Shown here piece by piece: positions 1 through 58,455 of a stretch of 58,455 bases of DNA. The position numbers and the translations under genes were made by a program. Within the stretch, counting starts at the first letter, position 1. The number at the start of each line of letters is the position of its first letter. Source of the DNA: Actinomycetes bacterium (GTDB taxonomy: Bacteria > Actinomycetota > Acidimicrobiia > Acidimicrobiales > RAAP-2); assembly GCA_021806045.1 (NCBI GenBank), contig JAJZDI010000020.1:1-58455 (forward strand), in the 5' to 3' direction. A model generated the notes under the pieces. The model was not told the origin of the DNA and searched no databases. It saw only the letters and a list, made by a program, of their open reading frames with translations.

Positions 1-1
1 C

Positions 2-406
2 GAGCCCATCGTGGGCATGACTTCCACTCCCGACGGCGGCGGCTACTGGCTGGTGGCCTCCGACGGCGGCATCTTCGCCTTCGGCGACGCCGTCTTCAAG
101 GGCTCCACCGGGGCGCTCACCCTGAACGAGCCCATCGTGGGCATGACTTCCACTCCCGACGGCGGCGGCTACTGGCTGGTGGCCTCCGACGGCGGCATCT
201 TCGCCTTCGGCGACGCCGTCTTCAAGGGCTCCACCGGGGCGCTCACCCTGAACAGGCCCATCGTGGGCATGACTCCCACACCGGACGGCGGTGGCTACTG
301 GCTGGTGGCCTCCGACGGCGGCATCTTCGCCTTCGGCGACGCCGTCTTCAAGGGCTCCACCGGGGCGCTCGCCCTGAACAGGCCCATCGTGGGTATGACC
401 GCGTGA
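2..406 (+). CDS. C-terminal end of a secreted repeat protein (5' end outside window)
   Basis: The reading frame is open from the first bases of the window and stops with TGA at 404-406, so only the last 134 codons are present. They consist of three complete 42-residue repeats and the start of a fourth. Each repeat has the core [19 protein letters not shown] followed by a VFKGSTGA-type segment. Gly/Asp-rich DGGIFxFGDAxFxGS repeats are known from large secreted or surface proteins of actinobacteria and are thought to form beta-propeller-like or adhesive modules. The N-terminal domain that would define the protein's job is not visible. The protein ends abruptly four residues into the next repeat. 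It is convergent with the hydrolase gene, 6 bp away. Confidence 0.85.
11..406 (+). repeat. 126-bp in-frame tandem repeats
   Basis: Repeat units begin at 11, 137 and 263, with a partial unit at 389. The period is exactly 126 bp (42 codons). The units are nearly identical at the DNA level, with only a few substitutions (for example AACGAG/AACAGG, and TCC/CCC at the start of units). This indicates recent duplication or gene conversion rather than ancient protein repeats. Confidence 0.95.
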
Positions 407-412
407 ACCCGG

Positions 413-1921
413 TCACGGGCAGACCGTTCCCGGACGAGGCACGGCAACCGTGTCGAGGTAGGCGGTGACGATGCTGTCCATGCACGTGTCGCCCGGTCCG
501 TTCAGCAGCCACGTGTGCCCCCAGCCGTCCCACTCGACCAGGTGGCCGGATGACAACTGGTGGGCGAGCTGCACGGCACCCGAGAATGGCGTGTTGGGGT
601 CGCCCTTGTTGCCGACGACCAGGATGGGGGGAGCGCCGGCGGCACGGCCGGCCCGGACCGGGTGGGACGGTCCCGACCACCCGATGCACCCGCCCAGGTT
701 GTAGGTGACGGCCTCGGCCCCCAGCCGCGGGTAGCGCTGTTGGAGCTGGAGGGCCAGCCGGGTGGCGGCCGCCGCTCCGGTCGGGGCCACGGCGTCCTCG
801 CACGTGTAGGACCACAGGGGACCGAGCAGTGACGAGCCGTCGAGGTCGGTGAAGAACCCGAGTGCCATGGACGCCAGCGGGCCGCCGTTCTCGTGGATGG
901 CGGACTCGAGGGCGGCCGGATAGCCGCCGGCGAACCTGGGGACGCTCAGGTAGTAGAGGGTGGCCGTGTCGAGGGTACCCACCGTCACCGGCGGGTTGCC
1001 GGTGCTGCCGGGGAGCGGGTGGGCGGCCAACGAACGGGCCAGGGCGTCCCACGTCGCCGCCGGGTCCGGGCCGAGCGCGCACGAGGGCTGGGCGGCGCAG
1101 GTGGCGAAGAAGTGCGCCAGCGAGGCCTCGAGGGCCGGCGCCTCGGCGGTGGCGTCGGCGGCGAGCGACATGCCGGGGACCACGGCGCCGTCGAGGACCA
1201 TGGCCCGCACATGGGTCGGGTACAGCTGGGCGTAGGCGGCGCCGAGGAGGGTCCCGTAGGAGAGGCCGAGGAAGGTCAGCTTCGCCTGCCCGAGCGCCTG
1301 GCGGATGCGGTCGAGGTCGCGCGCCGCGTCCAGGGTGTCGACGTGGCCGGCCAGCCCGGGGTCGGCGGCAGCACACGAAGCGGCCATCCCCCGGTAGAGA
1401 GCGGCGGCCGGAAGGGTGGCGCCCGCCCTGGCCGGCAGGGGGTCGACGGCGGCCGCAGCGGCAGGCGACGGACCGCACGACAGGCGGCTGCTGGCGCCGG
1501 TTCCCCGCTCGTCGAAGCCGACGATGGCGAAGCGGTCCGTCACCGCCTTCGGGAGCGACCCGGCGATGACCGGCAGCAGTCCGACGCCGCTCTCCCCGGG
1601 CCCACCCGGGTTGAAGACGAGGTCCCCGAGGGGCGCGCCCGGACCCGACGCGGGGATCTCTGCCACGGCCAGCGACAGCGACGGCCCGCCGGGGTGGGCG
1701 TAGTCGACGGGCACGGGGACGGTGCCGCACTGCTCGGTGGTGCTCGCCGGGCACGGGGCCCAGCGGATGGGCGGGGGAGCGGGGACGGGCGGAAGCGAGG
1801 TGGAGGTGGAGGCGACCGTGGCGGTACTCCCGCCGCAGGCCGCGGCCAGGACGGCGGTCACGCCCAACGCGATGAGGACCGGTGCGGACATCCGGCGTCG
1901 GCCGGTGGACGGTGTCGCCAT
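413..1921 (-). CDS. Secreted alpha/beta hydrolase, tripeptidyl-aminopeptidase (TAP-like) family
   Basis: A 502-residue exported serine hydrolase of the S33/TAP-like family, whose members release N-terminal peptides or hydrolyse esters outside the cell. The N-terminus is basic, then hydrophobic, ending in VLAAACGG with Cys29, so it is probably a lipoprotein, although the lipobox is imperfect. The oxyanion region NPGGPG is at about 104-109, FDERGTG follows, and the nucleophile elbow GLSYG places the catalytic Ser at 221. The C-terminal TAP-like region carries VVGNKGDPNTP (acid) and WGHTW (His). The start at 1921 was chosen because ATG there precedes the signal sequence and lies 6 nt from a TACGCT -10 box. 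A longer frame exists upstream but would place basic low-complexity sequence before the signal. The true substrate is unknown. Confidence 0.88.
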   Translation of the reverse strand: MATPSTGRRRMSAPVLIALGVTAVLAAACGGSTATVASTSTSLPPVPAPPPIRWAPCPASTTEQCGTVPVPVDYAHPGGPSLSLAVAEIPASGPGAPLGDLVFNPGGPGESGVGLLPVIAGSLPKAVTDRFAIVGFDERGTGASSRLSCGPSPAAAAAVDPLPARAGATLPAAALYRGMAASCAAADPGLAGHVDTLDAARDLDRIRQALGQAKLTFLGLSYGTLLGAAYAQLYPTHVRAMVLDGAVVPGMSLAADATAEAPALEASLAHFFATCAAQPSCALGPDPAATWDALARSLAAHPLPGSTGNPPVTVGTLDTATLYYLSVPRFAGGYPAALESAIHENGGPLASMALGFFTDLDGSSLLGPLWSYTCEDAVAPTGAAAATRLALQLQQRYPRLGAEAVTYNLGGCIGWSGPSHPVRAGRAAGAPPILVVGNKGDPNTPFSGAVQLAHQLSSGHLVEWDGWGHTWLLNGPGDTCMDSIVTAYLDTVAVPRPGTVCP

Positions 1922-1927
1922 CGGGCG

Positions 1928-1933
1928 AGCGTA
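1928..1933 (-). promoter_or_regulatory. -10 box of leaderless hydrolase gene
   Basis: On the minus strand TACGCT is followed by 6 nt and then the ATG at 1921. This is the leaderless arrangement that recurs in this window. Confidence 0.5.
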
Positions 1934-2086
1934 CCGTCGGCGGCGGGCCGGGAGCCGACCGGGGTGCGACGGACGTGACCGAGGCCGGAGGCGCCAGCAG
2001 GCCCGTGCGTCCGCACGGGCCTGCTGGACCACCTCGGGCGGGGAAGGGGTGCGCCCACCCTGCCCCCGCCTGACGCCGCAACTCCC

Positions 2087-3910
2087 TCAGCTGCGGCGGC
2101 CTCGCTCGCCCATCTGGTCGGGGCGCAGGACCGCACCCGTCGAAGGGTTCACGAACAGGGTCCGCACCGGCTGTTGGGTGAAGCGGAACATGGCGTCGAT
2201 GGAACCGGCGGTGGCGTCGGCGCTGCCGTTGCCGAGCCGGGTCCCACCCAACCAGTTGTCCTCGATGAACTGGATGATCGAGGACTGGGTGGTGAACGTG
2301 TGGTCGACGAAGTTCCGCTTGGCGTAGGGGGAGATGACCATGAGCGGGATCCGGGGGCCGACGCCGCAGCGAGCCTGCTCGGGTGTCCCGTTCGACGTCG
2401 TCGGCACCGACGCCAGCGACGTGCCGCAGCTACCCGTTCCCGACAGCGAGTCGAGGGTGGTCTGGGACTGCGACGTGATCGGGCCCAGCTGGTGGTCGTA
2501 CCAGCCGTCGGAGTCGTCGTAGTTGATGATGACCGCCGTGGACCGCCAGGAGGGGAGCTGCTCGAGCCGGTTGATGGTCGAGGCCACGAAGCGCTGCTCG
2601 TCCAGCGGGTCGGAGTAGCCAGCGTGGGCGTCCTGGTAGGCGGGCGCCTTCAGGTAGGACACGGCAGGCAGATTGCCCGAGGTGGCCGCAGCCCAGAAGT
2701 CGGCCATCCCGTACTGGTGGTTGGCCTGGTCGGTGCGGCCGATGGCCGCCACCGATGTGGGCGGCAGGTGCTGCGGGTTCGCCGTCGACGCGTAGTACTG
2801 GAACGGATCGTGGTGGGGGATGTAGTCGGTGACGGTGGCGCCCCCGATGTTCGTGTGCGACTCGGCGCACAGCTGCGCCGGCGAGGGCGGCGTGCCCCGG
2901 CCGGGCACGTAGCCGTCCTCGAAGCCCCCCTGGAACCAGCCCCAGGTGACGCCGGCATTCGTGAGCAGGTCACCGATGTTGGTGCCGCCCATGGCCATGG
3001 TGGTCGCCGGCGAGTTGCCGTCCCCTCCCTGGGCCTTGGCCGCGTAGGAGCACGCGTCGTAGTACGGGTCGGTGTCGCTGATGTCGGTTGCCGGCCCGAC
3101 CCCGGGCGCACCTGCTGCCGGCGCCGACGCCGCCGTGAGCGTGGTCGCGGTCGTCCCGGCCGGGAAGGAGCAGTTCACCGGGGTGCCCGACGGCCAGTAG
3201 GTGGCCCACGACGGCCCGCACTCGACGCCGTAGGTGTTGCCGCTGGTCACGTTGAGCGCCCCCGGGGTGGAGGGCCCGACGTTCGTGCCGAAGGAGTTGT
3301 CGTCCATGGCGAAGTGCTGGGCGTAGTTCCACAGTGCCGTCACCGTGTTGCCGTCGAAGTAGTCGAGCACGGCCTTGTTGGCGGCGGGGTCCTGGGAGGC
3401 GGTCACCGGCGCCGTGTTGCCCACCTTGGCCAGGCACTGGGCCAGGCTGGCCCCGCCACCGGTGGCGGTGACGAAGTTGTCCATGAGCCCGTGGTCGAAC
3501 GCCTGCTGCTCCGCCGCGTAGCCGTGGTTCTGATCGCAGGTGAGCGCCTGGGCGGGATCGAGCCGCTGCGGGTTGGCACCGTTCGGATTGGCAGTGAGCA
3601 GCGAACCGGTGAGCCCGTTCACCGTGGGAGTCCCCGGTGCCGGCTGGAACGGGGTACCGCCGGTGTTGGCGGCATACGGGTAGGTGGCGAAGTAGTGGTC
3701 GAAGGAGACGTTCTCCCCGAAGATCACCACCAGGTGCTTGATCGGTGTGGCCGTGGTGAGGGCGCCGGCCGGATCGCCCGGGGCGCCGGTGGGGAAGGAG
3801 TCGGAGTGGGCGATGCCGGGCACGATGGCCGTGACACCGGCGGTAGCCAGTGCTGCGATCGCCAGCGCCGCTCCACTGCGCCGGAGGCGCCGGGAGTGCC
3901 GAGGAAGCAT
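2087..3910 (-). CDS. Secreted phosphoesterase (phospholipase C / acid phosphatase family)
   Basis: A 607-residue exported phosphoesterase of the family that includes non-haemolytic phospholipases C and AcpA-type acid phosphatases (Pfam Phosphoesterase). After a twin-basic N-terminus (RHSRRLRR) there is a hydrophobic signal segment ending near IAHSDS. The family signature begins with HLVVIFGENVSFDHYF, whose Glu-Asn and Asp-His residues bind the metal. Further expected motifs are DNSFGTNVGPSTPG, INYDDSDGWYDHQ and GVGPRIPLMVISPYAK with VDHTF. The ATG at 3910 is preceded by AAAGGA at good spacing. Upstream in-frame codons have no ribosome site and would precede the signal. The product probably hydrolyses phospholipids or organic phosphate outside the cell. 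It is divergent from the aldo/keto reductase. Confidence 0.9.
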   Translation of the reverse strand: MLPRHSRRLRRSGAALAIAALATAGVTAIVPGIAHSDSFPTGAPGDPAGALTTATPIKHLVVIFGENVSFDHYFATYPYAANTGGTPFQPAPGTPTVNGLTGSLLTANPNGANPQRLDPAQALTCDQNHGYAAEQQAFDHGLMDNFVTATGGGASLAQCLAKVGNTAPVTASQDPAANKAVLDYFDGNTVTALWNYAQHFAMDDNSFGTNVGPSTPGALNVTSGNTYGVECGPSWATYWPSGTPVNCSFPAGTTATTLTAASAPAAGAPGVGPATDISDTDPYYDACSYAAKAQGGDGNSPATTMAMGGTNIGDLLTNAGVTWGWFQGGFEDGYVPGRGTPPSPAQLCAESHTNIGGATVTDYIPHHDPFQYYASTANPQHLPPTSVAAIGRTDQANHQYGMADFWAAATSGNLPAVSYLKAPAYQDAHAGYSDPLDEQRFVASTINRLEQLPSWRSTAVIINYDDSDGWYDHQLGPITSQSQTTLDSLSGTGSCGTSLASVPTTSNGTPEQARCGVGPRIPLMVISPYAKRNFVDHTFTTQSSIIQFIEDNWLGGTRLGNGSADATAGSIDAMFRFTQQPVRTLFVNPSTGAVLRPDQMGERGRRS

Positions 3911-4121
3911 GGGCAGGTTCCTTTCGTCTGAGCCCCTCGCGGTCGCCGTCACCGTCGCGCCGCCAGGTGACACGGCTCCCACCGGTTCGGCGCGACGGGA
4001 TGAACTCTCGGGGAACGTTCGCTTCGCATCGAGGATCGGATGTTCGCCGCGGGCGGCCCGCCATACGTGCCCTCCCCGCCGGTCACGGTTCGCCATTTGC
4101 GGCCGGCGGCAGGGTCGGGGC

Positions 4122-4127
4122 TACCGT
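4122..4127 (+). promoter_or_regulatory. -10 box of leaderless aldo/keto reductase gene
   Basis: TACCGT is followed by 6 nt and then ATG at 4134. There is no Shine-Dalgarno sequence in between, so the transcript is probably leaderless. Confidence 0.5.
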
Positions 4128-4133
4128 GCGTGC

Positions 4134-5000
4134 ATGGAGGAGCGACGCCTTGGCCGGACCGGGCACCGGTCGTCCGTGGTCATCCTCGGAGGCGCCGCGT
4201 TCTGGGACGCCACGCCTGACGCCACGGCCGAGGCGGTCGACGCGGCCCTGGCCGCCGGGGTGAACCACCTCGATGTCGCCCCCCAGTACGGCCGGGCGGA
4301 AGCGCTCCTCGGACCGGCGATCGGGCCGGTGCGCGACCGGCTGTTCGTGGCGTGCAAGACGTTGCGCCATAACCCGGACGGCGTGCGGGCGCAGCTCGAG
4401 GAGTCGCTGCGCCGGCTGCACTGCGACTCGTTCGACCTCTACCAGATGCACGCGGTGACCGACGTCGAGGAGCTGGACCGCAGGGGCGGTGCCATCGAGG
4501 CCATCCTGGCCGCCCGCGACGAGGGGCTGTGCACGTGGGTGGGCATCACCGGGCACGAGCTCACCGCGCCGGCCGCCCACCTCGAAGCCCTGCGGCGCTA
4601 CGACCTCGACACCGTCATGTTCCCGGTGAACCCCCGCCTGTGGTCGGAGCCCGGCTACCGGGCCGACGCCGAGGCGCTCCTCGACGAGGCGGCCCGGCGT
4701 GACGTCGGCGTCATGGCCATCAAGGCGGGAGCGGCCCGGCCCTGGGGCTCACGGACCCCGACCGCGTCCACCTGGTACGAGCCCTACACCGGCCCGGGGG
4801 ACCTGGCCCGGGGGCTGCGCTTCGCCCTGTCGACCCCCGGGGTGGCGGCGTGCTGCTCCCCCGGTGACCTGGGTGTGTTGCGGACGGTCCTCGACCTGGC
4901 CGGGTCGCTTTCGCCCATGAGCCCCGCCGAGCGCGACGCAGCCGTGGCCGAGGTGGCGGGGGAGACGTTGATCTTCCCCATGCCGGGAGCCGAGCAGTGA
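4134..5000 (+). CDS. Aldo/keto reductase
   Basis: A 288-residue NAD(P)H-dependent oxidoreductase with the TIM-barrel aldo/keto reductase fold. The catalytic tetrad is recognisable: Asp47 and Tyr52 in LDVAPQYG, Lys75 in ACKTL and His106 in YQMHAV. The N-terminus MEERRLGRTG is typical of the family. The gene begins at a leaderless-type ATG. Its TGA overlaps the GTG of the next gene (GTGA), so the two are co-transcribed and translationally coupled. The neighbour is a carboxyltransferase, but no common pathway is obvious, and the carbonyl substrate cannot be named. Confidence 0.88.
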   Translation: MEERRLGRTGHRSSVVILGGAAFWDATPDATAEAVDAALAAGVNHLDVAPQYGRAEALLGPAIGPVRDRLFVACKTLRHNPDGVRAQLEESLRRLHCDSFDLYQMHAVTDVEELDRRGGAIEAILAARDEGLCTWVGITGHELTAPAAHLEALRRYDLDTVMFPVNPRLWSEPGYRADAEALLDEAARRDVGVMAIKAGAARPWGSRTPTASTWYEPYTGPGDLARGLRFALSTPGVAACCSPGDLGVLRTVLDLAGSLSPMSPAERDAAVAEVAGETLIFPMPGAEQ

Positions 5001-6964
5001 GCGGACCGCCCGGACCTGACCCCACCGGGGGGCCACGTCCCGTCGCCGCCACCGCGCCCTTCGCCGGCATGGTCGTGGCGCTCACCGTCGAGCTGGGTGC
5101 CACCGTGGCCGAAGGGGTGCCGGTGGCCGTGCTCGAGTCGATGAAGATGGAGCACCCGGTGACCTCGCCCGCCGCCGGCGAGGTGACCGAGATTCGTGTC
5201 GCCCCCGGCGAGGCGGTGGACGAGGGTGCCGTACTCGTCGTGGTGCGCCCGGTACCGGCCGGATCGATCGGCGGTGCCCCGGCGGCGCCCGCAGACGTAG
5301 CCGCCGGAGGCGCCGGGACCAGCGCCACCGAGCCGCGCGCCGCCGAGCCGCGCGCCGCCGGAATGGCGGGCGAGGCCGTCGCCGGCGAGGGGACCCGGGA
5401 GCCGGGCGCTATCCGCCCCGACCTGGCCGAGGTGCTCGACCGCCAGGCACGGATCCTCGACCCCGCCCGGCCCGAGGCGGTGGCCCGCAGGCACGGGGCC
5501 GGGCGCCGGACGGCCCGGGAGAACGTGGACGACCTCGTCGATGCGGGCACCTACGTCGAGTACGGCGGGCTGGTGATCGCCGCCCAGCGGGCACGGCGCA
5601 GCGAGGAGGAGCTCATCGCCCGCACGCCGGCGGACGGGCTGGTGGCGGGGATCGGCACGGTGAACGGTGAGGCGTTCGGCGACCGGGGGGCGTGCGCCGT
5701 CCTCTCCTACGACTACACGGTGCTGGCCGGTACCCAGGGCCAGCTCAACCACCGCAAGAAGGACCGGCTCTTCGAGCTGATCGAGCGGATGCGCCTGCCC
5801 ACCGTCCTGTTCGCCGAGGGAGGCGGGGGCCGGCCGGGGGACACGGACTTCCGGGTCCTCACCGGCCTCGACTGCCTGGCCTTCGCGCTGTTCGGCGGCC
5901 TCTCCGGCACGGTCCCCCTGGTGGGGATCGCGTCGGGCTTCTGCTTCGCCGGCAACGCCGCGCTGCTCGGGTGCTGCGACGTCGTCATCGCCACCGAGGG
6001 GAGCTCGATCGGCATGGGCGGGCCGGCCATGATCGAGGGGGGCGGGCTCGGCGTCCACCGTCCCGAGGACGTGGGTCCCGTCGACGTGCAGGCGGCAAAC
6101 GGCGTGGTGGACGTGGTGGTGGCGGACGACGCCGCTGCGGTGGCCGCCGCACGGCAGTACCTGTCGTACTTCCAGGGGCCGGTGGGGGAGTGGGAATGCG
6201 CCGACCAGGAGGCGCTGCGTGACTGCGTGCCGGAGAACCGCCGGCGGGTCTACGACGTGCGCCGCGTCGTCGACCTGATGGCCGACACCGGATCGGTCTT
6301 CGAGCTGCGCCGGGGGTTCGCCCCGGCGATGGTCACCGCGTTGGCCCGCCTGGAGGGGATGCCGGTCGGTGTGGTGGCCAACGACCCGGGCCACCTGGGG
6401 GGCGCCATCGACGCCGACGCGTCGGACAAGGCGGCCCGGTTCCTCCAGCTGTGCGAGGCCCACGGCCTGCCCGTCGTGTTCCTGTGCGACACCCCCGGGT
6501 TCATGGTGGGACCGGACTCCGAGCGGGCCGGTGCCGTCCGCCACTGCAGCCGCCTGTTCGTCACGGGCGCCAGCCTCACCGTCCCGTTCGCCACCGTCAT
6601 CCTCCGCAAGGGTTACGGGCTCGGGGCCCAGGCGATGGCCGGGGGGAGCTTCCGCTCCCCGCTCTTCACGGTGGCCTGGCCCACCGGCGAGCTGGGCGGC
6701 ATGGGGCTCGAAGGGGCCGTGCGGCTCGGGTTCCGCCGGGAGCTCGAGGCGATCGCCGATCCGGCCGAGCGGGATGCCGTGTTCGAGCAGATGGTTGAGG
6801 CCGCCTACCAGCACGGCAAGGCGCTGGAGGTGGCGACCGCCTTCGAGATCGACGACGTGATCGACCCGGCCACGACCCGTGGCCGGCTGGTCGCCACCTT
6901 CCGTGCCGCGATGGCCCGGGCGGGCGGCCCCCGCACTGGGCGCCCCTTCGTCGACACCTGGTAG
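4997..6964 (+). CDS. Biotinyl carrier domain fused to acyl-CoA carboxyltransferase
   Basis: A 655-residue fusion. Residues about 15-85 form a biotin carboxyl carrier domain with the ESMKMEH motif, and Lys50 is the residue that would be biotinylated. A 50-residue Ala/Gly/Glu linker follows, then a carboxyltransferase domain (about 130-650) of the acetyl/propionyl-CoA carboxylase beta type. Its glycine-rich oxyanion regions are visible (FALFGGLSGTVPLVGIASG in the N-half; VVFLCDTPGFMVGP and YGLGAQAMAGG in the C-half). The enzyme would move CO2 from carboxybiotin to an acyl-CoA. A biotin carboxylase is needed in trans and is not encoded nearby. In most actinobacteria the carrier is fused to the biotin carboxylase instead, or all three are in one long chain. 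The start is the GTG overlapping the preceding stop. Confidence 0.88.
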   Translation: MSGPPGPDPTGGPRPVAATAPFAGMVVALTVELGATVAEGVPVAVLESMKMEHPVTSPAAGEVTEIRVAPGEAVDEGAVLVVVRPVPAGSIGGAPAAPADVAAGGAGTSATEPRAAEPRAAGMAGEAVAGEGTREPGAIRPDLAEVLDRQARILDPARPEAVARRHGAGRRTARENVDDLVDAGTYVEYGGLVIAAQRARRSEEELIARTPADGLVAGIGTVNGEAFGDRGACAVLSYDYTVLAGTQGQLNHRKKDRLFELIERMRLPTVLFAEGGGGRPGDTDFRVLTGLDCLAFALFGGLSGTVPLVGIASGFCFAGNAALLGCCDVVIATEGSSIGMGGPAMIEGGGLGVHRPEDVGPVDVQAANGVVDVVVADDAAAVAAARQYLSYFQGPVGEWECADQEALRDCVPENRRRVYDVRRVVDLMADTGSVFELRRGFAPAMVTALARLEGMPVGVVANDPGHLGGAIDADASDKAARFLQLCEAHGLPVVFLCDTPGFMVGPDSERAGAVRHCSRLFVTGASLTVPFATVILRKGYGLGAQAMAGGSFRSPLFTVAWPTGELGGMGLEGAVRLGFRRELEAIADPAERDAVFEQMVEAAYQHGKALEVATAFEIDDVIDPATTRGRLVATFRAAMARAGGPRTGRPFVDTW

Positions 6965-7052
6965 CAGCGCGGATCAGCCGGCGCCGGCGTCGGTGTCGCC
7001 GGGAGGGCGACCACCTCCGCCCCGTCGCTGGCAGCCCCGGCAGGTGGTCCGG

Positions 7053-8477
7053 TCAGGCCACCCCGGTAGCTGCCGCCCCACCGCCGTGGTGCTCGGGCTC
7101 GAGCAGGGCGGCCAGTGGTTCGGCGGTGGCGAGGGCCCGCTTCGAGGTGGACGCGATGCCGAGGATGATGACCCCTGCACTGCAGGCGGCCACGATCCAC
7201 CAGCCGGCGTGGCTGGCCTGGGCCAGGCCGGTGGCGATGGGCCCGTGCAGGTTGGAGGTGGCGGCGGCGCCGACGACGGCCACCCCCAGGGACTGGCCGA
7301 CCTGGCGGCTGGTGGAGGCGACGCCGGCGGCCACACCGGCCTGCGAGGGGGGCATGCCGGACACGGCGGTGTTGGTGATGGGCGGGTTGACCAGCCCGAA
7401 CCCGAGGCCGAAGACGAGGTAGGCCACGATCAGGAGGGTGACGGACGTGGTGGTGGCCAGCCCGGTGAGCACCAGGCTCGAGACGGTGAGCGCCGCCCCG
7501 GCGACCACCAGGGGCAGGCGGGTGCCCCGCCGCCCGACCATCCACCCCGAAAGGGGGGCCATGACGATCGTCATCCCGGCGATGGGCAGGGTGAGGAGGC
7601 CGGCGGCGAGTGCGGAGCGGCCCTGCACCTGTTGGAGGTAGAGGGTGTTGAGGAACAGGAACCCGGAGAAGCCGGCGAAGGCCAGGAGCGCGGTGAGGGT
7701 GGCACCGGTGAATGGAACGGAACGGAAGAACCGGAGCTCGATGAGGGGCTCCTCCCGGCGTGGCTCGTAGAGGAGGAGGGCGACCAGCGCCACCGCGGCG
7801 GTCACGAACAGCGCCACGATCTCCGGTGAGCTCCACCCCCGCCCGGGCCCCTCGATGATGGCGAAGGTCACCGAGGCGAGGACGACGATGACGAGGAACT
7901 GACCGACGGGGTCCACCCGCCTGGCGTGGTCGGCCCGCGACTCGGGCACGAACCGCGCGGCCAGCACGATGGCGGCGATGCCGATAGGCACGTTCACCCA
8001 GAAGATCGACCGCCAGCCGACGCTCTGGACCAGCGCCCCGCCCACCACCGGCCCGAGCCCCAGGCTGATCCCCACCACCGCGCCCCAGATCCCGATGGCC
8101 TGGGCACGCTCGCGGGGGTCGGTGAAGACGTTGCGGATGATCGACATGGCCACCGGGTTCAGCATCGAGCCGCCCACGGCCTGGAGCATGCGGAACGCCA
8201 CCAGCCATCCGAGGCCGGGGGCGAGCCCGCAGGCGGCGGAGCCGACCGAGAAGATCACCAGCCCGGTCTGGAAGGTGCGCCGCCGTCCCAACCGGTCGCC
8301 CATCGACCCCGACAGCATCAGCAGGCTGGCCAGCACCATCACGTAGGCGTCGACCGTCCACTGCAGGCCGGAGATGGAGGCGTGGAGGTCGTGGCCGATC
8401 GACGGGAGAGCCACGTTCACGATGGTGTTGTCCATGCCCACGATGAGCAGGCTCATGCAGCAGACGGCCAGGATCAC
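7053..8477 (-). CDS. MFS drug exporter, DHA2 (EmrB/QacA) family
   Basis: A 474-residue polytopic protein with about 14 hydrophobic segments. The DHA2 signature MDNTIVNVALPSI lies in the first helix, with LQWTVDAYVM in helix 2 and GDRLGRRR as the conserved loop 2-3 motif. It would export hydrophobic or cationic compounds with proton antiport. The only start codon in the frame after an upstream TAA is the GTG at 8477, which leaves almost no cytoplasmic N-tail before helix 1. A non-canonical start in the Ala/Arg-rich sequence just upstream is possible. No regulator is adjacent. It is distinct from the second DHA2 transporter at 17285-18940. Confidence 0.88.
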   Translation of the reverse strand: MILAVCCMSLLIVGMDNTIVNVALPSIGHDLHASISGLQWTVDAYVMVLASLLMLSGSMGDRLGRRRTFQTGLVIFSVGSAACGLAPGLGWLVAFRMLQAVGGSMLNPVAMSIIRNVFTDPRERAQAIGIWGAVVGISLGLGPVVGGALVQSVGWRSIFWVNVPIGIAAIVLAARFVPESRADHARRVDPVGQFLVIVVLASVTFAIIEGPGRGWSSPEIVALFVTAAVALVALLLYEPRREEPLIELRFFRSVPFTGATLTALLAFAGFSGFLFLNTLYLQQVQGRSALAAGLLTLPIAGMTIVMAPLSGWMVGRRGTRLPLVVAGAALTVSSLVLTGLATTTSVTLLIVAYLVFGLGFGLVNPPITNTAVSGMPPSQAGVAAGVASTSRQVGQSLGVAVVGAAATSNLHGPIATGLAQASHAGWWIVAACSAGVIILGIASTSKRALATAEPLAALLEPEHHGGGAAATGVA

Positions 8478-8620
8478 GATCCGTCGGCGCCGGTCGAGCG
8501 CGGGCGCCGCGCCGGCCGGTGTGGCGGCGGGAACGTGCGGGCGGGAGGGGGTCAGGCGGCCGATGGGGTGAGCTTAGGGGTGGGACCGGAGGGCACTGCC
8601 ACGGGCCGAGGCGGCCGTGG

Positions 8621-9988
8621 TCAGCTCCCCGTGCCCGGCGCTGTGTCGCCCGGCGCTGTGTCGCCCGGCGCTGTGTCGCCCGGCGCTGTGTCGCCCGGCG
8701 CTGGCTCCTCGTCGACCCCCGGCTCGCCGGGGACCGGCTCGTCCGGCACCACGTGGCGCCGGGCGATCACGTGGACGTCGATCCCCACCGCCCCCGCCTC
8801 GCGGATCACCCGCCGGACGATGGACCCGCCGCCGGTCAGCTCCTGCCACCGGCTGCGCTGGCTGGAGCCGATGACGATCTGGGTGATGTGGTGGTCGCTG
8901 GCGAACACGGCCAGGGCGTGGGCCGGGTCGGGGTCGTGCAGCTCGTGCCACCGGGCGCCGAGGTCGCCGGCCAGCGCCTGCAGGGCGCTGATGGCGTCGC
9001 GGTCGCGCCGGCCCCGGTCCTCGCCCGACGCGACGTGGACCACGTCGAGCTCGCCCTTGGTGCGTGCCGTCATGCGGGCCGCCCGCCGCAGGAGGGCGTC
9101 CGTCCCCGGTGCGGCGGTGATGGCCACCATGATGCGCTCGGTCGTCTCCCAGACGCCCGCGCCCTGGCGGCGCTTCAGGTTCTCGAGCAGCTCCTCCTCG
9201 GTCTCGTCTGCGAGGAACCGGAGGGCCAGCTCCCGCAGGGCGATCAGGTTGTCGGAGCGGAAGAAATGGGTGAGGGCACGGGCCACCTTGTCGGGCGGGT
9301 AGACGTTGCCGTGGAGCATGCGGCGGCGGAGCTGCTCGGGCGAGGAGTCGACCAGCTCGATCTGGTCGGCCGTGCGCACCACCCAGTCGGGCACCCGCTC
9401 GCGGACGCGGGTCTCGGTCATCTCCTCCACCGCGTCGGCGATGCTCTCGAGGTGCTGGATGTTGACGGTGGTGATGACGTCGATGCCGGCGTCGAGCAGC
9501 TCGCGGACGTCCTCCCATCGCTTCGCGTGCCGGCCCGATCCGGGCACGTTGGTGTGGGCCAGCTCGTCGACCAGGGCCACCTGGGGGTGGCGGGCGAGGA
9601 CGGCGTCGAGGTCCATCTCCTCGAAGCTGCCACCCCGGTAGGTGACCCGGGTGCGGGGCACCATCTCCAGCCCGTCGATCAGCTCCTCGGTCCGGGGCCG
9701 CCCGTGGCACTCGACGAAGCCGATGACCACGTCGGTGCCCCGCTCCGCCCGGCGTCGGCCTTCGTTCAGCATGGCGAACGTCTTGCCGACCCCGGCGGCC
9801 GCGCCCAGGTAGATGCGGAAGTGGCCGGCGCGCTCCACCACGTCGGTGGGATCGGGCTCGCTCCCGGCCGCGCCGCTCACCCCTTCGTCGGTGGCCAGCG
9901 ACGGCGGCCGCCCCGGGGAGGGCGAGCCCGGACCCGGATCAGTGGGATCGGGGCGCTCGGGGCCGGGTGGCGGGTCAGGTCGGGCCAT
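8621..9988 (-). CDS. kdpD: KdpD N-terminal sensor half (KdpD domain + Usp domain), without kinase
   Basis: A 455-residue protein equivalent to the cytoplasmic N-terminal half of the K+ sensor KdpD. After a Pro/Asp-rich tail (1-55) comes the KdpD domain with Walker A GAAAGVGKT (62-70), a FVECHGR motif, and the Walker B-like VALVDELAHTN. A universal-stress-protein-like domain follows (about 265-395), starting WETTERIMVAI and containing the glycine-rich IVIGSSQRS. There are no membrane helices and no HisKA/ATPase domains. Those sit in a separate gene at 15674-17182, so KdpD is split. The ATG at 9988 was chosen because it precedes the conserved domain. It overlaps the OB-fold gene by 14 bp, making this the last gene of the kdp operon. 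The C-terminus is a PGDTA tandem repeat. Confidence 0.88.
   Translation of the reverse strand: MARPDPPPGPERPDPTDPGPGSPSPGRPPSLATDEGVSGAAGSEPDPTDVVERAGHFRIYLGAAAGVGKTFAMLNEGRRRAERGTDVVIGFVECHGRPRTEELIDGLEMVPRTRVTYRGGSFEEMDLDAVLARHPQVALVDELAHTNVPGSGRHAKRWEDVRELLDAGIDVITTVNIQHLESIADAVEEMTETRVRERVPDWVVRTADQIELVDSSPEQLRRRMLHGNVYPPDKVARALTHFFRSDNLIALRELALRFLADETEEELLENLKRRQGAGVWETTERIMVAITAAPGTDALLRRAARMTARTKGELDVVHVASGEDRGRRDRDAISALQALAGDLGARWHELHDPDPAHALAVFASDHHITQIVIGSSQRSRWQELTGGGSIVRRVIREAGAVGIDVHVIARRHVVPDEPVPGEPGVDEEPAPGDTAPGDTAPGDTAPGDTAPGTGS
8641..8700 (+). repeat. Four 15-bp tandem repeats at the kdpD 3' end
   Basis: The unit CTGTGTCGCCCGGCG occurs four times without mismatch. On the minus strand it encodes the PGDTA pentapeptides that form the acidic tail of the KdpD half-protein. 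Because 15 is a multiple of 3, copy-number change would keep the frame. Confidence 0.95.
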
Positions 9989-10304
9989 CGGGGGCCTCGA
10001 TCCGGTAGAGGGGGTTCCATACGGTCGGGACAGGGTGACCGGCCTGCACCGTTCCCTCGATGGTGCAGTGGGCCCCCACCTCGAACCCGGCCACCCGGCT
10101 GCGGCCGAGGAAGACGACGACGAGCGTGCCCGAGCCGTCGTCCATCGTGCAGGCGAGGGAGGGCGCGCCGTGGATGTCGGTGACCTCCGTGCCGGTGACG
10201 GTGGCGGTGACCACCACCCTCGCCCGTGGTGCCGCATCCGCGCAACGGCGGGCCACCTGCCTCCCTCCCCACCAGGGGTCCGGGGTGAAGTCGACCGTGC
10301 TCAC
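9975..10304 (-). CDS. Small OB-fold protein inside the kdp operon
   Basis: A 109-residue soluble protein with an OB-fold pattern: five short beta-rich stretches including ARVVVTATVTGTEV, PSLACTMDDGSGTLVVVFLGR and FEVGAHCTIEGTVQ. The GTG start overlaps the kdpC stop (GTGA) and the 3' end overlaps the kdpD-half start by 14 bp, so it is a true operon member. OB-fold proteins of this length also occur near Trk-type K+ transport genes in mycobacteria (general knowledge, from memory). A role in K+ homeostasis is therefore plausible but unproven. It has no catalytic motif, and nucleic-acid binding is only inferred from the fold. Confidence 0.7.
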   Translation of the reverse strand: MSTVDFTPDPWWGGRQVARRCADAAPRARVVVTATVTGTEVTDIHGAPSLACTMDDGSGTLVVVFLGRSRVAGFEVGAHCTIEGTVQAGHPVPTVWNPLYRIEAPDGPT

Positions 10305-10861
10305 CGCAGGCTGGCCAGCGCCTCGTTCAGCGACAGGACGTTCACGACCGGCTCCCCGAGGAACCCGAGCTGGGCGGGGCTGATGTGGGAGGTGACCAGG
10401 CGGCGGACGGCGGCGACCGGCAGGTGGCGGGCCCGTGCCACGGCGCCGACCTGTGCGTAGGCGGCGGCCGGCGAGATGTCGGGGTCGAGCCCGCTGCCCG
10501 ACGACGTCACCAGGCCCGCGGTGGGCGTGATGCCCTCCTTCCGGAGGGCGGCCGCCCGTGCCGCCACGTGCGATGCCAGCACCTTGGAGCGCGGTCCCAG
10601 GTTCGAGGCTCCCGACGCCATGGCGTCATAGGGGCTGGGTGATCCCGTCGGGCCGACGGTGGCCGACGGCCGCCCCTGGAACCACCGGGGCCCGGTCCAC
10701 TGCTGGCCGATGAGGCTCGAGCCGTTGGCACCGATCGACCCGTTCGCCTGGTGGTGGAAGGCCACCTGGGCCAGCCCGGTGCCGGCCAGCGGGTAGGCCA
10801 GACCGCACAGCACGAGGAAGAACAGCGCCGCCACCAGGGATCGCCGCAGGTGCAACAGCAT
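10301..10861 (-). CDS. kdpC: K+-transporting ATPase subunit C
   Basis: A 186-residue subunit of the KdpFABC potassium pump, with a single N-terminal membrane helix (residues about 6-27) and an extracytoplasmic domain. It contains the family-typical YPLAGTGLAQVAF, GSSLIGQQW, SPYDAMASGASNLGP, ITPTAGLVTSSGSGLDPDISP-like and SLNEAL segments, and its length is normal. The ATG at 10861 overlaps the kdpB stop as TGATG. A GTG nine bases upstream (10870) is also in frame. KdpC stabilises the KdpB-KdpA complex. Confidence 0.95.
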   Translation of the reverse strand: MLLHLRRSLVAALFFLVLCGLAYPLAGTGLAQVAFHHQANGSIGANGSSLIGQQWTGPRWFQGRPSATVGPTGSPSPYDAMASGASNLGPRSKVLASHVAARAAALRKEGITPTAGLVTSSGSGLDPDISPAAAYAQVGAVARARHLPVAAVRRLVTSHISPAQLGFLGEPVVNVLSLNEALASLR

Positions 10862-12933
10862 CAGTACCACCTCGTGGCCGTGAGGAACAGGTCGATCAGC
10901 TTGATGAAGACGAAGGGGACGATCACCCCGCCCACGCCGTAGAGGAGCACGTTGCGCCGCAGGATGGCCGACGCCCCCGCCGGCCGGAAGCGCACGCCAC
11001 GGAGGGCCAGGGGGATGAGGGCGACGATGACCAGCGCGTTGAAGATCACCGCGGAGAGGACGGCGCTCTGGGCCGAGTGGAGGCGCATGATGTCGAGGGC
11101 GTGGAGCTGGGGGTAGGTCGACACGAACAGCGCGGGGATGATGGCGAAGTACTTGGCCACGTCGTTGGCGATGGAGAAGGTGGTGAGGGCGCCCCGGGTG
11201 ATGAGGAGCTGCTTGCCGACCTCGACGATGTCGATGAGCTTGGTCGGGTTGGAGTCGAGGTCGACCATGTTCCCCGCCTCCTTGGCCGCGGTCGTCCCGC
11301 TGTTCATGGCCACACCCACGTCCGCCTGGGCCAGGGCGGGCGCGTCGTTGGTGCCGTCACCCGTCATGGCCACGAGCTTGCCGCCGGCCTGCTCGGCCTT
11401 GATGAGCTCCATCTTCGCCTCGGGGGTGGCCTCGGCCAGGAAGTCGTCCACCCCCGCCTCCTGGGCGATGGCCGCGGCGGTGAGCGGGTTGTCGCCGGTG
11501 ATCATCACCGTCCGGATGCCGACGGCCCGCAGCTGGTCGAAGCGCTCGCGGATCCCCTCCTTCACCACGTCCTTCAGCTCGATGGTGCCGAGCACCTCCG
11601 GTCCCTCTGCCACCACCAGCGGGGTCGACCCGGCGCGTGCGTAGCCCTCGACGATCCCATCCAGGTCGTCCGGCACCGTCCCGCCCTGGTCGGTGACCCA
11701 CCGGCGGATGGCCTCGGCCGCTCCCTTGCGCACCTGGACGCCGTCCATGTCCAGACCCGACATGCGGGTGGTGGCGGAGAACGGCACGAAGACGTGGTCG
11801 GCACCGAGGTCCCGCTCGCGCACGTCGAAGCGCTCCTTCGCCAGCACCACGATGGAGCGGCCCTCAGGCGTCTCGTCGGCCAGGGAGGCGAGCTGGGCCG
11901 CCTCGGCCAGCCGGCGCTCGTCCACCCCTGCCACCGGCGTGAACGTGGCGGCCATCCGGTTGCCGAGGGTGATGGTGCCCGTCTTGTCCAGCAGGAGGGT
12001 CTGGACGTCACCGGCGGCCTCGACGGCCCGTCCGGAGAGGGCCAGCACGTTCCGCTGGACCAGGCGGTCCATGCCGGCGATGCCGATGGCGGACAGGAGG
12101 GCGCCGATGGTGGTGGGGATGAGGCACACCAGCAGTGCCACGAGCACCACCACCGACACGGTGGCGCCGGAGAAGCGGCCGAAGGGCTCCAGGGCGACCA
12201 CCACCGGCAGGAACACCAGGGTGAGGGCGGCGAGGAGGATGGTGAGGGCGATCTCGTTGGGCGTCTTGCGGCGGTCGGCCCCCTCGACCAGCCCGATCAT
12301 CCGGTCGAGGAACGTCTTGCCCCGCTCCGCGGTGATGCGCACCACGATGCGGTCGGAGAGCACCCGGGTGCCCCCCGTCACCGCCGAGCGGTCGCCGCCC
12401 GACTCCCGGATGACCGGTGCCGACTCGCCGGTGATGGCCGACTCGTCCACCGACGCGATGCCCTCGATGATCTCCCCGTCGGAGGGGATGAGGTCGCCCG
12501 CCTCACAGACGACCACGTCCCCCCGGGCCAACTCGGAGGCGGCCACCCGTGTCTCGGTGCCGTCCGCTGCAACCAGGCGGGCCTCGGTCTCCGAGCGCAT
12601 GCGCCGCAGGGTGTCGGCCTGGGCCTTCCCCCGCCCTTCGGCCACCGCCTCGGCGAAGTTGGCGAACAGCACGGTGAGCACCAGCCACACGGTGATGGAG
12701 ATGGTGAAGGTCGACGGGTGGGCGATCGTCTCGGCCAGGGTGACGACCGATCCGACCAGGACCACGAACATGACCGGGTTGCGGACCTGGACGCGGGGAT
12801 CGAGCTTGACGACGGCGGCGATGGCCGCCTGGCCGAGGATCTCCCGGTCGAAGAGGCCCCTCGCCTGGGCCACGCCGTGGGGCTGGTCGGGCTGGCGGGA
12901 GGGTCGGTCGCTGCGTCCGGTGGGCGGGGCCAT
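10861..12933 (-). CDS. kdpB: K+-transporting P-type ATPase, catalytic subunit B
   Basis: A 690-residue P-type ATPase that powers high-affinity K+ uptake. Visible motifs are TGES (168-171) of the actuator domain, and [10 protein letters not shown] with the phosphorylated Asp at 316. There is also the nucleotide-binding region and [20 protein letters not shown] in the hinge. The membrane segments [29 protein letters not shown] (containing the conserved IPTTIG) and a C-terminal helix bundle match KdpB. The ATG follows the kdpA TAG directly with no gap. Its stop overlaps kdpC. Confidence 0.97.
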
Positions 12934-14625
12934 CTAGAAGAGCCTCCCGTGGCTGAACTGCTCGACCAGCGGCCCGAGGGCGGCGGCAGGGAAGAAGGTG
13001 AGGCCGCCGACGATCAGGATCACGCCGATCAGGAGCCCCACGAAGAGCGGCTTGTCGGTGCGGAAGGTCCCGAGCCCGGCCGGCACCACCTGCTTGGCGG
13101 CCAGCGCTCCGGCCAGGGCCAGGGTGGGGACGATGATGGCGAACCGGCCGAGGAGCATGGCGATGCCGCCGGCCACGTTGTAGAAGGCCGAGTTGCCCGA
13201 GAGGCCGGCGAAGGCGGAGCCGTTGTTGTTGGCCTGGGAGGTGAACGCATAGAGGATCTCGGTGAAGCCGTGGGGACCCGAGTTGAGCGGACCGCCCCGC
13301 CCCGCGTGCACCGACACCGCCACCGCGGTGAAGGCGACGACCACGATGGGCATGACCAGCACGGCCAGGGCGGCCAGCTTCACCTCGCGGGACTGGATCT
13401 TCTTGCCCAGGTACTCCGGGGTGCGGCCGATCATCAGGCCGCCGATGAAGACGGTGATGATGGCGAACAACAGGATGGTGTAGAGGCCGCTGCCCACACC
13501 GCCGGGGCTCACCTCCCCGAGCATCATGCCGGTCAGCATGCCGAAGCCCCCCATGGGGGTGAACGAGTCGGCCGAGGCGTCGACCGAACCCGTGGAGGTC
13601 TGGGTGGAGGCCACGTTGTAGAGGGAGGAGCTCTGCGGGCCGAAGCGGGACTCCTTGCCCTCCATGTTCCCGTGGTGCTGGGCCACGGCGTGGGAAGCGG
13701 TGACGGCCGGGTTGGGCTGGGACTCGGCGACAGTGGTGAAAGCCAGCCATGCGCAGAAGATCACGCCCATGGCGGCGAGCAGCGCCGCCCCCTGCCGGAC
13801 GCTGCCCACCATCTTCCCGAAGGCGTAGGTGAGGGCGACGGGGATGCAGAGGATCAGGATGACCGACAGCAGGTTGGTCACCCCGGTGGGGTTCTCGAAG
13901 GGGTGGGCGCCGTTGGCGTTGAAGAAGCCACCCCCGTTGGTGCCGAGCTCCTTGATCGCCTCCATGAAGCCGACGGGTCCCCGGGCGATGGTCTGGGTGA
14001 AGCCGGTCAGGTGGTTGTGGACGACGGCCGGTCCGGCCAGGGTCTGGACGGCCCCCTGGCCGACGAAGACGATGCCGGCGAGGAAGGCGATGGGCACCAG
14101 CACGTAGAGGACGCCCCGCACCAGGTCCACCCAGAAGTTGCCGATGGTGGGGCTGCCCCGTCTGGCGAAGCCCCGCACCAGAGCCACGGCCACGGCGATC
14201 CCCACCGCCGCGCTGACGAACTGCTGGACGGTGAGCGCCGCCATCTGCGAGAGGTACGACATGGTCGACTCGCCCGCGTAGTTCTGCCAGTTGGTGTTGG
14301 TGACGAACGACACGGCCGTGTTCCACGACAGCGCGGGAGGGACGGCACCGAGGTGCTGCGGGTTGAGGGGGAGGGAGCCCTGGACGCGGATGAGCAGGTA
14401 GGTGAGGAGGACGGCCACGCCGGAGAACACGATGAGGGCGCCGGCGTAGCGCTGCCACGACTGCTCGGCGTCGGGCTCGACCCCGAGGAGGCGGTAGACG
14501 GGGCGCTCGACCCAGCCGAGGAAGGTCAGCCGGCCCTGGTAGACGGCGGCCAGGTAGGAGCCGAGGAACCGCCACGCCAGGGCCAGCACGACGGCGAGCG
14601 CGACCAGCGTCCAGGCGAACCCCAC
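12934..14625 (-). CDS. kdpA: K+-transporting ATPase, K+-binding subunit A
   Basis: A 563-residue integral membrane subunit, normal length for KdpA, related to Trk/Ktr channels with four pore loops. Filter-region signatures include SFVTNTNWQNYAGE, LGTNGGGFFNANGAHPFENP and YAFTSQANNNGSAF. The start is GTG at 14625, one base after the kdpF stop. KdpA binds K+ in its selectivity filter and hands it through the tunnel to KdpB. Confidence 0.96.
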   Translation of the reverse strand: MGFAWTLVALAVVLALAWRFLGSYLAAVYQGRLTFLGWVERPVYRLLGVEPDAEQSWQRYAGALIVFSGVAVLLTYLLIRVQGSLPLNPQHLGAVPPALSWNTAVSFVTNTNWQNYAGESTMSYLSQMAALTVQQFVSAAVGIAVAVALVRGFARRGSPTIGNFWVDLVRGVLYVLVPIAFLAGIVFVGQGAVQTLAGPAVVHNHLTGFTQTIARGPVGFMEAIKELGTNGGGFFNANGAHPFENPTGVTNLLSVILILCIPVALTYAFGKMVGSVRQGAALLAAMGVIFCAWLAFTTVAESQPNPAVTASHAVAQHHGNMEGKESRFGPQSSSLYNVASTQTSTGSVDASADSFTPMGGFGMLTGMMLGEVSPGGVGSGLYTILLFAIITVFIGGLMIGRTPEYLGKKIQSREVKLAALAVLVMPIVVVAFTAVAVSVHAGRGGPLNSGPHGFTEILYAFTSQANNNGSAFAGLSGNSAFYNVAGGIAMLLGRFAIIVPTLALAGALAAKQVVPAGLGTFRTDKPLFVGLLIGVILIVGGLTFFPAAALGPLVEQFSHGRLF

Positions 14626-14626
14626 G

Positions 14627-14716
14627 TCAGAACCACTCGGGCTTGATGAGGGCGGCGACGAGGAAGCCGAACATGGCGACCGACAGCGCGAGGAGCAGGC
14701 CCTGGGTGACGGTCAC
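14627..14716 (-). CDS. kdpF: KdpF, small membrane subunit of the K+ ATPase
   Basis: A 29-codon ORF encoding one hydrophobic helix and ending in the KdpF-typical LIKPEWF. It starts with GTG at 14716, overlapping the stop of the upstream 27-codon ORF (GTGA), and ends 1 nt before kdpA. In other bacteria KdpF stabilises the KdpABC complex in the membrane. It is easily missed because of its size. Confidence 0.85.
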   Translation of the reverse strand: MTVTQGLLLALSVAMFGFLVAALIKPEWF

Positions 14717-14796
14717 AGCCGCTCGAGCCCCTTGACGAAGGCGAGCATGACGACCACGAACACCACGGTCCCGATGACGGCGATCAGATCACCCAT
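14713..14796 (-). CDS. 27-residue single-helix membrane peptide preceding kdpF
   Basis: ATG at 14796 opens a 27-codon ORF whose product starts MGDLIAVIGTVVF and ends with AFVKGLERL: one hydrophobic helix with a basic/acidic C-terminal tail. Its TGA overlaps the kdpF GTG, so it is the first gene of the kdp structural operon. It is not KdpF itself, because the following ORF has the KPExF ending. I infer an accessory Kdp membrane peptide or a translational leader for kdpF. There is no clear Shine-Dalgarno sequence. Confidence 0.65.
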   Translation of the reverse strand: MGDLIAVIGTVVFVVVMLAFVKGLERL

Positions 14797-14930
14797 GGGT
14801 CGAGTGTGCGCCCCGTCCCGTGAACGGCGGGTGGACGGCGGGGCCGGGGGCGTGAACAATCCGTGAACGGGCTCCCGGTGGTGCCCTGCCCGCCTGGGCC
14901 CCGTGGCACCGGTGGCCCCCGTGGTGCCCT

Positions 14931-14974
14931 GCTCGGGTGGTGCCCTGCTCGGGTGGCGCCCGGCTCGGGTGGCG
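14931..14974 (+). repeat. 16-bp imperfect tandem repeats upstream of the kdp structural genes
   Basis: About 2.7 copies of GCTCGGGTGGYGCCCK-like units lie in the 187-bp gap between kdpE and the 27-codon ORF. The rest of this gap (14797-14983) should contain the KdpE-dependent promoter, but I could not identify a KdpE operator by eye. Confidence 0.7.
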
Positions 14975-14983
14975 CGGTGGTGC

Positions 14984-15670
14984 TCAGCCGGGGACGAGCG
15001 TGTAGCCGATCCCCGGCGAGGTGCGCAGGCGCCGGCCCTCTGCATCGCCGAGCTTGCGGCGCAGCCGGTAGACGTAGACGCGCAGGTAGTCGGACTCGCT
15101 GCCGTACTCGGCGCCCCAGACGTGGCCGAGGATCATCTGGTGGGTGCACGTCTTGCCCGCATGGCGGGCCAGGTAGGCGAGGAGGTCGAACTCGCGGGCG
15201 GTGAGGGCGACGGGGTCGCCGGCCACGGAGGCCTGGTGGTGGACGAGATCGAGTTCCAGGTCACCCACCTCGATCACGCTCCCGTCGGCGGCTCCCGGTA
15301 GGACGGCGGCCTCGTGGCGCTGCAGGTGGCGCCGGATGCGCGCTTCGAGCTCGAGCATCGAGAACGGCTTGGTCACGTAGTCGTCAGCTCCGCCGTCGAG
15401 AGCGGCCACCTTGCGGGCGTCGAGGCCCTGGGCGGAGAGGACGATGATGGGCACGTCACTCCACTGCCGGATGCGGCGGCACACGTCCAGGCCGTCGAGG
15501 TCGGGGAGGCCCAGGTCGAGCACGACGAGATCCGGTTGCGAGAGGGCGGCCCGCGACAGCCCCTCCTCCCCGGAGGCGGCCAGCACCACCTGGTGGCCCC
15601 GAGCCACCAGCCCGACCTGGAGGGCGCGCAGCAGGGCCCGGTCGTCGTCGATGACCAGGATCGAGGACAT
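14984..15670 (-). CDS. kdpE: Response regulator KdpE (OmpR family)
   Basis: A 228-residue two-component regulator. The receiver domain has the acidic pair in IDDD (8-10), the phosphoacceptor Asp52 in LVVLDLGLPD, and the Lys in YVTKPFSMLEL. The winged-helix output domain ends with SDYLRVYVYRLRRKLGD and IGYTLVPG, typical of OmpR/KdpE. ATG at 15670 lies 3 nt after the kinase stop. KdpE should activate the kdpFABC genes just downstream when K+ is low. Confidence 0.93.
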   Translation of the reverse strand: MSSILVIDDDRALLRALQVGLVARGHQVVLAASGEEGLSRAALSQPDLVVLDLGLPDLDGLDVCRRIRQWSDVPIIVLSAQGLDARKVAALDGGADDYVTKPFSMLELEARIRRHLQRHEAAVLPGAADGSVIEVGDLELDLVHHQASVAGDPVALTAREFDLLAYLARHAGKTCTHQMILGHVWGAEYGSESDYLRVYVYRLRRKLGDAEGRRLRTSPGIGYTLVPG

Positions 15671-15673
15671 GCC

Positions 15674-17182
15674 TCAGCCCGCCCGCCGGGAGGTGGCCAC
15701 CGGCAGGGTGAACGCGAACCGGGCCCCCAGCCCCCCGGCACCCCGCTCGACCCAGATGCGTTGACCGTGCGCCTCGACGAAGGCACGGGCGATGGCCAGG
15801 CCCAGCCCGCCCCGCCCGCCCGCCTCGCTCTTGTTGACCATGCGGAAGAGGTCGGCGGCTCCGTCGAGGTCCACGCCGGGACCGGCGTCGGTCACGGCCA
15901 GCTCCACCAGGCCGCCACCGGCGAGGGTGGCGTCGACGACCACGGGCGTCCCCTCGGGCGCGTAGCGGGTGGCGTTGTCGACCAGGTTGGCCACCACCTG
16001 GCAGGCGAGCACCGGGTCGACGTCCACCTCGGGCAGGCCGGCCGGCGCCCGCCACTCGACCCGGTCCAGCTCGGCCGATCCGCCGAGGACGGCCCGCGCC
16101 TCAGCCAGGAGCTGGTGGACGGGCGTGGCCTCGCGGCGCAGCTCGAGGGTGCCGGACTCGATGCGGGTCACGTCGAGGACGTTCGACACCAGGCGGTCGA
16201 GCCGGTCCGCCTGTGCGTCGATCAGACCCAGCAGCTCGGTCGTCTCGGCCGTGGTCACGGGAGCAGCGGGATCGAGGAGGGTGGTCGTCGACACCTTGAT
16301 GGTGGCGAGGGGGGAGCGCAGGTCGTGGGAGACGGCGCCGACCAGCGAGCGCCGCAGGCGGTCCACCTCCTCGAGGACCTGTGCCCGCAACGCCTGCTCC
16401 CGCAGGTCGGCCCGCTCCAAGGCGAGGGCGAGATGGTTGGCGAACGCCCGCACCGGCTCGTGGTCCTGGGCCCGGCCCCGCAGGCCGCGCAGCACGAGGA
16501 GACCGATGGCCTGGCCCGACACGGAGAGGGGCAGCGCCCGGATGCCACCGGCCACCTCGGGCCCCGATTCGAGCGGCACGGGGGTGGTCCCCCCCGGAGC
16601 GAGCGCGCCCAGCTCCTGGTCGGTGAGGGGCGTGCCGGCCGATGCCGCCAGCGCCAGGCGGTCGCCGTCGGGGAGGAGGAGGGCGGCGCCCCCGAGATCG
16701 AACGCGGACCGCATGGCCTCGACGATGTGCCCCAGGAGCTGGGGCACATCGGTGTCGCGGACGAGGAGCTCGGACAGGTCGAAGAGGCGCCGGACCTCGA
16801 TGGCGCGTTGCTGGGCGTCGGAGCGGGCCCGCTCGACGGAGACGACGACACGGGTCACCACCGCCGTCACCACGACGTAGACCCCGAGCGCCACCCAGTT
16901 CTGACCGGCCCCCACGGAGAGCGTGTAGTAGGGCGGGATGAAGACGAAGTCGTAGACGATGAACCCGAGGATCGTCCCCACCGCCCCAGCGGCCGCGCCT
17001 CCCGTCGCCGCGCCGACCACCACTGGGATGACCAGGACCAGTGCCGTGGTGGCCACGCTCAGGTGGTCACGGAGGGGGACCATCGCCGCGGCCACTGCGG
17101 CCACCAGCACCGCTGCCACGACGGCGCCGGCGACGGGGCGCCGGCGCCCGCCCTGCCGGAAGACCTCGAGCGCGGGTACCAC
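15674..17182 (-). CDS. KdpD kinase half: DUF4118-GAF-HisKA-HATPase sensor kinase
   Basis: A 502-residue membrane histidine kinase equivalent to the C-terminal half of KdpD. Three to four helices of the DUF4118 type (about 17-112) include the family hallmark FIVYDFVFIPPYYTLSV. A GAF-like domain (about 130-255) follows, then HisKA with the phosphorylated His286 in AVSHDLRSPLATI, and an HATPase_c domain with the N-box NLVDNATRYAPEG, DAGPG and GGRGGLGLAIA. The KdpD Walker and Usp domains are absent and are encoded separately at 8621-9988. The GTG start is 6 nt from a TACGCT -10 box, suggesting a leaderless transcript that continues into kdpE. Confidence 0.9.
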   Translation of the reverse strand: MVPALEVFRQGGRRRPVAGAVVAAVLVAAVAAAMVPLRDHLSVATTALVLVIPVVVGAATGGAAAGAVGTILGFIVYDFVFIPPYYTLSVGAGQNWVALGVYVVVTAVVTRVVVSVERARSDAQQRAIEVRRLFDLSELLVRDTDVPQLLGHIVEAMRSAFDLGGAALLLPDGDRLALAASAGTPLTDQELGALAPGGTTPVPLESGPEVAGGIRALPLSVSGQAIGLLVLRGLRGRAQDHEPVRAFANHLALALERADLREQALRAQVLEEVDRLRRSLVGAVSHDLRSPLATIKVSTTTLLDPAAPVTTAETTELLGLIDAQADRLDRLVSNVLDVTRIESGTLELRREATPVHQLLAEARAVLGGSAELDRVEWRAPAGLPEVDVDPVLACQVVANLVDNATRYAPEGTPVVVDATLAGGGLVELAVTDAGPGVDLDGAADLFRMVNKSEAGGRGGLGLAIARAFVEAHGQRIWVERGAGGLGARFAFTLPVATSRRAG

Positions 17183-17188
17183 GACTCG

Positions 17189-17194
17189 AGCGTA
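17189..17194 (-). promoter_or_regulatory. -10 box of leaderless kinase-kdpE operon
   Basis: On the minus strand TACGCT is followed by 6 nt and then the GTG start at 17182. Confidence 0.45.
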
Positions 17195-17284
17195 CCCACC
17201 GGGTCGGTGGGGAGAGCCCCGGGAACCCCGGGGTCCCCGGCGAACGTCAGCGGCGGTCAGCGAGCCCCAGGCCCCCGGCGAACG

Positions 17285-18940
17285 TCAGTCGCTCGAGGCG
17301 GGCTCGAGCTGGCGGCGATCGCCGGCGCCGGGCGCCTCCGCCTGGGCTTCACCCTCCGCCGGTGCCCGCCCGTCCACGCCCTCGCCTGCCGGTGCGCCCT
17401 CGAGGGCACGTTCCGGACGGCTGGCCGGGCCGCCGACGTGGCGGGGGAGCAGCACGAGGGCGGCCACCGCGGTGATGATCGCCACCGCCGCGGCGACCAC
17501 GGAGCCGGCGTGGAACCCGGACATGAACGACCCGGCGGCGATGGAGCGGACGGTCTCTGCCGCTGCCGGAGTCGGAGCGTGGGCGGCCACGACGTCGGCT
17601 GCGCCGATCGACTGGCGGGCGATGGAGATGGCCCGCGCCGGGGCGTGCAGCGCTCCCAGCCCGTGGACGATCCCGGCCCCGTAGCGAGAGGCGAAGACGC
17701 TGCCGACCACGGCCACCCCCAGGGTGCCGCCCAGCTCGCGGGTGGTGTCGTTGACGGCCGAACCGACCCCGGCCCGCTCGGGGGGCAGTGACCCCATGAT
17801 GGAGTCGGTGGCGGGCGCCATCACCAGTCCGAGCCCGGTGCCCATGAAGAACATGGCGAGGACCATGATCCCGTACGAGCTGTTCGCCGAGGTGACGGCG
17901 GCCACCACGAATCCGGCGGCCATGGACGCCAGCCCGGTGGCGACCACCCGGTTGGTGCCGAGGCGCCGGACGAGGACGGGGGAGAGCGGAGCGCTCACCG
18001 CGGTGAACAGGGCGAAGGGCACGGTGTGGGCACCGGCCGACAGGGTCGAGTAGCCACGCACGAACTGGAAGTACTGGGTGACGGTGAAGACGAAGCCGAA
18101 CAGGGCGAAGAACGCCCCGGTGATGGCCAGGCTGGCCGCGCTGAAACGCCGGTCACCGAACACGGAGACGTCGAGCATGGGGTGGGGGGCACGCCGCTCC
18201 CACCCGACGAAGGCGGCCAGCAGCGCGGCGGCGCCGGCGAATCCGGCGATGGTGAGGGGCGCCTCCCATCCCCAGTCGGGCGCCTCGATGATGGTGGCCA
18301 CCAGCAGCCCGACGGAACCGACGGCCAGGACGAGCCCCTTCGCGTCGAGCGGGGGAGCGTCGAGGTCGCGGGAGGTGGGCACGAGGATGCCGACCAGGAC
18401 CAGTGCGACCAGCGCCACCGGGACGTTCACGAGGAAGACGGAGCCCCAGGCGAAGTGCTCGAGGAGGGCACCGCCGGTCACGGGTCCGAGGGCGACCGAC
18501 ACTCCGCCGGTGGCGGCCCACAGGGCGATGGCCCGGGCCCGTTCCCGTGGCTCGGTGAAGACGTTGACGAGGATGGCCAGGGTGGCCGGGAAGATCAGGG
18601 CCGCCCCCACCCCCATGAGGGCGCGGGTGGCGATCAGCTCCGAGGCCGACGTCGTCCGCGACGCGGCGAACGACATGAAGGCGAACCAGGCCAGGCCGCC
18701 CATGAGCACGCCCTTGCGTCCCAGGCGGTCGCCCATCGTCCCCGCGGCCAACAGCAGTCCGGCGAAGACGAGGGTGTAGGCGTCGACGATCCACTGGAGC
18801 TGGCTGGTGGTGGCGCCGAGATCACGCACCAGGGTGGGGAGGGCGACGTTGACGATGGTGTTGTCGACGACGATGAGGAAGACGGACAGGCACAGGGTGA
18901 CGAGGATGGCAGCGCGGCGCCGGGCAGAGCGGTAGGGCAT
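17285..18940 (-). CDS. MFS drug exporter, DHA2 family, under divergent TetR control
   Basis: A 551-residue, 14-helix transporter. The DHA2 signature VVDNTIVNVALPTLV lies in helix 1, LQWIVDAYTLVF in helix 2 and GDRLGRKG in loop 2-3. The Glu/Pro-rich C-terminal tail after the last helix is hydrophilic (about 50 residues). The ATG at 18940 has GGAGG seven bases upstream, which fixes the start, although the frame is open far upstream. The gene is divergent from a TetR regulator over a palindromic operator, the classical arrangement of a ligand-inducible efflux pump. The ligand is unknown. Confidence 0.92.
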   Translation of the reverse strand: MPYRSARRRAAILVTLCLSVFLIVVDNTIVNVALPTLVRDLGATTSQLQWIVDAYTLVFAGLLLAAGTMGDRLGRKGVLMGGLAWFAFMSFAASRTTSASELIATRALMGVGAALIFPATLAILVNVFTEPRERARAIALWAATGGVSVALGPVTGGALLEHFAWGSVFLVNVPVALVALVLVGILVPTSRDLDAPPLDAKGLVLAVGSVGLLVATIIEAPDWGWEAPLTIAGFAGAAALLAAFVGWERRAPHPMLDVSVFGDRRFSAASLAITGAFFALFGFVFTVTQYFQFVRGYSTLSAGAHTVPFALFTAVSAPLSPVLVRRLGTNRVVATGLASMAAGFVVAAVTSANSSYGIMVLAMFFMGTGLGLVMAPATDSIMGSLPPERAGVGSAVNDTTRELGGTLGVAVVGSVFASRYGAGIVHGLGALHAPARAISIARQSIGAADVVAAHAPTPAAAETVRSIAAGSFMSGFHAGSVVAAAVAIITAVAALVLLPRHVGGPASRPERALEGAPAGEGVDGRAPAEGEAQAEAPGAGDRRQLEPASSD

Positions 18941-18962
18941 CAGGACCTCCAATAACGGTGCA

Positions 18963-18990
18963 ATAACGCTGTTATGCATAACAGTGTTAT
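18963..18990. promoter_or_regulatory. 28-bp palindromic operator between MFS and TetR genes
   Basis: The left arm ATAACGCTGTTATG and right arm CATAACAGTGTTAT are inverted repeats with one mismatched pair. A loose half-site (AATAACGG) lies at about 18951-18958. The position, about 20 bp from the MFS ribosome site and just upstream of the TACGAT -10 of the TetR transcript, suits a TetR operator that represses both directions. Confidence 0.8.
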
Positions 18991-19001
18991 CGGAACGGGG
19001 G

Positions 19002-19007
19002 TACGAT
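19002..19007 (+). promoter_or_regulatory. -10 box of the TetR transcript
   Basis: TACGAT is followed by 6 nt and then ATG at 19014. Its -35 region would fall inside the palindromic operator, consistent with autorepression. Confidence 0.55.
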
Positions 19008-19013
19008 GTCAAC

Positions 19014-19049
19014 ATGACGAGGTCAGCGCGCTGGGGGGGCAGGGGATGA
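19014..19049 (+). CDS. Leaderless 11-codon ORF coupled to the TetR gene
   Basis: ATG at 19014 lies 6 nt from the TACGAT box. It encodes MTRSARWGGRG and stops with TGA at 19047-19049, overlapping the ATG at 19046 of the regulator frame (ATGA). The peptide itself has no recognisable function. The likely role is to deliver ribosomes to the regulator start, or to sense ribosome passage. This is inferred from position only. Confidence 0.5.
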   Translation: MTRSARWGGRG

Positions 19050-20227
19050 CGGGGGGCGGCGGCTCGACCAGGAGCGGTGGTTCCTCCGGGCGCCGGCGCG
19101 CTCCTGACGGTTCGCGCAGCCGGGTCGGCCGTGCCGGGACGGGTGCGGGGGAGGGCCCCGACAGGGATCGGCCTGGGGATCCGGCTGGGGATCGCACCGG
19201 TGGCGGGGCCCGTGATCGGACCGGTGATCGGGCCGGGGGCGGGGCTCGGTCCGGAGGACGGGCGGGTGATCGGTCCGGAGGCCGGACGGGTACGTCGTCC
19301 AGGGGAACTCACCGGGGGGCCGGGGCAGGCCCCACCCGGCGAGATGCAGGTCGGGAACCGACGGTCGGCGACGTGATCGAAGAACCGGACGCTGCCGAGG
19401 GAGCGTCCGGCCCAGCCGAACTGGAGGACGCAGGTGGGGCTCTCCATGGGGTCGAGCACGAGGCCGAGCACGGCGTCGAGCACGGGACCGAGTATGGGGC
19501 AACCAGCCCCCCGCCCCGAGGCCGGGGACGCCCGCGGGGCCCGGCACGCCGGCCGGCCAAGCGCACACCCGTCGCCGCCGGCGCGGCACGCGAAGCGCAC
19601 GGTGACTCCCGCCACGACGCCCGGCGCTCCCGCCGAGCCGCGGTTGGGGACCTCAAGGCTTCGTTGCTGCGGGCCGCGGGCGTGCTCCTGACCGAGGGTG
19701 GCCCGAAGGCGCTCACCGTCCGGGGGCTGGCCGCCGCCGCCGGTTGTTCGACGATGATCGTCTACTCGGGGTTCGGCGGGAAGGAGGGCGTGCTCGACGC
19801 CCTGTACGCCGAGGGCTTCAGCCACCTCAGTGCCGCCCTCGACGCCGTCCCGGTGACCGACGATCCCGTTGCCGACCTCTACCAGTGCGCCGAGGTCTAC
19901 CGGACGTTCGCCCGCGACCACCGCACGTACTACGCGGTGATGTTCGACCGGGCCGTGCCCGACTTCGAGCCGTCAGACCCGTCGCGTGCCGTGGCCCTCG
20001 GGGCGCTCGACGCGCTCACCGTGCGGGTGAAGCGGGCCATCGACCTCGGCGCCGCCCGGCCCGTCGACGCTCGGATGCTGGCGGCGTGCCTGTGGGCGGC
20101 CATGCACGGCATGGTGAGCCTGGAGCTGGCGGAGGTGAGCCCGACGGATCTCGAGTGGTCGGAGCTGCAGCTCTTCATGGCGGACACCCTCCTCCACGGG
20201 CTCGCCCCCGGGGATCGCCCCGCCTGA
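19046..20227 (+). CDS. TetR/AcrR-family repressor with long low-complexity N-terminus
   Basis: The C-terminal ~190 residues are a normal TetR regulator. The helix-turn-helix runs from about ASLLRAAGVLLTEGG through LAAAAGCSTMIVYSGFGGK. A ligand domain resembling WHG-type TetR proteins follows, with YRTFARDHRTYYAVMF. From ATG 19046 the protein has 393 residues, so about 200 residues precede the HTH. The first ~110 are Gly/Arg/Asp-rich and repetitive, with many codons ending in T, unlike the rest of the genome. A GTG at 19373 would give a 284-residue protein. I prefer 19046 because it is ATGA-coupled to the leaderless ORF and follows a G-rich ribosome-binding stretch, but this is uncertain. It probably represses the divergent exporter through the 18963-18990 operator. 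Confidence 0.75.
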   Translation: MTGGGGSTRSGGSSGRRRAPDGSRSRVGRAGTGAGEGPDRDRPGDPAGDRTGGGARDRTGDRAGGGARSGGRAGDRSGGRTGTSSRGTHRGAGAGPTRRDAGREPTVGDVIEEPDAAEGASGPAELEDAGGALHGVEHEAEHGVEHGTEYGATSPPPRGRGRPRGPARRPAKRTPVAAGAAREAHGDSRHDARRSRRAAVGDLKASLLRAAGVLLTEGGPKALTVRGLAAAAGCSTMIVYSGFGGKEGVLDALYAEGFSHLSAALDAVPVTDDPVADLYQCAEVYRTFARDHRTYYAVMFDRAVPDFEPSDPSRAVALGALDALTVRVKRAIDLGAARPVDARMLAACLWAAMHGMVSLELAEVSPTDLEWSELQLFMADTLLHGLAPGDRPA

Positions 20228-20260
20228 CCGGCACGCGACGTCGCCCGCCGGGTGGCCGCT

Positions 20261-20310
20261 CAGCCCAGCGTCTCAGCCCAGCGTCTCAGCCCAGCGTCTC
20301 AGCTCAGCGT
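20261..20310 (+). repeat. 13-bp tandem repeats spanning a stop codon
   Basis: Three copies of CAGCCCAGCGTCT and a degenerate fourth lie at the 3' end of the minus-strand hydrolase gene. The stop codon of that gene (20299-20301) is within the array. Confidence 0.9.
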
Positions 20311-21063
20311 GGTCCAGAACGCTTCGAGCACGGCAGCCCCGGCGGCAGGGTCCTGGAGCATCCACCAGTGGCCCAGGTCGGGCAGCTCGGCGATGCGGGC
20401 ACCGGCCTGGCCGGCAGCCCACCGGGCGCGGTCGGGCCCACCCGTGTACGGGTCGGCCGTCGGGATGATGACCAGACCGGCCCGGGCCGCGGCGTGGGGC
20501 AGCAGCTCGCCCCACCGGGCCATGGCCGGCTGCGCCGCCGAGCGGTAGAGGGAGAGCACGCACCGGGCGTTCGCCTCGTCGATGTTGGCGGCCACGTCGG
20601 CCGCCACCTCGGGCGTCATGCCCGCACCCTCGAGCACGGCGGCCCGCTCGGCCGGGGGCAGGGTGACCATGGCGGCCACCGCCTCCTCGCCGGCGCCGTC
20701 CGCCTGCCACACCTGGGCCAGGTCGTGCCAGACGTAGTCCGGGGCGAAGCAACCGCCGATGTCGCTGGCCCACGACCGGATCAGGTCGGGGCGGGTGCAG
20801 GCCAGGCGGATGACGTGACCGCCCCCCCAGTCGTGGCCGACGAGGTCGACGGGCACGCCGGGCGCGCCCAGTGCGGCGAGCGCCCCGGCGAGCCACTCGA
20901 GGTAGTCGTCGCTGGTGGCGCCGAACCCGTCGGGCACGGGGGCACCGAACCCGGGCGGCGACAGTGTGACGGTGTCGTGCCGCCCCATCTCGGCGAGGCG
21001 GGCGAGGAGCGGACCCCACACCGCGGCCGTCTCCGGGTTGCCGTGGACGAAGGCGACGGTCAT
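20299..21063 (-). CDS. Alpha/beta hydrolase with Asp nucleophile (epoxide hydrolase / haloalkane dehalogenase-like)
   Basis: A 254-residue cytoplasmic hydrolase. The oxyanion motif HGNPET is at 7-12, and the nucleophile elbow is GHDWGG with Asp78 rather than Ser, as in epoxide hydrolases and haloalkane dehalogenases. The catalytic His lies in LGHWW near the C-terminus. The start ATG at 21063 has GAGAGGA upstream. The substrate is unknown. The Asp nucleophile argues for C-O or C-halogen cleavage rather than ester hydrolysis. Confidence 0.85.
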   Translation of the reverse strand: MTVAFVHGNPETAAVWGPLLARLAEMGRHDTVTLSPPGFGAPVPDGFGATSDDYLEWLAGALAALGAPGVPVDLVGHDWGGGHVIRLACTRPDLIRSWASDIGGCFAPDYVWHDLAQVWQADGAGEEAVAAMVTLPPAERAAVLEGAGMTPEVAADVAANIDEANARCVLSLYRSAAQPAMARWGELLPHAAARAGLVIIPTADPYTGGPDRARWAAGQAGARIAELPDLGHWWMLQDPAAGAAVLEAFWTTLS

Positions 21064-21080
21064 GGGCGTCCTCTCGTTGG

Positions 21081-21148
21081 GGTGCTGGGGGTTCGGGCGG
21101 TGCGGCCGGTGCCGGTGGTGTGGCCGGTGCTGGGGGTTCGGGCGGTGC
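21081..21148 (+). repeat. Direct repeat in intergenic region, period 45 bp
   Basis: Two 23-bp copies of a GGTGCTGGGGGTTCGGGCGG-type sequence begin at 21081 and 21126, with related G-rich sequence between them. No gene was found in 21064-21215. Confidence 0.85.
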
Positions 21149-21215
21149 CGGAGATGGTCATCGCCGGGGGTACCGGGTCATCCTCGGGATGGGCGGTCAA
21201 CAGTGTGTGGCGTGG

Positions 21216-22739
21216 TCATCGTTGATGGCAGAGCTTGGCCTTCCGGCCGCTGCCGCACGGGCACGGGTCGTTACGGCCGGCAGCGGCGATCACGGCGGCC
21301 ACGTCGGTGGCCGGGCGGCCGGCGGCGAGCAGGCGGGCCATGAGGCGCATGGGGCCGTCGACGTGCTTCCAGAAGGCCAGGTACCCGGCGCACAGGTAGT
21401 TGAGCCCGGCCTCGCCGTCGGGGGTGGTGATGATCCGGTTCTTCGGGCACTCGCCGTGGCAGGCGAAGCGGAAGTCGCACGACCGGCACATCTGGGGGAG
21501 CGAGTCCGCCTTGGCCTGGCCGAAGGCCCGCTGGGCCGGGGAGCTGACCAGGTCGGCCAGGTGCGTGGTGCGGATGTTGCCCAGCAGGTGCTCGGGCTCG
21601 ACGAAGTGGTCGCAGCTGTAGACGTCGCCGTTGTGCTCGAGGGCGAGCCCCCGGCCGCACGTCTCGGAGAAGATGCACATGGGTGAGGGGATGGCGCACC
21701 AGGCGGCCAGCGAGGCGTCGAAGAGCTGGACGAAGACGTCCCCCATGTCGTTGCGGAACCACTCGTCGAAGACGGTGGTGAGGAACCTCCCCCAGGCCTC
21801 GGGGTCGACGGACCGGTCGGTGACGGGGGCGCCTGACCCCGGGCCGTCCGGGCCGTGCATCCCGTTCGTACCCGCGCTGGTCGCCGCCTGCTCGGCCGCT
21901 TCACGGGCGACCGCCTGCTCGGCCGCGTCGCGGGCAGACTCGATCCGCTCCACGATGGGGATGAACTGGATGAAGCCGACACCCAGGTCGTCGCGGAAGT
22001 ACCGGTAGACCTCCAAGGGGTGGTCCTGGTTGCCGGCGTGGACGGTGCAGAGGATGTTCACGTCGACGCCGTGGCGCTGGAGGAGCTCCAGGCCCCGCAG
22101 GACCCGCTCCGAGCTGGGGCGGCCGTGCTTGTCGACCCGGTAGCGGTCGTGGAGGTCGGGCGGCCCGTCGATGCTGACGCCGACCAGGAACCGGTGCTCG
22201 GCCAGCAGCGTCGCCCATTCGTCGGTGAGCAGGGTCCCGTTCGTCTGGATGGTGTGGTGGAGGTGCTGCGTGGGCCGCCGCAGGCGCTCGGCCGTCTCCA
22301 CCACCCGCCGGAAGAACTCCACCCCCATCAGCGTCGGCTCGCCGCCCTGCCAGGCCACGGTGACGTCCCCGTCCGGCTCGGACTCGAGGAGCTGCGTCAG
22401 GTACAGCTCCAACAGGTCGTCCGGCATGCGGAAGCGGTCGCCCGGGTAGAGCTCCTCCTTGGACAGGAAGAAGCAGTAGGTGCAGTCGAGGTTGCAGATG
22501 GCGCCCGTGGGCTTGGCCAGCACGTGGAAGGGCATCTTCTGGGGGGCGGAGCCGGGCGCGGGGGCCGGTGCCGCGACGCCGGGCGTCAACCGGATGGGGG
22601 GGGCCACCGGCACCGCCTGCGGAGGGGTGGTCACGGACGTCGCCCCCCCGTCCGCCGTGCCACCCGCCGGGAAGCAGGTTCGCATGCGTGGCACGAGTCC
22701 ATGGTGGGGTGGGGCCTCCTCGGTGGTCTGGACCACCAC
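21216..22739 (-). CDS. Radical SAM/SPASM protein of the anaerobic sulfatase-maturase type, with C-terminal SEC-C motif
   Basis: A protein of up to 507 residues. The radical SAM core starts FHVLAKPTGAICNLDCTYCFF, whose CxxxCxxC cysteines (82, 86, 89 counting from the GTG) bind the catalytic 4Fe-4S cluster. WQGGEPTLMG and the SIDGPPDLHDRYR segment are characteristic of anaerobic sulfatase-maturating enzymes. The SPASM region has further cysteines (CSDT/SCDHF-type, CRSCDFRFACHGECPKNR) for two auxiliary clusters. The last 20 residues are a SEC-C zinc motif, NDPCPCGSGRKAKLCH. Such enzymes convert a Cys or Ser of a sulfatase to formylglycine, but no sulfatase is encoded here. The start is uncertain: GTG 22739 is the first, while ATG 22685 and ATG 22535 (before FHVLAKP) are alternatives. 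Confidence 0.88.
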   Translation of the reverse strand: MVVQTTEEAPPHHGLVPRMRTCFPAGGTADGGATSVTTPPQAVPVAPPIRLTPGVAAPAPAPGSAPQKMPFHVLAKPTGAICNLDCTYCFFLSKEELYPGDRFRMPDDLLELYLTQLLESEPDGDVTVAWQGGEPTLMGVEFFRRVVETAERLRRPTQHLHHTIQTNGTLLTDEWATLLAEHRFLVGVSIDGPPDLHDRYRVDKHGRPSSERVLRGLELLQRHGVDVNILCTVHAGNQDHPLEVYRYFRDDLGVGFIQFIPIVERIESARDAAEQAVAREAAEQAATSAGTNGMHGPDGPGSGAPVTDRSVDPEAWGRFLTTVFDEWFRNDMGDVFVQLFDASLAAWCAIPSPMCIFSETCGRGLALEHNGDVYSCDHFVEPEHLLGNIRTTHLADLVSSPAQRAFGQAKADSLPQMCRSCDFRFACHGECPKNRIITTPDGEAGLNYLCAGYLAFWKHVDGPMRLMARLLAAGRPATDVAAVIAAAGRNDPCPCGSGRKAKLCHQR

Positions 22740-22903
22740 GCTAGCGGCGGCTGGGAGCGAACCCCGACGGTGGTGGATCGACGATCATTGGCCTCCAGGG
22801 TTCCGGTGGGTGTCCGGCTGCGAGCGTTGCCGGCCGGTTAGGTTTGCGGGCGGCGTGATCGGGTCGATGGGGCGGTCCGATCGGGGTGAGGGAGGCGGCT
22901 TCG

Positions 22904-23842
22904 ATGTCTGTGGCGACCAGTGGTGGGAACGAGCGCGGCGGGGCGTTCCTCGGCGGGGCGTCCGCCACGAGCCTTGTCGGCGCAGGGCGAGACCGGGTTC
23001 CGGCACGCCGGAGGGGCACCATGGCGGCCATGGCGGCCGTCGTGGTGCTGGCGGTCGGGGTGGCCGCGTGCGGGAGCTCGGGCAATGCCACCCGCTCGTC
23101 GACGTCGACCACCGGCACCCGGACCTCGTCGGTCCCGCCAACGTCGGCTCCTGCCAGCACGACCACAGCGCCCCCCGGGTCGACGACGGTGGTCCATCTC
23201 TCTGTCGAGCCGTGCGCAACGTCCTTCGGGATCCCCACGTCGACGACCGCGCCGCTTCCGCTCACCGTGCAGGCGACGGTGCCGGCGAACGTCACCGGCC
23301 AGGTCTCCACCTTCGCCGCCTTCTCCGACACCCAGGCGGTCATGATGGTGATCGCTCCCCGGACGTGGACCTGTCGTGCCCTGATCGGCGCGGACGGGTC
23401 GGGCTGGGTGATGGTTGCACCCACGGGGACGACCATCCCCACCAGCGGACAGCAGCTCCCGGCTCAGGGGATCGTGGCCAGCCAGACATCGGCCTGTGTG
23501 GGCTGCACGTTGAGCCAGGCATGCCCGCTGTTCCCGGCCGCGCTCACCGCCCTCCATGCATACGACCCGAAGGTCCCGTGCGCCACATTGTCGCCTCAGG
23601 TCAAGGTCACCCGCACGTCGGCGACCGAGGTGTGGTTCGCCGTCCCCGCCGGCGTGACCGGGCTGCCTTCCGGCACCGGGGCCACCAGCGGTGGTGGGCC
23701 GTACCCCGTGCAGGGGGTGATGACGTGGTCGTCCGCAAGGGCCCGGGGCGCGTGGACATCCACCTGCACCCTGCCGGCGTCGGCGAGCTCGGTGTGCAAG
23801 GCCAGCCTGACAGCGTTCGCGGCGGCGTACCCCGCCAGTTGA
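22904..23842 (+). CDS. Putative lipoprotein of unknown function
   Basis: A 312-residue exported protein that I do not recognise. A basic N-region (DRVPARRRG) precedes a hydrophobic segment ending in the lipobox VAAC, then a Thr/Ser/Pro-rich linker, then a mature domain with eight cysteines that could form disulfides outside the cell (for example SACVGCTLSQAC). ATG 22904 has a GGGAGG-type ribosome site. ATGs at 23020 and 23029, just before the hydrophobic segment, are alternatives. It is divergent from the radical SAM gene. Confidence 0.7.
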   Translation: MSVATSGGNERGGAFLGGASATSLVGAGRDRVPARRRGTMAAMAAVVVLAVGVAACGSSGNATRSSTSTTGTRTSSVPPTSAPASTTTAPPGSTTVVHLSVEPCATSFGIPTSTTAPLPLTVQATVPANVTGQVSTFAAFSDTQAVMMVIAPRTWTCRALIGADGSGWVMVAPTGTTIPTSGQQLPAQGIVASQTSACVGCTLSQACPLFPAALTALHAYDPKVPCATLSPQVKVTRTSATEVWFAVPAGVTGLPSGTGATSGGGPYPVQGVMTWSSARARGAWTSTCTLPASASSVCKASLTAFAAAYPAS

Positions 23843-23994
23843 ACGGGCGCCCGCCGGGGTCCGGGGAGAGACGGGGGTGGCGCCGTCAACCGGTCGGGCC
23901 ATGAGATCATGGTGAGCAGCACGGTGGCGGCTGCCACCGGAAAGCTGCCCCCGCCCGGGTGCCACTCCGCGCCGCAGCCCGTGCCCTCGCCCCG

Positions 23995-25500
23995 ATGACG
24001 CCACCCCGTACGCCGAACCGCTTCCCCGAAGACCCTCACGGGCCACCCCGCCGGCGCGCCGGCGGGGGTGCGGGTCGGTCGGGTGGTGGCGACTCGCACC
24101 ACGGCCCGGCCGGTCAGGAGTTCTCCGGTCCGATCCTGGGCGGCGACGTCCCGATCCCCTCGAGCCGCCAGGCGCGCCGGCGGGCCCGGCGGGCAGCGAA
24201 GCGGCGGCGGTCGCTTCCCGAGCGCCTGCTCCGGGGGGTGATCATCCTCCTCGCCCTCCTCCTCGTCGTCGTGGGGATCGGCTACGGCTACTTCCGCTAC
24301 GAGTGGGCCCAGGTCCACACCCAGCCCTGCCCCGAGTGCGCAGCGGTGGTGGGCGGCCAGCCCTACAACGTCCTCGTCATCGGTTCCGACACCCGCCAGG
24401 GGGAGACCGCGGCCCAGGCCCAGCAGTTCGGTAGCGCATCGAACGCGGCCGGCCAGCGGAGCGACACCATCAAGATCGTCCACGTCGACCCGGCCGCCGG
24501 CACCGCCTCGACGTTGTCGATCCCCCGGGACACGTTCGTCACCCTGTCGGGCATGCCGAAGGGGACGCAGGTGTCGACGGTCAACAAGATCAACGCCGCC
24601 TTCAACGGGGGAGCGGACAGCCTGGTGACCACCATCCAGAACACCTTCGGCATCCCCATCAGCCACTGGATCTCCATCAACTTCTTCGGGCTGATGGACG
24701 CGGTCAACGCCCTCGGGGGGATCTCCATGGACGTCCCCCAGCCGGTGCGCGACTACGGGGACTGCAACGGGAACGGCGTCTACAGCAGCTGTTCGGGCCT
24801 GAACCTTCCGACCACCGGCTGCCAGACGCTGAACGGCGCCCAGGCACTGTCGCTGTCACGGTCCCGCCATTTCGAGTACCTGGTGAACGGGTCGTGGCAG
24901 AGCGACGGGAGCGGTGACCTGGGCCGGATCCAGCGGCAGAACCTGGTGATCGAGGCGGTCGTCGACAAGGCGAAGTCGACCTACAACCCGATCCGGGCGG
25001 CGTCGTTCATCGCCTCGATGACCCACGACGTGGAGATGGACTCCGGCATGTCGGCGAGTGCACTCCTCGCTCTGGCCACCCGCTACCACGCCTTCAGCGG
25101 ATCGGCCCTGACCAACTACCTGCTCCCCACGAGTGGCGGCTACTACGCCCCCTACGGCGAGGACATCGAGGTGGTCGACCAGCCACAGGCGGCCCAGACG
25201 ATCGCGTCTTTCCTCGGGACAGCGCCACAGCAGGCGTCGACGCCGCCGCTCGACGCAACCGGCCAGCCCATCCCGGCGCCGGCGGCGTCCGTGCCGGGCT
25301 CGGCGGTGTCGGGCTCGACGACCGCGTCAGTGGCGGGCGCGGCGGCAGCGTCGGGCTCGACGACTGCGCCGGTGGCGGGCGCGTCGGCAGGCGTGCTGGA
25401 GCCAATGCGTGGCCCCGCAGCCGCAAACGTCGCCGCCGCATCGGGCTCGGGTCAGGTGGGCGTGCCTACCGTCCCGGCGTTCGACCCCAAGCCCTGCTGA
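23995..25500 (+). CDS. LCP (LytR-CpsA-Psr) family cell-wall ligase
   Basis: A 501-residue membrane-anchored protein. A basic cytoplasmic tail is followed by one helix (about 80-101), then the LCP domain with LVIGSDTR, the pyrophosphate-binding RSDTIKIVHVDPA...LSIPRDT and NAAFNGGA segments, ALGGISMDV, and the catalytic-region arginines in SLSRSRHFE...GRIQRQ. LCP proteins attach polyprenyl-linked glycopolymers to peptidoglycan (arabinogalactan in mycolata, teichoic or capsular polymers elsewhere). The C-terminal 90 residues are Ala/Ser/Pro-rich with a duplicated SGSTTASVAGA/SGSTTAPVAGA unit. The start is uncertain; GTG 23959 is also in frame and neither has a good ribosome site. Confidence 0.88.
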   Translation: MTPPRTPNRFPEDPHGPPRRRAGGGAGRSGGGDSHHGPAGQEFSGPILGGDVPIPSSRQARRRARRAAKRRRSLPERLLRGVIILLALLLVVVGIGYGYFRYEWAQVHTQPCPECAAVVGGQPYNVLVIGSDTRQGETAAQAQQFGSASNAAGQRSDTIKIVHVDPAAGTASTLSIPRDTFVTLSGMPKGTQVSTVNKINAAFNGGADSLVTTIQNTFGIPISHWISINFFGLMDAVNALGGISMDVPQPVRDYGDCNGNGVYSSCSGLNLPTTGCQTLNGAQALSLSRSRHFEYLVNGSWQSDGSGDLGRIQRQNLVIEAVVDKAKSTYNPIRAASFIASMTHDVEMDSGMSASALLALATRYHAFSGSALTNYLLPTSGGYYAPYGEDIEVVDQPQAAQTIASFLGTAPQQASTPPLDATGQPIPAPAASVPGSAVSGSTTASVAGAAAASGSTTAPVAGASAGVLEPMRGPAAANVAAASGSGQVGVPTVPAFDPKPC

Positions 25501-25711
25501 ACGGGCGGCCCTGACGGGCCATCCGATGTGCCCGGCCATCGCCCGGCTCTCGCTTCGGATGCCGGGGCCCAGGTCGGAAAGGATGCGGCACGCCTTCGAC
25601 GGGCAGGTGTGAGCGACTGTCGCACCTCCGTGATGACATGGTCGCGAGCAGGAGCGGTGGCCGGATCGCTGCCTGCCGTCGACGAGCGATCCCGTCCGAG
25701 GAGGTGGTCCG

Positions 25712-25939
25712 GTGAAGCTTCCCGACGAATGGGTGCCGATCTGGGAGGAGTCGGTACGCGAGCAGGGAGCGGAATGGGCTGCGCGCTACGGCGAGGAGTC
25801 GATGAAGGCGGCGATGTTCGTCATGGGCGACCTGCTCGACGAGGACCCGGACGAACCGTTGGAGCTGCCGCCCGTCCCGGGCTACTGGCCGCCTCCGTCC
25901 GACGCCGATGCGCCGCCTGACCCTGTCGATCACGCCTGA
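25712..25939 (+). CDS. Small acidic protein of unknown function
   Basis: A 75-residue protein starting with GTG at 25712, eight bases after a strong GAGGAGGTGGTCC ribosome site. It is helical and acidic in the first half (EWVPIWEESVREQGAEWAARYG), then Pro/Asp-rich. It has no recognisable domain, signal or metal motif. The strong ribosome site and coding-like composition support it as real. The last codons and the stop are part of a 19-bp tandem repeat. Confidence 0.65.
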   Translation: MKLPDEWVPIWEESVREQGAEWAARYGEESMKAAMFVMGDLLDEDPDEPLELPPVPGYWPPPSDADAPPDPVDHA

Positions 25940-25980
25940 CCCTGTCGACCCCGCCTGACCCTGTCGACCCCGCCTGACCC
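25915..25980 (+). repeat. 19-bp tandem repeats over a gene end
   Basis: GCCTGACCCTGTCGAYCMC units start at 25915, 25934, 25953 and 25972 (partial). The stop codon of the small acidic ORF lies in the second unit. The unit length is not a multiple of three. Confidence 0.9.
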
Positions 25981-26201
25981 GGAACGGTCGTAGCCGTCAT
26001 TCGAGCGGCCGGCGTCGCCCGTTCCTGAGTGCTGCTCCTTGGTTCCGTTCCGGCACGAGGGCGACGATCTCCCTGGTCCGCCGTATATGCGCGGTCAGTT
26101 CCGGCTTCATGCCGGGGACCCCTCACCGATGACCGTCACACCCGTCCTCCATGCTGCCGGCACAACAACATTCGGCCAACAAGGCAGAAAGGCGGAGGAC
26201 A

Positions 26202-26978
26202 ATGAGTGACACATCGCAGGGCCCCGGATGGTGGCAGGCAACTGATGGGAAGTGGTACGCGCCGGAGGCTGCACCGGGAGGGTACCCGGCACGATTGGGT
26301 CCGCACGGAGGCGTCGGTCAAGTCGTTCCGGGGAACGGACCCGGGGTGCCCAAGCGGCGCCACGTCCTCAGGTGGGTGATCGTGGGCATCGTGGCGTTGA
26401 TCGTCATCGCTGCAGTGTCCTCCGCCTCGGGGACGCACTCGTCGACCACGAGCGGCACCGCGTCCTCATCGACCGCAGGTCCGAAGCCGACCTCGGCAGC
26501 GGCGGCGACATCGCCGTCACCGTCACCTGCCGGCGGCCATGCGGGGACGACCACCGCACCACCCACCACGCAGGCCTCCCAGATCGGCCGCACGGTGAAG
26601 GACGGTGACTTCGCCTTCGTGGTGAACGGCATGTCGTGTGGAGCGAACGCGGCCGCAGCGGTGAACCCGGACGGAGTGGGTGAGACGGTCCCCGCAGGGG
26701 CGCAGGAGTGCCTGGTGACCATGTCGGTCACGGACGACAAGGGAAGTGCCCAGACCTTCTTCGCCGAGAACCAGTACGCGTTCGATGCCGCAGGCCACAA
26801 GTTCAGCGCGGACTCGAACGGCGCGATCTACGTGAGTGGTGCCAATGACGACACGCAGGTCAACCCTGGCATCACCATCAGTGCCATCGTTCCGTTCCAG
26901 ATCCCTGCTGGCGATCAGATCGTGAGCCTCGAGCTCCACGACTCGGCGTTCTCGGGTGGTGTGACCGTGCACCTGTAG
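26202..26978 (+). CDS. Membrane-anchored DUF4352-type protein with N-terminal WWQATDGKW motif
   Basis: A 258-residue protein. The N-terminus contains GPGWWQATDGKWYAPE, a short motif common at the N-termini of actinobacterial (notably Acidimicrobiia) membrane proteins. One helix (about 56-74) follows, then a Ser/Thr/Pro linker and an extracytoplasmic domain starting near VKDGDFAFVVNGM. That domain resembles the DUF4352 immunoglobulin-like fold (CLVTMSVTDDKGSAQTF...QYAFDAAGHKF, INVIVPFQIPAG-type ending). ATG 26202 has GGCGGAGGA upstream. The function of the family is unknown. Confidence 0.8.
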   Translation: MSDTSQGPGWWQATDGKWYAPEAAPGGYPARLGPHGGVGQVVPGNGPGVPKRRHVLRWVIVGIVALIVIAAVSSASGTHSSTTSGTASSSTAGPKPTSAAAATSPSPSPAGGHAGTTTAPPTTQASQIGRTVKDGDFAFVVNGMSCGANAAAAVNPDGVGETVPAGAQECLVTMSVTDDKGSAQTFFAENQYAFDAAGHKFSADSNGAIYVSGANDDTQVNPGITISAIVPFQIPAGDQIVSLELHDSAFSGGVTVHL

Positions 26979-27210
26979 CCGCCCGACGGGTGCGGGTCCC
27001 CGTTGGATCCGCACCGGCAAGAACGTCGAGTGGGCAGGAGCGCTCGCTGGCGACCGTTGGTGGCGGTTGCCAGCGGCGCTCCGCGCCCGCCGTACACCGC
27101 GCCCGCCGTACACCGCGCCCCCCGTGCTCCGCGTCGCCGTGGGCCATGCCGGGCGCAGTAGGAGGTGCCGGACGGGCTGTTGCGGTCCGTCCGCCCGCGG
27201 GACCGGCGAG

Positions 27211-27708
27211 TTAGTCGAGGATCCGGCGCCCGAAGAGCCGGGTGCTGATGCCCACCCCCGAACCCGAGCCCGGACGCGGGAACCCAGTGGGTGCAGCCAT
27301 GTCGAAGCGGAACGCCGGCTCGACGGCGGGTGGCGCATACGGAGCTGCCGCAGCGGGCAGCTCGATCTCGATCGCGGGCGCGTCGACGGCGGTACCTGCG
27401 AGCGTGTCGATGGGGGCGCCTGCGAGCGTGTCGAATCCGGGGAGCTCCACTTGTGGCTCGACCGAGGCGTCGGCAGACGGGACCTTCCAGAGGCCTGCGG
27501 TCCAGACGACCATGCCGATCATGAGGACACCGGCGATGACCCAGAGGAGTACGTGGACGACGTGGGCTGCCTCTCCTGTCGTCGGCAGCAATGGCTGGAG
27601 GACGAAGAGGAGGACGGCGAGTGCCATCCCGAAGCCGGGCTGGCACGCGCGGTTGACGACCCCCCGACCCCATTGACGTGCAGCCGTGAGCCTCCGCCGA
27701 GTCACCAT
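27211..27708 (-). CDS. Small two-helix membrane protein of unknown function
   Basis: A 165-residue protein. A basic N-terminus (VTRRRLTAARQWGRG) precedes two hydrophobic helices (about FGMALAVLLFVLQPLLP and VVHVLLWVIAGVLMIGMVVW), then an Ala/Pro/Asp-rich tail of about 90 residues. I do not recognise the family. A TACGCT -10 box lies upstream; its spacing to the ATG at 27708 is only 3 nt, whereas the next codon, GTG 27705, is 6 nt away and would fit the leaderless pattern. The 232-bp gap before it holds short repeats of CGCCCGCCGTACACCG but no gene. Confidence 0.65.
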   Translation of the reverse strand: MVTRRRLTAARQWGRGVVNRACQPGFGMALAVLLFVLQPLLPTTGEAAHVVHVLLWVIAGVLMIGMVVWTAGLWKVPSADASVEPQVELPGFDTLAGAPIDTLAGTAVDAPAIEIELPAAAAPYAPPAVEPAFRFDMAAPTGFPRPGSGSGVGISTRLFGRRILD

Positions 27709-27880
27709 CTGAGCGTAGGCGTGAGGCGACGGGTGTGCCAGGGGTGTCCTGTCGTGGGCCACCTGTGGCGTGCCCACCGCACTCGGTGTTGAGCACGCCA
27801 CTTGTTCGCCGTGGGACCGGCCAAGCGGGCGGAGTGCCGTTCTCTCTCCTGGTCGGGAACGGCCCTGGCAGGGGAGTCGT

Positions 27881-28579
27881 TCAGCCCGCTACGAAGGTGG
27901 ACAGTTCCTCGACGAAGCGGCGCCGCTCCCGGGTGATGAGCGAGAGGTGCCCACCCGGGGCCTCCACCAAGGCCGAATCGGCGATCGCCGCATGCATCGC
28001 GGCCGCCTGGGCGAGAGGCGTCATGTGGTCGGACCGGCCATGAAGGATGAGAGTGGGAACGGTGATCTCGCCCAATCGAGCGGTGGCGTCGTAGGAGGCC
28101 GACGCACGGCGCTGGAACTCCCACGCCCACCGGGGCTGTCTCGCCCCGGGCGTGGGGATCCGGCTCTGGACCTCGAGCGCCAGCCAGCGGCGGCTGAGAA
28201 GGCGTGTGGGTTGCGTGCTGGCGCCGGTGGCGGCCAGTACGAGCCGGCGGACGCGTGCAGCATGGTCCAGCGCGAGGCTCAAGGCGATCCGCCCGCCCAT
28301 GGAGTAGCCGACCACGACGGCCCGGTCGATCCCGAGTGCGTCGAGGAGCCCTGCAGCGTCGTCGGCCATCTGCTCGATGGTGTACGGGCCAGGTGGCTTC
28401 TCACTCCGTCCGGCGCCGCGGGGATCGAACGAGACCACCTGACAGGTCCTCGCCAGCGGTGGGACGATCCCGGCGAAGAGGCGAGTGTCGGCTCCGAGCC
28501 CGGGAATGAGCAACAGGACCGGACCGGTGCCGTGGACCTCGTAGTACAGCTCGACGCCGTTGACACTCGCTCGGGCCAT
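27881..28579 (-). CDS. Alpha/beta hydrolase (Ser nucleophile)
   Basis: A 232-residue cytoplasmic hydrolase. IPGLGADTRLF forms the oxyanion region, FDPRGAGRS follows, and the nucleophile elbow GYSMGG places the catalytic Ser at 93. LHGRSDHMTP carries the acid and APGGHLS the His. It resembles 3-oxoadipate enol-lactonase-type and bioH-like hydrolases, but the substrate cannot be told. ATG 28579 is preferred; a TTG nine bases upstream is in frame. Confidence 0.85.
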   Translation of the reverse strand: MARASVNGVELYYEVHGTGPVLLLIPGLGADTRLFAGIVPPLARTCQVVSFDPRGAGRSEKPPGPYTIEQMADDAAGLLDALGIDRAVVVGYSMGGRIALSLALDHAARVRRLVLAATGASTQPTRLLSRRWLALEVQSRIPTPGARQPRWAWEFQRRASASYDATARLGEITVPTLILHGRSDHMTPLAQAAAMHAAIADSALVEAPGGHLSLITRERRRFVEELSTFVAG

Positions 28580-28711
28580 CGACGACAAGTGTGTCCCGCC
28601 GATGCTGAGCCGACGGGAAGGCCTGGATCCTGCGAGTGGCGGTGGACAGCCCTGGCAGGATCCGAGCCGGGCGACGATCCGCGTCCAGGCCGTGTGACCT
28701 GCGACTTCGAG

Positions 28712-28785
28712 TGGAGGCGATGGGACTCGAACCCACGAACCTCTTGACTGCCAGTCAAGCGCTCTACCAGCTGAGCTACGCCCCC
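28712..28785 (-). tRNA. tRNA-Ala (anticodon GGC)
   Basis: On the minus strand a full cloverleaf can be drawn: acceptor GGGGGCG/CGCCTCC, D-arm GCTC...GAGC, anticodon stem CTTGA/TCAAG with loop CTGGCAG (anticodon GGC), and T-arm GTGGG-TTCGAGT-CCCAT. The discriminator is A, and CCA is not encoded. The third acceptor pair is G3.U70, the identity element of alanine tRNA, which confirms the assignment. Confidence 0.97.
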
Positions 28786-28822
28786 GAAGGCGACCGACAC
28801 GTTAGCAGTGACGCGAGCCCCC

Positions 28823-28896
28823 GCCGGACGGGGAGGCTTCCTCGCCGGACGGGGTGCTTCCTCGCCGGACGGGGTGCTTCCTCGCCGGACGGGCGC
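28823..28896 (+). repeat. 20-bp tandem repeats between tRNA-Ala and a lipoprotein gene
   Basis: Units of GCCGGACGGGGTGCTTCCTC start at 28844, 28864 and 28884 (partial), with a 21-bp variant at 28823. The 307-bp stretch 28786-29092 holds these repeats and, further on, a possible TACGCT -10 at about 29018, but no convincing gene. Confidence 0.9.
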
Positions 28897-29092
28897 CCCT
28901 CGGCCAGACGGGCGTCCCGTCGCCGGGTCGGCTGGGTGCCGTCTCCGACCGGTCGGACCAGCGACCCACCAGGCCGTGACCGTTCACGCGCGGCCCAGAT
29001 GGGGATCGCCGCCGTGGCTACGCTTGCCGGAGGCGGACGTTCGGGTCCGCCGGGGTGCCCGGGATGTCGCGGGTACGACGAGGGGGCGAGCT

Positions 29093-30142
29093 GTGAGACG
29101 AGACCGAGGGGACCGGCGAGGCCGAGGGCCAGGCCACGGCGTCGAAGGCATGGCCAGGGTCCCTGCCGCCGGTCTGGTGGGCGCCGGCCTGGTTGTCGCC
29201 ATGGTGGCGAGCGCGTGCAGCGGCCCGCCGACCACCTCGGCACTGAAGGCTCCGGCCACAGGCGCGTCCGCCTTGGCGGGGGAGCTCGCCACCGCGTCGA
29301 GGACGACGGCGAGTGTGCACACGTTCCACGCATCGGTCTCCGTGGCGGGCGAGACCGGCGGGGCGTCGACCACGTACCTGACCGGCCAGGCCAGTGTCGA
29401 CGTGCAGGCGCGCACGGGAACGGCGTCGTTGCAGGTGACGGGGATCGGTGGCTCGTCCGGCCCGTCCGGCTCGTCCGGGCCTGCGACGGTGACCGTCGTG
29501 GCCGACGGCACAACCGTGTACCTCGACATCCCTGCCATGTCCGCCGTGACCGGGGGAAAGGCGTGGCTCTCCCTCCCGGAGCGGTCGGGGACTGCGGCGT
29601 CCGGGTTGTCGCTGACCGACACCGCGCTTGGCAACCCGTCCGACCTGCTGCGCCTGCTGGCCTCCCACGCCTCGACCGTCACGAAGGTGGGCACACCCTC
29701 GCTCGGCGGTGTGGCGACGACCGAGTACAGGGCAGTGATCAGCATGGCCGAGATCGAGGCTCAGGCCGCATCCAGCCATCGGCCCAGGTTGGCCACAGCG
29801 GCCCGGAAGTTTGTCTCCGCACTCGGTGTCACCTCGATCCCGGTCACTGTGTGGGTCGGCACTGATGGTTACCTGCGCCAGGTCCAGTTCACGGTCGACC
29901 TGTCCCACGCTCAGCTGGGATCGGTACTCGGATCGCTGGCCCCTTCGGGACCGCTCCCGGTGTTCACCGAGACGGTGGCCTTCAGCGCCTACGGCGCTCC
30001 GGTGATGGTGACCCCCCCGCCGGCCAGCCAGACAGTCAGCGGCTCGTCGGTCCTGCACACGCTCCTGGGGGGAATCGGAGGCGGCTCGGGGATCGGAGGA
30101 GGCTCGGGAGCCGGAGGCGCCGTGGGGACCACGTCGGCCTGA
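29093..30142 (+). CDS. Putative lipoprotein resembling the LppX/LprG family
   Basis: A 349-residue exported protein. After a basic N-region, the helix GLVGAGLVVAMVASAC ends in a Cys suitable for lipidation. The mature part has alternating beta-strand segments, including TVVADGTTVYLDIPAM, KAWLSLPERSG and ISMAEIEAQA, then IPVTVWVGTDGYLRQVQFTVD. This layout is seen in LppX/LprG/LprF-type lipoproteins, which carry lipids across the periplasm in mycobacteria. The C-terminus is Gly-rich. GTG 29093 has GAGGGGG seven bases upstream and is preferred; ATG 29150 is an alternative. Confidence 0.7.
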   Translation: MRRDRGDRRGRGPGHGVEGMARVPAAGLVGAGLVVAMVASACSGPPTTSALKAPATGASALAGELATASRTTASVHTFHASVSVAGETGGASTTYLTGQASVDVQARTGTASLQVTGIGGSSGPSGSSGPATVTVVADGTTVYLDIPAMSAVTGGKAWLSLPERSGTAASGLSLTDTALGNPSDLLRLLASHASTVTKVGTPSLGGVATTEYRAVISMAEIEAQAASSHRPRLATAARKFVSALGVTSIPVTVWVGTDGYLRQVQFTVDLSHAQLGSVLGSLAPSGPLPVFTETVAFSAYGAPVMVTPPPASQTVSGSSVLHTLLGGIGGGSGIGGGSGAGGAVGTTSA

Positions 30143-30258
30143 TCCGGCCCGGACGACCGGGCCCAGGCAGGCCCACTCCTGGGACCACTGCTGGGCCCGC
30201 GCCAACGATCACGGGTGGCCCTCGCCGAGGCCCACCCGGAGCCCCTGCCGCCCGCCGG

Positions 30259-30264
30259 TACGAT
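30259..30264 (+). promoter_or_regulatory. -10 box of leaderless leuS
   Basis: TACGAT is followed by 8 nt and then the leuS ATG at 30273. There is no Shine-Dalgarno sequence. Confidence 0.5.
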
Positions 30265-30272
30265 CTGCCCCC

Positions 30273-32801
<2,529 letters not shown>

Positions 32802-32808
32802 GTCAGAC

Positions 32809-33822
32809 TCAGCCGGCTGACGCGAACCCGGCCAGCAGTGCCCGGAGCCGCTCGGGGTCCAGCTCGTAGGGGGTGTAGAAGCTGAAGCGGTCGACCAGCC
32901 CGCCGAAACGGTCGAGGATGCGGCGGGGCAATTCGTCCAGGTCCGCCACCACGGCGAAGGCGTTGAGCACGTCGTCGTCGATGAGCTCGCCCATGGCCGA
33001 CCATTCGCCCCGCTTGGACAGGGTGTTGAGGTCGGTCTGCAGGTCGCCCCAGCCGTGGAGCTCGAGGACGGGGCGGTAGGCGGGGGTCGATCCGTAGAAG
33101 GCGAGCTGCGCCTTGACGCCCTGGCGGGCCTTCTCCCATTCCTCATCGTTCGTCCCCGTCACCACCATCCCCGGGTAGGAGAGCTGGAGGTCGCCACGGT
33201 CCTTGCCGCCGGCCAGCATGCCCCGCTCCAGCGCGGGCACAGTGACCTCCCGCAGGTAGCGCTCGGTGGTGAAGCCGTGGACGAGCAGACCGTCGGCCAC
33301 CTCGCCGGCCACCTCGGTCATCAGCTCGCCCACGGCGGCGAGGAAGATCTTGGGGTTGCCGTAGGGGTTGGGGCCCGGATCGAACATGGGGGTCATGAGC
33401 GTGTGGCGGTAGAACTCGCCCCGGAAGGCCAGGCGCTCCCCGCCGGCCCACGCCGCCCAGATGGCCCGGATGGCCAGGATCAGCTCACGCATCCGGGGCG
33501 CCGGGTGCGACCACGGCATGGAGAAGCGCTTCTCGATGTGGGGCTTGATCTGGGAGCCGAGCCCGAGCATGAAGCGCCCGCCCGACAGCGTCTGGAGGTC
33601 GTTGGCCAGCATGGCCAGGTTCATCGGGTTGCGGGCGAAGGCCACGGCGATGCCCGTCCCCAGCTCGAGCGTCGACGTGTGCGCCGCGGCCAGTGCCAGC
33701 GGCAGGAACGGGTCGTGGGACGTCTCCGCCGACCACGCGCCTGCGTACCCTGCCGCCTCGAGCTCGCGGGCCGTGTCGACCACGCCGCTCGGATCGAATC
33801 CGATACCTCCGTCGATCTTCAT
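32809..33822 (-). CDS. LLM-class (luciferase-like) F420-dependent oxidoreductase
   Basis: A 337-residue TIM-barrel oxidoreductase. Typical segments are MKIDGGIGFDPSG, GYAGAWSAETSHDPFLPLALAA, LELGTGIAVAFARNPMNLAM and LSGGRFMLGLGSQIKPHIEKRFSMPW. This pattern matches a subfamily frequent in F420-rich actinobacteria (TIGR03617-like). The electron donor is inferred to be reduced F420, and the substrate is unknown. ATG 33822 lies 6 nt from a TAGCGT -10 box. Confidence 0.9.
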   Translation of the reverse strand: MKIDGGIGFDPSGVVDTARELEAAGYAGAWSAETSHDPFLPLALAAAHTSTLELGTGIAVAFARNPMNLAMLANDLQTLSGGRFMLGLGSQIKPHIEKRFSMPWSHPAPRMRELILAIRAIWAAWAGGERLAFRGEFYRHTLMTPMFDPGPNPYGNPKIFLAAVGELMTEVAGEVADGLLVHGFTTERYLREVTVPALERGMLAGGKDRGDLQLSYPGMVVTGTNDEEWEKARQGVKAQLAFYGSTPAYRPVLELHGWGDLQTDLNTLSKRGEWSAMGELIDDDVLNAFAVVADLDELPRRILDRFGGLVDRFSFYTPYELDPERLRALLAGFASAG

Positions 33823-33828
33823 CGCCGT

Positions 33829-33834
33829 ACGCTA
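33829..33834 (-). promoter_or_regulatory. -10 box of leaderless LLM oxidoreductase gene
   Basis: On the minus strand TAGCGT is followed by 6 nt and then the ATG at 33822. Confidence 0.5.
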
Positions 33835-33938
33835 ACCCGGCTACCCGCCGGTGGCATTCCGGCACTGCCTGCGTCGATTTGCGGTTGCGCCGCCACGATC
33901 CGTGGCGCAGAATTCACCCGTGCACAAGGGGGCGTCCG

Positions 33939-34538
33939 ATGTCTGACCTGGGTGGACCGGCCCCCGTGCCCGAAGCGCTCCCGAACGTACAGGTCGGGTC
34001 GACCCCCGGGCCGGGAGCCATCTCCGACGACGAGCGGGTCCGCTACCTGACCCTTCTCGACAAGGCGCTCGAGCGGCAGTTGCTCGACCCCTACGACTAC
34101 CAGCTGCGGGTACAGGAACTGTCCGCGGCCACGTCCCTCGACGAGATGCAGCGGATCGTCACCGAGCTCCCCGCCTTCATCCACCCGAACGCCCGGGCCG
34201 GCTCGCCGGTGGGTGGGCGTGGCGCCGGGGCACGGAGCCGGTCGCTCACCGGTGCCTCGTCGGGGATGGGCAGGAGCGGCCCGGGCGTGGGCGGGCTCGG
34301 GGTTGCCGGGGAGCTCGGCGGGCTCGGGCTCGGCGGGCTCGGGCTCGGGATTGCCGGGGGGAAGGCGGCCCGCTCCAAACGTTCCCGGCCGTGGGCCCTC
34401 CTCGTAGCCGTGGTGATGGTGATCCTCGTCGCGTTCGCCGTGCTGGCCGTCTTCGTCGAGCACGAGGTCCACAGCCGTCAGCCGGTGACCGGTCCCGGCG
34501 TGGTCACCTCCGTGGCGCAGGCACCGCCGCTCGGCTGA
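33939..34538 (+). CDS. DUF1707 (SHOCT-like) membrane protein
   Basis: A 199-residue protein. The N-terminal domain ISDDERVRYLTLLDKALERQ with LDPYDYQLRV and ELSAATSLDEMQRIVTELP is the DUF1707 module of actinobacteria, in which a short helical domain usually precedes a membrane anchor. A Gly/Leu-rich repetitive linker (GLGGLGLG) follows, then one helix (LLVAVVMVILVAFAVLAVFV) near the C-terminus. ATG 33939 has AAGGGGG upstream. The function of the family is not established. Confidence 0.85.
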   Translation: MSDLGGPAPVPEALPNVQVGSTPGPGAISDDERVRYLTLLDKALERQLLDPYDYQLRVQELSAATSLDEMQRIVTELPAFIHPNARAGSPVGGRGAGARSRSLTGASSGMGRSGPGVGGLGVAGELGGLGLGGLGLGIAGGKAARSKRSRPWALLVAVVMVILVAFAVLAVFVEHEVHSRQPVTGPGVVTSVAQAPPLG

Positions 34539-34577
34539 GCCCGTCACCGGCCCGGAGCCACCACGGGTGCCGAGCCG

Positions 34578-35483
34578 TCAGCCGTCCTCGTTGCGCAGGA
34601 ACTGCTCGAGTTCCGCGGCGATCTCGTCGCCGCTCGGCACCTCGTCGCTGAACGAGAAGGGGGCGCCCTCCTCCGAGTCGACCGCCTGTTCCAGCCGCCG
34701 GACCATGTCCCGGTGCTCGTCGTTCCCGGCCACCAGTTCGTCCACCTGCCGGCGGGAGGAGCGCGCCGCTTCGTGGAGCGCGGCGGAGTCGAAGGCCAGA
34801 CCGGTGAGCGCGCACAGCCCGTCGACCAGGGCGGCCGACGCCTCGGGATACGGCATGGCCGCCACATAGTGGGGGACCCGAGCCCACAGCCCGACCGCGG
34901 GTACGCCGGCGTCGGCCAGCGCGAGCTCGAGCACGGACTGGATCCCGGCCGGCACCTCGATGGTGCCCTGGACGAACCCGACACGCCGAGCCAGCTCGGC
35001 CGAGGCCTCGGGCGCCGTCGACGCCAACCGGACGGGGCGGGTGTGGGGGGCCGGTGCAGGGAAGGCACCCAGCCCCACCACCATGCGGGCGCCGATGGTG
35101 CGGGCGATGTCGACCACCGCGGTGGTGAACGTCCGCCACCGGAAGTCCGGCTCGGGTCCGGTCAGGTAGTAGACGTCCGAGCCCAATTGGTCGGTCGAGT
35201 AGACGAGCCTGATGGCCGGCCACGTGAGCTCCGTCGTCACCCCGTTCGCCAGGCGGGCGATCGGGCGCCTGGCCCGCTGGTCGATGAGCTCCTCACCGTC
35301 GAATTCGGCCGCCACCTCGGTCGGATTGGTGCCCAACAGGTCGTTCAACGCCGCCGAGGCACCGAGCCCGGCGTCGACCCACCCCTCGAGGGCGACGACG
35401 AGGACGGGGCCGCGCTCGAGCGATGCGGCAGCCGGCCAGCCGGGCTCCCACTGGTACAGCTCGGAGGGCGCCGGGCGGCTCAC
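34578..35483 (-). CDS. PAC2-family protein (proteasome assembly chaperone-like)
   Basis: A 301-residue protein of the PAC2/DUF75 family, with VLVVALEGWVDAGLGASAALNDLL, the EEFDGEELIDQRARRP-like region, and GSDVYYLTGPEPDFRWRTF. The segment GLGAFPAPAPHTRPV and the central VPAGIQSVLELALADAGVPAVGLWARVPHYVA are characteristic of actinobacterial members. These occur in organisms with 20S proteasomes, but their biochemical role is not settled. GTG 35483 overlaps the stop of the upstream kinase-like gene (GTGA), so the two form an operon. Confidence 0.88.
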   Translation of the reverse strand: MSRPAPSELYQWEPGWPAAASLERGPVLVVALEGWVDAGLGASAALNDLLGTNPTEVAAEFDGEELIDQRARRPIARLANGVTTELTWPAIRLVYSTDQLGSDVYYLTGPEPDFRWRTFTTAVVDIARTIGARMVVGLGAFPAPAPHTRPVRLASTAPEASAELARRVGFVQGTIEVPAGIQSVLELALADAGVPAVGLWARVPHYVAAMPYPEASAALVDGLCALTGLAFDSAALHEAARSSRRQVDELVAGNDEHRDMVRRLEQAVDSEEGAPFSFSDEVPSGDEIAAELEQFLRNEDG

Positions 35484-36532
35484 GGCCCCTCCAGCTCGGA
35501 CAGGGCGCGCTCGCCGAGCCAGCGCACCTGGTCGGCGAACTGACCGGTCCCGCTCCGGTCGCCGGCAGCCGCGCCGGCCGCGTACCGGGCGGTGACGCCC
35601 TGGAGGATGCAGGCGAGCTTCCAGAAGCCGAACGCCTTGTAGTAGGGGATGGTGGACAGATCGCGCTCCGACGCCGCCGCGTACCGCTCGATGATCTCGG
35701 CCCGGGTCGGGAAACCGGGCAGGCTGGTGGGGGTGACGCCGAGCAGCGCCCCCTCGTTCTCGCCCGCCTCGGCCCAGTAGACGAGCAGCAGCCCGAGGTC
35801 GGCGAGCGGGTCGCCCAGCGTGCAGATCTCCCAGTCCAGGACGGCGATGACGCGGCCGTGGTCGTCGAGCACCGTGTTGTCCAGGCGGTAGTCGCCGTGG
35901 ACGATCCCCACGCCCTGCTGGTCGGGGATCGACCGGGAGAGCAGGTCGTGGACGCGGTCGACGACGGCAGGTCCGGGCTCGTCCCCCACCGGCGACTGGG
36001 TGAACTGCGTGTGCCACCGGTTGAGCTGGCGGGAGATGTAGCCCTCGTGGCGCCCGAAGTCCGACAGCCCGACGGCGTCCACGTCTACCCCGTGGAGGGC
36101 CACGAGGGTGTCGACCAGCGAGTCGCCGGCCGCTCGCCGGGTCGGCTCGTCGAGGGTACCGGCAGCGGCCTCGTCGCGCAGGATCAGCCCGTCGACGAAC
36201 GACATCACCGAGAACGGGGCTCCGTTGACCTCCTCGTCGGTGCACAGGCCCAGCGCCTCGGGGACGGGGACGTCGGTGGGGCCGAGGGCGGAGATCACCC
36301 GGTGCTCGCGGCGCATGTCGTGCGCGGTGGGCAGCACGTTGGAGACGGGCGGGCGGCGGAGCGCCACCTTGCGGCCGGCTGCGTCGGTGACCCGGAAGGT
36401 CAGGTTCGACCGCCCGCCGGCGATGAGGTCGAAGGTGAACGGGGGGACGAGCCCCTCGATCGAGGACGCGAGCCAGTTGCTGACGCGGGGGACGTCGATG
36501 CCTTCCACGTGGGGAACGGTCGAGCTGGACAT
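35480..36532 (-). CDS. Phosphotransferase-family protein (APH-like kinase fold)
   Basis: A 350-residue protein kinase-fold phosphotransferase. The glycine-rich GGRSNLTFRVTDAAG with LRRPP corresponds to the ATP-binding lobe, VHGDYRLDN is the catalytic loop (Brenner motif), and VLDWEICTLGDPLADLG is the metal-binding motif. The closest pattern is the ACAD10/11-type phosphotransferases often linked to acyl-CoA metabolism, rather than antibiotic resistance enzymes. ATG 36532 lies 6 nt from a TAGCGT box. Confidence 0.88.
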   Translation of the reverse strand: MSSSTVPHVEGIDVPRVSNWLASSIEGLVPPFTFDLIAGGRSNLTFRVTDAAGRKVALRRPPVSNVLPTAHDMRREHRVISALGPTDVPVPEALGLCTDEEVNGAPFSVMSFVDGLILRDEAAAGTLDEPTRRAAGDSLVDTLVALHGVDVDAVGLSDFGRHEGYISRQLNRWHTQFTQSPVGDEPGPAVVDRVHDLLSRSIPDQQGVGIVHGDYRLDNTVLDDHGRVIAVLDWEICTLGDPLADLGLLLVYWAEAGENEGALLGVTPTSLPGFPTRAEIIERYAAASERDLSTIPYYKAFGFWKLACILQGVTARYAAGAAAGDRSGTGQFADQVRWLGERALSELEGP

Positions 36533-36538
36533 ACCCAG

Positions 36539-36544
36539 ACGCTA
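36539..36544 (-). promoter_or_regulatory. -10 box of leaderless kinase-PAC2 operon
   Basis: On the minus strand TAGCGT is followed by 6 nt and then the ATG at 36532. Confidence 0.5.
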
Positions 36545-36616
36545 CCGTGCGTAGGCGACCCCGTGACCGTGTCCACCCGGGCGGGGTCCGGCGGTCGCCT
36601 GCCTGTCCCGGCCCGG

Positions 36617-36622
36617 TATCGT
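36617..36622 (+). promoter_or_regulatory. -10 box of leaderless thioredoxin-like gene
   Basis: TATCGT is followed by 6 nt and then ATG at 36629. Confidence 0.5.
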
Positions 36623-36628
36623 CGGTGC

Positions 36629-37390
36629 ATGGTCGACGTCACCGATGCCACCTTCGAGGCCGAGGTCCTGGACCGTTCCACCGAAGTCCCGGTGGTGGTG
36701 GACCTGTGGGCGTCGTGGTGCGGCCCGTGCCGGACCCTCGGACCGATCATCGAGCGGGTGGTCGACGCCACCGGCGGACGGGTGGCGCTGGCCAAGGTGG
36801 ACGTGGACGCCAACCCGGCCATCGCCGGCAGCTTCCAGGTACAGTCCATTCCGGCCGTCTACGCGGTGGTGGACCGCAAGGTCGTCGACGGGTTCATCGG
36901 TGCCCAGCCCGAGCAGGTGGTGTCGGAGTTCGTCGGCCGCCTGGCCGCCGAGCCGAGCGAAGCCGACCGACTGGTGGCGGCGGCGGCCGCGGCCGGGTCC
37001 GGCGGCGGCGATGGCGGCGCCTCCGACGATGGCGACGGGGGCGAAGCGCTGCTGCGGGCCGCCCTGGAGATCGACCGGGACCATGCCGGGGCGATCACCG
37101 CACTGGCCCAGTTGCTCATCTCCCGCGGGGAGGCGGACGAGGCACTGGCCCTGCTCGGCCGCCTGCCCGAAACGGCCGAGGTGCGCCGCCTCCAGGCCGA
37201 GGCCCGCCTTGCCGGTCAGCACGTCGTGGTGACCGACGACGGCCTGGACGAGCTCCTGGCCGGGCTCCTCGAGCGGGTCCGCTCCGACGATGACGCCCGC
37301 CAGGAGTACATCGACGTCCTGGAACGCCTCGGCCCGGACGATCCCCGGACTGCCGGGTACCGCAAGGCACTCACCGCCCGCCTGTTCTGA
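36629..37390 (+). CDS. Thioredoxin-domain protein with C-terminal TPR-like region (YbbN/CnoX type)
   Basis: A 253-residue cytoplasmic protein. Residues 1-105 are a thioredoxin fold with the redox-active WCGPC (Cys31, Cys34) and the cis-Pro segment VQSIPAVYAV. After a Gly/Ala/Asp linker, residues about 140-250 form short helical repeats (LLRAALEIDRDHAGAITALAQLLISRG, EADEALALLGRLP) resembling the TPR part of the chaperone-holdase YbbN/CnoX. Retention of both Cys suggests redox activity. The ATG is at leaderless spacing from TATCGT. Confidence 0.88.
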   Translation: MVDVTDATFEAEVLDRSTEVPVVVDLWASWCGPCRTLGPIIERVVDATGGRVALAKVDVDANPAIAGSFQVQSIPAVYAVVDRKVVDGFIGAQPEQVVSEFVGRLAAEPSEADRLVAAAAAAGSGGGDGGASDDGDGGEALLRAALEIDRDHAGAITALAQLLISRGEADEALALLGRLPETAEVRRLQAEARLAGQHVVVTDDGLDELLAGLLERVRSDDDARQEYIDVLERLGPDDPRTAGYRKALTARLF

Positions 37391-37453
37391 CGGCCGCCTG
37401 TTCTGACGTCCGCCGATCTGGAGGCCGCCTGTTCTGACGTCCGCCGATCTGGC
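37377..37453 (+). repeat. Tandem duplication of a gene end, period 31 bp
   Basis: The last codons of the thioredoxin-like gene (CGCCTGTTCTGA) are repeated after the stop. GGCCGCCTGTTCTGACGTCC followed by GCCGATCTGG occurs at 37392 and again at 37423. Each copy carries its own TGA in the same word. Confidence 0.9.
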
Positions 37454-37478
37454 AGCCGACGACGGGCACGGTCGGCGG

Positions 37479-37484
37479 TAGCGT
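37479..37484 (+). promoter_or_regulatory. -10 box of leaderless folP2-like gene
   Basis: TAGCGT is followed by 7 nt and then GTG at 37492. This argues against the GTG at 37483, which lies inside the box. Confidence 0.5.
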
Positions 37485-37491
37485 GCGGGCC

Positions 37492-38388
37492 GTGCCCACA
37501 CCCACCGAGGACGCTCCCGCCACCGGACCTGCCACCTCCCTGTCCCTGGGGGACCGTACGTACGACGTTACCGACCGGGCCCTGGTCATGGGCATCCTCA
37601 ACCGGACGCCCGACTCGTTCTACGACAAGGGGCTCACCTTCGGGCTCGGCGATCTGGTGGACCGGGCAGCCGTGCTGGTGGCCGACGGCGCCGACCTGCT
37701 GGATGTGGGCGGGGTCAAGGCCGGACCGGGGCCCGAGGTCGGCGAGGCGGAGGAGCTCGACCGGGTGATCCCCGCCATCGACGCCCTGGCCACCCGTTTC
37801 GATCTCCCCCTGTCGGTCGACACGTGGCGGGCGTCGGTGGCCGCCGCCGCTTACGCGGCCGGTGCGGTGGTCGGGAACGACATCAGCGGCTTCGCTGACC
37901 CCGGCTACCTGGCGGCAGCGGCGGCAGCGGGTGCGTCCGTGGTGGCCACCCACATCCGCCTGGCACCCCGGGTGCCCGACCCCGAGCCGGTCTACGAGGG
38001 GGGGGTGGTCGGTGCCGTCCGGTCGTTCCTCGCCGACCGGGCGGCGAGGGCGCTGTCGGCCGGCATCCCGGCCGAGCGCATCGTGCTCGATGCCGGCCTC
38101 GACCTGGGGAAGACGGCCGACCAGTCCCTCGAGCTCCTGCGGGCGTCGGCGGAGCTGGCCGGTCTCGGCCACACCCTGCTGCTGTCAGCGTCGAACAAGA
38201 CGTTCCTCGGTGTGGTTCTCGACCTCCCCATCGACCAGCGGGGGCCGGCGTCGCTTGGGGCCGCCGCCCTCGGGGTGTCGCTCGGCTGCCGCATCGTGCG
38301 GGTCCACGACGTGGCCGGACATCGGCGGGTGTGCGACGCGCTGGCCGCCATCTCCCGGGTACGCCGGGGACTGCCGTGGGCGCCGTGA
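37492..38388 (+). CDS. Dihydropteroate synthase homologue of the FolP2 type
   Basis: A 298-residue TIM-barrel protein. The pterin-site start VMGILNRTPDSFYDKG is conserved. However, the second signature, normally DIGGESTRPG with a pABA-loop, reads DVGGVKAGPGPEVG, as in the mycobacterial FolP2 paralogue, which is reported to lack DHPS activity. NDISG and the Lys/Ser region near LLSASNKTFLG are present, and the last resembles but does not equal the SRKRF-type phosphate site. It is therefore probably not the folate-pathway DHPS. The true role is unknown. It is followed by holA 13 bp downstream. Confidence 0.82.
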   Translation: MPTPTEDAPATGPATSLSLGDRTYDVTDRALVMGILNRTPDSFYDKGLTFGLGDLVDRAAVLVADGADLLDVGGVKAGPGPEVGEAEELDRVIPAIDALATRFDLPLSVDTWRASVAAAAYAAGAVVGNDISGFADPGYLAAAAAAGASVVATHIRLAPRVPDPEPVYEGGVVGAVRSFLADRAARALSAGIPAERIVLDAGLDLGKTADQSLELLRASAELAGLGHTLLLSASNKTFLGVVLDLPIDQRGPASLGAAALGVSLGCRIVRVHDVAGHRRVCDALAAISRVRRGLPWAP

Positions 38389-38401
38389 GGCGGTGGGCCC
38401 C

Positions 38402-39409
38402 GTGACCGCCGATCCGACTGCCGGTCCGCTCAGCGCCTACCTGGTGCGTGGCGACGACGCGTCCCTCGTGGCCCAGGAGGCGCACGCCCTCGTCACCCGG
38501 TTGGTGGGGGACGCCGATCCGGGCCTGGTGGTCGAGGAGCACGGCGCGCCCGGTGCCGACGGCATCGACGTGGGCGCGGTGATCGACGCCTGCACGACGC
38601 CGCCGTTCCTGGTGGAGCGGCGGGTGGTGGTCGTCCGCGACGCCGGGCGCCTGACCGCCGCCGACGCCACCCGGCTCGTCGCCTACCTGGGCGACCCGTT
38701 GCCGTCGACGTCCCTCGTCCTGGTGGGCGGGGGTGGCACCGTTCCCCAGGGTCTGGTGAAGGCCGTCGGGGCCGCCGGCGGCCTGGTCGACGCGTCGGCC
38801 GGTACGGGCAAGGCCAGATCCCAGTGGCTGACCGACCACGTGCGGCGCGGCCCGGTGCGCCTGGACGGGCCGGCGACGGCTCTGCTCGCCGACCACCTGG
38901 GCGAGGACCTGGGTCGCTTGGCCGGCCTGCTCGACGCCCTGGCCGCCGCTTACGGTCCCGGAGCGTCGATCAGTACCGAAGAGCTGGCCCCGTTCCTCGG
39001 TGAGGCCGGTGCGGTGGCCCCGTGGGACCTGACCGATGCGGTGGCGGCCGGCGACACGGCCCGGGCCCTCGGCGTCCTGCGCCGGCTGGTGGATGGTGGC
39101 TTCCACCCCCTGGCCGTCCTGACGGTGCTCCACCGCCGTTACGAGCAGCTCCTGCGGCTCGACGGCGCCGACGCGACCACGCCAGACGCGGCCGCCTCGA
39201 TTCTCGGCCTGCGGAGCTCGTTCCCCGCCCGCAAGGCCCTGGAGCACGGCCGCCGCATCGGCTCCGACGGCCTGGCCAGGTCGATGGCGCTGCTGGCGGC
39301 GGCCGACCTCGACCTGCGGGGCGCGACCGGGCTGCCCGGTCCGTTGGTGCTCGAGGTGCTGGTCGCCCGCCTGTCCCGCCTGGCCCGGGTGTCGCGCCGG
39401 GGGCGCTGA
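38402..39409 (+). CDS. holA: DNA polymerase III delta subunit (clamp-loader)
   Basis: A 335-residue clamp-loader subunit that opens the beta sliding clamp. Typical low-identity delta features are YLVRGDDASLVAQEAHALV (the degenerate ATP-fold start), CTTPPFLVERRVVVVRDAGRL, the lid segment LLADHLGEDLGRLAGLLDALAAAYG, and the C-terminal collar domain (ARALGVLRRLVDGGFHPLAVL, LRSSFPARKALEHGR). GTG 38402 lies 13 bp after the folP2-like stop, so the genes are co-transcribed. The delta subunit does not hydrolyse ATP itself. Confidence 0.88.
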   Translation: MTADPTAGPLSAYLVRGDDASLVAQEAHALVTRLVGDADPGLVVEEHGAPGADGIDVGAVIDACTTPPFLVERRVVVVRDAGRLTAADATRLVAYLGDPLPSTSLVLVGGGGTVPQGLVKAVGAAGGLVDASAGTGKARSQWLTDHVRRGPVRLDGPATALLADHLGEDLGRLAGLLDALAAAYGPGASISTEELAPFLGEAGAVAPWDLTDAVAAGDTARALGVLRRLVDGGFHPLAVLTVLHRRYEQLLRLDGADATTPDAAASILGLRSSFPARKALEHGRRIGSDGLARSMALLAAADLDLRGATGLPGPLVLEVLVARLSRLARVSRRGR

Positions 39410-39471
39410 GCGGGCACTGCGGGGCATTGGGGGGCTGCGGCGGGCTGCGGGAGCGGTGGTCAGCTGACGGA

Positions 39472-39530
39472 ACGCTCCGGCGCCGGAAGGCGTTGGGCGA
39501 CCGCACGCTCCGGCGGCGGAAGGCGTTGGG
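39472..39530 (+). repeat. 33-bp direct repeat between holA and the sigma factor gene
   Basis: Two copies of an ACGCTCCGGC...GGAAGGCGTTGGGCG sequence start at 39472 and 39505 and differ at a few positions. No gene is visible in 39410-39591. Confidence 0.85.
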
Positions 39531-39591
39531 CGGCGGGGAACATCGGTCGCCCGTGTCAACCGGATAGGCCCGTGCGGTGTCATGGTGACCG

Positions 39592-40152
39592 GTGAGCACC
39601 GATGTGGCGAACGGGGTGGCTGGAGTGGATGAGGTGCCTGTCGGCACGGACGACGGTGAGGGACTACTCGTCGAGTTCGTGCGCGGCGAGTACCCGGTGC
39701 TCGTCGCTGCCCTGGGACTGGTGTGCGGGAGCCGGACGGCGGCCGAGGACGCCGTGCAGGAGGCCCTGGCCCGTGCGGTGGTCGCCGAGCGACGGGGGAG
39801 GCACATCGAATCGCTGCCCGCATGGGTGCGGGTGGTGGCACTCAACCTCCTCCGCAACCGCTGGCGATCGCTCGCCCGGGAACGGGGCGCCTTGCGCCGG
39901 TTGGGCCGGTCGGCGGAAGCGGACGGAGACGCTGAAGCGGCTCGGGAGGACCTCCTCGACCTGAGACACGCCATCGCCGCCCTGTCCCGGCGCCAGCGAG
40001 AGGCGGTGGCGCTGCACTACCGCCTCGGGCTGAACGTCGCGGAGACGGCGGTGGCCATGGGGGTGACGGACGGCACGGTGAAGACCCTCCTCAGCCGGGC
40101 CCGTCAGGCGCTCGCCACCACCGTCGGCGACCAGGAGGATGCCCGTGACTGA
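39592..40152 (+). CDS. ECF-type RNA polymerase sigma factor
   Basis: A 186-residue sigma factor. Region 2 (GEYPVLVAALGLVCGSRTAAEDAVQEALARA ... WVRVVALNLLRNRWR) and region 4 (LRHAIAALSRRQREAVALHYRLGLNVAETAVAMGVTDGTVKTLLSRARQ) are both present, separated by a short linker as in ECF sigmas. GTG 39592 is the start. The next two genes overlap it and each other, forming a three-gene operon with two exported proteins. Confidence 0.9.
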   Translation: MSTDVANGVAGVDEVPVGTDDGEGLLVEFVRGEYPVLVAALGLVCGSRTAAEDAVQEALARAVVAERRGRHIESLPAWVRVVALNLLRNRWRSLARERGALRRLGRSAEADGDAEAAREDLLDLRHAIAALSRRQREAVALHYRLGLNVAETAVAMGVTDGTVKTLLSRARQALATTVGDQEDARD

Positions 40153-40900
40153 CGACCCCGTCTTCGACGCAGATCTCGACCGGCGGTTGCGGCATGCCGT
40201 CGGTGCCCTGGCGGCGCCGGCTGACCCCGGCGGCGTGACGGCGTCGGTCGCCCGGCGGGTGGCCCGTCACCGCAGGCGGAACCGGCTGGCTGCCGTCGCC
40301 GCCAGTGTGGTCGTGGTGGCCGGCGCGACGGCTGGGACGGTCGCCGTGGTCGGCGGCTACCGGTCACCTGGCCAGGCCACTGCAGGCCCCGCCGCGGGCG
40401 TGGCGCCCCGACCGTCCCACCACGGCCCGCTTGGGCTGTTCGGGCCGGCCTCTTCGTCGCCTGCGAACGGGGCATTTGGCCCGGCATCGGGCCCTGCGCA
40501 AGGCCAGGTCTCCTGTCCATCACACCCGACTGCGCCCACGTTCGTGGGCGGTAGCTTCTGTGGCCCGCCGCCGCCCGCCGGGAACGGTTTCGGACCAGGG
40601 GGCGTGTGCACCGGTCGTGAGACGGCCGCGCCGTGTGGGCCTGGGGTGGTGCCCGGCCGGTACTACGCCTACACGGTGCCCGCTTCGTGCACAGGCCTGA
40701 TCATCTTCGACGGGCGACGGTGGGTGTCGGAGCTGCTGCCGCCGTCACCGGTCGCTCCGTTCCACATGTGGCTGCGTCTCGGTCCGAACGGGCAGTCGTT
40801 GGGTTCCATCAGCCCGGACGGCGCGGTCGGCTACGTCCCCTACACGGGTCAGCCCCTCCGTGCCTGCCAGACCCCGCCGACCACGGTGGCCCCCCGGTGA
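40145..40900 (+). CDS. Membrane protein, candidate anti-sigma factor
   Basis: A 251-residue protein. A short cytoplasmic N-domain (DADLDRRLRHAVGALAAPADPG ... VARRVARHRRRNR) precedes one helix (LAAVAASVVVVAGATAGTVAVV), then an extracytoplasmic Pro/Gly/Cys-rich region ending in a compact domain (SCTGLIIFDGRRWVSEL). Position directly after an ECF sigma gene suggests an anti-sigma role, but the usual HxxxCxxC zinc motif is missing. GTG 40145 sits 6 nt after AGGAGG and overlaps the sigma stop; ATG 40139 is also in frame. Confidence 0.7.
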   Translation: MTDDPVFDADLDRRLRHAVGALAAPADPGGVTASVARRVARHRRRNRLAAVAASVVVVAGATAGTVAVVGGYRSPGQATAGPAAGVAPRPSHHGPLGLFGPASSSPANGAFGPASGPAQGQVSCPSHPTAPTFVGGSFCGPPPPAGNGFGPGGVCTGRETAAPCGPGVVPGRYYAYTVPASCTGLIIFDGRRWVSELLPPSPVAPFHMWLRLGPNGQSLGSISPDGAVGYVPYTGQPLRACQTPPTTVAPR

Positions 40901-41910
40901 CACGGCCATCGGACCGGCGTTCGGGGCGGTCGAGCCCTGAGCGGACGCGCTCGGTCCGGTCGCGCTCGGTCGGGGTCGGGGCGGGACTGGCCTTCGGGCT
41001 CGTGCTGGCCGCCTGCAGCGGCCCGTCCGTCCCGTCACCGCCCCCGCCCGCCCGGAAGCTCGCTCCCGAGGCGGTGTCCACCCCGGCCGAGCTGGCCGCA
41101 GCCGTCGCCGGCGGCACGTTCGTGCGCCCGGTCGCGCTCGGTGGGCTGGTCATCGAGCCCCCCGTCGGTAAGCCCCCGGCGGCACCGCTCGGGCTCGACC
41201 TGACGACGGCCCGGGAGTACGTGGCGCTGGCCGGGGGCATCGGCACGGAGGCCATGGGTGCCGGGGACCAGGCCGTCGGCTACGGGGACGTGACCCTCAC
41301 CGGCGTGACCCTCCCGGCGGGCACGCCGACGCTGCATGTGTGGCCAGCGTGGGTGGGGATCTCGCTCGGGGGTGCCTCCCCGGTGGCGTACTCGTGCCCG
41401 GCGGAGATCGCGCCGCCTCGGACCACACTGCCACCGGCGGGTGGGACGAGGGCTGACCGCCCCATCGACAGTGCCGTGATCTTCTATGGGCCCCAGGGTC
41501 GCGGTGCCGTGCTCTACCGCACGGCCGGAGCCAAGCCCTGTGGCGAGGGCACGGCCGCGCCGAGCGTGGCCCCAGCCCAGGCGGTGGTGCCGGTGCCGTG
41601 GCAGCTGGCCGGGCCCGTCGGGCTGGCGACCAAGGTGTCCTACGTTGCGCCTGCCTGCGCATCACTGTCCGGGGTCGGGGCCTCCGGCAACGTGCGAACC
41701 GGGGTGTTCACCGCCAGCGTGACGGTGGCGTTCCCCTTCGACCGGACCCGGTGCGACGCGGTCAGCCGGTTCGAGACCACCGTCCGGATCGGCCCGATCG
41801 AGCCTCCCCCGCCCCGCAGCCCGGCCCCGGCCCCACCCGGCCACGTCGTGCTCGAGCACGCCCCGATCCCGGTGGTGGTCCCGCCGGGCCTCGTCGGTCC
41901 GATCACCTGA
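40897..41910 (+). CDS. Putative lipoprotein of the sigma-factor operon
   Basis: A 337-residue exported protein that I do not recognise. The basic N-region SDRRSGRSSPERTRSVRSRS is followed by a hydrophobic stretch with the lipobox LAAC, then a beta-rich mature domain with paired cysteines (SCPAEI, KPCGEG, APACAS, TRCDAV). GTG 40897 overlaps the stop of the upstream membrane protein (GTGA). It may be an envelope target or sensor partner of the ECF system. This is inferred from position. Confidence 0.72.
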   Translation: MTRPSDRRSGRSSPERTRSVRSRSVGVGAGLAFGLVLAACSGPSVPSPPPPARKLAPEAVSTPAELAAAVAGGTFVRPVALGGLVIEPPVGKPPAAPLGLDLTTAREYVALAGGIGTEAMGAGDQAVGYGDVTLTGVTLPAGTPTLHVWPAWVGISLGGASPVAYSCPAEIAPPRTTLPPAGGTRADRPIDSAVIFYGPQGRGAVLYRTAGAKPCGEGTAAPSVAPAQAVVPVPWQLAGPVGLATKVSYVAPACASLSGVGASGNVRTGVFTASVTVAFPFDRTRCDAVSRFETTVRIGPIEPPPPRSPAPAPPGHVVLEHAPIPVVVPPGLVGPIT

Positions 41911-41983
41911 AGGCCGGTGGCCGCCCGGGCCGCGCGCTGGTGGAGTCGGCGTGGTCCTGGGCATCTCGGGTGCAGCTCCCCGG

Positions 41984-44900
41984 TCAGCGGAAGTCCCGTG
42001 AGGACGGCACGGGCCCCAGGTCGAGCCGGTCGATCCGCTCGGCCACCAGGCTGAGCGCCCCTTCGGACCGCTCCACCCGTCCCCGTACCAGGAGGGCGGA
42101 CGCGCCCCTGGCCACCGGCCACCACCGGATCCACGCCCCCCGGGAGCAGACGACGTTCACCATGCCCGTCTCGTCCTCCAGGTTCACGAAGACGGCGCCC
42201 CGGGCGCTCTCGGGCCGCTGGCGGTGGGTGACCACCCCGCCGACGGTCACCCTGCTCCCTGCCGGGGCGCCGTGGAGTGCCGCGGCGGGAACCACCCCCC
42301 GGCGTGCCAGCACGGGCCGTGCCAGGTGCATGGCCGTCACCCCCGGGGTCGCCCCGAGGGCCCACAGGTCGTCGGCCACGTCCTCCCACGGTCCCGGGGC
42401 CGGCAGGTCGGGTGCATCGGCGCCGGTGACGATGCCGGGTAGCCGGTCGGAGGTGGCCTGGGCGGCGGCGCCCGCTCCCCAGATGGCGGTGCGCCGGTCC
42501 CGGGTGGCGGCCGTACCCGATCCGGCGCGTGGGCCCCGGTCGGGCTCGTCCGCCAGTGCGCCAGCGGCAGCCAGTGCCTCGAGCTGGGGGCGGGTGAGCC
42601 CTGCACGGCGCACCAGGTCCTCCATGCCCGCCCACGGCCGGCCGGCGGCGATCCGCTCGGCTGCCGACCGGCCGATGCCCCGGACCGACGACAGCCCCAG
42701 CCGGATGGCCGGGACCCGGTCCTCCCGGCGGTCCTCCCGGCAGTCCTCCCGGCGGTCTCCCCGGCCGGTGGCGGTGATGCCTGACCACTCCAGGGTGGCG
42801 TCGGCGCCGCCCGCGTCCACGTGGGGCCGGTACACCGCCACCCCGTGCCGCTTGGCGTCGGCGATCAGGCTCTGGGGCGACCAGAACCCCATCGGCTGGG
42901 CGTTCAGCAGGCCGGCGGTGAAGGCGGCGGGGTAGTGGAGCTTGCACCAGGCGGTGGCGTAGACGAGGTGGGCGAAGGCCACCGAGTGGCTCTCGGGGAA
43001 GCCGAAGTTGGCGAAGGCGGCCAGGGCGTCGTAGACCTTGGCCGCCACCTCGTCGCTCACCCCCCGGGCCGCCATGCCGGCGAAGAGGCGGTCGCGCAGG
43101 CGGGCCATGCGCTCGCCCGAGCGCTTGGCGCTCATGGCCTGCCGGAGGGCGTCGGCCTCGGTGGGGGAGAAGCCGGCCACGTCGATGGCGATCTGCATGA
43201 GCTGCTCCTGGAAGAGCGGCACCCCGAGCGTCCGCTCGAGCGCCGGCTCCAGCAGCGGGTGCAGGTAGGTGACCGGCTCGGTCCCGTTGCGCCGGCGGAT
43301 GTAGGGGTGGACGGCGTTCCCCTGGATGGGGCCGGGGCGGATGAGGGCCACCTCGATGGCCAGGTCGTAGAAGCAGCGGGGCCGCACCCGGGGCAGCGTG
43401 CCCATCTGGGCCCGTGACTCCACCTGGAACACCCCCACGGTGTCGGCCCGGCACAGCAGGTCGTAGACGGCGTCCTCCTGGGGGATGCGGGCCAGGTCGA
43501 TCCGCTCGCCGTGGAACGAGGCGACCAGGTCGACCATGGCGTGGAGGGCGGTGAGCATCCCCAGGCCGAGGAGGTCGAACTTGACCAGGCCCACCGCCGC
43601 GCAGTCGTCCTTGTCCCACTGGAGCACGCTGCGCCCGGGCATGCGGCCCCACTCCACCGGGCACACCTCGACCACCGGCCGGTCGCAGATCACCATCCCC
43701 CCCGAGTGGATGCCGAGGTGGCGGGGGAAGCCGAGCGCCTCGGTGGCCAGCTCGGCCACCAGCGGTGGCAGGTCCTCGACCTCGCCGGGCCCGGACCCCC
43801 GGTCGGACGCCTTGGCCCAGGCGTCGACCTCCTCGGCCGTGTGGCCGAGGGCCTTGCCCACGTCGCGGACGGCCGAGCGGGTCCGGTAGGTGATGACGTT
43901 GGCCACCTGGGCGGCGTGCCGGCGGCCGTAGCGCTGGTAGACGTACTGGATGACCTCCTCCCGGCGGCCCGACTCGATGTCGACGTCGATGTCCGGGGGG
44001 CCGTCCCGGGCCGGGGAGAGGAACCGCTCGAACAGCAGCCCCAGGCCGACAGCGTCGACGTTGGTGATCCCGAGGGCGTAGCAGACGGCCGAGGTGGCGG
44101 CCGACCCCCGGCCCTGGCAGAGGATGTCGCTGCGCCGGCAGAACTGGACGATGTCCCAGACGGTGAGGAAGTACCCGGCGAACCCGAGGGCCGAGATCAC
44201 CCCGAGCTCATGGTCGATCCGTGCCCACGCCCCCGGCACCCGCTCCGCGTGACGGGGTCCGTAGCGCCCGGCGGCGCCCCGTGAGGTCAGTTCGGCGAGC
44301 CAGCTCTGCTCGGTGTGGCCGGCCGGCACCGGGAAGTCGGGCAGCCGGGGGGCGACCAGCCGCAGGTCGAAGGCGAACGCTCCGGCCAGCTCGACCGATC
44401 GGGCCACCGCCCCCGGCCACCGTGCGAACCTGCGGTGCTGCTCGGCCGGGGTGCGCAGGCAGGCGGTGGGCGCCGGGGGGAGCCATCCCTCGAGATCGGC
44501 CAGTGGCCGGCGGGCCCGCACCGCGGCCAGGGTGGTGGCCAGCCGGAAGCGCTCGGGGGTTGCGTAGTGGACGTTGTTGGTGGCCACCGGGTCGATGCCC
44601 CGCTCCACCGCCACCACGGCCAGGGCGTCGTTGCGTGCCGTGTCCACCGGGTCACCGTGGTCCCACAGCTCCACGCTCACCCGGTCCCGGCCGAAGGCCT
44701 CGACCAGCCGGTCGAGCGCCCGCCCGGCCGCCGACGGCCCGCCGCCCTCGAGGGCGGCGGCCACGGGTCCCTTGCGGCACCCGGTCAGCACGTGCCAGTG
44801 GCCGCCGTGCCGGCCGGCCAGGTCCTCGAGGGTGAAGCGGGGCGCACCCTTCTCGCCGCCGGCCAGGTGGGCCTCGGCGATGGCCGAGCTCAAGCGGGCG

Positions 44901-45220
44901 TAGCCGGCGGGGTCACGGGCGAGGACGACGAGGTGGGTGCCGGGCGGGTCGGGCATGCCCGTCCGGGCGCCTGCCGGTGCGCCTGCCGGGGCAAGGGTGA
45001 GCTCGGCACCGAACACGGTGGGCAGCTCGACCAGCCGGGCCGTCTCCGCGAAGCGCACCACCCCGTAGAGCCCGTCGTGGTCGGTGAGCGCCATGGCCGA
45101 CAGCCCCAGGCGCGCCGCCTCGCCTGCCAGCTCCTCGGGATGGGAGGCGCCGTCGAGGAAGGAGAAGTTCGAGTGGGCGTGCAGCTCGGCGTAGGCCGGC
45201 CGGCCGGACGTCTCAGCCAT
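41984..45220 (-). CDS. dnaE2: Error-prone DNA polymerase DnaE2 (ImuC)
   Basis: A 1078-residue C-family polymerase, length normal for DnaE2. The N-terminal PHP domain starts YAELHAHSNFSFLDGASHP and contains ALTDHDGLYG. The polymerase core has RGSAATSAVCYALGITNVDAV and the catalytic Asp pair in PPDIDVDIESGRREEV, then the fingers region GIHSGGMVICDRPV. KMSAKRS-like AMSAKRSGERM, tandem HhH (LSSVRGIGRSAAERIAAG) and an OB domain (GSRVTVGGVVTHRQRPESA) follow. Together with ImuB and ImuA' it forms the SOS mutasome that copies damaged DNA. Its ATG overlaps the imuB end by 8 bp. Confidence 0.95.
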   Translation of the reverse strand: MAETSGRPAYAELHAHSNFSFLDGASHPEELAGEAARLGLSAMALTDHDGLYGVVRFAETARLVELPTVFGAELTLAPAGAPAGARTGMPDPPGTHLVVLARDPAGYARLSSAIAEAHLAGGEKGAPRFTLEDLAGRHGGHWHVLTGCRKGPVAAALEGGGPSAAGRALDRLVEAFGRDRVSVELWDHGDPVDTARNDALAVVAVERGIDPVATNNVHYATPERFRLATTLAAVRARRPLADLEGWLPPAPTACLRTPAEQHRRFARWPGAVARSVELAGAFAFDLRLVAPRLPDFPVPAGHTEQSWLAELTSRGAAGRYGPRHAERVPGAWARIDHELGVISALGFAGYFLTVWDIVQFCRRSDILCQGRGSAATSAVCYALGITNVDAVGLGLLFERFLSPARDGPPDIDVDIESGRREEVIQYVYQRYGRRHAAQVANVITYRTRSAVRDVGKALGHTAEEVDAWAKASDRGSGPGEVEDLPPLVAELATEALGFPRHLGIHSGGMVICDRPVVEVCPVEWGRMPGRSVLQWDKDDCAAVGLVKFDLLGLGMLTALHAMVDLVASFHGERIDLARIPQEDAVYDLLCRADTVGVFQVESRAQMGTLPRVRPRCFYDLAIEVALIRPGPIQGNAVHPYIRRRNGTEPVTYLHPLLEPALERTLGVPLFQEQLMQIAIDVAGFSPTEADALRQAMSAKRSGERMARLRDRLFAGMAARGVSDEVAAKVYDALAAFANFGFPESHSVAFAHLVYATAWCKLHYPAAFTAGLLNAQPMGFWSPQSLIADAKRHGVAVYRPHVDAGGADATLEWSGITATGRGDRREDCREDRREDRVPAIRLGLSSVRGIGRSAAERIAAGRPWAGMEDLVRRAGLTRPQLEALAAAGALADEPDRGPRAGSGTAATRDRRTAIWGAGAAAQATSDRLPGIVTGADAPDLPAPGPWEDVADDLWALGATPGVTAMHLARPVLARRGVVPAAALHGAPAGSRVTVGGVVTHRQRPESARGAVFVNLEDETGMVNVVCSRGAWIRWWPVARGASALLVRGRVERSEGALSLVAERIDRLDLGPVPSSRDFR

Positions 45221-46343
45221 AGGTGGCCTCCACCTGCCAGCTGCCCCGCTCGACGACGAGCAGCCGCGCCGTCCCGGCCGTCACGACCTGGAGCCGGGCC
45301 GTCCGGCGATGCCCTCGCGTCCACCACCGCTCCTCGGTCGGCCACGGCCCGGCCCAGGCGGCGATCCGCTCCCAGGGGCCGCCGGCCACCGACAGGCGGG
45401 CCGGCTCTCCGGAGAGCACGCCCCGCCCCGACACGGCCACCGCTGTCCCGTCCAGCCCGACCAGTTCGGCTGCCGGGCGGTCCCGGTGGACGAGGAGGGG
45501 GGCGGGGGGTGGGATGGCACCCGGCCACGGTGGCTGGGATCCTGTCCCACCGGACCGTCCCGCCCGGCTCCGGGCGCTCCATGGGACGTCGCGGGCCCGC
45601 TCGGCCGGGCTGCGTCCCCCCTGGAGCCGAGCGGTCAGCACGCCGTCCGGCCCCAGTAGCCCCTGGACCCGAGTGAGCACCTGCGCGGCGCGGGCGTCCG
45701 CCTCGCTGGCGCCGCCCCAGAACCCCGGTTGGCGGTCGGGAGGCGGGGGCGGGTGGCGCAACGCGTGCAGGCGCCGCCCAGCTCCGGGATCGGCCAGGCC
45801 GGGCAGGTTGCCGCTGCGCCCGGTGGCCACTGCGTGGCAGGCGACCCCCGTAGCGCCGAACCGGCCGAGGACGTGGCGCTCGGGCAGGGCGGCGAACGCC
45901 CCGAGCGTGGTGATCCCCAGTCGGGCCAGCACGTCGGCCAGGTCTCGCTCACCCAGCACGGCCAGAGGAAAGGGGGCGAGGAACGCAGTGGTCCCACCGG
46001 GCTCGACGATCGTGCCGGTCCGGGCAGCCAGTACAGCGGCGAAGGTGCCCTCGGCGATGCCCACCTCGACAGCCTCGACGGAGCTGCCGCCCTCGACGGC
46101 CTCCGCGGCAGCTTCGACGGCCTCGACGGCGGCCGCGGTGACCAGGTCGACCACGGCATGCTCGCCACCGAAGTAGCGGGCCGGCCCCCTGATGGGCAGG
46201 GTGCAGATCCCGGTCCGCACCACGGTCACCCAGGGGCACGAGGCCTCGACGGCGGCCACCACCCGGTCGAACGCACGCAGGACGCCCCCGCTCTCGTCCT
46301 CCTCGATCAGGCCGGGACACCGAACGGCCAGCAGGCGTTCCAT
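45213..46343 (-). CDS. imuB: ImuB, Y-family polymerase-like mutasome hub, apparently N-terminally truncated
   Basis: A 376-residue Y-family homologue. Recognisable parts are the palm region GICTLPIRGPARYFGGE, ALPERHVLGRFGATG (HhH/thumb), the clamp-binding motif QPGFWG (205-210, compare QLPLWG in mycobacterial ImuB), VQGLLGPDGVLTARLQGGRSPAERARDVPW, and a C-terminal ImuA'/DnaE2-interaction tail. Usual ImuB proteins are about 500 residues and begin some 45-60 residues earlier, with a W-C-P-D-W-P-type strand. Here the ATG at 46343 falls inside the conserved GV--L---AARCP-type helix. The frame stays open just upstream (FRGVGASL, homologous) before running into the 9-bp repeats. The ATG overlaps the imuA' stop as TGATG. 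Confidence 0.85.
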   Translation of the reverse strand: MERLLAVRCPGLIEEDESGGVLRAFDRVVAAVEASCPWVTVVRTGICTLPIRGPARYFGGEHAVVDLVTAAAVEAVEAAAEAVEGGSSVEAVEVGIAEGTFAAVLAARTGTIVEPGGTTAFLAPFPLAVLGERDLADVLARLGITTLGAFAALPERHVLGRFGATGVACHAVATGRSGNLPGLADPGAGRRLHALRHPPPPPDRQPGFWGGASEADARAAQVLTRVQGLLGPDGVLTARLQGGRSPAERARDVPWSARSRAGRSGGTGSQPPWPGAIPPPAPLLVHRDRPAAELVGLDGTAVAVSGRGVLSGEPARLSVAGGPWERIAAWAGPWPTEERWWTRGHRRTARLQVVTAGTARLLVVERGSWQVEATYG

Positions 46344-47173
46344 CAGGCTGGCTCCGACGCCCCGGAAGTTCCGGCAACCCCGGCAACCCCGGCAACCCCG
46401 GCAACCCCGGCAACCCCGGCAACCCCGGCAACCCCGGGGCCGGCGTCCTCACCGGGAAGCCACAGCTCACACCGTCGCATCCGTCCCGCCGCCCGCCGTC
46501 CGCCCCCGGTGACGAGTAGGCGCCGCCGGCGTAGATGGCCGGCACCCCGCTCGATCCCCTCCCAGTGGGAGGACTCCACCGTCAGGCGGACGTCAGGGGG
46601 CTCTGGCCATCCGGCCCGGCCGGGGACGATCACCAGCACGCTCTGGCGCTCGCGGGCTCGCGCCACCAGCCGCCGCGCCGCTGCCGGCCGGGGGGCGAAG
46701 GGAGGGTGGACGACGACGACATCGACCCCGTCGACCAGCTCGGCCACGGCCTCGGCCCAGTGGGGACCGGGCCGGGGGACGATGGCCAGACGTTCGAGGT
46801 CGACCCCGATCCCGTCGACGGCCACTGCCCCCAGATCAGCTATGCCGACCACCGCGCACCATGACCCACCGGTCGAGGCAGTGGCCACCAGCGCCATGGC
46901 GACGGCCAGCGTGCCTTCGAGGCCCGGGGCCGCGGTGACGGTGATCGCCGACCCCCGCCGCAGCCCCGGTTCGGGGAGGAGCGGGGCGAGGGCGGGATGG
47001 ACGGGGAGGAGGCGGGTGCCACTGGCCGCTGTCGGACGGATCCTCCTGGCCAGGTCGTCCAGGGCCGCCAGCGCACTCGGGTCGCGCCGGCCCCCCGGGG
47101 TGGTGGACGCTGGTGCTGCCGTCCGGCCCGGCACCCGGCCCGGCACCCGGCCGGGTGCGACGGAATCGAACAT
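46343..47173 (-). CDS. imuA: ImuA' (SOS mutasome accessory protein)
   Basis: A 276-residue RecA-fold-like accessory factor of the ImuB/DnaE2 mutasome, identified from its position and family-like segments. These are LLPVHPALAPLLPEPGLRRGSAITV, TASTGGSWCAVVGIADLGAVAVDGIGVDLERLAIVPRPG, and a C-terminal RCELWLPG typical of actinobacterial members. No intact Walker A is seen, as expected for ImuA'. After ELWLPG the frame continues through seven VAG tripeptides encoded by a 9-bp repeat and stops overlapping imuB. The ATG lies inside a LexA box and 8 nt from TATGAT. Confidence 0.85.
   Translation of the reverse strand: MFDSVAPGRVPGRVPGRTAAPASTTPGGRRDPSALAALDDLARRIRPTAASGTRLLPVHPALAPLLPEPGLRRGSAITVTAAPGLEGTLAVAMALVATASTGGSWCAVVGIADLGAVAVDGIGVDLERLAIVPRPGPHWAEAVAELVDGVDVVVVHPPFAPRPAAARRLVARARERQSVLVIVPGRAGWPEPPDVRLTVESSHWEGIERGAGHLRRRRLLVTGGGRRAAGRMRRCELWLPGEDAGPGVAGVAGVAGVAGVAGVAGVAGTSGASEPA
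46371..46433 (+). repeat. Seven 9-bp tandem repeats at the imuA'-imuB junction
   Basis: CCGGCAACC is repeated seven times without mismatch. On the minus strand it encodes (VAG)7 at the end of imuA' and RGC triplets in the imuB frame. Confidence 0.97.
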
Positions 47174-47180
47174 ATGTTCG
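47167..47180. promoter_or_regulatory. LexA (SOS) box overlapping the imuA' start
   Basis: CGAACATATGTTCG is a perfect 14-bp palindrome and matches the actinobacterial LexA consensus CGAAC-N4-GTTCG. It contains the imuA' start codon and lies just downstream of the -10 box, so LexA binding would block the start site of imuA'-imuB-dnaE2 until DNA damage. Confidence 0.9.
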
Positions 47181-47181
47181 T

Positions 47182-47187
47182 ATCATA
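47182..47187 (-). promoter_or_regulatory. -10 box of leaderless imuA'-imuB-dnaE2 operon
   Basis: On the minus strand TATGAT is followed by 8 nt and then the ATG at 47173. Confidence 0.6.
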
Positions 47188-47214
47188 CGCACGGACCGAA
47201 TCGGTGGCATCTGG

Positions 47215-47262
47215 CCTGGCCCCGGGGTGGCAGCCGCCCCTGGCCCCGGGGTGGCAGCCGCC
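47215..47262 (+). repeat. 24-bp tandem duplication in the imuA'-methyltransferase intergenic region
   Basis: Two copies of CCTGGCCCCGGGGTGGCAGC followed by CGCC start at 47215 and 47239. Confidence 0.9.
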
Positions 47263-47286
47263 CGAGCATCCCCGTCCCGCCCTTTC

Positions 47287-47292
47287 TAGGCT
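47287..47292 (+). promoter_or_regulatory. -10 box of leaderless methyltransferase gene
   Basis: TAGGCT is followed by 6 nt and then ATG at 47299. Confidence 0.45.
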
Positions 47293-47298
47293 GCGGAG

Positions 47299-48006
47299 AT
47301 GGACGGGATGGAGTCGTCGCCCGGTCGCCTGTCGCCCGGCCAACTGCCAACCGGACCCGATCACTGGGTCCGCTGGCACCAGCAGTACGACGAGGCAGGT
47401 TCTTCGCTCCGGCGGCGCCTCGAGATCGTGTCCCACCGCCTCCGCCAGGCACTCGACGCCGCGCCTCCCGGCCCCCTGAAGCTCGTCAGCATGTGTGCGG
47501 GCGAGGGACGTGACGTCCTCGGTGTCCTGCCCGACCACCCCCGCCGTGACGACGTTGCCGCCCGTCTGGTCGAGCTCGACCCCCACCTGGCTGCGGCAGC
47601 CAGGGAGCAGGCCGACGCCGCCGGCCTCAGCTCGGTCGAGGTCGCCGAGGGAGATGCATCGTCCACCTCCGCCTACGCCGGCATGGTGCCCGCAGACATC
47701 GTCCTCGTGTGCGGCGTCTTCGGCAACGTTCCCGATGAGGACGTGTGCGCCACCGTGTCCGAGCTGCCTCATCTGTGCGCTCCTGGCGCCACCGTCATCT
47801 GGACCCGTCACCGCATGGCGCCTGACCTGACGCCGACGATCCGCGGTTGGTTCGCCGACGCCGGCTTCGAGGAGATCGCCTTCGACGCCGAGCAGCCGTA
47901 CCTGTTCGGTGTGGGGACGGCTCACTTCATGGGCACACCGGCCCCGTTCCGTCCCGGTCGCACGATGTTCACGTTCCGGGGCGACGGCGCGGCCGCCACT
48001 CGCTGA
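47299..48006 (+). CDS. Class I SAM-dependent methyltransferase family protein
   Basis: A 235-residue protein with a Rossmann-type methyltransferase fold. Motif I is LVSMCAGEGRDVLGVL (SAM-binding), the acidic end of strand 2 is VELDPHLAAAA, VAEGDAS follows, and motif IV-like is ADIVLVCGVFGNVPDED. The C-terminal LFGVGTAHFMG and PFRPGRTMFTFRG strands are intact. The N-terminal HWVRWHQQYDEAGSSLRRRL helix probably recognises the acceptor, which is unknown. The first ATG is at leaderless spacing. Confidence 0.85.
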   Translation: MDGMESSPGRLSPGQLPTGPDHWVRWHQQYDEAGSSLRRRLEIVSHRLRQALDAAPPGPLKLVSMCAGEGRDVLGVLPDHPRRDDVAARLVELDPHLAAAAREQADAAGLSSVEVAEGDASSTSAYAGMVPADIVLVCGVFGNVPDEDVCATVSELPHLCAPGATVIWTRHRMAPDLTPTIRGWFADAGFEEIAFDAEQPYLFGVGTAHFMGTPAPFRPGRTMFTFRGDGAAATR

Positions 48007-48093
48007 GGGGCCAGAGGGGTCGGACAGCCGCCTGCTGCCCGACCGCCGACACCGCCTTCGGGGGCCGTGCACCAATTCCGCGCGTCGGGTGGA

Positions 48094-48099
48094 TACCAT
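48094..48099 (+). promoter_or_regulatory. Candidate -10 box of the RNA element
   Basis: TACCAT in a GGATACCATGG context resembles the -10 boxes elsewhere in the window. It would start a transcript around 48106, just before the extended Shine-Dalgarno sequence. No clear -35 is visible. Confidence 0.35.
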
Positions 48100-48128
48100 G
48101 GCGGCACCAGAGAAAGGAGGTGGTCCAA

Positions 48129-48173
48129 CTGAGTAGTCAACGTTTCGGGACCCTGGAGGTGGCTGGCCGCTAG
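48129..48173 (+). CDS. 14-codon ORF with CTG start and 16-nt Shine-Dalgarno
   Basis: CTG at 48129 lies 8 nt after GGAGG and opens a frame encoding MSSQRFGTLEVAGR (CTG read as Met), ending at TAG 48171-48173. The stop sits in the loop of the GCCGC/GCGGC hairpin. No ATG, GTG or TTG stands at a suitable distance from the extended Shine-Dalgarno sequence, so the CTG is the best start. An overlapping ATG ORF (48098-48136, MAAPEKGGGPTE) reads through the Shine-Dalgarno sequence itself and could be a second leader. The peptide has no recognisable function. Confidence 0.45.
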   Translation: MSSQRFGTLEVAGR

Positions 48174-48293
48174 GCGGCTCGCTGTACCACCTGGCGAATC
48201 CCAGCCAGTTGCCCACTGGGCGCTTCAGCCGGACCAAGGTCCCATCCGGCGCACCACGAAGCCACCAGTGCCTTTTTCAGCACGTAGGACACG

Positions 48294-48325
48294 CCGGAGG
48301 GCGTCCCCACGGGGGCGCCCTCCGG
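48294..48325 (+). terminator. Strong GC hairpin, probable terminator
   Basis: CCGGAGGGCG-T-CCCC pairs with GGGGCGCCCTCCGG around a 3-nt loop (14 pairs, one bulged T). The tail TCGTTCC has no long U-run, as is common in actinobacteria. It separates the RNA element from the hydrolase gene on the other strand. Confidence 0.75.
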
Positions 48326-48381
48326 TCGTTCCCCGGCCCGCTTTGCCGGTCGTTCAGTGACCCCAGCTGACGCCAGGCCGG

Positions 48382-49338
48382 TCAGGCCGCGCCCAGATGC
48401 CGGGTGAGGAAGGCGACCTGGTCAGCCACGGCCCGCTCGAACGCTTCGCCGAGGTAGATGTCGAAGTGGCCGACGGGGTAGTGCTCGACCTGGGCGTTCG
48501 GGCATCGGTCGGCGGCGCGCAGGGTCGCGGCCGCCGGTGCCACCGAGTCCTCATCGCACACGCAGAACAGCACGGGGCAGGTGAGCCGGCCGGCGTCCCG
48601 CCCCGGCCGGTAGCGACCGATGTGGAGGGCGATGCGGGCCGCCACCCCGAGCGGGACGTCGCTGCCGGCGGGGATGAGGGCCCGGTAGCCGGCATCCGCG
48701 TCCGGCGCGGTCATGAGCGCAACCGACCCCGGCGGTCCCGTCAGCGCCACGGTGCGAGGCGGGCGCCCCATCCACGCCCCGATCTGGTCGGCCAGGGCCC
48801 GGCCCATCAGCGGGATGGCCACCCTGGGCTTCACGGCGCCGATCGATGCCGGTCCGTCGGTGAACGGGCACTGGGCGACCACGGCAGCGACGGCGCCGTC
48901 GGCAGCGGCGACGTGGAGGACGTGGCCACCCGAGAACGACGTGCCCCACAGCGCCACCCGCCGCGGATCGATCCCCGGGAGGCCACGGACGTGGGCGAGG
49001 GCGGCAGCCCAGTCCTCGTGCTGGCGGCGGATGTCGAGGAGCTGGCGGGGCTCGCCGCCGCTCGCCCCGAAGTGCCGGTAGTCGAAGACGAGCGCGTTGA
49101 GGCCCGCCGTCGCGAACCGCTCGGCGTACGCGTCGAGGCGCATCTCCCGGACCGCACCGAGGCCGTGGGCCATGACGACGGCCGGAGCGCCGTGACCCCG
49201 TCCGCCTTCGCCCGGCCCGTGGCCCGCCCCGTGGCTCGCCCCGCCGCCCGCCCCGCTTCCGGGACGGTAGAGCCAGGCGGCGACGGTCGTCCCACCCGAG
49301 CTGAACTCGATGTCGCTCCGCTCGACCCCGGTGGCCAT
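48382..49338 (-). CDS. Alpha/beta hydrolase (dienelactone hydrolase / dipeptidyl-peptidase-like)
   Basis: A 318-residue hydrolase. An N-terminal beta domain (DIEFSSGGTTVAAWLYRPG) precedes the catalytic fold with HGLGAVREMRL, FDYRHFGASGG and the nucleophile elbow GTSFSGG (Ser134). The acid lies in CVCDEDSVAP and the His in YPVGHFDIY. A His/Gly-rich insertion sits at 32-50. This pattern is common in actinobacterial hydrolases annotated as alpha/beta hydrolases of unknown substrate. ATG 49338 lies 6 nt from TAACGT. Confidence 0.87.
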   Translation of the reverse strand: MATGVERSDIEFSSGGTTVAAWLYRPGSGAGGGASHGAGHGPGEGGRGHGAPAVVMAHGLGAVREMRLDAYAERFATAGLNALVFDYRHFGASGGEPRQLLDIRRQHEDWAAALAHVRGLPGIDPRRVALWGTSFSGGHVLHVAAADGAVAAVVAQCPFTDGPASIGAVKPRVAIPLMGRALADQIGAWMGRPPRTVALTGPPGSVALMTAPDADAGYRALIPAGSDVPLGVAARIALHIGRYRPGRDAGRLTCPVLFCVCDEDSVAPAAATLRAADRCPNAQVEHYPVGHFDIYLGEAFERAVADQVAFLTRHLGAA

Positions 49339-49344
49339 CTTCCG

Positions 49345-49350
49345 ACGTTA
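49345..49350 (-). promoter_or_regulatory. -10 box of leaderless hydrolase gene
   Basis: On the minus strand TAACGT is followed by 6 nt and then the ATG at 49338. Confidence 0.5.
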
Positions 49351-49537
49351 GGTCGGCCCCGCCGACCCCGCCTGCTGATACCCACGGCACCCACCCACCC
49401 GCTGTGCGGACGTCGACCGGCACAACCAGCGACGTCCGGCCCCCGCTACCGTGGTTCGTGTGCCGGAACGCTCCGGCACGACCTGGGGCGCTCGGATGCG
49501 CCCGCCAACGGTGCCGGTCGTGGGTCCAGGGAGCGAC

Positions 49538-49885
49538 ATGTTCGACGTGCCAGAAGCGCGCTTCGAGGAACTGGTGGCGGAGGCCCTGGACCGGATCCCC
49601 GACGAGCTCGGTGCCCACATGGAGAACGTGGCCGTGGTCGTGGAGGACGAGGCGGAGGGCGGGGGCCTGTTCGGCCTCTACGAGGGCGTCCCCCTCACGC
49701 AACGGGGACCGGAGAGCTACGCCTGGGTGATGCCCGACCGGATCACCATCTACCGTCGCACCATCTGCTCGGTGTGCTCGTCGGAGGCCGAGGTCGTCGA
49801 CCAGGTGACGACGACCGTCGTGCACGAGGTGGCGCACCACTTCGGCATCGACGACCGACGGCTGGAGGAGCTGGGGTGGGGGTGA
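49538..49885 (+). CDS. Zincin-like metallopeptidase family protein (DUF1025/Zincin_1)
   Basis: A 115-residue protein. RFEELVAEALDRIPDELGAHMENVAVVVEDE is the family start, and VVHEVAHHFGIDD is the HExxHxxGxxD zinc motif near the C-terminus. The length fits the minimal-gluzincin family of actinobacteria; substrates are unknown. ATG 49538 with GGGAG upstream matches the usual N-terminus. A TACCGT -10 box at 49447 with an in-frame GTG at 49460 could instead give a leaderless form 26 residues longer. Confidence 0.88.
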   Translation: MFDVPEARFEELVAEALDRIPDELGAHMENVAVVVEDEAEGGGLFGLYEGVPLTQRGPESYAWVMPDRITIYRRTICSVCSSEAEVVDQVTTTVVHEVAHHFGIDDRRLEELGWG

Positions 49886-49938
49886 GCATCGAGCCGGCGC
49901 CGTGGCCGGTCAGGCCTCCCGCGGGCTGGCGCAGCCCT

Positions 49939-49990
49939 CCCGGAAGGACCGGGTCTCCCGGAAGGACCGGGTCTCCCGGAAGGAGTCAGC
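49939..49990 (+). repeat. 18-bp tandem repeats at convergent gene ends
   Basis: CCCGGAAGGACCGGGTCT occurs at 49939 and 49957, with a partial copy at 49975 running into the end of the NTF2-like gene. Confidence 0.92.
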
Positions 49991-50543
49991 CCTCCCACAG
50001 GCTGACGGGAGCCGTGCCCCGCCGGTAGTGGCCCGGGAGCCGCTCCCCGCCCATGGCCCGTTCGATGCGCTGCTGCATGCCGGCGCCCAGTGCCCCGGCG
50101 CCCATCATCTCCAGGTACACGGCGGCGGCGTTTCCCACGTCGAAGAAGTCGCGTTGCCACGACCACCGGAAACCACCGCCGTAGCGGAACCAGCTCCCTC
50201 CGAGCCCTGCCACCTCGTAGTGGCTCCCGTCGGGTCGGGTGGCATCCGCGATCTGCCTCCACAGACCGAGTACCTCGCCTTGGACCTCGTCGATGAGCAC
50301 CCGCTGGTAGGGGTAGGTCCACCCGCCCAGGCCCTCCATCTCGGTGCCCAGCGCGTACGTGCGGATCTCGTCCCGTCCGACGGCCATGAACTCGTCGTTG
50401 GGGCCGGCGTTCCAGCCGTAGGTGGCGTCCTCGGTGTAGAGGTCGGCCATGGGGGCCCAGTCGAGCTCGGCCTCGCACCGGCGGTTCGCCTCCAGCCACC
50501 TCTCGACCATCTCCTCGAGCTCATGGCGCGGGTAGGGCGGCAC
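49986..50543 (-). CDS. NTF2/SnoaL-like protein of the P450 operon
   Basis: A 185-residue protein with the cone-shaped NTF2-like fold pattern. The helix LEEMVERWLEANRRCEAELDWAPMADLYTEDATYGWN is followed by beta strands (WRQIADATRPDGSHYEVAGLGGSWFRYGG) and a C-terminal tail with RLPGHYRRG. Proteins of this type act as small hydratases, isomerases or dehydratases, or as binding proteins in steroid and polyketide pathways. GTG 50543 lies 4 nt after the ferredoxin stop and has GAGGA upstream. It is the last gene of the operon. Confidence 0.8.
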   Translation of the reverse strand: MPPYPRHELEEMVERWLEANRRCEAELDWAPMADLYTEDATYGWNAGPNDEFMAVGRDEIRTYALGTEMEGLGGWTYPYQRVLIDEVQGEVLGLWRQIADATRPDGSHYEVAGLGGSWFRYGGGFRWSWQRDFFDVGNAAAVYLEMMGAGALGAGMQQRIERAMGGERLPGHYRRGTAPVSLWEG

Positions 50544-50547
50544 GGGT

Positions 50548-50748
50548 TCAGTCCTCCTCGATGATGGTCAGCGCGTGGGTGGGGCAGTAGCGGACGGCCG
50601 CCTCGACCTCGGCCCGCCGGTCCTCCGGCGGCGACCGGTCGAGGACGGTGACGGTGGTCGCCTTCTTCTCCAGGACGAAGATCCCCTCGGCCTCCGACTC
50701 GCACACGGCGTGGCCCTGGCAGAGGTCGCGATCGACGGCGATCCTCAT
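50548..50748 (-). CDS. P450-associated ferredoxin (3Fe-4S type)
   Basis: A 66-residue electron carrier. The cluster ligands are Cys10 and Cys16 in CQGHAVC, and a Cys in RYCPTHAL. The position of the usual second cysteine is His (CxxHxxC), as in many actinobacterial P450 redox partners with 3Fe-4S clusters. ATG 50748 overlaps the P450 stop (ATGA), so it surely serves that enzyme. No ferredoxin reductase is encoded nearby. Confidence 0.93.
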   Translation of the reverse strand: MRIAVDRDLCQGHAVCESEAEGIFVLEKKATTVTVLDRSPPEDRRAEVEAAVRYCPTHALTIIEED

Positions 50749-52121
50749 GCCCGACCCCCGGGGTGCTCGCGACGGCGGTAGCGGACGCGCACCGGCTGGC
50801 GCAGCTGGATCACCATCTTCGACAGGTCGGCCTGGTAGCTGTCCGCTGGCTGGGCCAGCTCGAGCTCCCAGTCGCGCAGCAGCACGGAAAAGATGGCCTT
50901 CAGCTGCATGAGGGCGAAGGCGGCGCCGATGCAGCGGTGCCGACCGGCCCCGAAGGGGATCCACGTCCACGGGTTCTCCCGGTCCTCCTCGCGGGGAGCC
51001 ACGTAGCGGTCGGGCACGAACGCCCTAGGCTCGGGGAAGTCCTCGGGGATGCGGTTGGAGACCCAGGGAGACGCCCCCACCATGGAACCGGACGAGATGA
51101 GGACGTCGCGGAACGCGACATCCTCCTTCGCCACCCGGAGCAGCAGGATCAGCGGCGGATGGAGGCGGAGGGTCTCTTTCAGGGCGGCTTCGAGACGGGG
51201 CATCTCCCGCAGGGCCTGGTAGGAGACCTCGGCACCCGACGCGGCAAGGTCGTCGAGCTCGGCGACCACCCGGTCGAGCTCGCCCGGGTTGCGCAGCAGC
51301 TCGATTACCGTCCACGACGCCGTCGTCGAGGTGGTGTGGTGGCCGGCGAACATCATCGAGATGAACATGCCGGTGACCTCGTCGGCCGAGAACCGGTCTG
51401 ACCCGTCCTCGTCCTTGATCGACATGAGGACGTCGAGCAGGTCTCGCCCGTCGGACGCCGGTGGCTCCGCCGCTCGCCGGTCCATGATCCCCTGGACGAG
51501 CTCGACGAGCTGTGCCCGGGCGGCGTCGCGGCGCCGGAAGCTGTCGATGGGCGCGTAGGGGTCCACGTAGGCGAGCGCGTCGGTTCCTCGTTCGAGGTCG
51601 TGGTAGAGGGAGGCGAAGCGACCGTCGAGCTCGTCGCGGAAGCGGGCGCCGATCAGGCAGGCTGAGGACGTGTAGATGGTGAGCTCGGCGAACCAGTCGA
51701 GCAGGTCGATCTCGCCCTCGTCTCCCCATGCGGCCACCATGCGTGCCACCTCGGCGGCGATGGTGGCAGCGTGACCGCGCATGTGCTTGTCCCGCAGGGC
51801 CTGGTTGTGGAGCATCTCGCGCCGACGTTCGGGCGAGGCGTCGAAGACGACACCCTCGCCGAAGACGGGCGTCATGAACGGGTAGGCCTCGGCCTGGTCG
51901 AGGAGCTCCTCGGGGGCCCGGAAGAACAGCTCGTTCGCCTCGGCTCCGCTGAGGAGCACCACGTCACGCTGGCCCAGTCGGAACGAGCCGATGTCGCCGC
52001 ATTCGGCACGGACCCGCTCCAGCAACGCGATCGGATCGGTGCGCAGCTCCTCGAGGTGGCCGTGCTCGTCACCGCCCCCCGACACGCGGGGCGGTCCATG
52101 CAGTTCGACCGCTGTCGTCAT
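50745..52121 (-). CDS. Cytochrome P450 (first of two)
   Basis: A 458-residue monooxygenase. The I-helix motif FAGHHTTSTT supplies the oxygen-activating Thr, ETLRLHPP carries the ExxR pair, and FGAGRHRCIGAAFA holds the haem ligand Cys397. It resembles CYP51/CYP136-like long-chain P450s more than the neighbouring one. ATG 52121 overlaps the SDR stop (ATGA). It probably hydroxylates a sterol, terpenoid or similar hydrophobic substrate using the adjacent ferredoxin. Confidence 0.94.
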   Translation of the reverse strand: MTTAVELHGPPRVSGGGDEHGHLEELRTDPIALLERVRAECGDIGSFRLGQRDVVLLSGAEANELFFRAPEELLDQAEAYPFMTPVFGEGVVFDASPERRREMLHNQALRDKHMRGHAATIAAEVARMVAAWGDEGEIDLLDWFAELTIYTSSACLIGARFRDELDGRFASLYHDLERGTDALAYVDPYAPIDSFRRRDAARAQLVELVQGIMDRRAAEPPASDGRDLLDVLMSIKDEDGSDRFSADEVTGMFISMMFAGHHTTSTTASWTVIELLRNPGELDRVVAELDDLAASGAEVSYQALREMPRLEAALKETLRLHPPLILLLRVAKEDVAFRDVLISSGSMVGASPWVSNRIPEDFPEPRAFVPDRYVAPREEDRENPWTWIPFGAGRHRCIGAAFALMQLKAIFSVLLRDWELELAQPADSYQADLSKMVIQLRQPVRVRYRRREHPGGRA

Positions 52122-52954
52122 CGACTCTCCTCCTCGACCTGCGGTTCGGCCGGTCCAATCGGTTCGATCGCTCCATCAATCGGTTCGATGGGCGCTTCGG
52201 GCTGGAGCTCGAGCGTGGTGGCGTGGATGCCGCGTGGCAGCGAGACGACGGCCAGGACCGCCTCGGCCACGGCGGCCGGCCGCATGAAGCTCGAATGACG
52301 GGCGAAGCCCCATCGTGCCCATGTGTCGATCACGGTCGCCGTGACGCCCGGGTCCCAGTCCATGCCCATGCCGGTCAGGGTCGGGCCCGGACGCACGATC
52401 GACGCCCGCACCCCTGAGCCTTCGAGCTCCATCTGCAGCGACCGTACGTAGCCCTCCAGACCCCACTTCGAGGTGACGTACGCCGCCATCGTGGGCCGCG
52501 GGCGCTCGGCGACGTCGGACGTGACGAAGACGATGTCACCCCGACGACGCCCGACCATGGCCGGGACCAGGGACCTCACCAGCCGGTGGGTCCCCTCTAC
52601 GTTGACGTCGAGGGTGGCGTGAAGCTCGTCCGGCGACGTGTCGAGGACCGAGCCAGCCGTGCTCCGTCCGGCATTCGACACGACGATCTCGATCTCACCG
52701 AGCGCCTCCGTCGCCGCGCTGGCGAAGGCGTCGACCGACGACTGGTCGGCCAGGTCGAGGGGATGGGCGAGGGCCTGGCCGCCGCCGTCCCGGATCGAGG
52801 CGGCGAGATCCTCGCACTGATCGGACCGCCGGGCGCCGACCACCACCGGGTGGCCCGCACCCGCCAATGCGACGGCCACGGCTCTACCGATCCCGGACGA
52901 CGCACCGGTGACGACGGCTGGCCGGCGTTCGGGGTTGGGGGGGAAACGGGGCAC
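52118..52954 (-). CDS. Short-chain dehydrogenase/reductase
   Basis: A 278-residue Rossmann-fold oxidoreductase. TGASSGIG binds the cofactor, NAG follows, and the catalytic YxxxK is in MAAYVTSKWGLEGYVRS, with the Ser in VFVTSDVAE. The C-terminal 25 residues are Glu/Pro/Ile repeats (PIEPIDGAIEPIGPAEP). GTG 52954 starts 1 nt after the stop of the second P450. It would oxidise the alcohol formed by a P450, or reduce a ketone. Confidence 0.92.
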   Translation of the reverse strand: MPRFPPNPERRPAVVTGASSGIGRAVAVALAGAGHPVVVGARRSDQCEDLAASIRDGGGQALAHPLDLADQSSVDAFASAATEALGEIEIVVSNAGRSTAGSVLDTSPDELHATLDVNVEGTHRLVRSLVPAMVGRRRGDIVFVTSDVAERPRPTMAAYVTSKWGLEGYVRSLQMELEGSGVRASIVRPGPTLTGMGMDWDPGVTATVIDTWARWGFARHSSFMRPAAVAEAVLAVVSLPRGIHATTLELQPEAPIEPIDGAIEPIGPAEPQVEEESR

Positions 52955-52955
52955 G

Positions 52956-54149
52956 TCAGCGGGGCACGACGCTGGTCGGGAGGGTGGCGAACCCCCGGAC
53001 GTTGATCGAGTGGACCCGTGCGGCGGCCGCTTCGTCGATGTCGTAGCTGGCGACCCGCGCCACCAGCTCCTGCAGTCCCACCCTGGCCTCGAGCCGGGCG
53101 AGCGGTGCCCCCATGCAGAAGTGCCGACCCGACCCGAAGCTGACCAGCTTCGTCGTGTCGCGGTCGAGGTCGTAGCGATCGGGTTCGGGGAAGGCATCGG
53201 GGTCGCGGTTGGCCGAGCCGATCAGGAGCAGCACCCGTTCTCCGGCGGGGATCTCGACACCACGGACCTCGACCGGTTGGCGGGTCGTACGCACCACCAT
53301 CTGGCTGGAGCCGTCGTAGCGGACCGTCTCCTCGACCCAGTCCGGGATCCGATCGGGGTCGGCGAACGGCTTGACCAGTTCGTCGGGATTCCGCCACCCC
53401 CAGTACCAGGCGTTGGCCAGGAGCTTGGTCGTGGTCTCGTTGCCGGCGACGACCATGAGGAACAGGAATGCGACGAGCTCCTCGTCGGTCAGCCGATCGC
53501 CGTCGAGGTCGGTCGCCATCAGCGCAGAGGTGAGGTCGTCGCGAGGTGTCCGGCGCCGCTCGTCCACCATGCCCTGGTAGTAGGTGACCAGGTCGAGGGC
53601 GGCCAGCATGCCCGCCTCGGGGACGTCGAAGTGGCCCTCGTCCCGGTGCACGACCAGGTCGGCCAGACGCCGGAGCTCGGCCCGGTCGGGCCGTGGGACG
53701 CCGACGAGCTCGGAGATCACGTCCATCGGCAGCTTTCCGGCGACGTCGGCGACGAAGTCGAACTCGCCCCGCTCGAGCGCCGGTTCGATGTGCTCGACGG
53801 CCAGTGCCCGGATGTCGTCCTCCATGGTCGCCACCCGGCGGACGGTGAACGCCTTGCCGATGAGGGTGCGCAGGCGGGTGTGCCTCGGGGGGTCCATGGC
53901 GAGGAACGACATGACCCGGTGGGCGTCGGGCCCGTAGGCGGCGGGATCGAGCGAGACGCCGTTGGCGTTGGAGAAGGCGTCGACGTTCCGGAACGCACCG
54001 AGCACGTCGTCGTGGCGTGACAGGGCCCAGAAGTCGAACTCGTCGCTCCGGTAGACGGGCGCATGCTCCCGCAGGGCGGCGTAGTGGGGGTAGGGATCCT
54101 CGTGGACGTCGTACGCGTAGGGGTTGAAGGAGACGGGCCCGGTCGTCAC
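52956..54149 (-). CDS. Cytochrome P450 (second of two)
   Basis: A 397-residue bacterial class I P450. It has the oxygen-binding segment VVAGNETTTKLL, ETVRYDGSSQ for the ExxR region, and FGSGRHFCMGAPLARLEARV with the haem ligand Cys345. It resembles CYP125/CYP142/CYP124-type and related actinobacterial P450s acting on steroids and branched lipids. GTG 54149 overlaps the TetR stop (GTGA). Confidence 0.94.
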   Translation of the reverse strand: MTTGPVSFNPYAYDVHEDPYPHYAALREHAPVYRSDEFDFWALSRHDDVLGAFRNVDAFSNANGVSLDPAAYGPDAHRVMSFLAMDPPRHTRLRTLIGKAFTVRRVATMEDDIRALAVEHIEPALERGEFDFVADVAGKLPMDVISELVGVPRPDRAELRRLADLVVHRDEGHFDVPEAGMLAALDLVTYYQGMVDERRRTPRDDLTSALMATDLDGDRLTDEELVAFLFLMVVAGNETTTKLLANAWYWGWRNPDELVKPFADPDRIPDWVEETVRYDGSSQMVVRTTRQPVEVRGVEIPAGERVLLLIGSANRDPDAFPEPDRYDLDRDTTKLVSFGSGRHFCMGAPLARLEARVGLQELVARVASYDIDEAAAARVHSINVRGFATLPTSVVPR

Positions 54150-54898
54150 GGCAGCGCCCCGGGTCGGCCGTCGATGTCGGGCTGGCCGTCGATGTCGGGC
54201 TGGCTGACGGTGCCGGGCTGGCTGACGGTGCCGGGCTGGCCGCCGAGCCGCAGCGCGGCGTCGACCACCAGCTCGGGGACCTCCGCGTAGCTCATGTGGC
54301 CCATGCCCGCCGTGAGCAGGGCACCGAAGTACACGGTGACGAGGATCCTGACGAGGCCGGCATCGTGCGGTTCGCCCAGGGCCTCGCTCAGGCGCCGGGC
54401 CACCTCGGTGCCGATGCGGACCCGGAGCTCCTTCACATCGGGACTGGTGCCGAGGAGCGCGGGCGTGCAGGCGGCGGCGACTGCCGGGCTCTCAGTGGTG
54501 ACGGTGCCGAGCGAACGGACGGCCTCCCCGATGCGCTGCCCGGCGCTGTCCGGCCCCGAGGTCCCGCCGTCCGGGGTGCTGGCCGTACCCGGTGCCCCGG
54601 CGCCCGCACTGGCTACGATGCGGCGCCACAGGAGCTCGGCCAGGAGGTGGTCCTTGGAGCTGAAGTAGGTGTATGCGGTGGCCGGTGCGACGCCGGCCCG
54701 GCGGGCGACGTTCCTGACGGTGAGGCCGGCATACCCCGTCTGCTCCACCTCGTCGGCCGCCGCCTCGATGAGGGCGTCGACCACCTCGGCCTGGCGCTCG
54801 GTGAGGCGGCGGCGGGTCGGCTCCACCGCCAGCGAGGCGATGCGCCCGTCCCCATCATTCCGGGATGGTTGGGGAGTGCGCGCGGCGCGCGGTGTCAC
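54146..54898 (-). CDS. TetR-family regulator of the P450 cluster
   Basis: A 250-residue repressor. The HTH domain lies at about ALIEAAADEVEQTGYAGLTVRNVARRAGVAPATAYTYFSSKDHLLAELL, and a helical ligand domain ends in ELVVDAALRLG. The tail consists of QPGTVS and QPDIDG hexapeptides encoded by 18-bp repeats. The gene is embedded in the operon, overlapping both neighbours by 4 bp, so autoregulation at the 55643-55666 palindromes is likely. The ligand is probably the pathway substrate or its CoA ester. Confidence 0.9.
   Translation of the reverse strand: MTPRAARTPQPSRNDGDGRIASLAVEPTRRRLTERQAEVVDALIEAAADEVEQTGYAGLTVRNVARRAGVAPATAYTYFSSKDHLLAELLWRRIVASAGAGAPGTASTPDGGTSGPDSAGQRIGEAVRSLGTVTTESPAVAAACTPALLGTSPDVKELRVRIGTEVARRLSEALGEPHDAGLVRILVTVYFGALLTAGMGHMSYAEVPELVVDAALRLGGQPGTVSQPGTVSQPDIDGQPDIDGRPGALP
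54166..54237 (+). repeat. 18-bp tandem repeats, two types in tandem
   Basis: Two copies of GGCCGTCGATGTCGGGCT are followed by two copies of GGCTGACGGTGCCGGGCT. They lie within the 3' end of the TetR gene and keep its frame. Confidence 0.95.
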
Positions 54899-55635
54899 GA
54901 GCCTGCTCCGGCCGGGCCCAGCGGCAGGTGCGGGGTGCCGTCCCGCATGGGCGGATACGCGAAGGTCGCTGCACCGGTGGCCCGCGTGATGCGGGTGATG
55001 TCGGGTTCGTCGAGCGTTTCGTTGTCGTCGTCGATCACGACCTCCCAGCGGCAGTGGGGGACCCGGTCGGCGGGGGAGCGAGGCGGCCGGTGGACGTGGC
55101 GGACATGCGCCTTCGGGTTCACGGCCTGGGCCGTGTAGTCGAACGTCCCGTCCTCGATGTGGTGGCACATGCTGGTGACGAACCGGTCGCCCCACGGTTC
55201 GGCATCCATGAGGGCACCGCAGTAGGCGAGCTCGAAGAACCCGTGGTTGGCGTCGACCACCTCGTAGCGGACGTCGAGGTAGTGGTGGGGGAACCCGGGG
55301 TCGAGCTGAAGCACCTTGAAGATGGCTTCCACGCCGTCCCCGTCCACGTTCATGATGCGCCGGAGCCGCTCGCCGTAGACGGGGCTGGCGCCCCGCCACT
55401 CCTCGATGGCCAGGCGCTGCATCTCCTCCATCCCGTGGGTCATGCCGATCGCCGCACACATCGACCGGTCGAGGATGTGGACGATCTGGGCGAACTCTCG
55501 CACCAGGCGCACCAGGGCCGCGTGCGACAGGTCCTCGTAGCGGAAGTCGGGGCGGAACGGCCCCGCGTAGTCGGGCATGGCCCCGACGGGGCCGCCTCCT
55601 CCCGGCAACGCATCGTGCTCGTTGCCCTCGGTCAT
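54895..55635 (-). CDS. Conserved-looking protein of unknown function, first gene of the P450 operon
   Basis: A 246-residue soluble protein without a family I can name. Features are FRYEDLSHAALVRLVREFAQIVHILDRSM, an acidic EEMQRLAIEEWRG segment, NHGFFELAYCGAL and TSMCHHIEDGTFDYTAQAVNP with a Cys-His-His cluster, then PHCRWEVVIDD. The Cys/His pattern could bind a metal or form a hydrolase centre, but this is a guess. ATG 55635 lies 8 nt from TATAGT, so it is leaderless. It overlaps the TetR start by 4 bp, so it belongs to the same pathway. Confidence 0.75.
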   Translation of the reverse strand: MTEGNEHDALPGGGGPVGAMPDYAGPFRPDFRYEDLSHAALVRLVREFAQIVHILDRSMCAAIGMTHGMEEMQRLAIEEWRGASPVYGERLRRIMNVDGDGVEAIFKVLQLDPGFPHHYLDVRYEVVDANHGFFELAYCGALMDAEPWGDRFVTSMCHHIEDGTFDYTAQAVNPKAHVRHVHRPPRSPADRVPHCRWEVVIDDDNETLDEPDITRITRATGAATFAYPPMRDGTPHLPLGPAGAGS

Positions 55636-55642
55636 GTGTCTG

Positions 55643-55666
55643 GACTATAGTCTGGACAGGTGTCCA
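55643..55666. promoter_or_regulatory. Palindromes in the divergent promoter, probable TetR operator
   Basis: GACTATAGTC (55643-55652) is a perfect 10-bp palindrome covering the minus-strand -10 box. TGGACAGGTGTCCA (55653-55666) has 6-bp inverted arms. TCTGGAC also occurs as a direct repeat. The position between the two divergent operons suits control of both by the cluster's TetR protein. Confidence 0.65.
55644..55649 (-). promoter_or_regulatory. -10 box of leaderless P450 operon
   Basis: On the minus strand TATAGT is followed by 8 nt and then ATG at 55635. It lies inside the palindrome. Confidence 0.6.
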
Positions 55667-55749
55667 TGTCGAGACCCGCCCACGTGCGACGGCGCCGCCG
55701 GGACCGTGACCCACCAGGGCGTGACCTCCGACCGACGAACAGGAGAGGC

Positions 55750-56745
55750 GTGACCACACGACGAGGGACACCCGAGCCCGCCGGCTCCGCCGGCGCCGCG
55801 TCCATGGACGCAACCGGCACGAGTGCCACGGCGTCCAGCGGCGCGCCGGGGGTGGAGCCGATCGGGTCGGTCGGTGTGATCGGCTTGGGTGCCATCGGAG
55901 CGGGCGTGGCATCGAGCCTGGGCGCTGCGGGCTTCGATCTCGTCGTCTGCGACGTCCGGCCCGAAGCGGTCGACCGCCTCTCCGATCGTGCGACGCCGGC
56001 CGCCACCCCGGCAGCCGTGGCGGCCCGGTGCGATGCCGCAGTGGTGGCCGTCGTCGACGACGACCAGGTCCGCTCGGTGCTGGCAGGCCCCGACGGGCTC
56101 CTCTCCTCACCGGGCCGCCTCAGGACGGTCGTGGTCGTGAGCACCATCTCGCCGGAGACGGTCGCGGCCATGGGCGAGGCGGCGGCGGGCATAGGCGTCA
56201 CCATGGTCGACTGCGGTGTGACCGGCGGACCGGCGGCGGCCCGGGACGGCGACCTCATCTCCATGGTGGGCGGCTCCGACGAGGCGTTCGCGACCGCCCT
56301 GCCGGTGATCGACGCCTTCTCGTCGCTGGTCGTCCACACGGGGGCGTTCGGCACCGGCCTGCTGGCAAAGCTGGCCCGGAACGCCATCCAGTACGGCTCG
56401 TGGCTGGCCGCCTACGAGGGCCAGCGGATCGCCGAAGCGGCGGGCATCGATCTCGGCGACCTGGCGAGAGTGGTGCGGGCCAGCGACGCCCGCATCGGTG
56501 GTCCGGCCACCCTCATGTTCCGCTCCACGGTGGCGCCGTTCGGGCCCGACGACGACGCCGGGCTCGTCGAAGCCATGCGTGGCGCAGCCGCCCTCGCCCA
56601 CAAGGATCTCGAGGCGGCGGTGCGGGCTGGTGTCGGGCTCGGTCTTGACCTCCCGCTGGTGGCGATGGCGGAGCGCCGGTGCGACGCCATCTTCGGGGTG
56701 GGGAGCGACCCGGACACGTCAGGCGGAACAGGAGGCCAGCGATGA
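55750..56745 (+). CDS. NAD(P)-binding dehydrogenase of the 3-hydroxyisobutyrate dehydrogenase family
   Basis: A 331-residue beta-hydroxyacid dehydrogenase. A disordered first 45 residues precede SVGVIGLGAIGAGVASSLGAAGF (Rossmann nucleotide site) and the substrate segment DCGVTGGPAAARDGDL. The catalytic Lys lies in GLLAKLARNAIQYGSW, followed by the all-helical C-domain. GTG 55750 has AGGAGAGG upstream and starts the divergent operon. ATGA overlap with the aldehyde dehydrogenase gene shows co-translation. The substrate is unlikely to be hydroxyisobutyrate itself given the context. Confidence 0.9.
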   Translation: MTTRRGTPEPAGSAGAASMDATGTSATASSGAPGVEPIGSVGVIGLGAIGAGVASSLGAAGFDLVVCDVRPEAVDRLSDRATPAATPAAVAARCDAAVVAVVDDDQVRSVLAGPDGLLSSPGRLRTVVVVSTISPETVAAMGEAAAGIGVTMVDCGVTGGPAAARDGDLISMVGGSDEAFATALPVIDAFSSLVVHTGAFGTGLLAKLARNAIQYGSWLAAYEGQRIAEAAGIDLGDLARVVRASDARIGGPATLMFRSTVAPFGPDDDAGLVEAMRGAAALAHKDLEAAVRAGVGLGLDLPLVAMAERRCDAIFGVGSDPDTSGGTGGQR

Positions 56746-58217
56746 GCGCTCCGGTCGCCATCGTGGGCGAGGAACGCCTCCTGGTCGGCGGGGAGCTGCG
56801 CCACGCCCGGTCAGGAGCGACGTTCACGACGTCGAACCCGGCCACCGAGGAGGTGATCGGCGTGGCGGCCGATGCCGGACCCGAGGATGTCGACGAGGCC
56901 ATCGGCGCGGCCAGGCGGGCCTTCGACACCGCGGCGTGGTCCACCGACGTGGAGTTGCGCGTCCGGTGCCTCCGCCAGCTCCACGATGCCTTCGTGCGCC
57001 ACGCGGACGACGTGCGCGCCGTGACGATCGCCGAGACGGGGAGTCCCCTGTCGCTCACCCGCTCGGCCCAGCTCGACGACCCGGTGGCCGGGATCGCCTG
57101 GGTGGCCGACCTGGCCGAGGGCTACGAGTGGGAGTCCGACCTCGGCACCGCGTCGCCACTGGGGATCCCGTCGCACCGGTGGGTGCGCCGGGAGGCGACC
57201 GGCGTGGTGGCGGCGATCACGCCGTGGAACGTCCCCCACCAGATCAACCTGGCCAAGCTGGCACCGGCGTTGGCGGCCGGCAACACCGTCGTGCTGAAGC
57301 CGGCCCCGGACACACCGTGGTGTGCCACCACACTGGCGGCCCTGGTCGCCGAGGAGACGGACATCCCGCCGGGCGTGGTCAACGTGGTGCCGTCGTCCGA
57401 CCCCGGCATCGGTGCCATCCTCTGCACCGACCCGAGGGTCGACCAGGTCAGCTTCACCGGGTCGACGGCCACCGGCCGCACGGTGATGGCGGCCGCGTCG
57501 GAGACGATCAAGAAGGTGTTCCTGGAGCTCGGCGGCAAGTCGGCGTTCGTGGTGCTCGACGACGCGGATCTCCGGGGCGCGTGTGCGGTGGCCGCGTTCA
57601 CGGTGGCCACCCACGCCGGCCAGGGCTGTGCCATCACCACCCGGCTGGTGGTGCCTCGACGGATGCTCGACGACGCCGTGGCCGCCACCGCCGCCACTCT
57701 GGAGAAGTTGCCGGCGTCCGATCCGCTCGATCCTGGAACGGTGTGCGGCCCGGTGATCAACGCCCGGCAACGTGACCGGATCGAGGGCTACCTGGCGCTG
57801 GCCGTCGACGACGGCGGCGAGATCGTCACCGGCGGCCGGCGGCCGGAACGGTTCGACCGTGGCTACTGGGTCGATCCGACACTCGTCGTCGGCCTCGACG
57901 GGCGCTCGAGGGTCGTGCAGGAGGAGATCTTCGGCCCCGTGCTGGTGGTCCTGCCCCACGACGGCGACGACGATGCCGTGGCCATCGCCAACGACTCCCT
58001 CTACGGCCTGTCGGGATCGGTGTGGTCCGGGGACCGCGACCGGGCTGTCGCCGTGGCGAACCGGATGCGCACGGGGACCGTGGGCGTGAACGGCGGCCTG
58101 TGGTACTCCCCGGACGTGCCCTTCGGCGGTTACCGCCAGTCGGGCATCGGGCGGGAGATGGGCGTGGCCGGTTTCGAGGAGTACCTCGAGACCAAGTCGA
58201 TCGCGGAGCCGGCGTGA
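56742..58217 (+). CDS. Aldehyde dehydrogenase (NAD-dependent)
   Basis: A 491-residue ALDH. It shows ITPWNVPHQINLAKLAPALAAGNTVVLKPA, FTGSTATGR (cofactor loop) and the general base Glu262 in LELGGKSAFVV. The nucleophile Cys296 lies in HAGQGCAITTRL, and the conserved EEIFGPVLVV and PFGGYRQSGIGREMG complete the fold. ATG 56742 overlaps the preceding stop and has GGAGG. It would oxidise an aldehyde intermediate of the P450 pathway to the acid. Confidence 0.95.
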   Translation: MSAPVAIVGEERLLVGGELRHARSGATFTTSNPATEEVIGVAADAGPEDVDEAIGAARRAFDTAAWSTDVELRVRCLRQLHDAFVRHADDVRAVTIAETGSPLSLTRSAQLDDPVAGIAWVADLAEGYEWESDLGTASPLGIPSHRWVRREATGVVAAITPWNVPHQINLAKLAPALAAGNTVVLKPAPDTPWCATTLAALVAEETDIPPGVVNVVPSSDPGIGAILCTDPRVDQVSFTGSTATGRTVMAAASETIKKVFLELGGKSAFVVLDDADLRGACAVAAFTVATHAGQGCAITTRLVVPRRMLDDAVAATAATLEKLPASDPLDPGTVCGPVINARQRDRIEGYLALAVDDGGEIVTGGRRPERFDRGYWVDPTLVVGLDGRSRVVQEEIFGPVLVVLPHDGDDDAVAIANDSLYGLSGSVWSGDRDRAVAVANRMRTGTVGVNGGLWYSPDVPFGGYRQSGIGREMGVAGFEEYLETKSIAEPA

Positions 58218-58455
58218 GTCCCCCGGAGGGCGGCGGGCCGGGCGACCGCCGGGCGGCGGGCCGGGCGGCGGGCCGGGCGAAGATGGAGGAGGTCTACGGC
58301 TTCTCGGTCGACCCCGACCAGGTGCCGGGCGACTACGTGTCGATGACCGTCGACCACCTCTTCGGTGAGATCTGGACCCGTCCGGGGCTCTCGATCCGTG
58401 ATCGGCGCCTCGTCACCATCGGGGTGCTGGCGGCACTCGGGCAGGGGCCGCTGGT
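58214..58455 (+). CDS. Carboxymuconolactone decarboxylase-family protein (3' end outside window)
   Basis: The first 80 codons of a CMD/AhpD-fold protein starting at GTG 58214, which overlaps the aldehyde dehydrogenase stop (GTGA). After a Gly/Arg/Ala-rich tail come KMEEVYGFSVDPDQVPGDY, FGEIWTRPGLSIRDRRLVTIGVLAALG, the usual CMD-domain opening. The gene runs off the window before any CxxxH motif could be seen. Members act as lactone decarboxylases or thiol-dependent peroxidases. Confidence 0.85.
   Translation, partial: MSPPEGGGPGDRRAAGRAAGRAKMEEVYGFSVDPDQVPGDYVSMTVDHLFGEIWTRPGLSIRDRRLVTIGVLAALGQGPL

Follow-up and report, generated by a model that had tools for sequence, protein, structure and literature searches.

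A compact ImuB without fingers and little-finger domains in mutasome operons of an acidimicrobial clade

The imuB gene in the window, by which we mean the whole 58,455-nucleotide stretch of DNA analyzed here, is very probably an inherited compact ImuB that is normal in its clade, cut down to an adaptor that binds the clamp and serves DnaE2 and ImuA'. The compact architecture is conserved among relatives, has one origin and lies in an intact operon. In the window, imuA', imuB and dnaE2 are encoded on the minus strand, each overlapping the next, and the ATG of imuB at 46343 shares one base with the stop codon of imuA' (Table 1). The dnaE2 product is matched over its whole length by an NCBIfam model as an error-prone DNA polymerase, and no Pfam or NCBIfam model matched the imuB product at a threshold of 0.001. 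An earlier note, made from the sequence alone, had described an operon that is complete except for a shortened ImuB. That much stands, as do its reading of the end of imuA' (RCELWLPG and later seven VAG triplets, after which we read SEPA) and its statement that the clamp motif QPGFWG and the SOS box are intact, both being present. Its further view that imuB had suffered an N-terminal loss does not stand, because the missing fingers domain is internal. The little-finger domain is also gone.

Table 1. Coordinates of the mutasome operon, the parts of compact imuB and associated sequence elements in the window.
Feature	Coordinates	Strand	Remarks
imuA'	46343..47173	-	276 aa, RecA-like mutasome partner; NCBIfam NF058630, E 1.5e-45, residues 65-225
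imuB, compact form	45213..46343	-	376 aa; without fingers and without little-finger domain
dnaE2	41984..45220	-	1078 aa; overlaps imuB stop; NCBIfam PRK05672, residues 8-1078; Asp triad PDIDVD kept
First palm strand (imuB residues 3-8)	46320..46337	-	Retained; homologous to RTLVVWCPDW of long ImuBs
Junction (residues 12-19), site of fingers domain in long ImuBs	46287..46310	-	Global profile alignment; fingers HMM absent
Remaining palm and thumb (residues 20-175)	45819..46286	-	Model superposed on DinB 4ir1_A
Compact-type linker (residues 177-196) at little-finger place	45756..45815	-	Helix 186-196 in model
Beta-clamp motif QPGFWG (residues 205-210)	45714..45731	-	Compact alignment
RecA-NT-like motif (residues 212-241)	45621..45710	-	V226, L230 and V235 spaced as M. 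smegmatis V374/L378/V383 in passages of PMC11791113
ImuB-C region (residues ~280-376) and stop	45213..45506	-	Aligned with long ImuBs; mostly strands in model
SOS (LexA) box GAACATATGTTC	47168..47179	+	Spans imuA' start codon
9-bp tandem array in imuA' tail	46371..46437	.	TRF score 134, 7.4 copies, 100% matches; read as (VAG)x7

When compact proteins (33 sequences) are compared with the profile of long ImuBs, two gaps appear. The first follows residue 13, spans about 50 columns and corresponds to the fingers according to Y-family domain borders that we took as given. The second is a net difference of about 95 residues between the thumb and the clamp motif, with RFG-to-clamp distances of mostly about 44 versus 138; such raw distances are wrong where an earlier RF[GTS] matched, and we used HMM results instead. 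The earlier note had regarded the domains downstream of the start as intact, but the little-finger domain between the thumb and the clamp motif is missing too. The strands and helices at residues 238-337 of a long control have no counterpart in the compact model.

We searched 160 loci in six frames with HMMs for the two domains, with filters off. Neither the fingers nor the little finger was found in any frame of the 84 compact loci, which represent 73 distinct ImuBs, as some records duplicate the same contigs. Among loci with known domains, the fingers HMM detects fingers in 64 of 64 and the little-finger HMM a little finger in 72 of 72; these controls are loci found in frame by the same HMMs, and some were in the HMM seed. 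A less sensitive run found fingers in only 38 loci. The six-frame search rules out a frameshift that hides the domains. Among loci reaching both regions, we saw none in which the little finger is absent and the fingers are kept; at one other locus (L061) the fingers are present and the contig ends before the little finger, and this locus was left out of the tree. Pfam's IMS model matches 17 of 17 long ImuBs and none of 36 compact ones; this standard domain model misses compact imuB genes.

The compact form is common in the window's family. An ImuB match was found in 60 of the 61 related genomes that we first searched, and forms in this sample were assigned by reading the junction and by the domain HMMs. 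The 37 genomes of the family comprise 31 with the short form, 4 with the long form (G008, G014, G018, G027), 1 with a contig fragment (G022) and 1 without a match (G025), while 2 of 24 genomes from other families of the order have the short form (G044, G056; contig ends truncate some of the 24). At E<=1e-65, the compact type occurs in at least 144 of 172 family genomes, and in at least 89 of 101 that are of good quality, covering at least 18 of 21 genera; this cut-off sorts by score and is not a domain test, and it misses one genome that is compact by the domain test (G021, locus L031). With the same cut-off, a sample of the class contains 19 compact genomes among 296, of which 18 belong to the family and one to family f45, and a sample of the phylum contains 9 among 396, all of the family. 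In a sample of the order (298 genomes), the matches listed include compact forms, by domain HMMs, in four other families: six genomes of f45, three of f21, two of f43 and one of f9. Families f45 and f21 also have one long ImuB each (L150 and L153).

The compact form is present in 35 named records as well (L063-L094 and L096-L098). Nearly all of these are metagenome bins, with titles that mostly name Acidimicrobiaceae, Acidimicrobiales or Actinomycetes MAGs. Two exceptions are titled Candidatus Saccharibacteria (L080) and Acidobacteria (L084). Their compact operons are nested among acidimicrobial ones, L080 adjoining L083, and they are probably mislabelled or mixed bins. One genome bin, G024, has two different compact imuA'-imuB-dnaE2 operons (L004 on contig C14 and L050 on C12) on different tree branches, reflecting either transfer or a mixed bin.

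Compact operons have a single origin on both of the trees that we made, which are quick and unrooted. One tree was based on ImuA' and the first 480 residues of DnaE2, and therefore did not use ImuB at all; it has 105 of the 160 loci, the others being duplicates or lacking DnaE2 or ImuA' coverage, and its 72 compact operons lie on one side of one branch (SH-aLRT 99). The other was based on the shared columns of ImuB in 140 of the 160 loci, with 9 fragments and 11 duplicates left out, and here too one branch with SH-aLRT 99 separates all 73 compact ImuBs. On the best ImuB tree, the little finger requires one change and the fingers five. Four long ImuBs are also without fingers and have kept the little finger (L042, L056, L057, L119); their losses are separate on the best tree, although the well supported branches force only two events. 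It is most likely that an ordinary actinobacterial ImuB became compact by loss of domains rather than that the long form gained them; as the trees are unrooted, we infer this direction from the presence of both domains in other Y-family proteins. Some members of families f1 and f45 (L038, L042, L043, L051, L150) have kept the little finger and form a separate branch of the ImuA' and DnaE2 tree, which may reflect the exchange of entire operons between lineages, or their sorting among them.

It is useful to compare the compact form with known systems. Long actinobacterial ImuBs (ImuB2, as in M. tuberculosis and M. smegmatis) share with it the imuA'-imuB-dnaE2 operon and SOS box, as well as the clamp motif, RecA-NT, ImuB-C, palm and thumb. 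However, they have both fingers and little finger and are mostly 505-550 aa long (up to 655), whereas compact proteins have neither domain and are 349-439 aa. The Y-family polymerases DinB and Dpo4 likewise have the palm and thumb fold in common with compact ImuB, which differs from them in lacking fingers and little finger. Operon and motifs thus mark the compact form as an ImuB, but it has ceased to be a Y-family protein of four domains. In split systems, as passages of PMC12926913 and PMC6511836 present them, an inactive Y-family part (iPolY) and a standalone ImuB-C likewise serve DnaE2; there the genes are separate and RecA is thought to replace ImuA, while here one fused, shortened ImuB occurs with ImuA'.

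The closest precedent is in PMC12926913, a 2026 survey of DNA polymerases. Passages of this survey, whose set is over 3000 complete genomes, describe many ImuBs with deletions, some of them drastic; recall that the named compact records are nearly all metagenome bins. The "drastically reduced" ImuBs resemble the compact form in that structural elements are deleted and the thumb and ImuB-C are kept. However, according to these passages, ImuB-C, little finger and thumb are present in every ImuB, including those with the greatest reduction. The compact clade contradicts this statement, at least as worded in those passages, as the little finger is always retained there and is found in 0 of 84 loci here; compact ImuB thus has one domain fewer than the published minimum. 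Among titles and the openings of abstracts on ImuB with DnaE2, mutasome, little finger, Acidimicrobi or truncation, we found none that describes such a form. The losses seem to amount to a natural deletion experiment on the question of which polymerase domains of ImuB the mutasome needs: the best tree has five losses of the fingers and one of the little finger, and the clamp motif, RecA-NT and ImuB-C were kept. Compact ImuB is also a smaller target for structural work.

We propose a mechanism in which compact ImuB most likely works as an adaptor, with partner contacts carried over from work on other ImuBs. Most likely, two internal in-frame losses shaped the compact form: one removed the fingers, some 50 residues that follow the first palm strand, and the other removed the little-finger domain completely, some 95 residues ahead of the clamp motif, where a short linker took its place. 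What remains is the palm-thumb core, the beta-clamp motif, the ImuA'-binding RecA-NT motif and ImuB-C. Compact ImuB, when bound to the clamp, would hold ImuA' through RecA-NT and DnaE2 through the thumb and ImuB-C. Synthesis would be carried out by DnaE2, and the DNA contacts of the fingers and little finger would be dispensable. A clamp-bound adaptor without the DNA-handling parts is suggested because the partner sites survive and the lost domains are not among them. As to these sites, the consulted passages describe ImuB as catalytically dead (PMC6511836), the clamp motif as essential for mutasome function with ImuB as its hub (PMC10421592), RecA-NT as binding ImuA' (PMC11791113), and the thumb and ImuB-C as binding DnaE2 in models (PMC12926913).

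An extension of this proposal is possible, although we are doubtful of it: ImuB here might have given up its DNA-binding parts of polymerase type and become the protein-only adaptor of a minimal mutasome, with the linker helix (residues 179-196) acting as a novel docking site for DnaE2, the clamp or DNA. This helix lies at the former little-finger place and carries conserved leucines and arginines. The clade's consensus is GELxGxRD....RRLxxxR, from which the window departs at residues 179 (N) and 184 (A), and in an alignment of 36 compact sequences L180 is conserved in 35, R191 in 32 and L192 in 30. Between the window and its sister, linker residues 177-196 have a pN of 0.048 (2 changes in 20 codons), which is not clearly below the surroundings.

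It might seem that the clade has lost the true N-terminus together with the first palm strand, and that imuB now starts in what was an internal helix (RREAQSRCPEL in long ImuBs). The earlier note had proposed such a start. In agreement with that note, about 50 residues are missing at the start relative to long ImuBs, and the intervening DNA is too short to encode them. Moreover, a local alignment of compact and long profiles begins at the CPG motif of the internal helix without a gap, the RCPG of the window's start resembles RCPEL, and the long-ImuB profile, when applied to the window's genome, begins in the internal helix at 46364, extending in helix register 7 codons upstream of the ATG. However, the similarity that the note saw upstream of the ATG (FRGVGASL) is peculiar to the window: no other of the 84 compact loci shows the "GV..L" look, and in 24 of the 84 a stop occurs within 8 codons upstream of the start. 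A global profile alignment keeps the first strand. We also scored starts with PSSMs for the two segments, taken from 18 long ImuBs. The first palm strand gave the higher score for each of the 33 compact starts (mean 10.8 versus -1.8 bits), and the window's start scores 11.9 bits as first palm strand versus 6.5 as internal helix; the 33 rows were chosen by eye before the HMM test and include near-copies, and L060, where the pattern was not matched, was left out. Further, the four long ImuBs without fingers retain the first strand, which by eye reads RVLVAL, RTLAVC, RTLVVRCP and RILAVWCPGWP.

Structure prediction agrees with these scores. An AlphaFold2 model based on 36 compact sequences (mean pLDDT 83, pTM 0.56) has a strand at residues 3-8, followed directly by the palm helix at 20-35. 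Residues 1-10 have a mean pLDDT of 96, and values fall below 50 at the clamp motif (204-210) and at 257-279. The model superposes on DinB from residue 1: residues 1-190 align with 1-239 of 4ir1_A (VIA; Z 14.8, rmsd 3.0, 169 aligned), and residues 2-225 of a long control (L116) align with 2-233 of DinB 4r8u_A (Z 18.9, rmsd 2.6, 219 aligned). The VIA rows span residues 1-197 of the compact model, so ImuB-C is hardly covered by this fold comparison. Foldseek alone gave a TM of 0.36 to 4irc_A (E 2.4e-05). On the scores and the predicted model, then, imuB begins with the first palm strand and lacks the fingers domain, and we consider a loss of the true N-terminus to be quite unlikely.

Another explanation, which we consider very unlikely, is that another protein, such as DinB, ImuA' or DnaE2, provides the missing domains in trans. 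The window's genome does have one other Y-family locus, a DinB on contig C39 with a little finger of its own. However, a profile search of this genome found no place other than DinB that matches fingers or little finger, and hence no free little finger. It is this search that counts, given that Pfam IMS_C, also used on the genome, matched none of 17 long ImuBs. No second imuB was found in the genome. On these results we rejected a second copy and free domain genes elsewhere in it. A larger DnaE2 or ImuA' as compensation was also rejected: compact operons have a median DnaE2 length of 1051 (28 loci), which does not exceed the 1058 of long operons (22 loci), and their median ImuA' is shorter, at 247.5 (84 loci) versus 268 (58 loci).

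It is also conceivable, but highly improbable, that compact imuB is decaying and has little function left. Two domains are indeed gone, and Pfam no longer recognizes the gene. However, there is no stop inside any family match, among the matches listed, and dN/dS between the window and its sister (L063) is 0.31 for imuB, similar to the neighboring genes imuA' (0.33) and dnaE2 (0.23; 900 codons). The residues thought to contact partners are kept: in 36 compact proteins, the clamp motif has Q in 33 and both F208 and G210 in all 36, and the three RecA-NT positions, spaced correctly in the window, have V in 22 (L in 11), L in 33 and V in 32. The compact profile aligns with long ImuBs through the last residue of ImuB-C. 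The order imuA'-imuB-dnaE2 on one strand holds in 84 of 84 compact loci, and the Asp triad of the DnaE2 active site is kept in all 79 that are readable there. The earlier note's suggestion that the mutasome may work with a non-catalytic ImuB is thus consistent with the absence of listed stops, the dN/dS, the partner motifs, the SOS box and the gene order, and compact ImuB is probably a working adaptor of this kind.

Of the 70 usable compact loci, 61 have a strict SOS box close to the imuA' start and 9 do not; 21 of 30 long loci have one there. The background frequency is 17 of 2075. The box at 47168-47179 is the sole match in our window; since 0.36 matches are expected there by chance, its weight lies in its position. 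The same sequence, GAACATATGTTC, is the box most often seen near imuA', in 48 of the 70 usable compact loci. Because the imuA' start codon lies inside the box, bound LexA would cover this start, and it is possible that the imuA' mRNA is leaderless or has a very short leader.

Finally, the earlier note placed the loss at the 9-bp tandem array, as an accident in this one genome, and considered a collapsed repeat. The array does lie directly upstream of imuB, where about 50 residues are missing, but a truncation at or by the array, or an assembly error, is scarcely credible, as the relatives already refute it: the same short, complete start is found clade-wide, in 83 other compact loci from many different assemblies, none of which carries the array. 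The note itself had named such relatives as a refuting result. Neither the repeat nor the assembly made the short start, because most of the family shares that start and the array is absent from those 83 loci. The array is in codon phase, confined to the imuA' tail and outside imuB. As only the window's locus among the 84 has it, it is an addition, neutral in phase, to the tail of a single imuA' and has no bearing on the shape of imuB.

Other repeats were seen in the window. A second, degenerate 9-bp repeat (VEAVEAAAEAVEGGSSVEAVEV) lies within imuB at 46064-46130; there the window's protein exceeds its sister by 12 residues, and this part of the model has lower confidence. A perfect 24-bp tandem duplication occupies 47215-47263, in the gap that separates imuA' from a divergent open frame on the plus strand (47299-48006). 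At the edge of the window, positions 3-399 contain a 126-bp tandem repeat of 3.2 copies with 97% matches.
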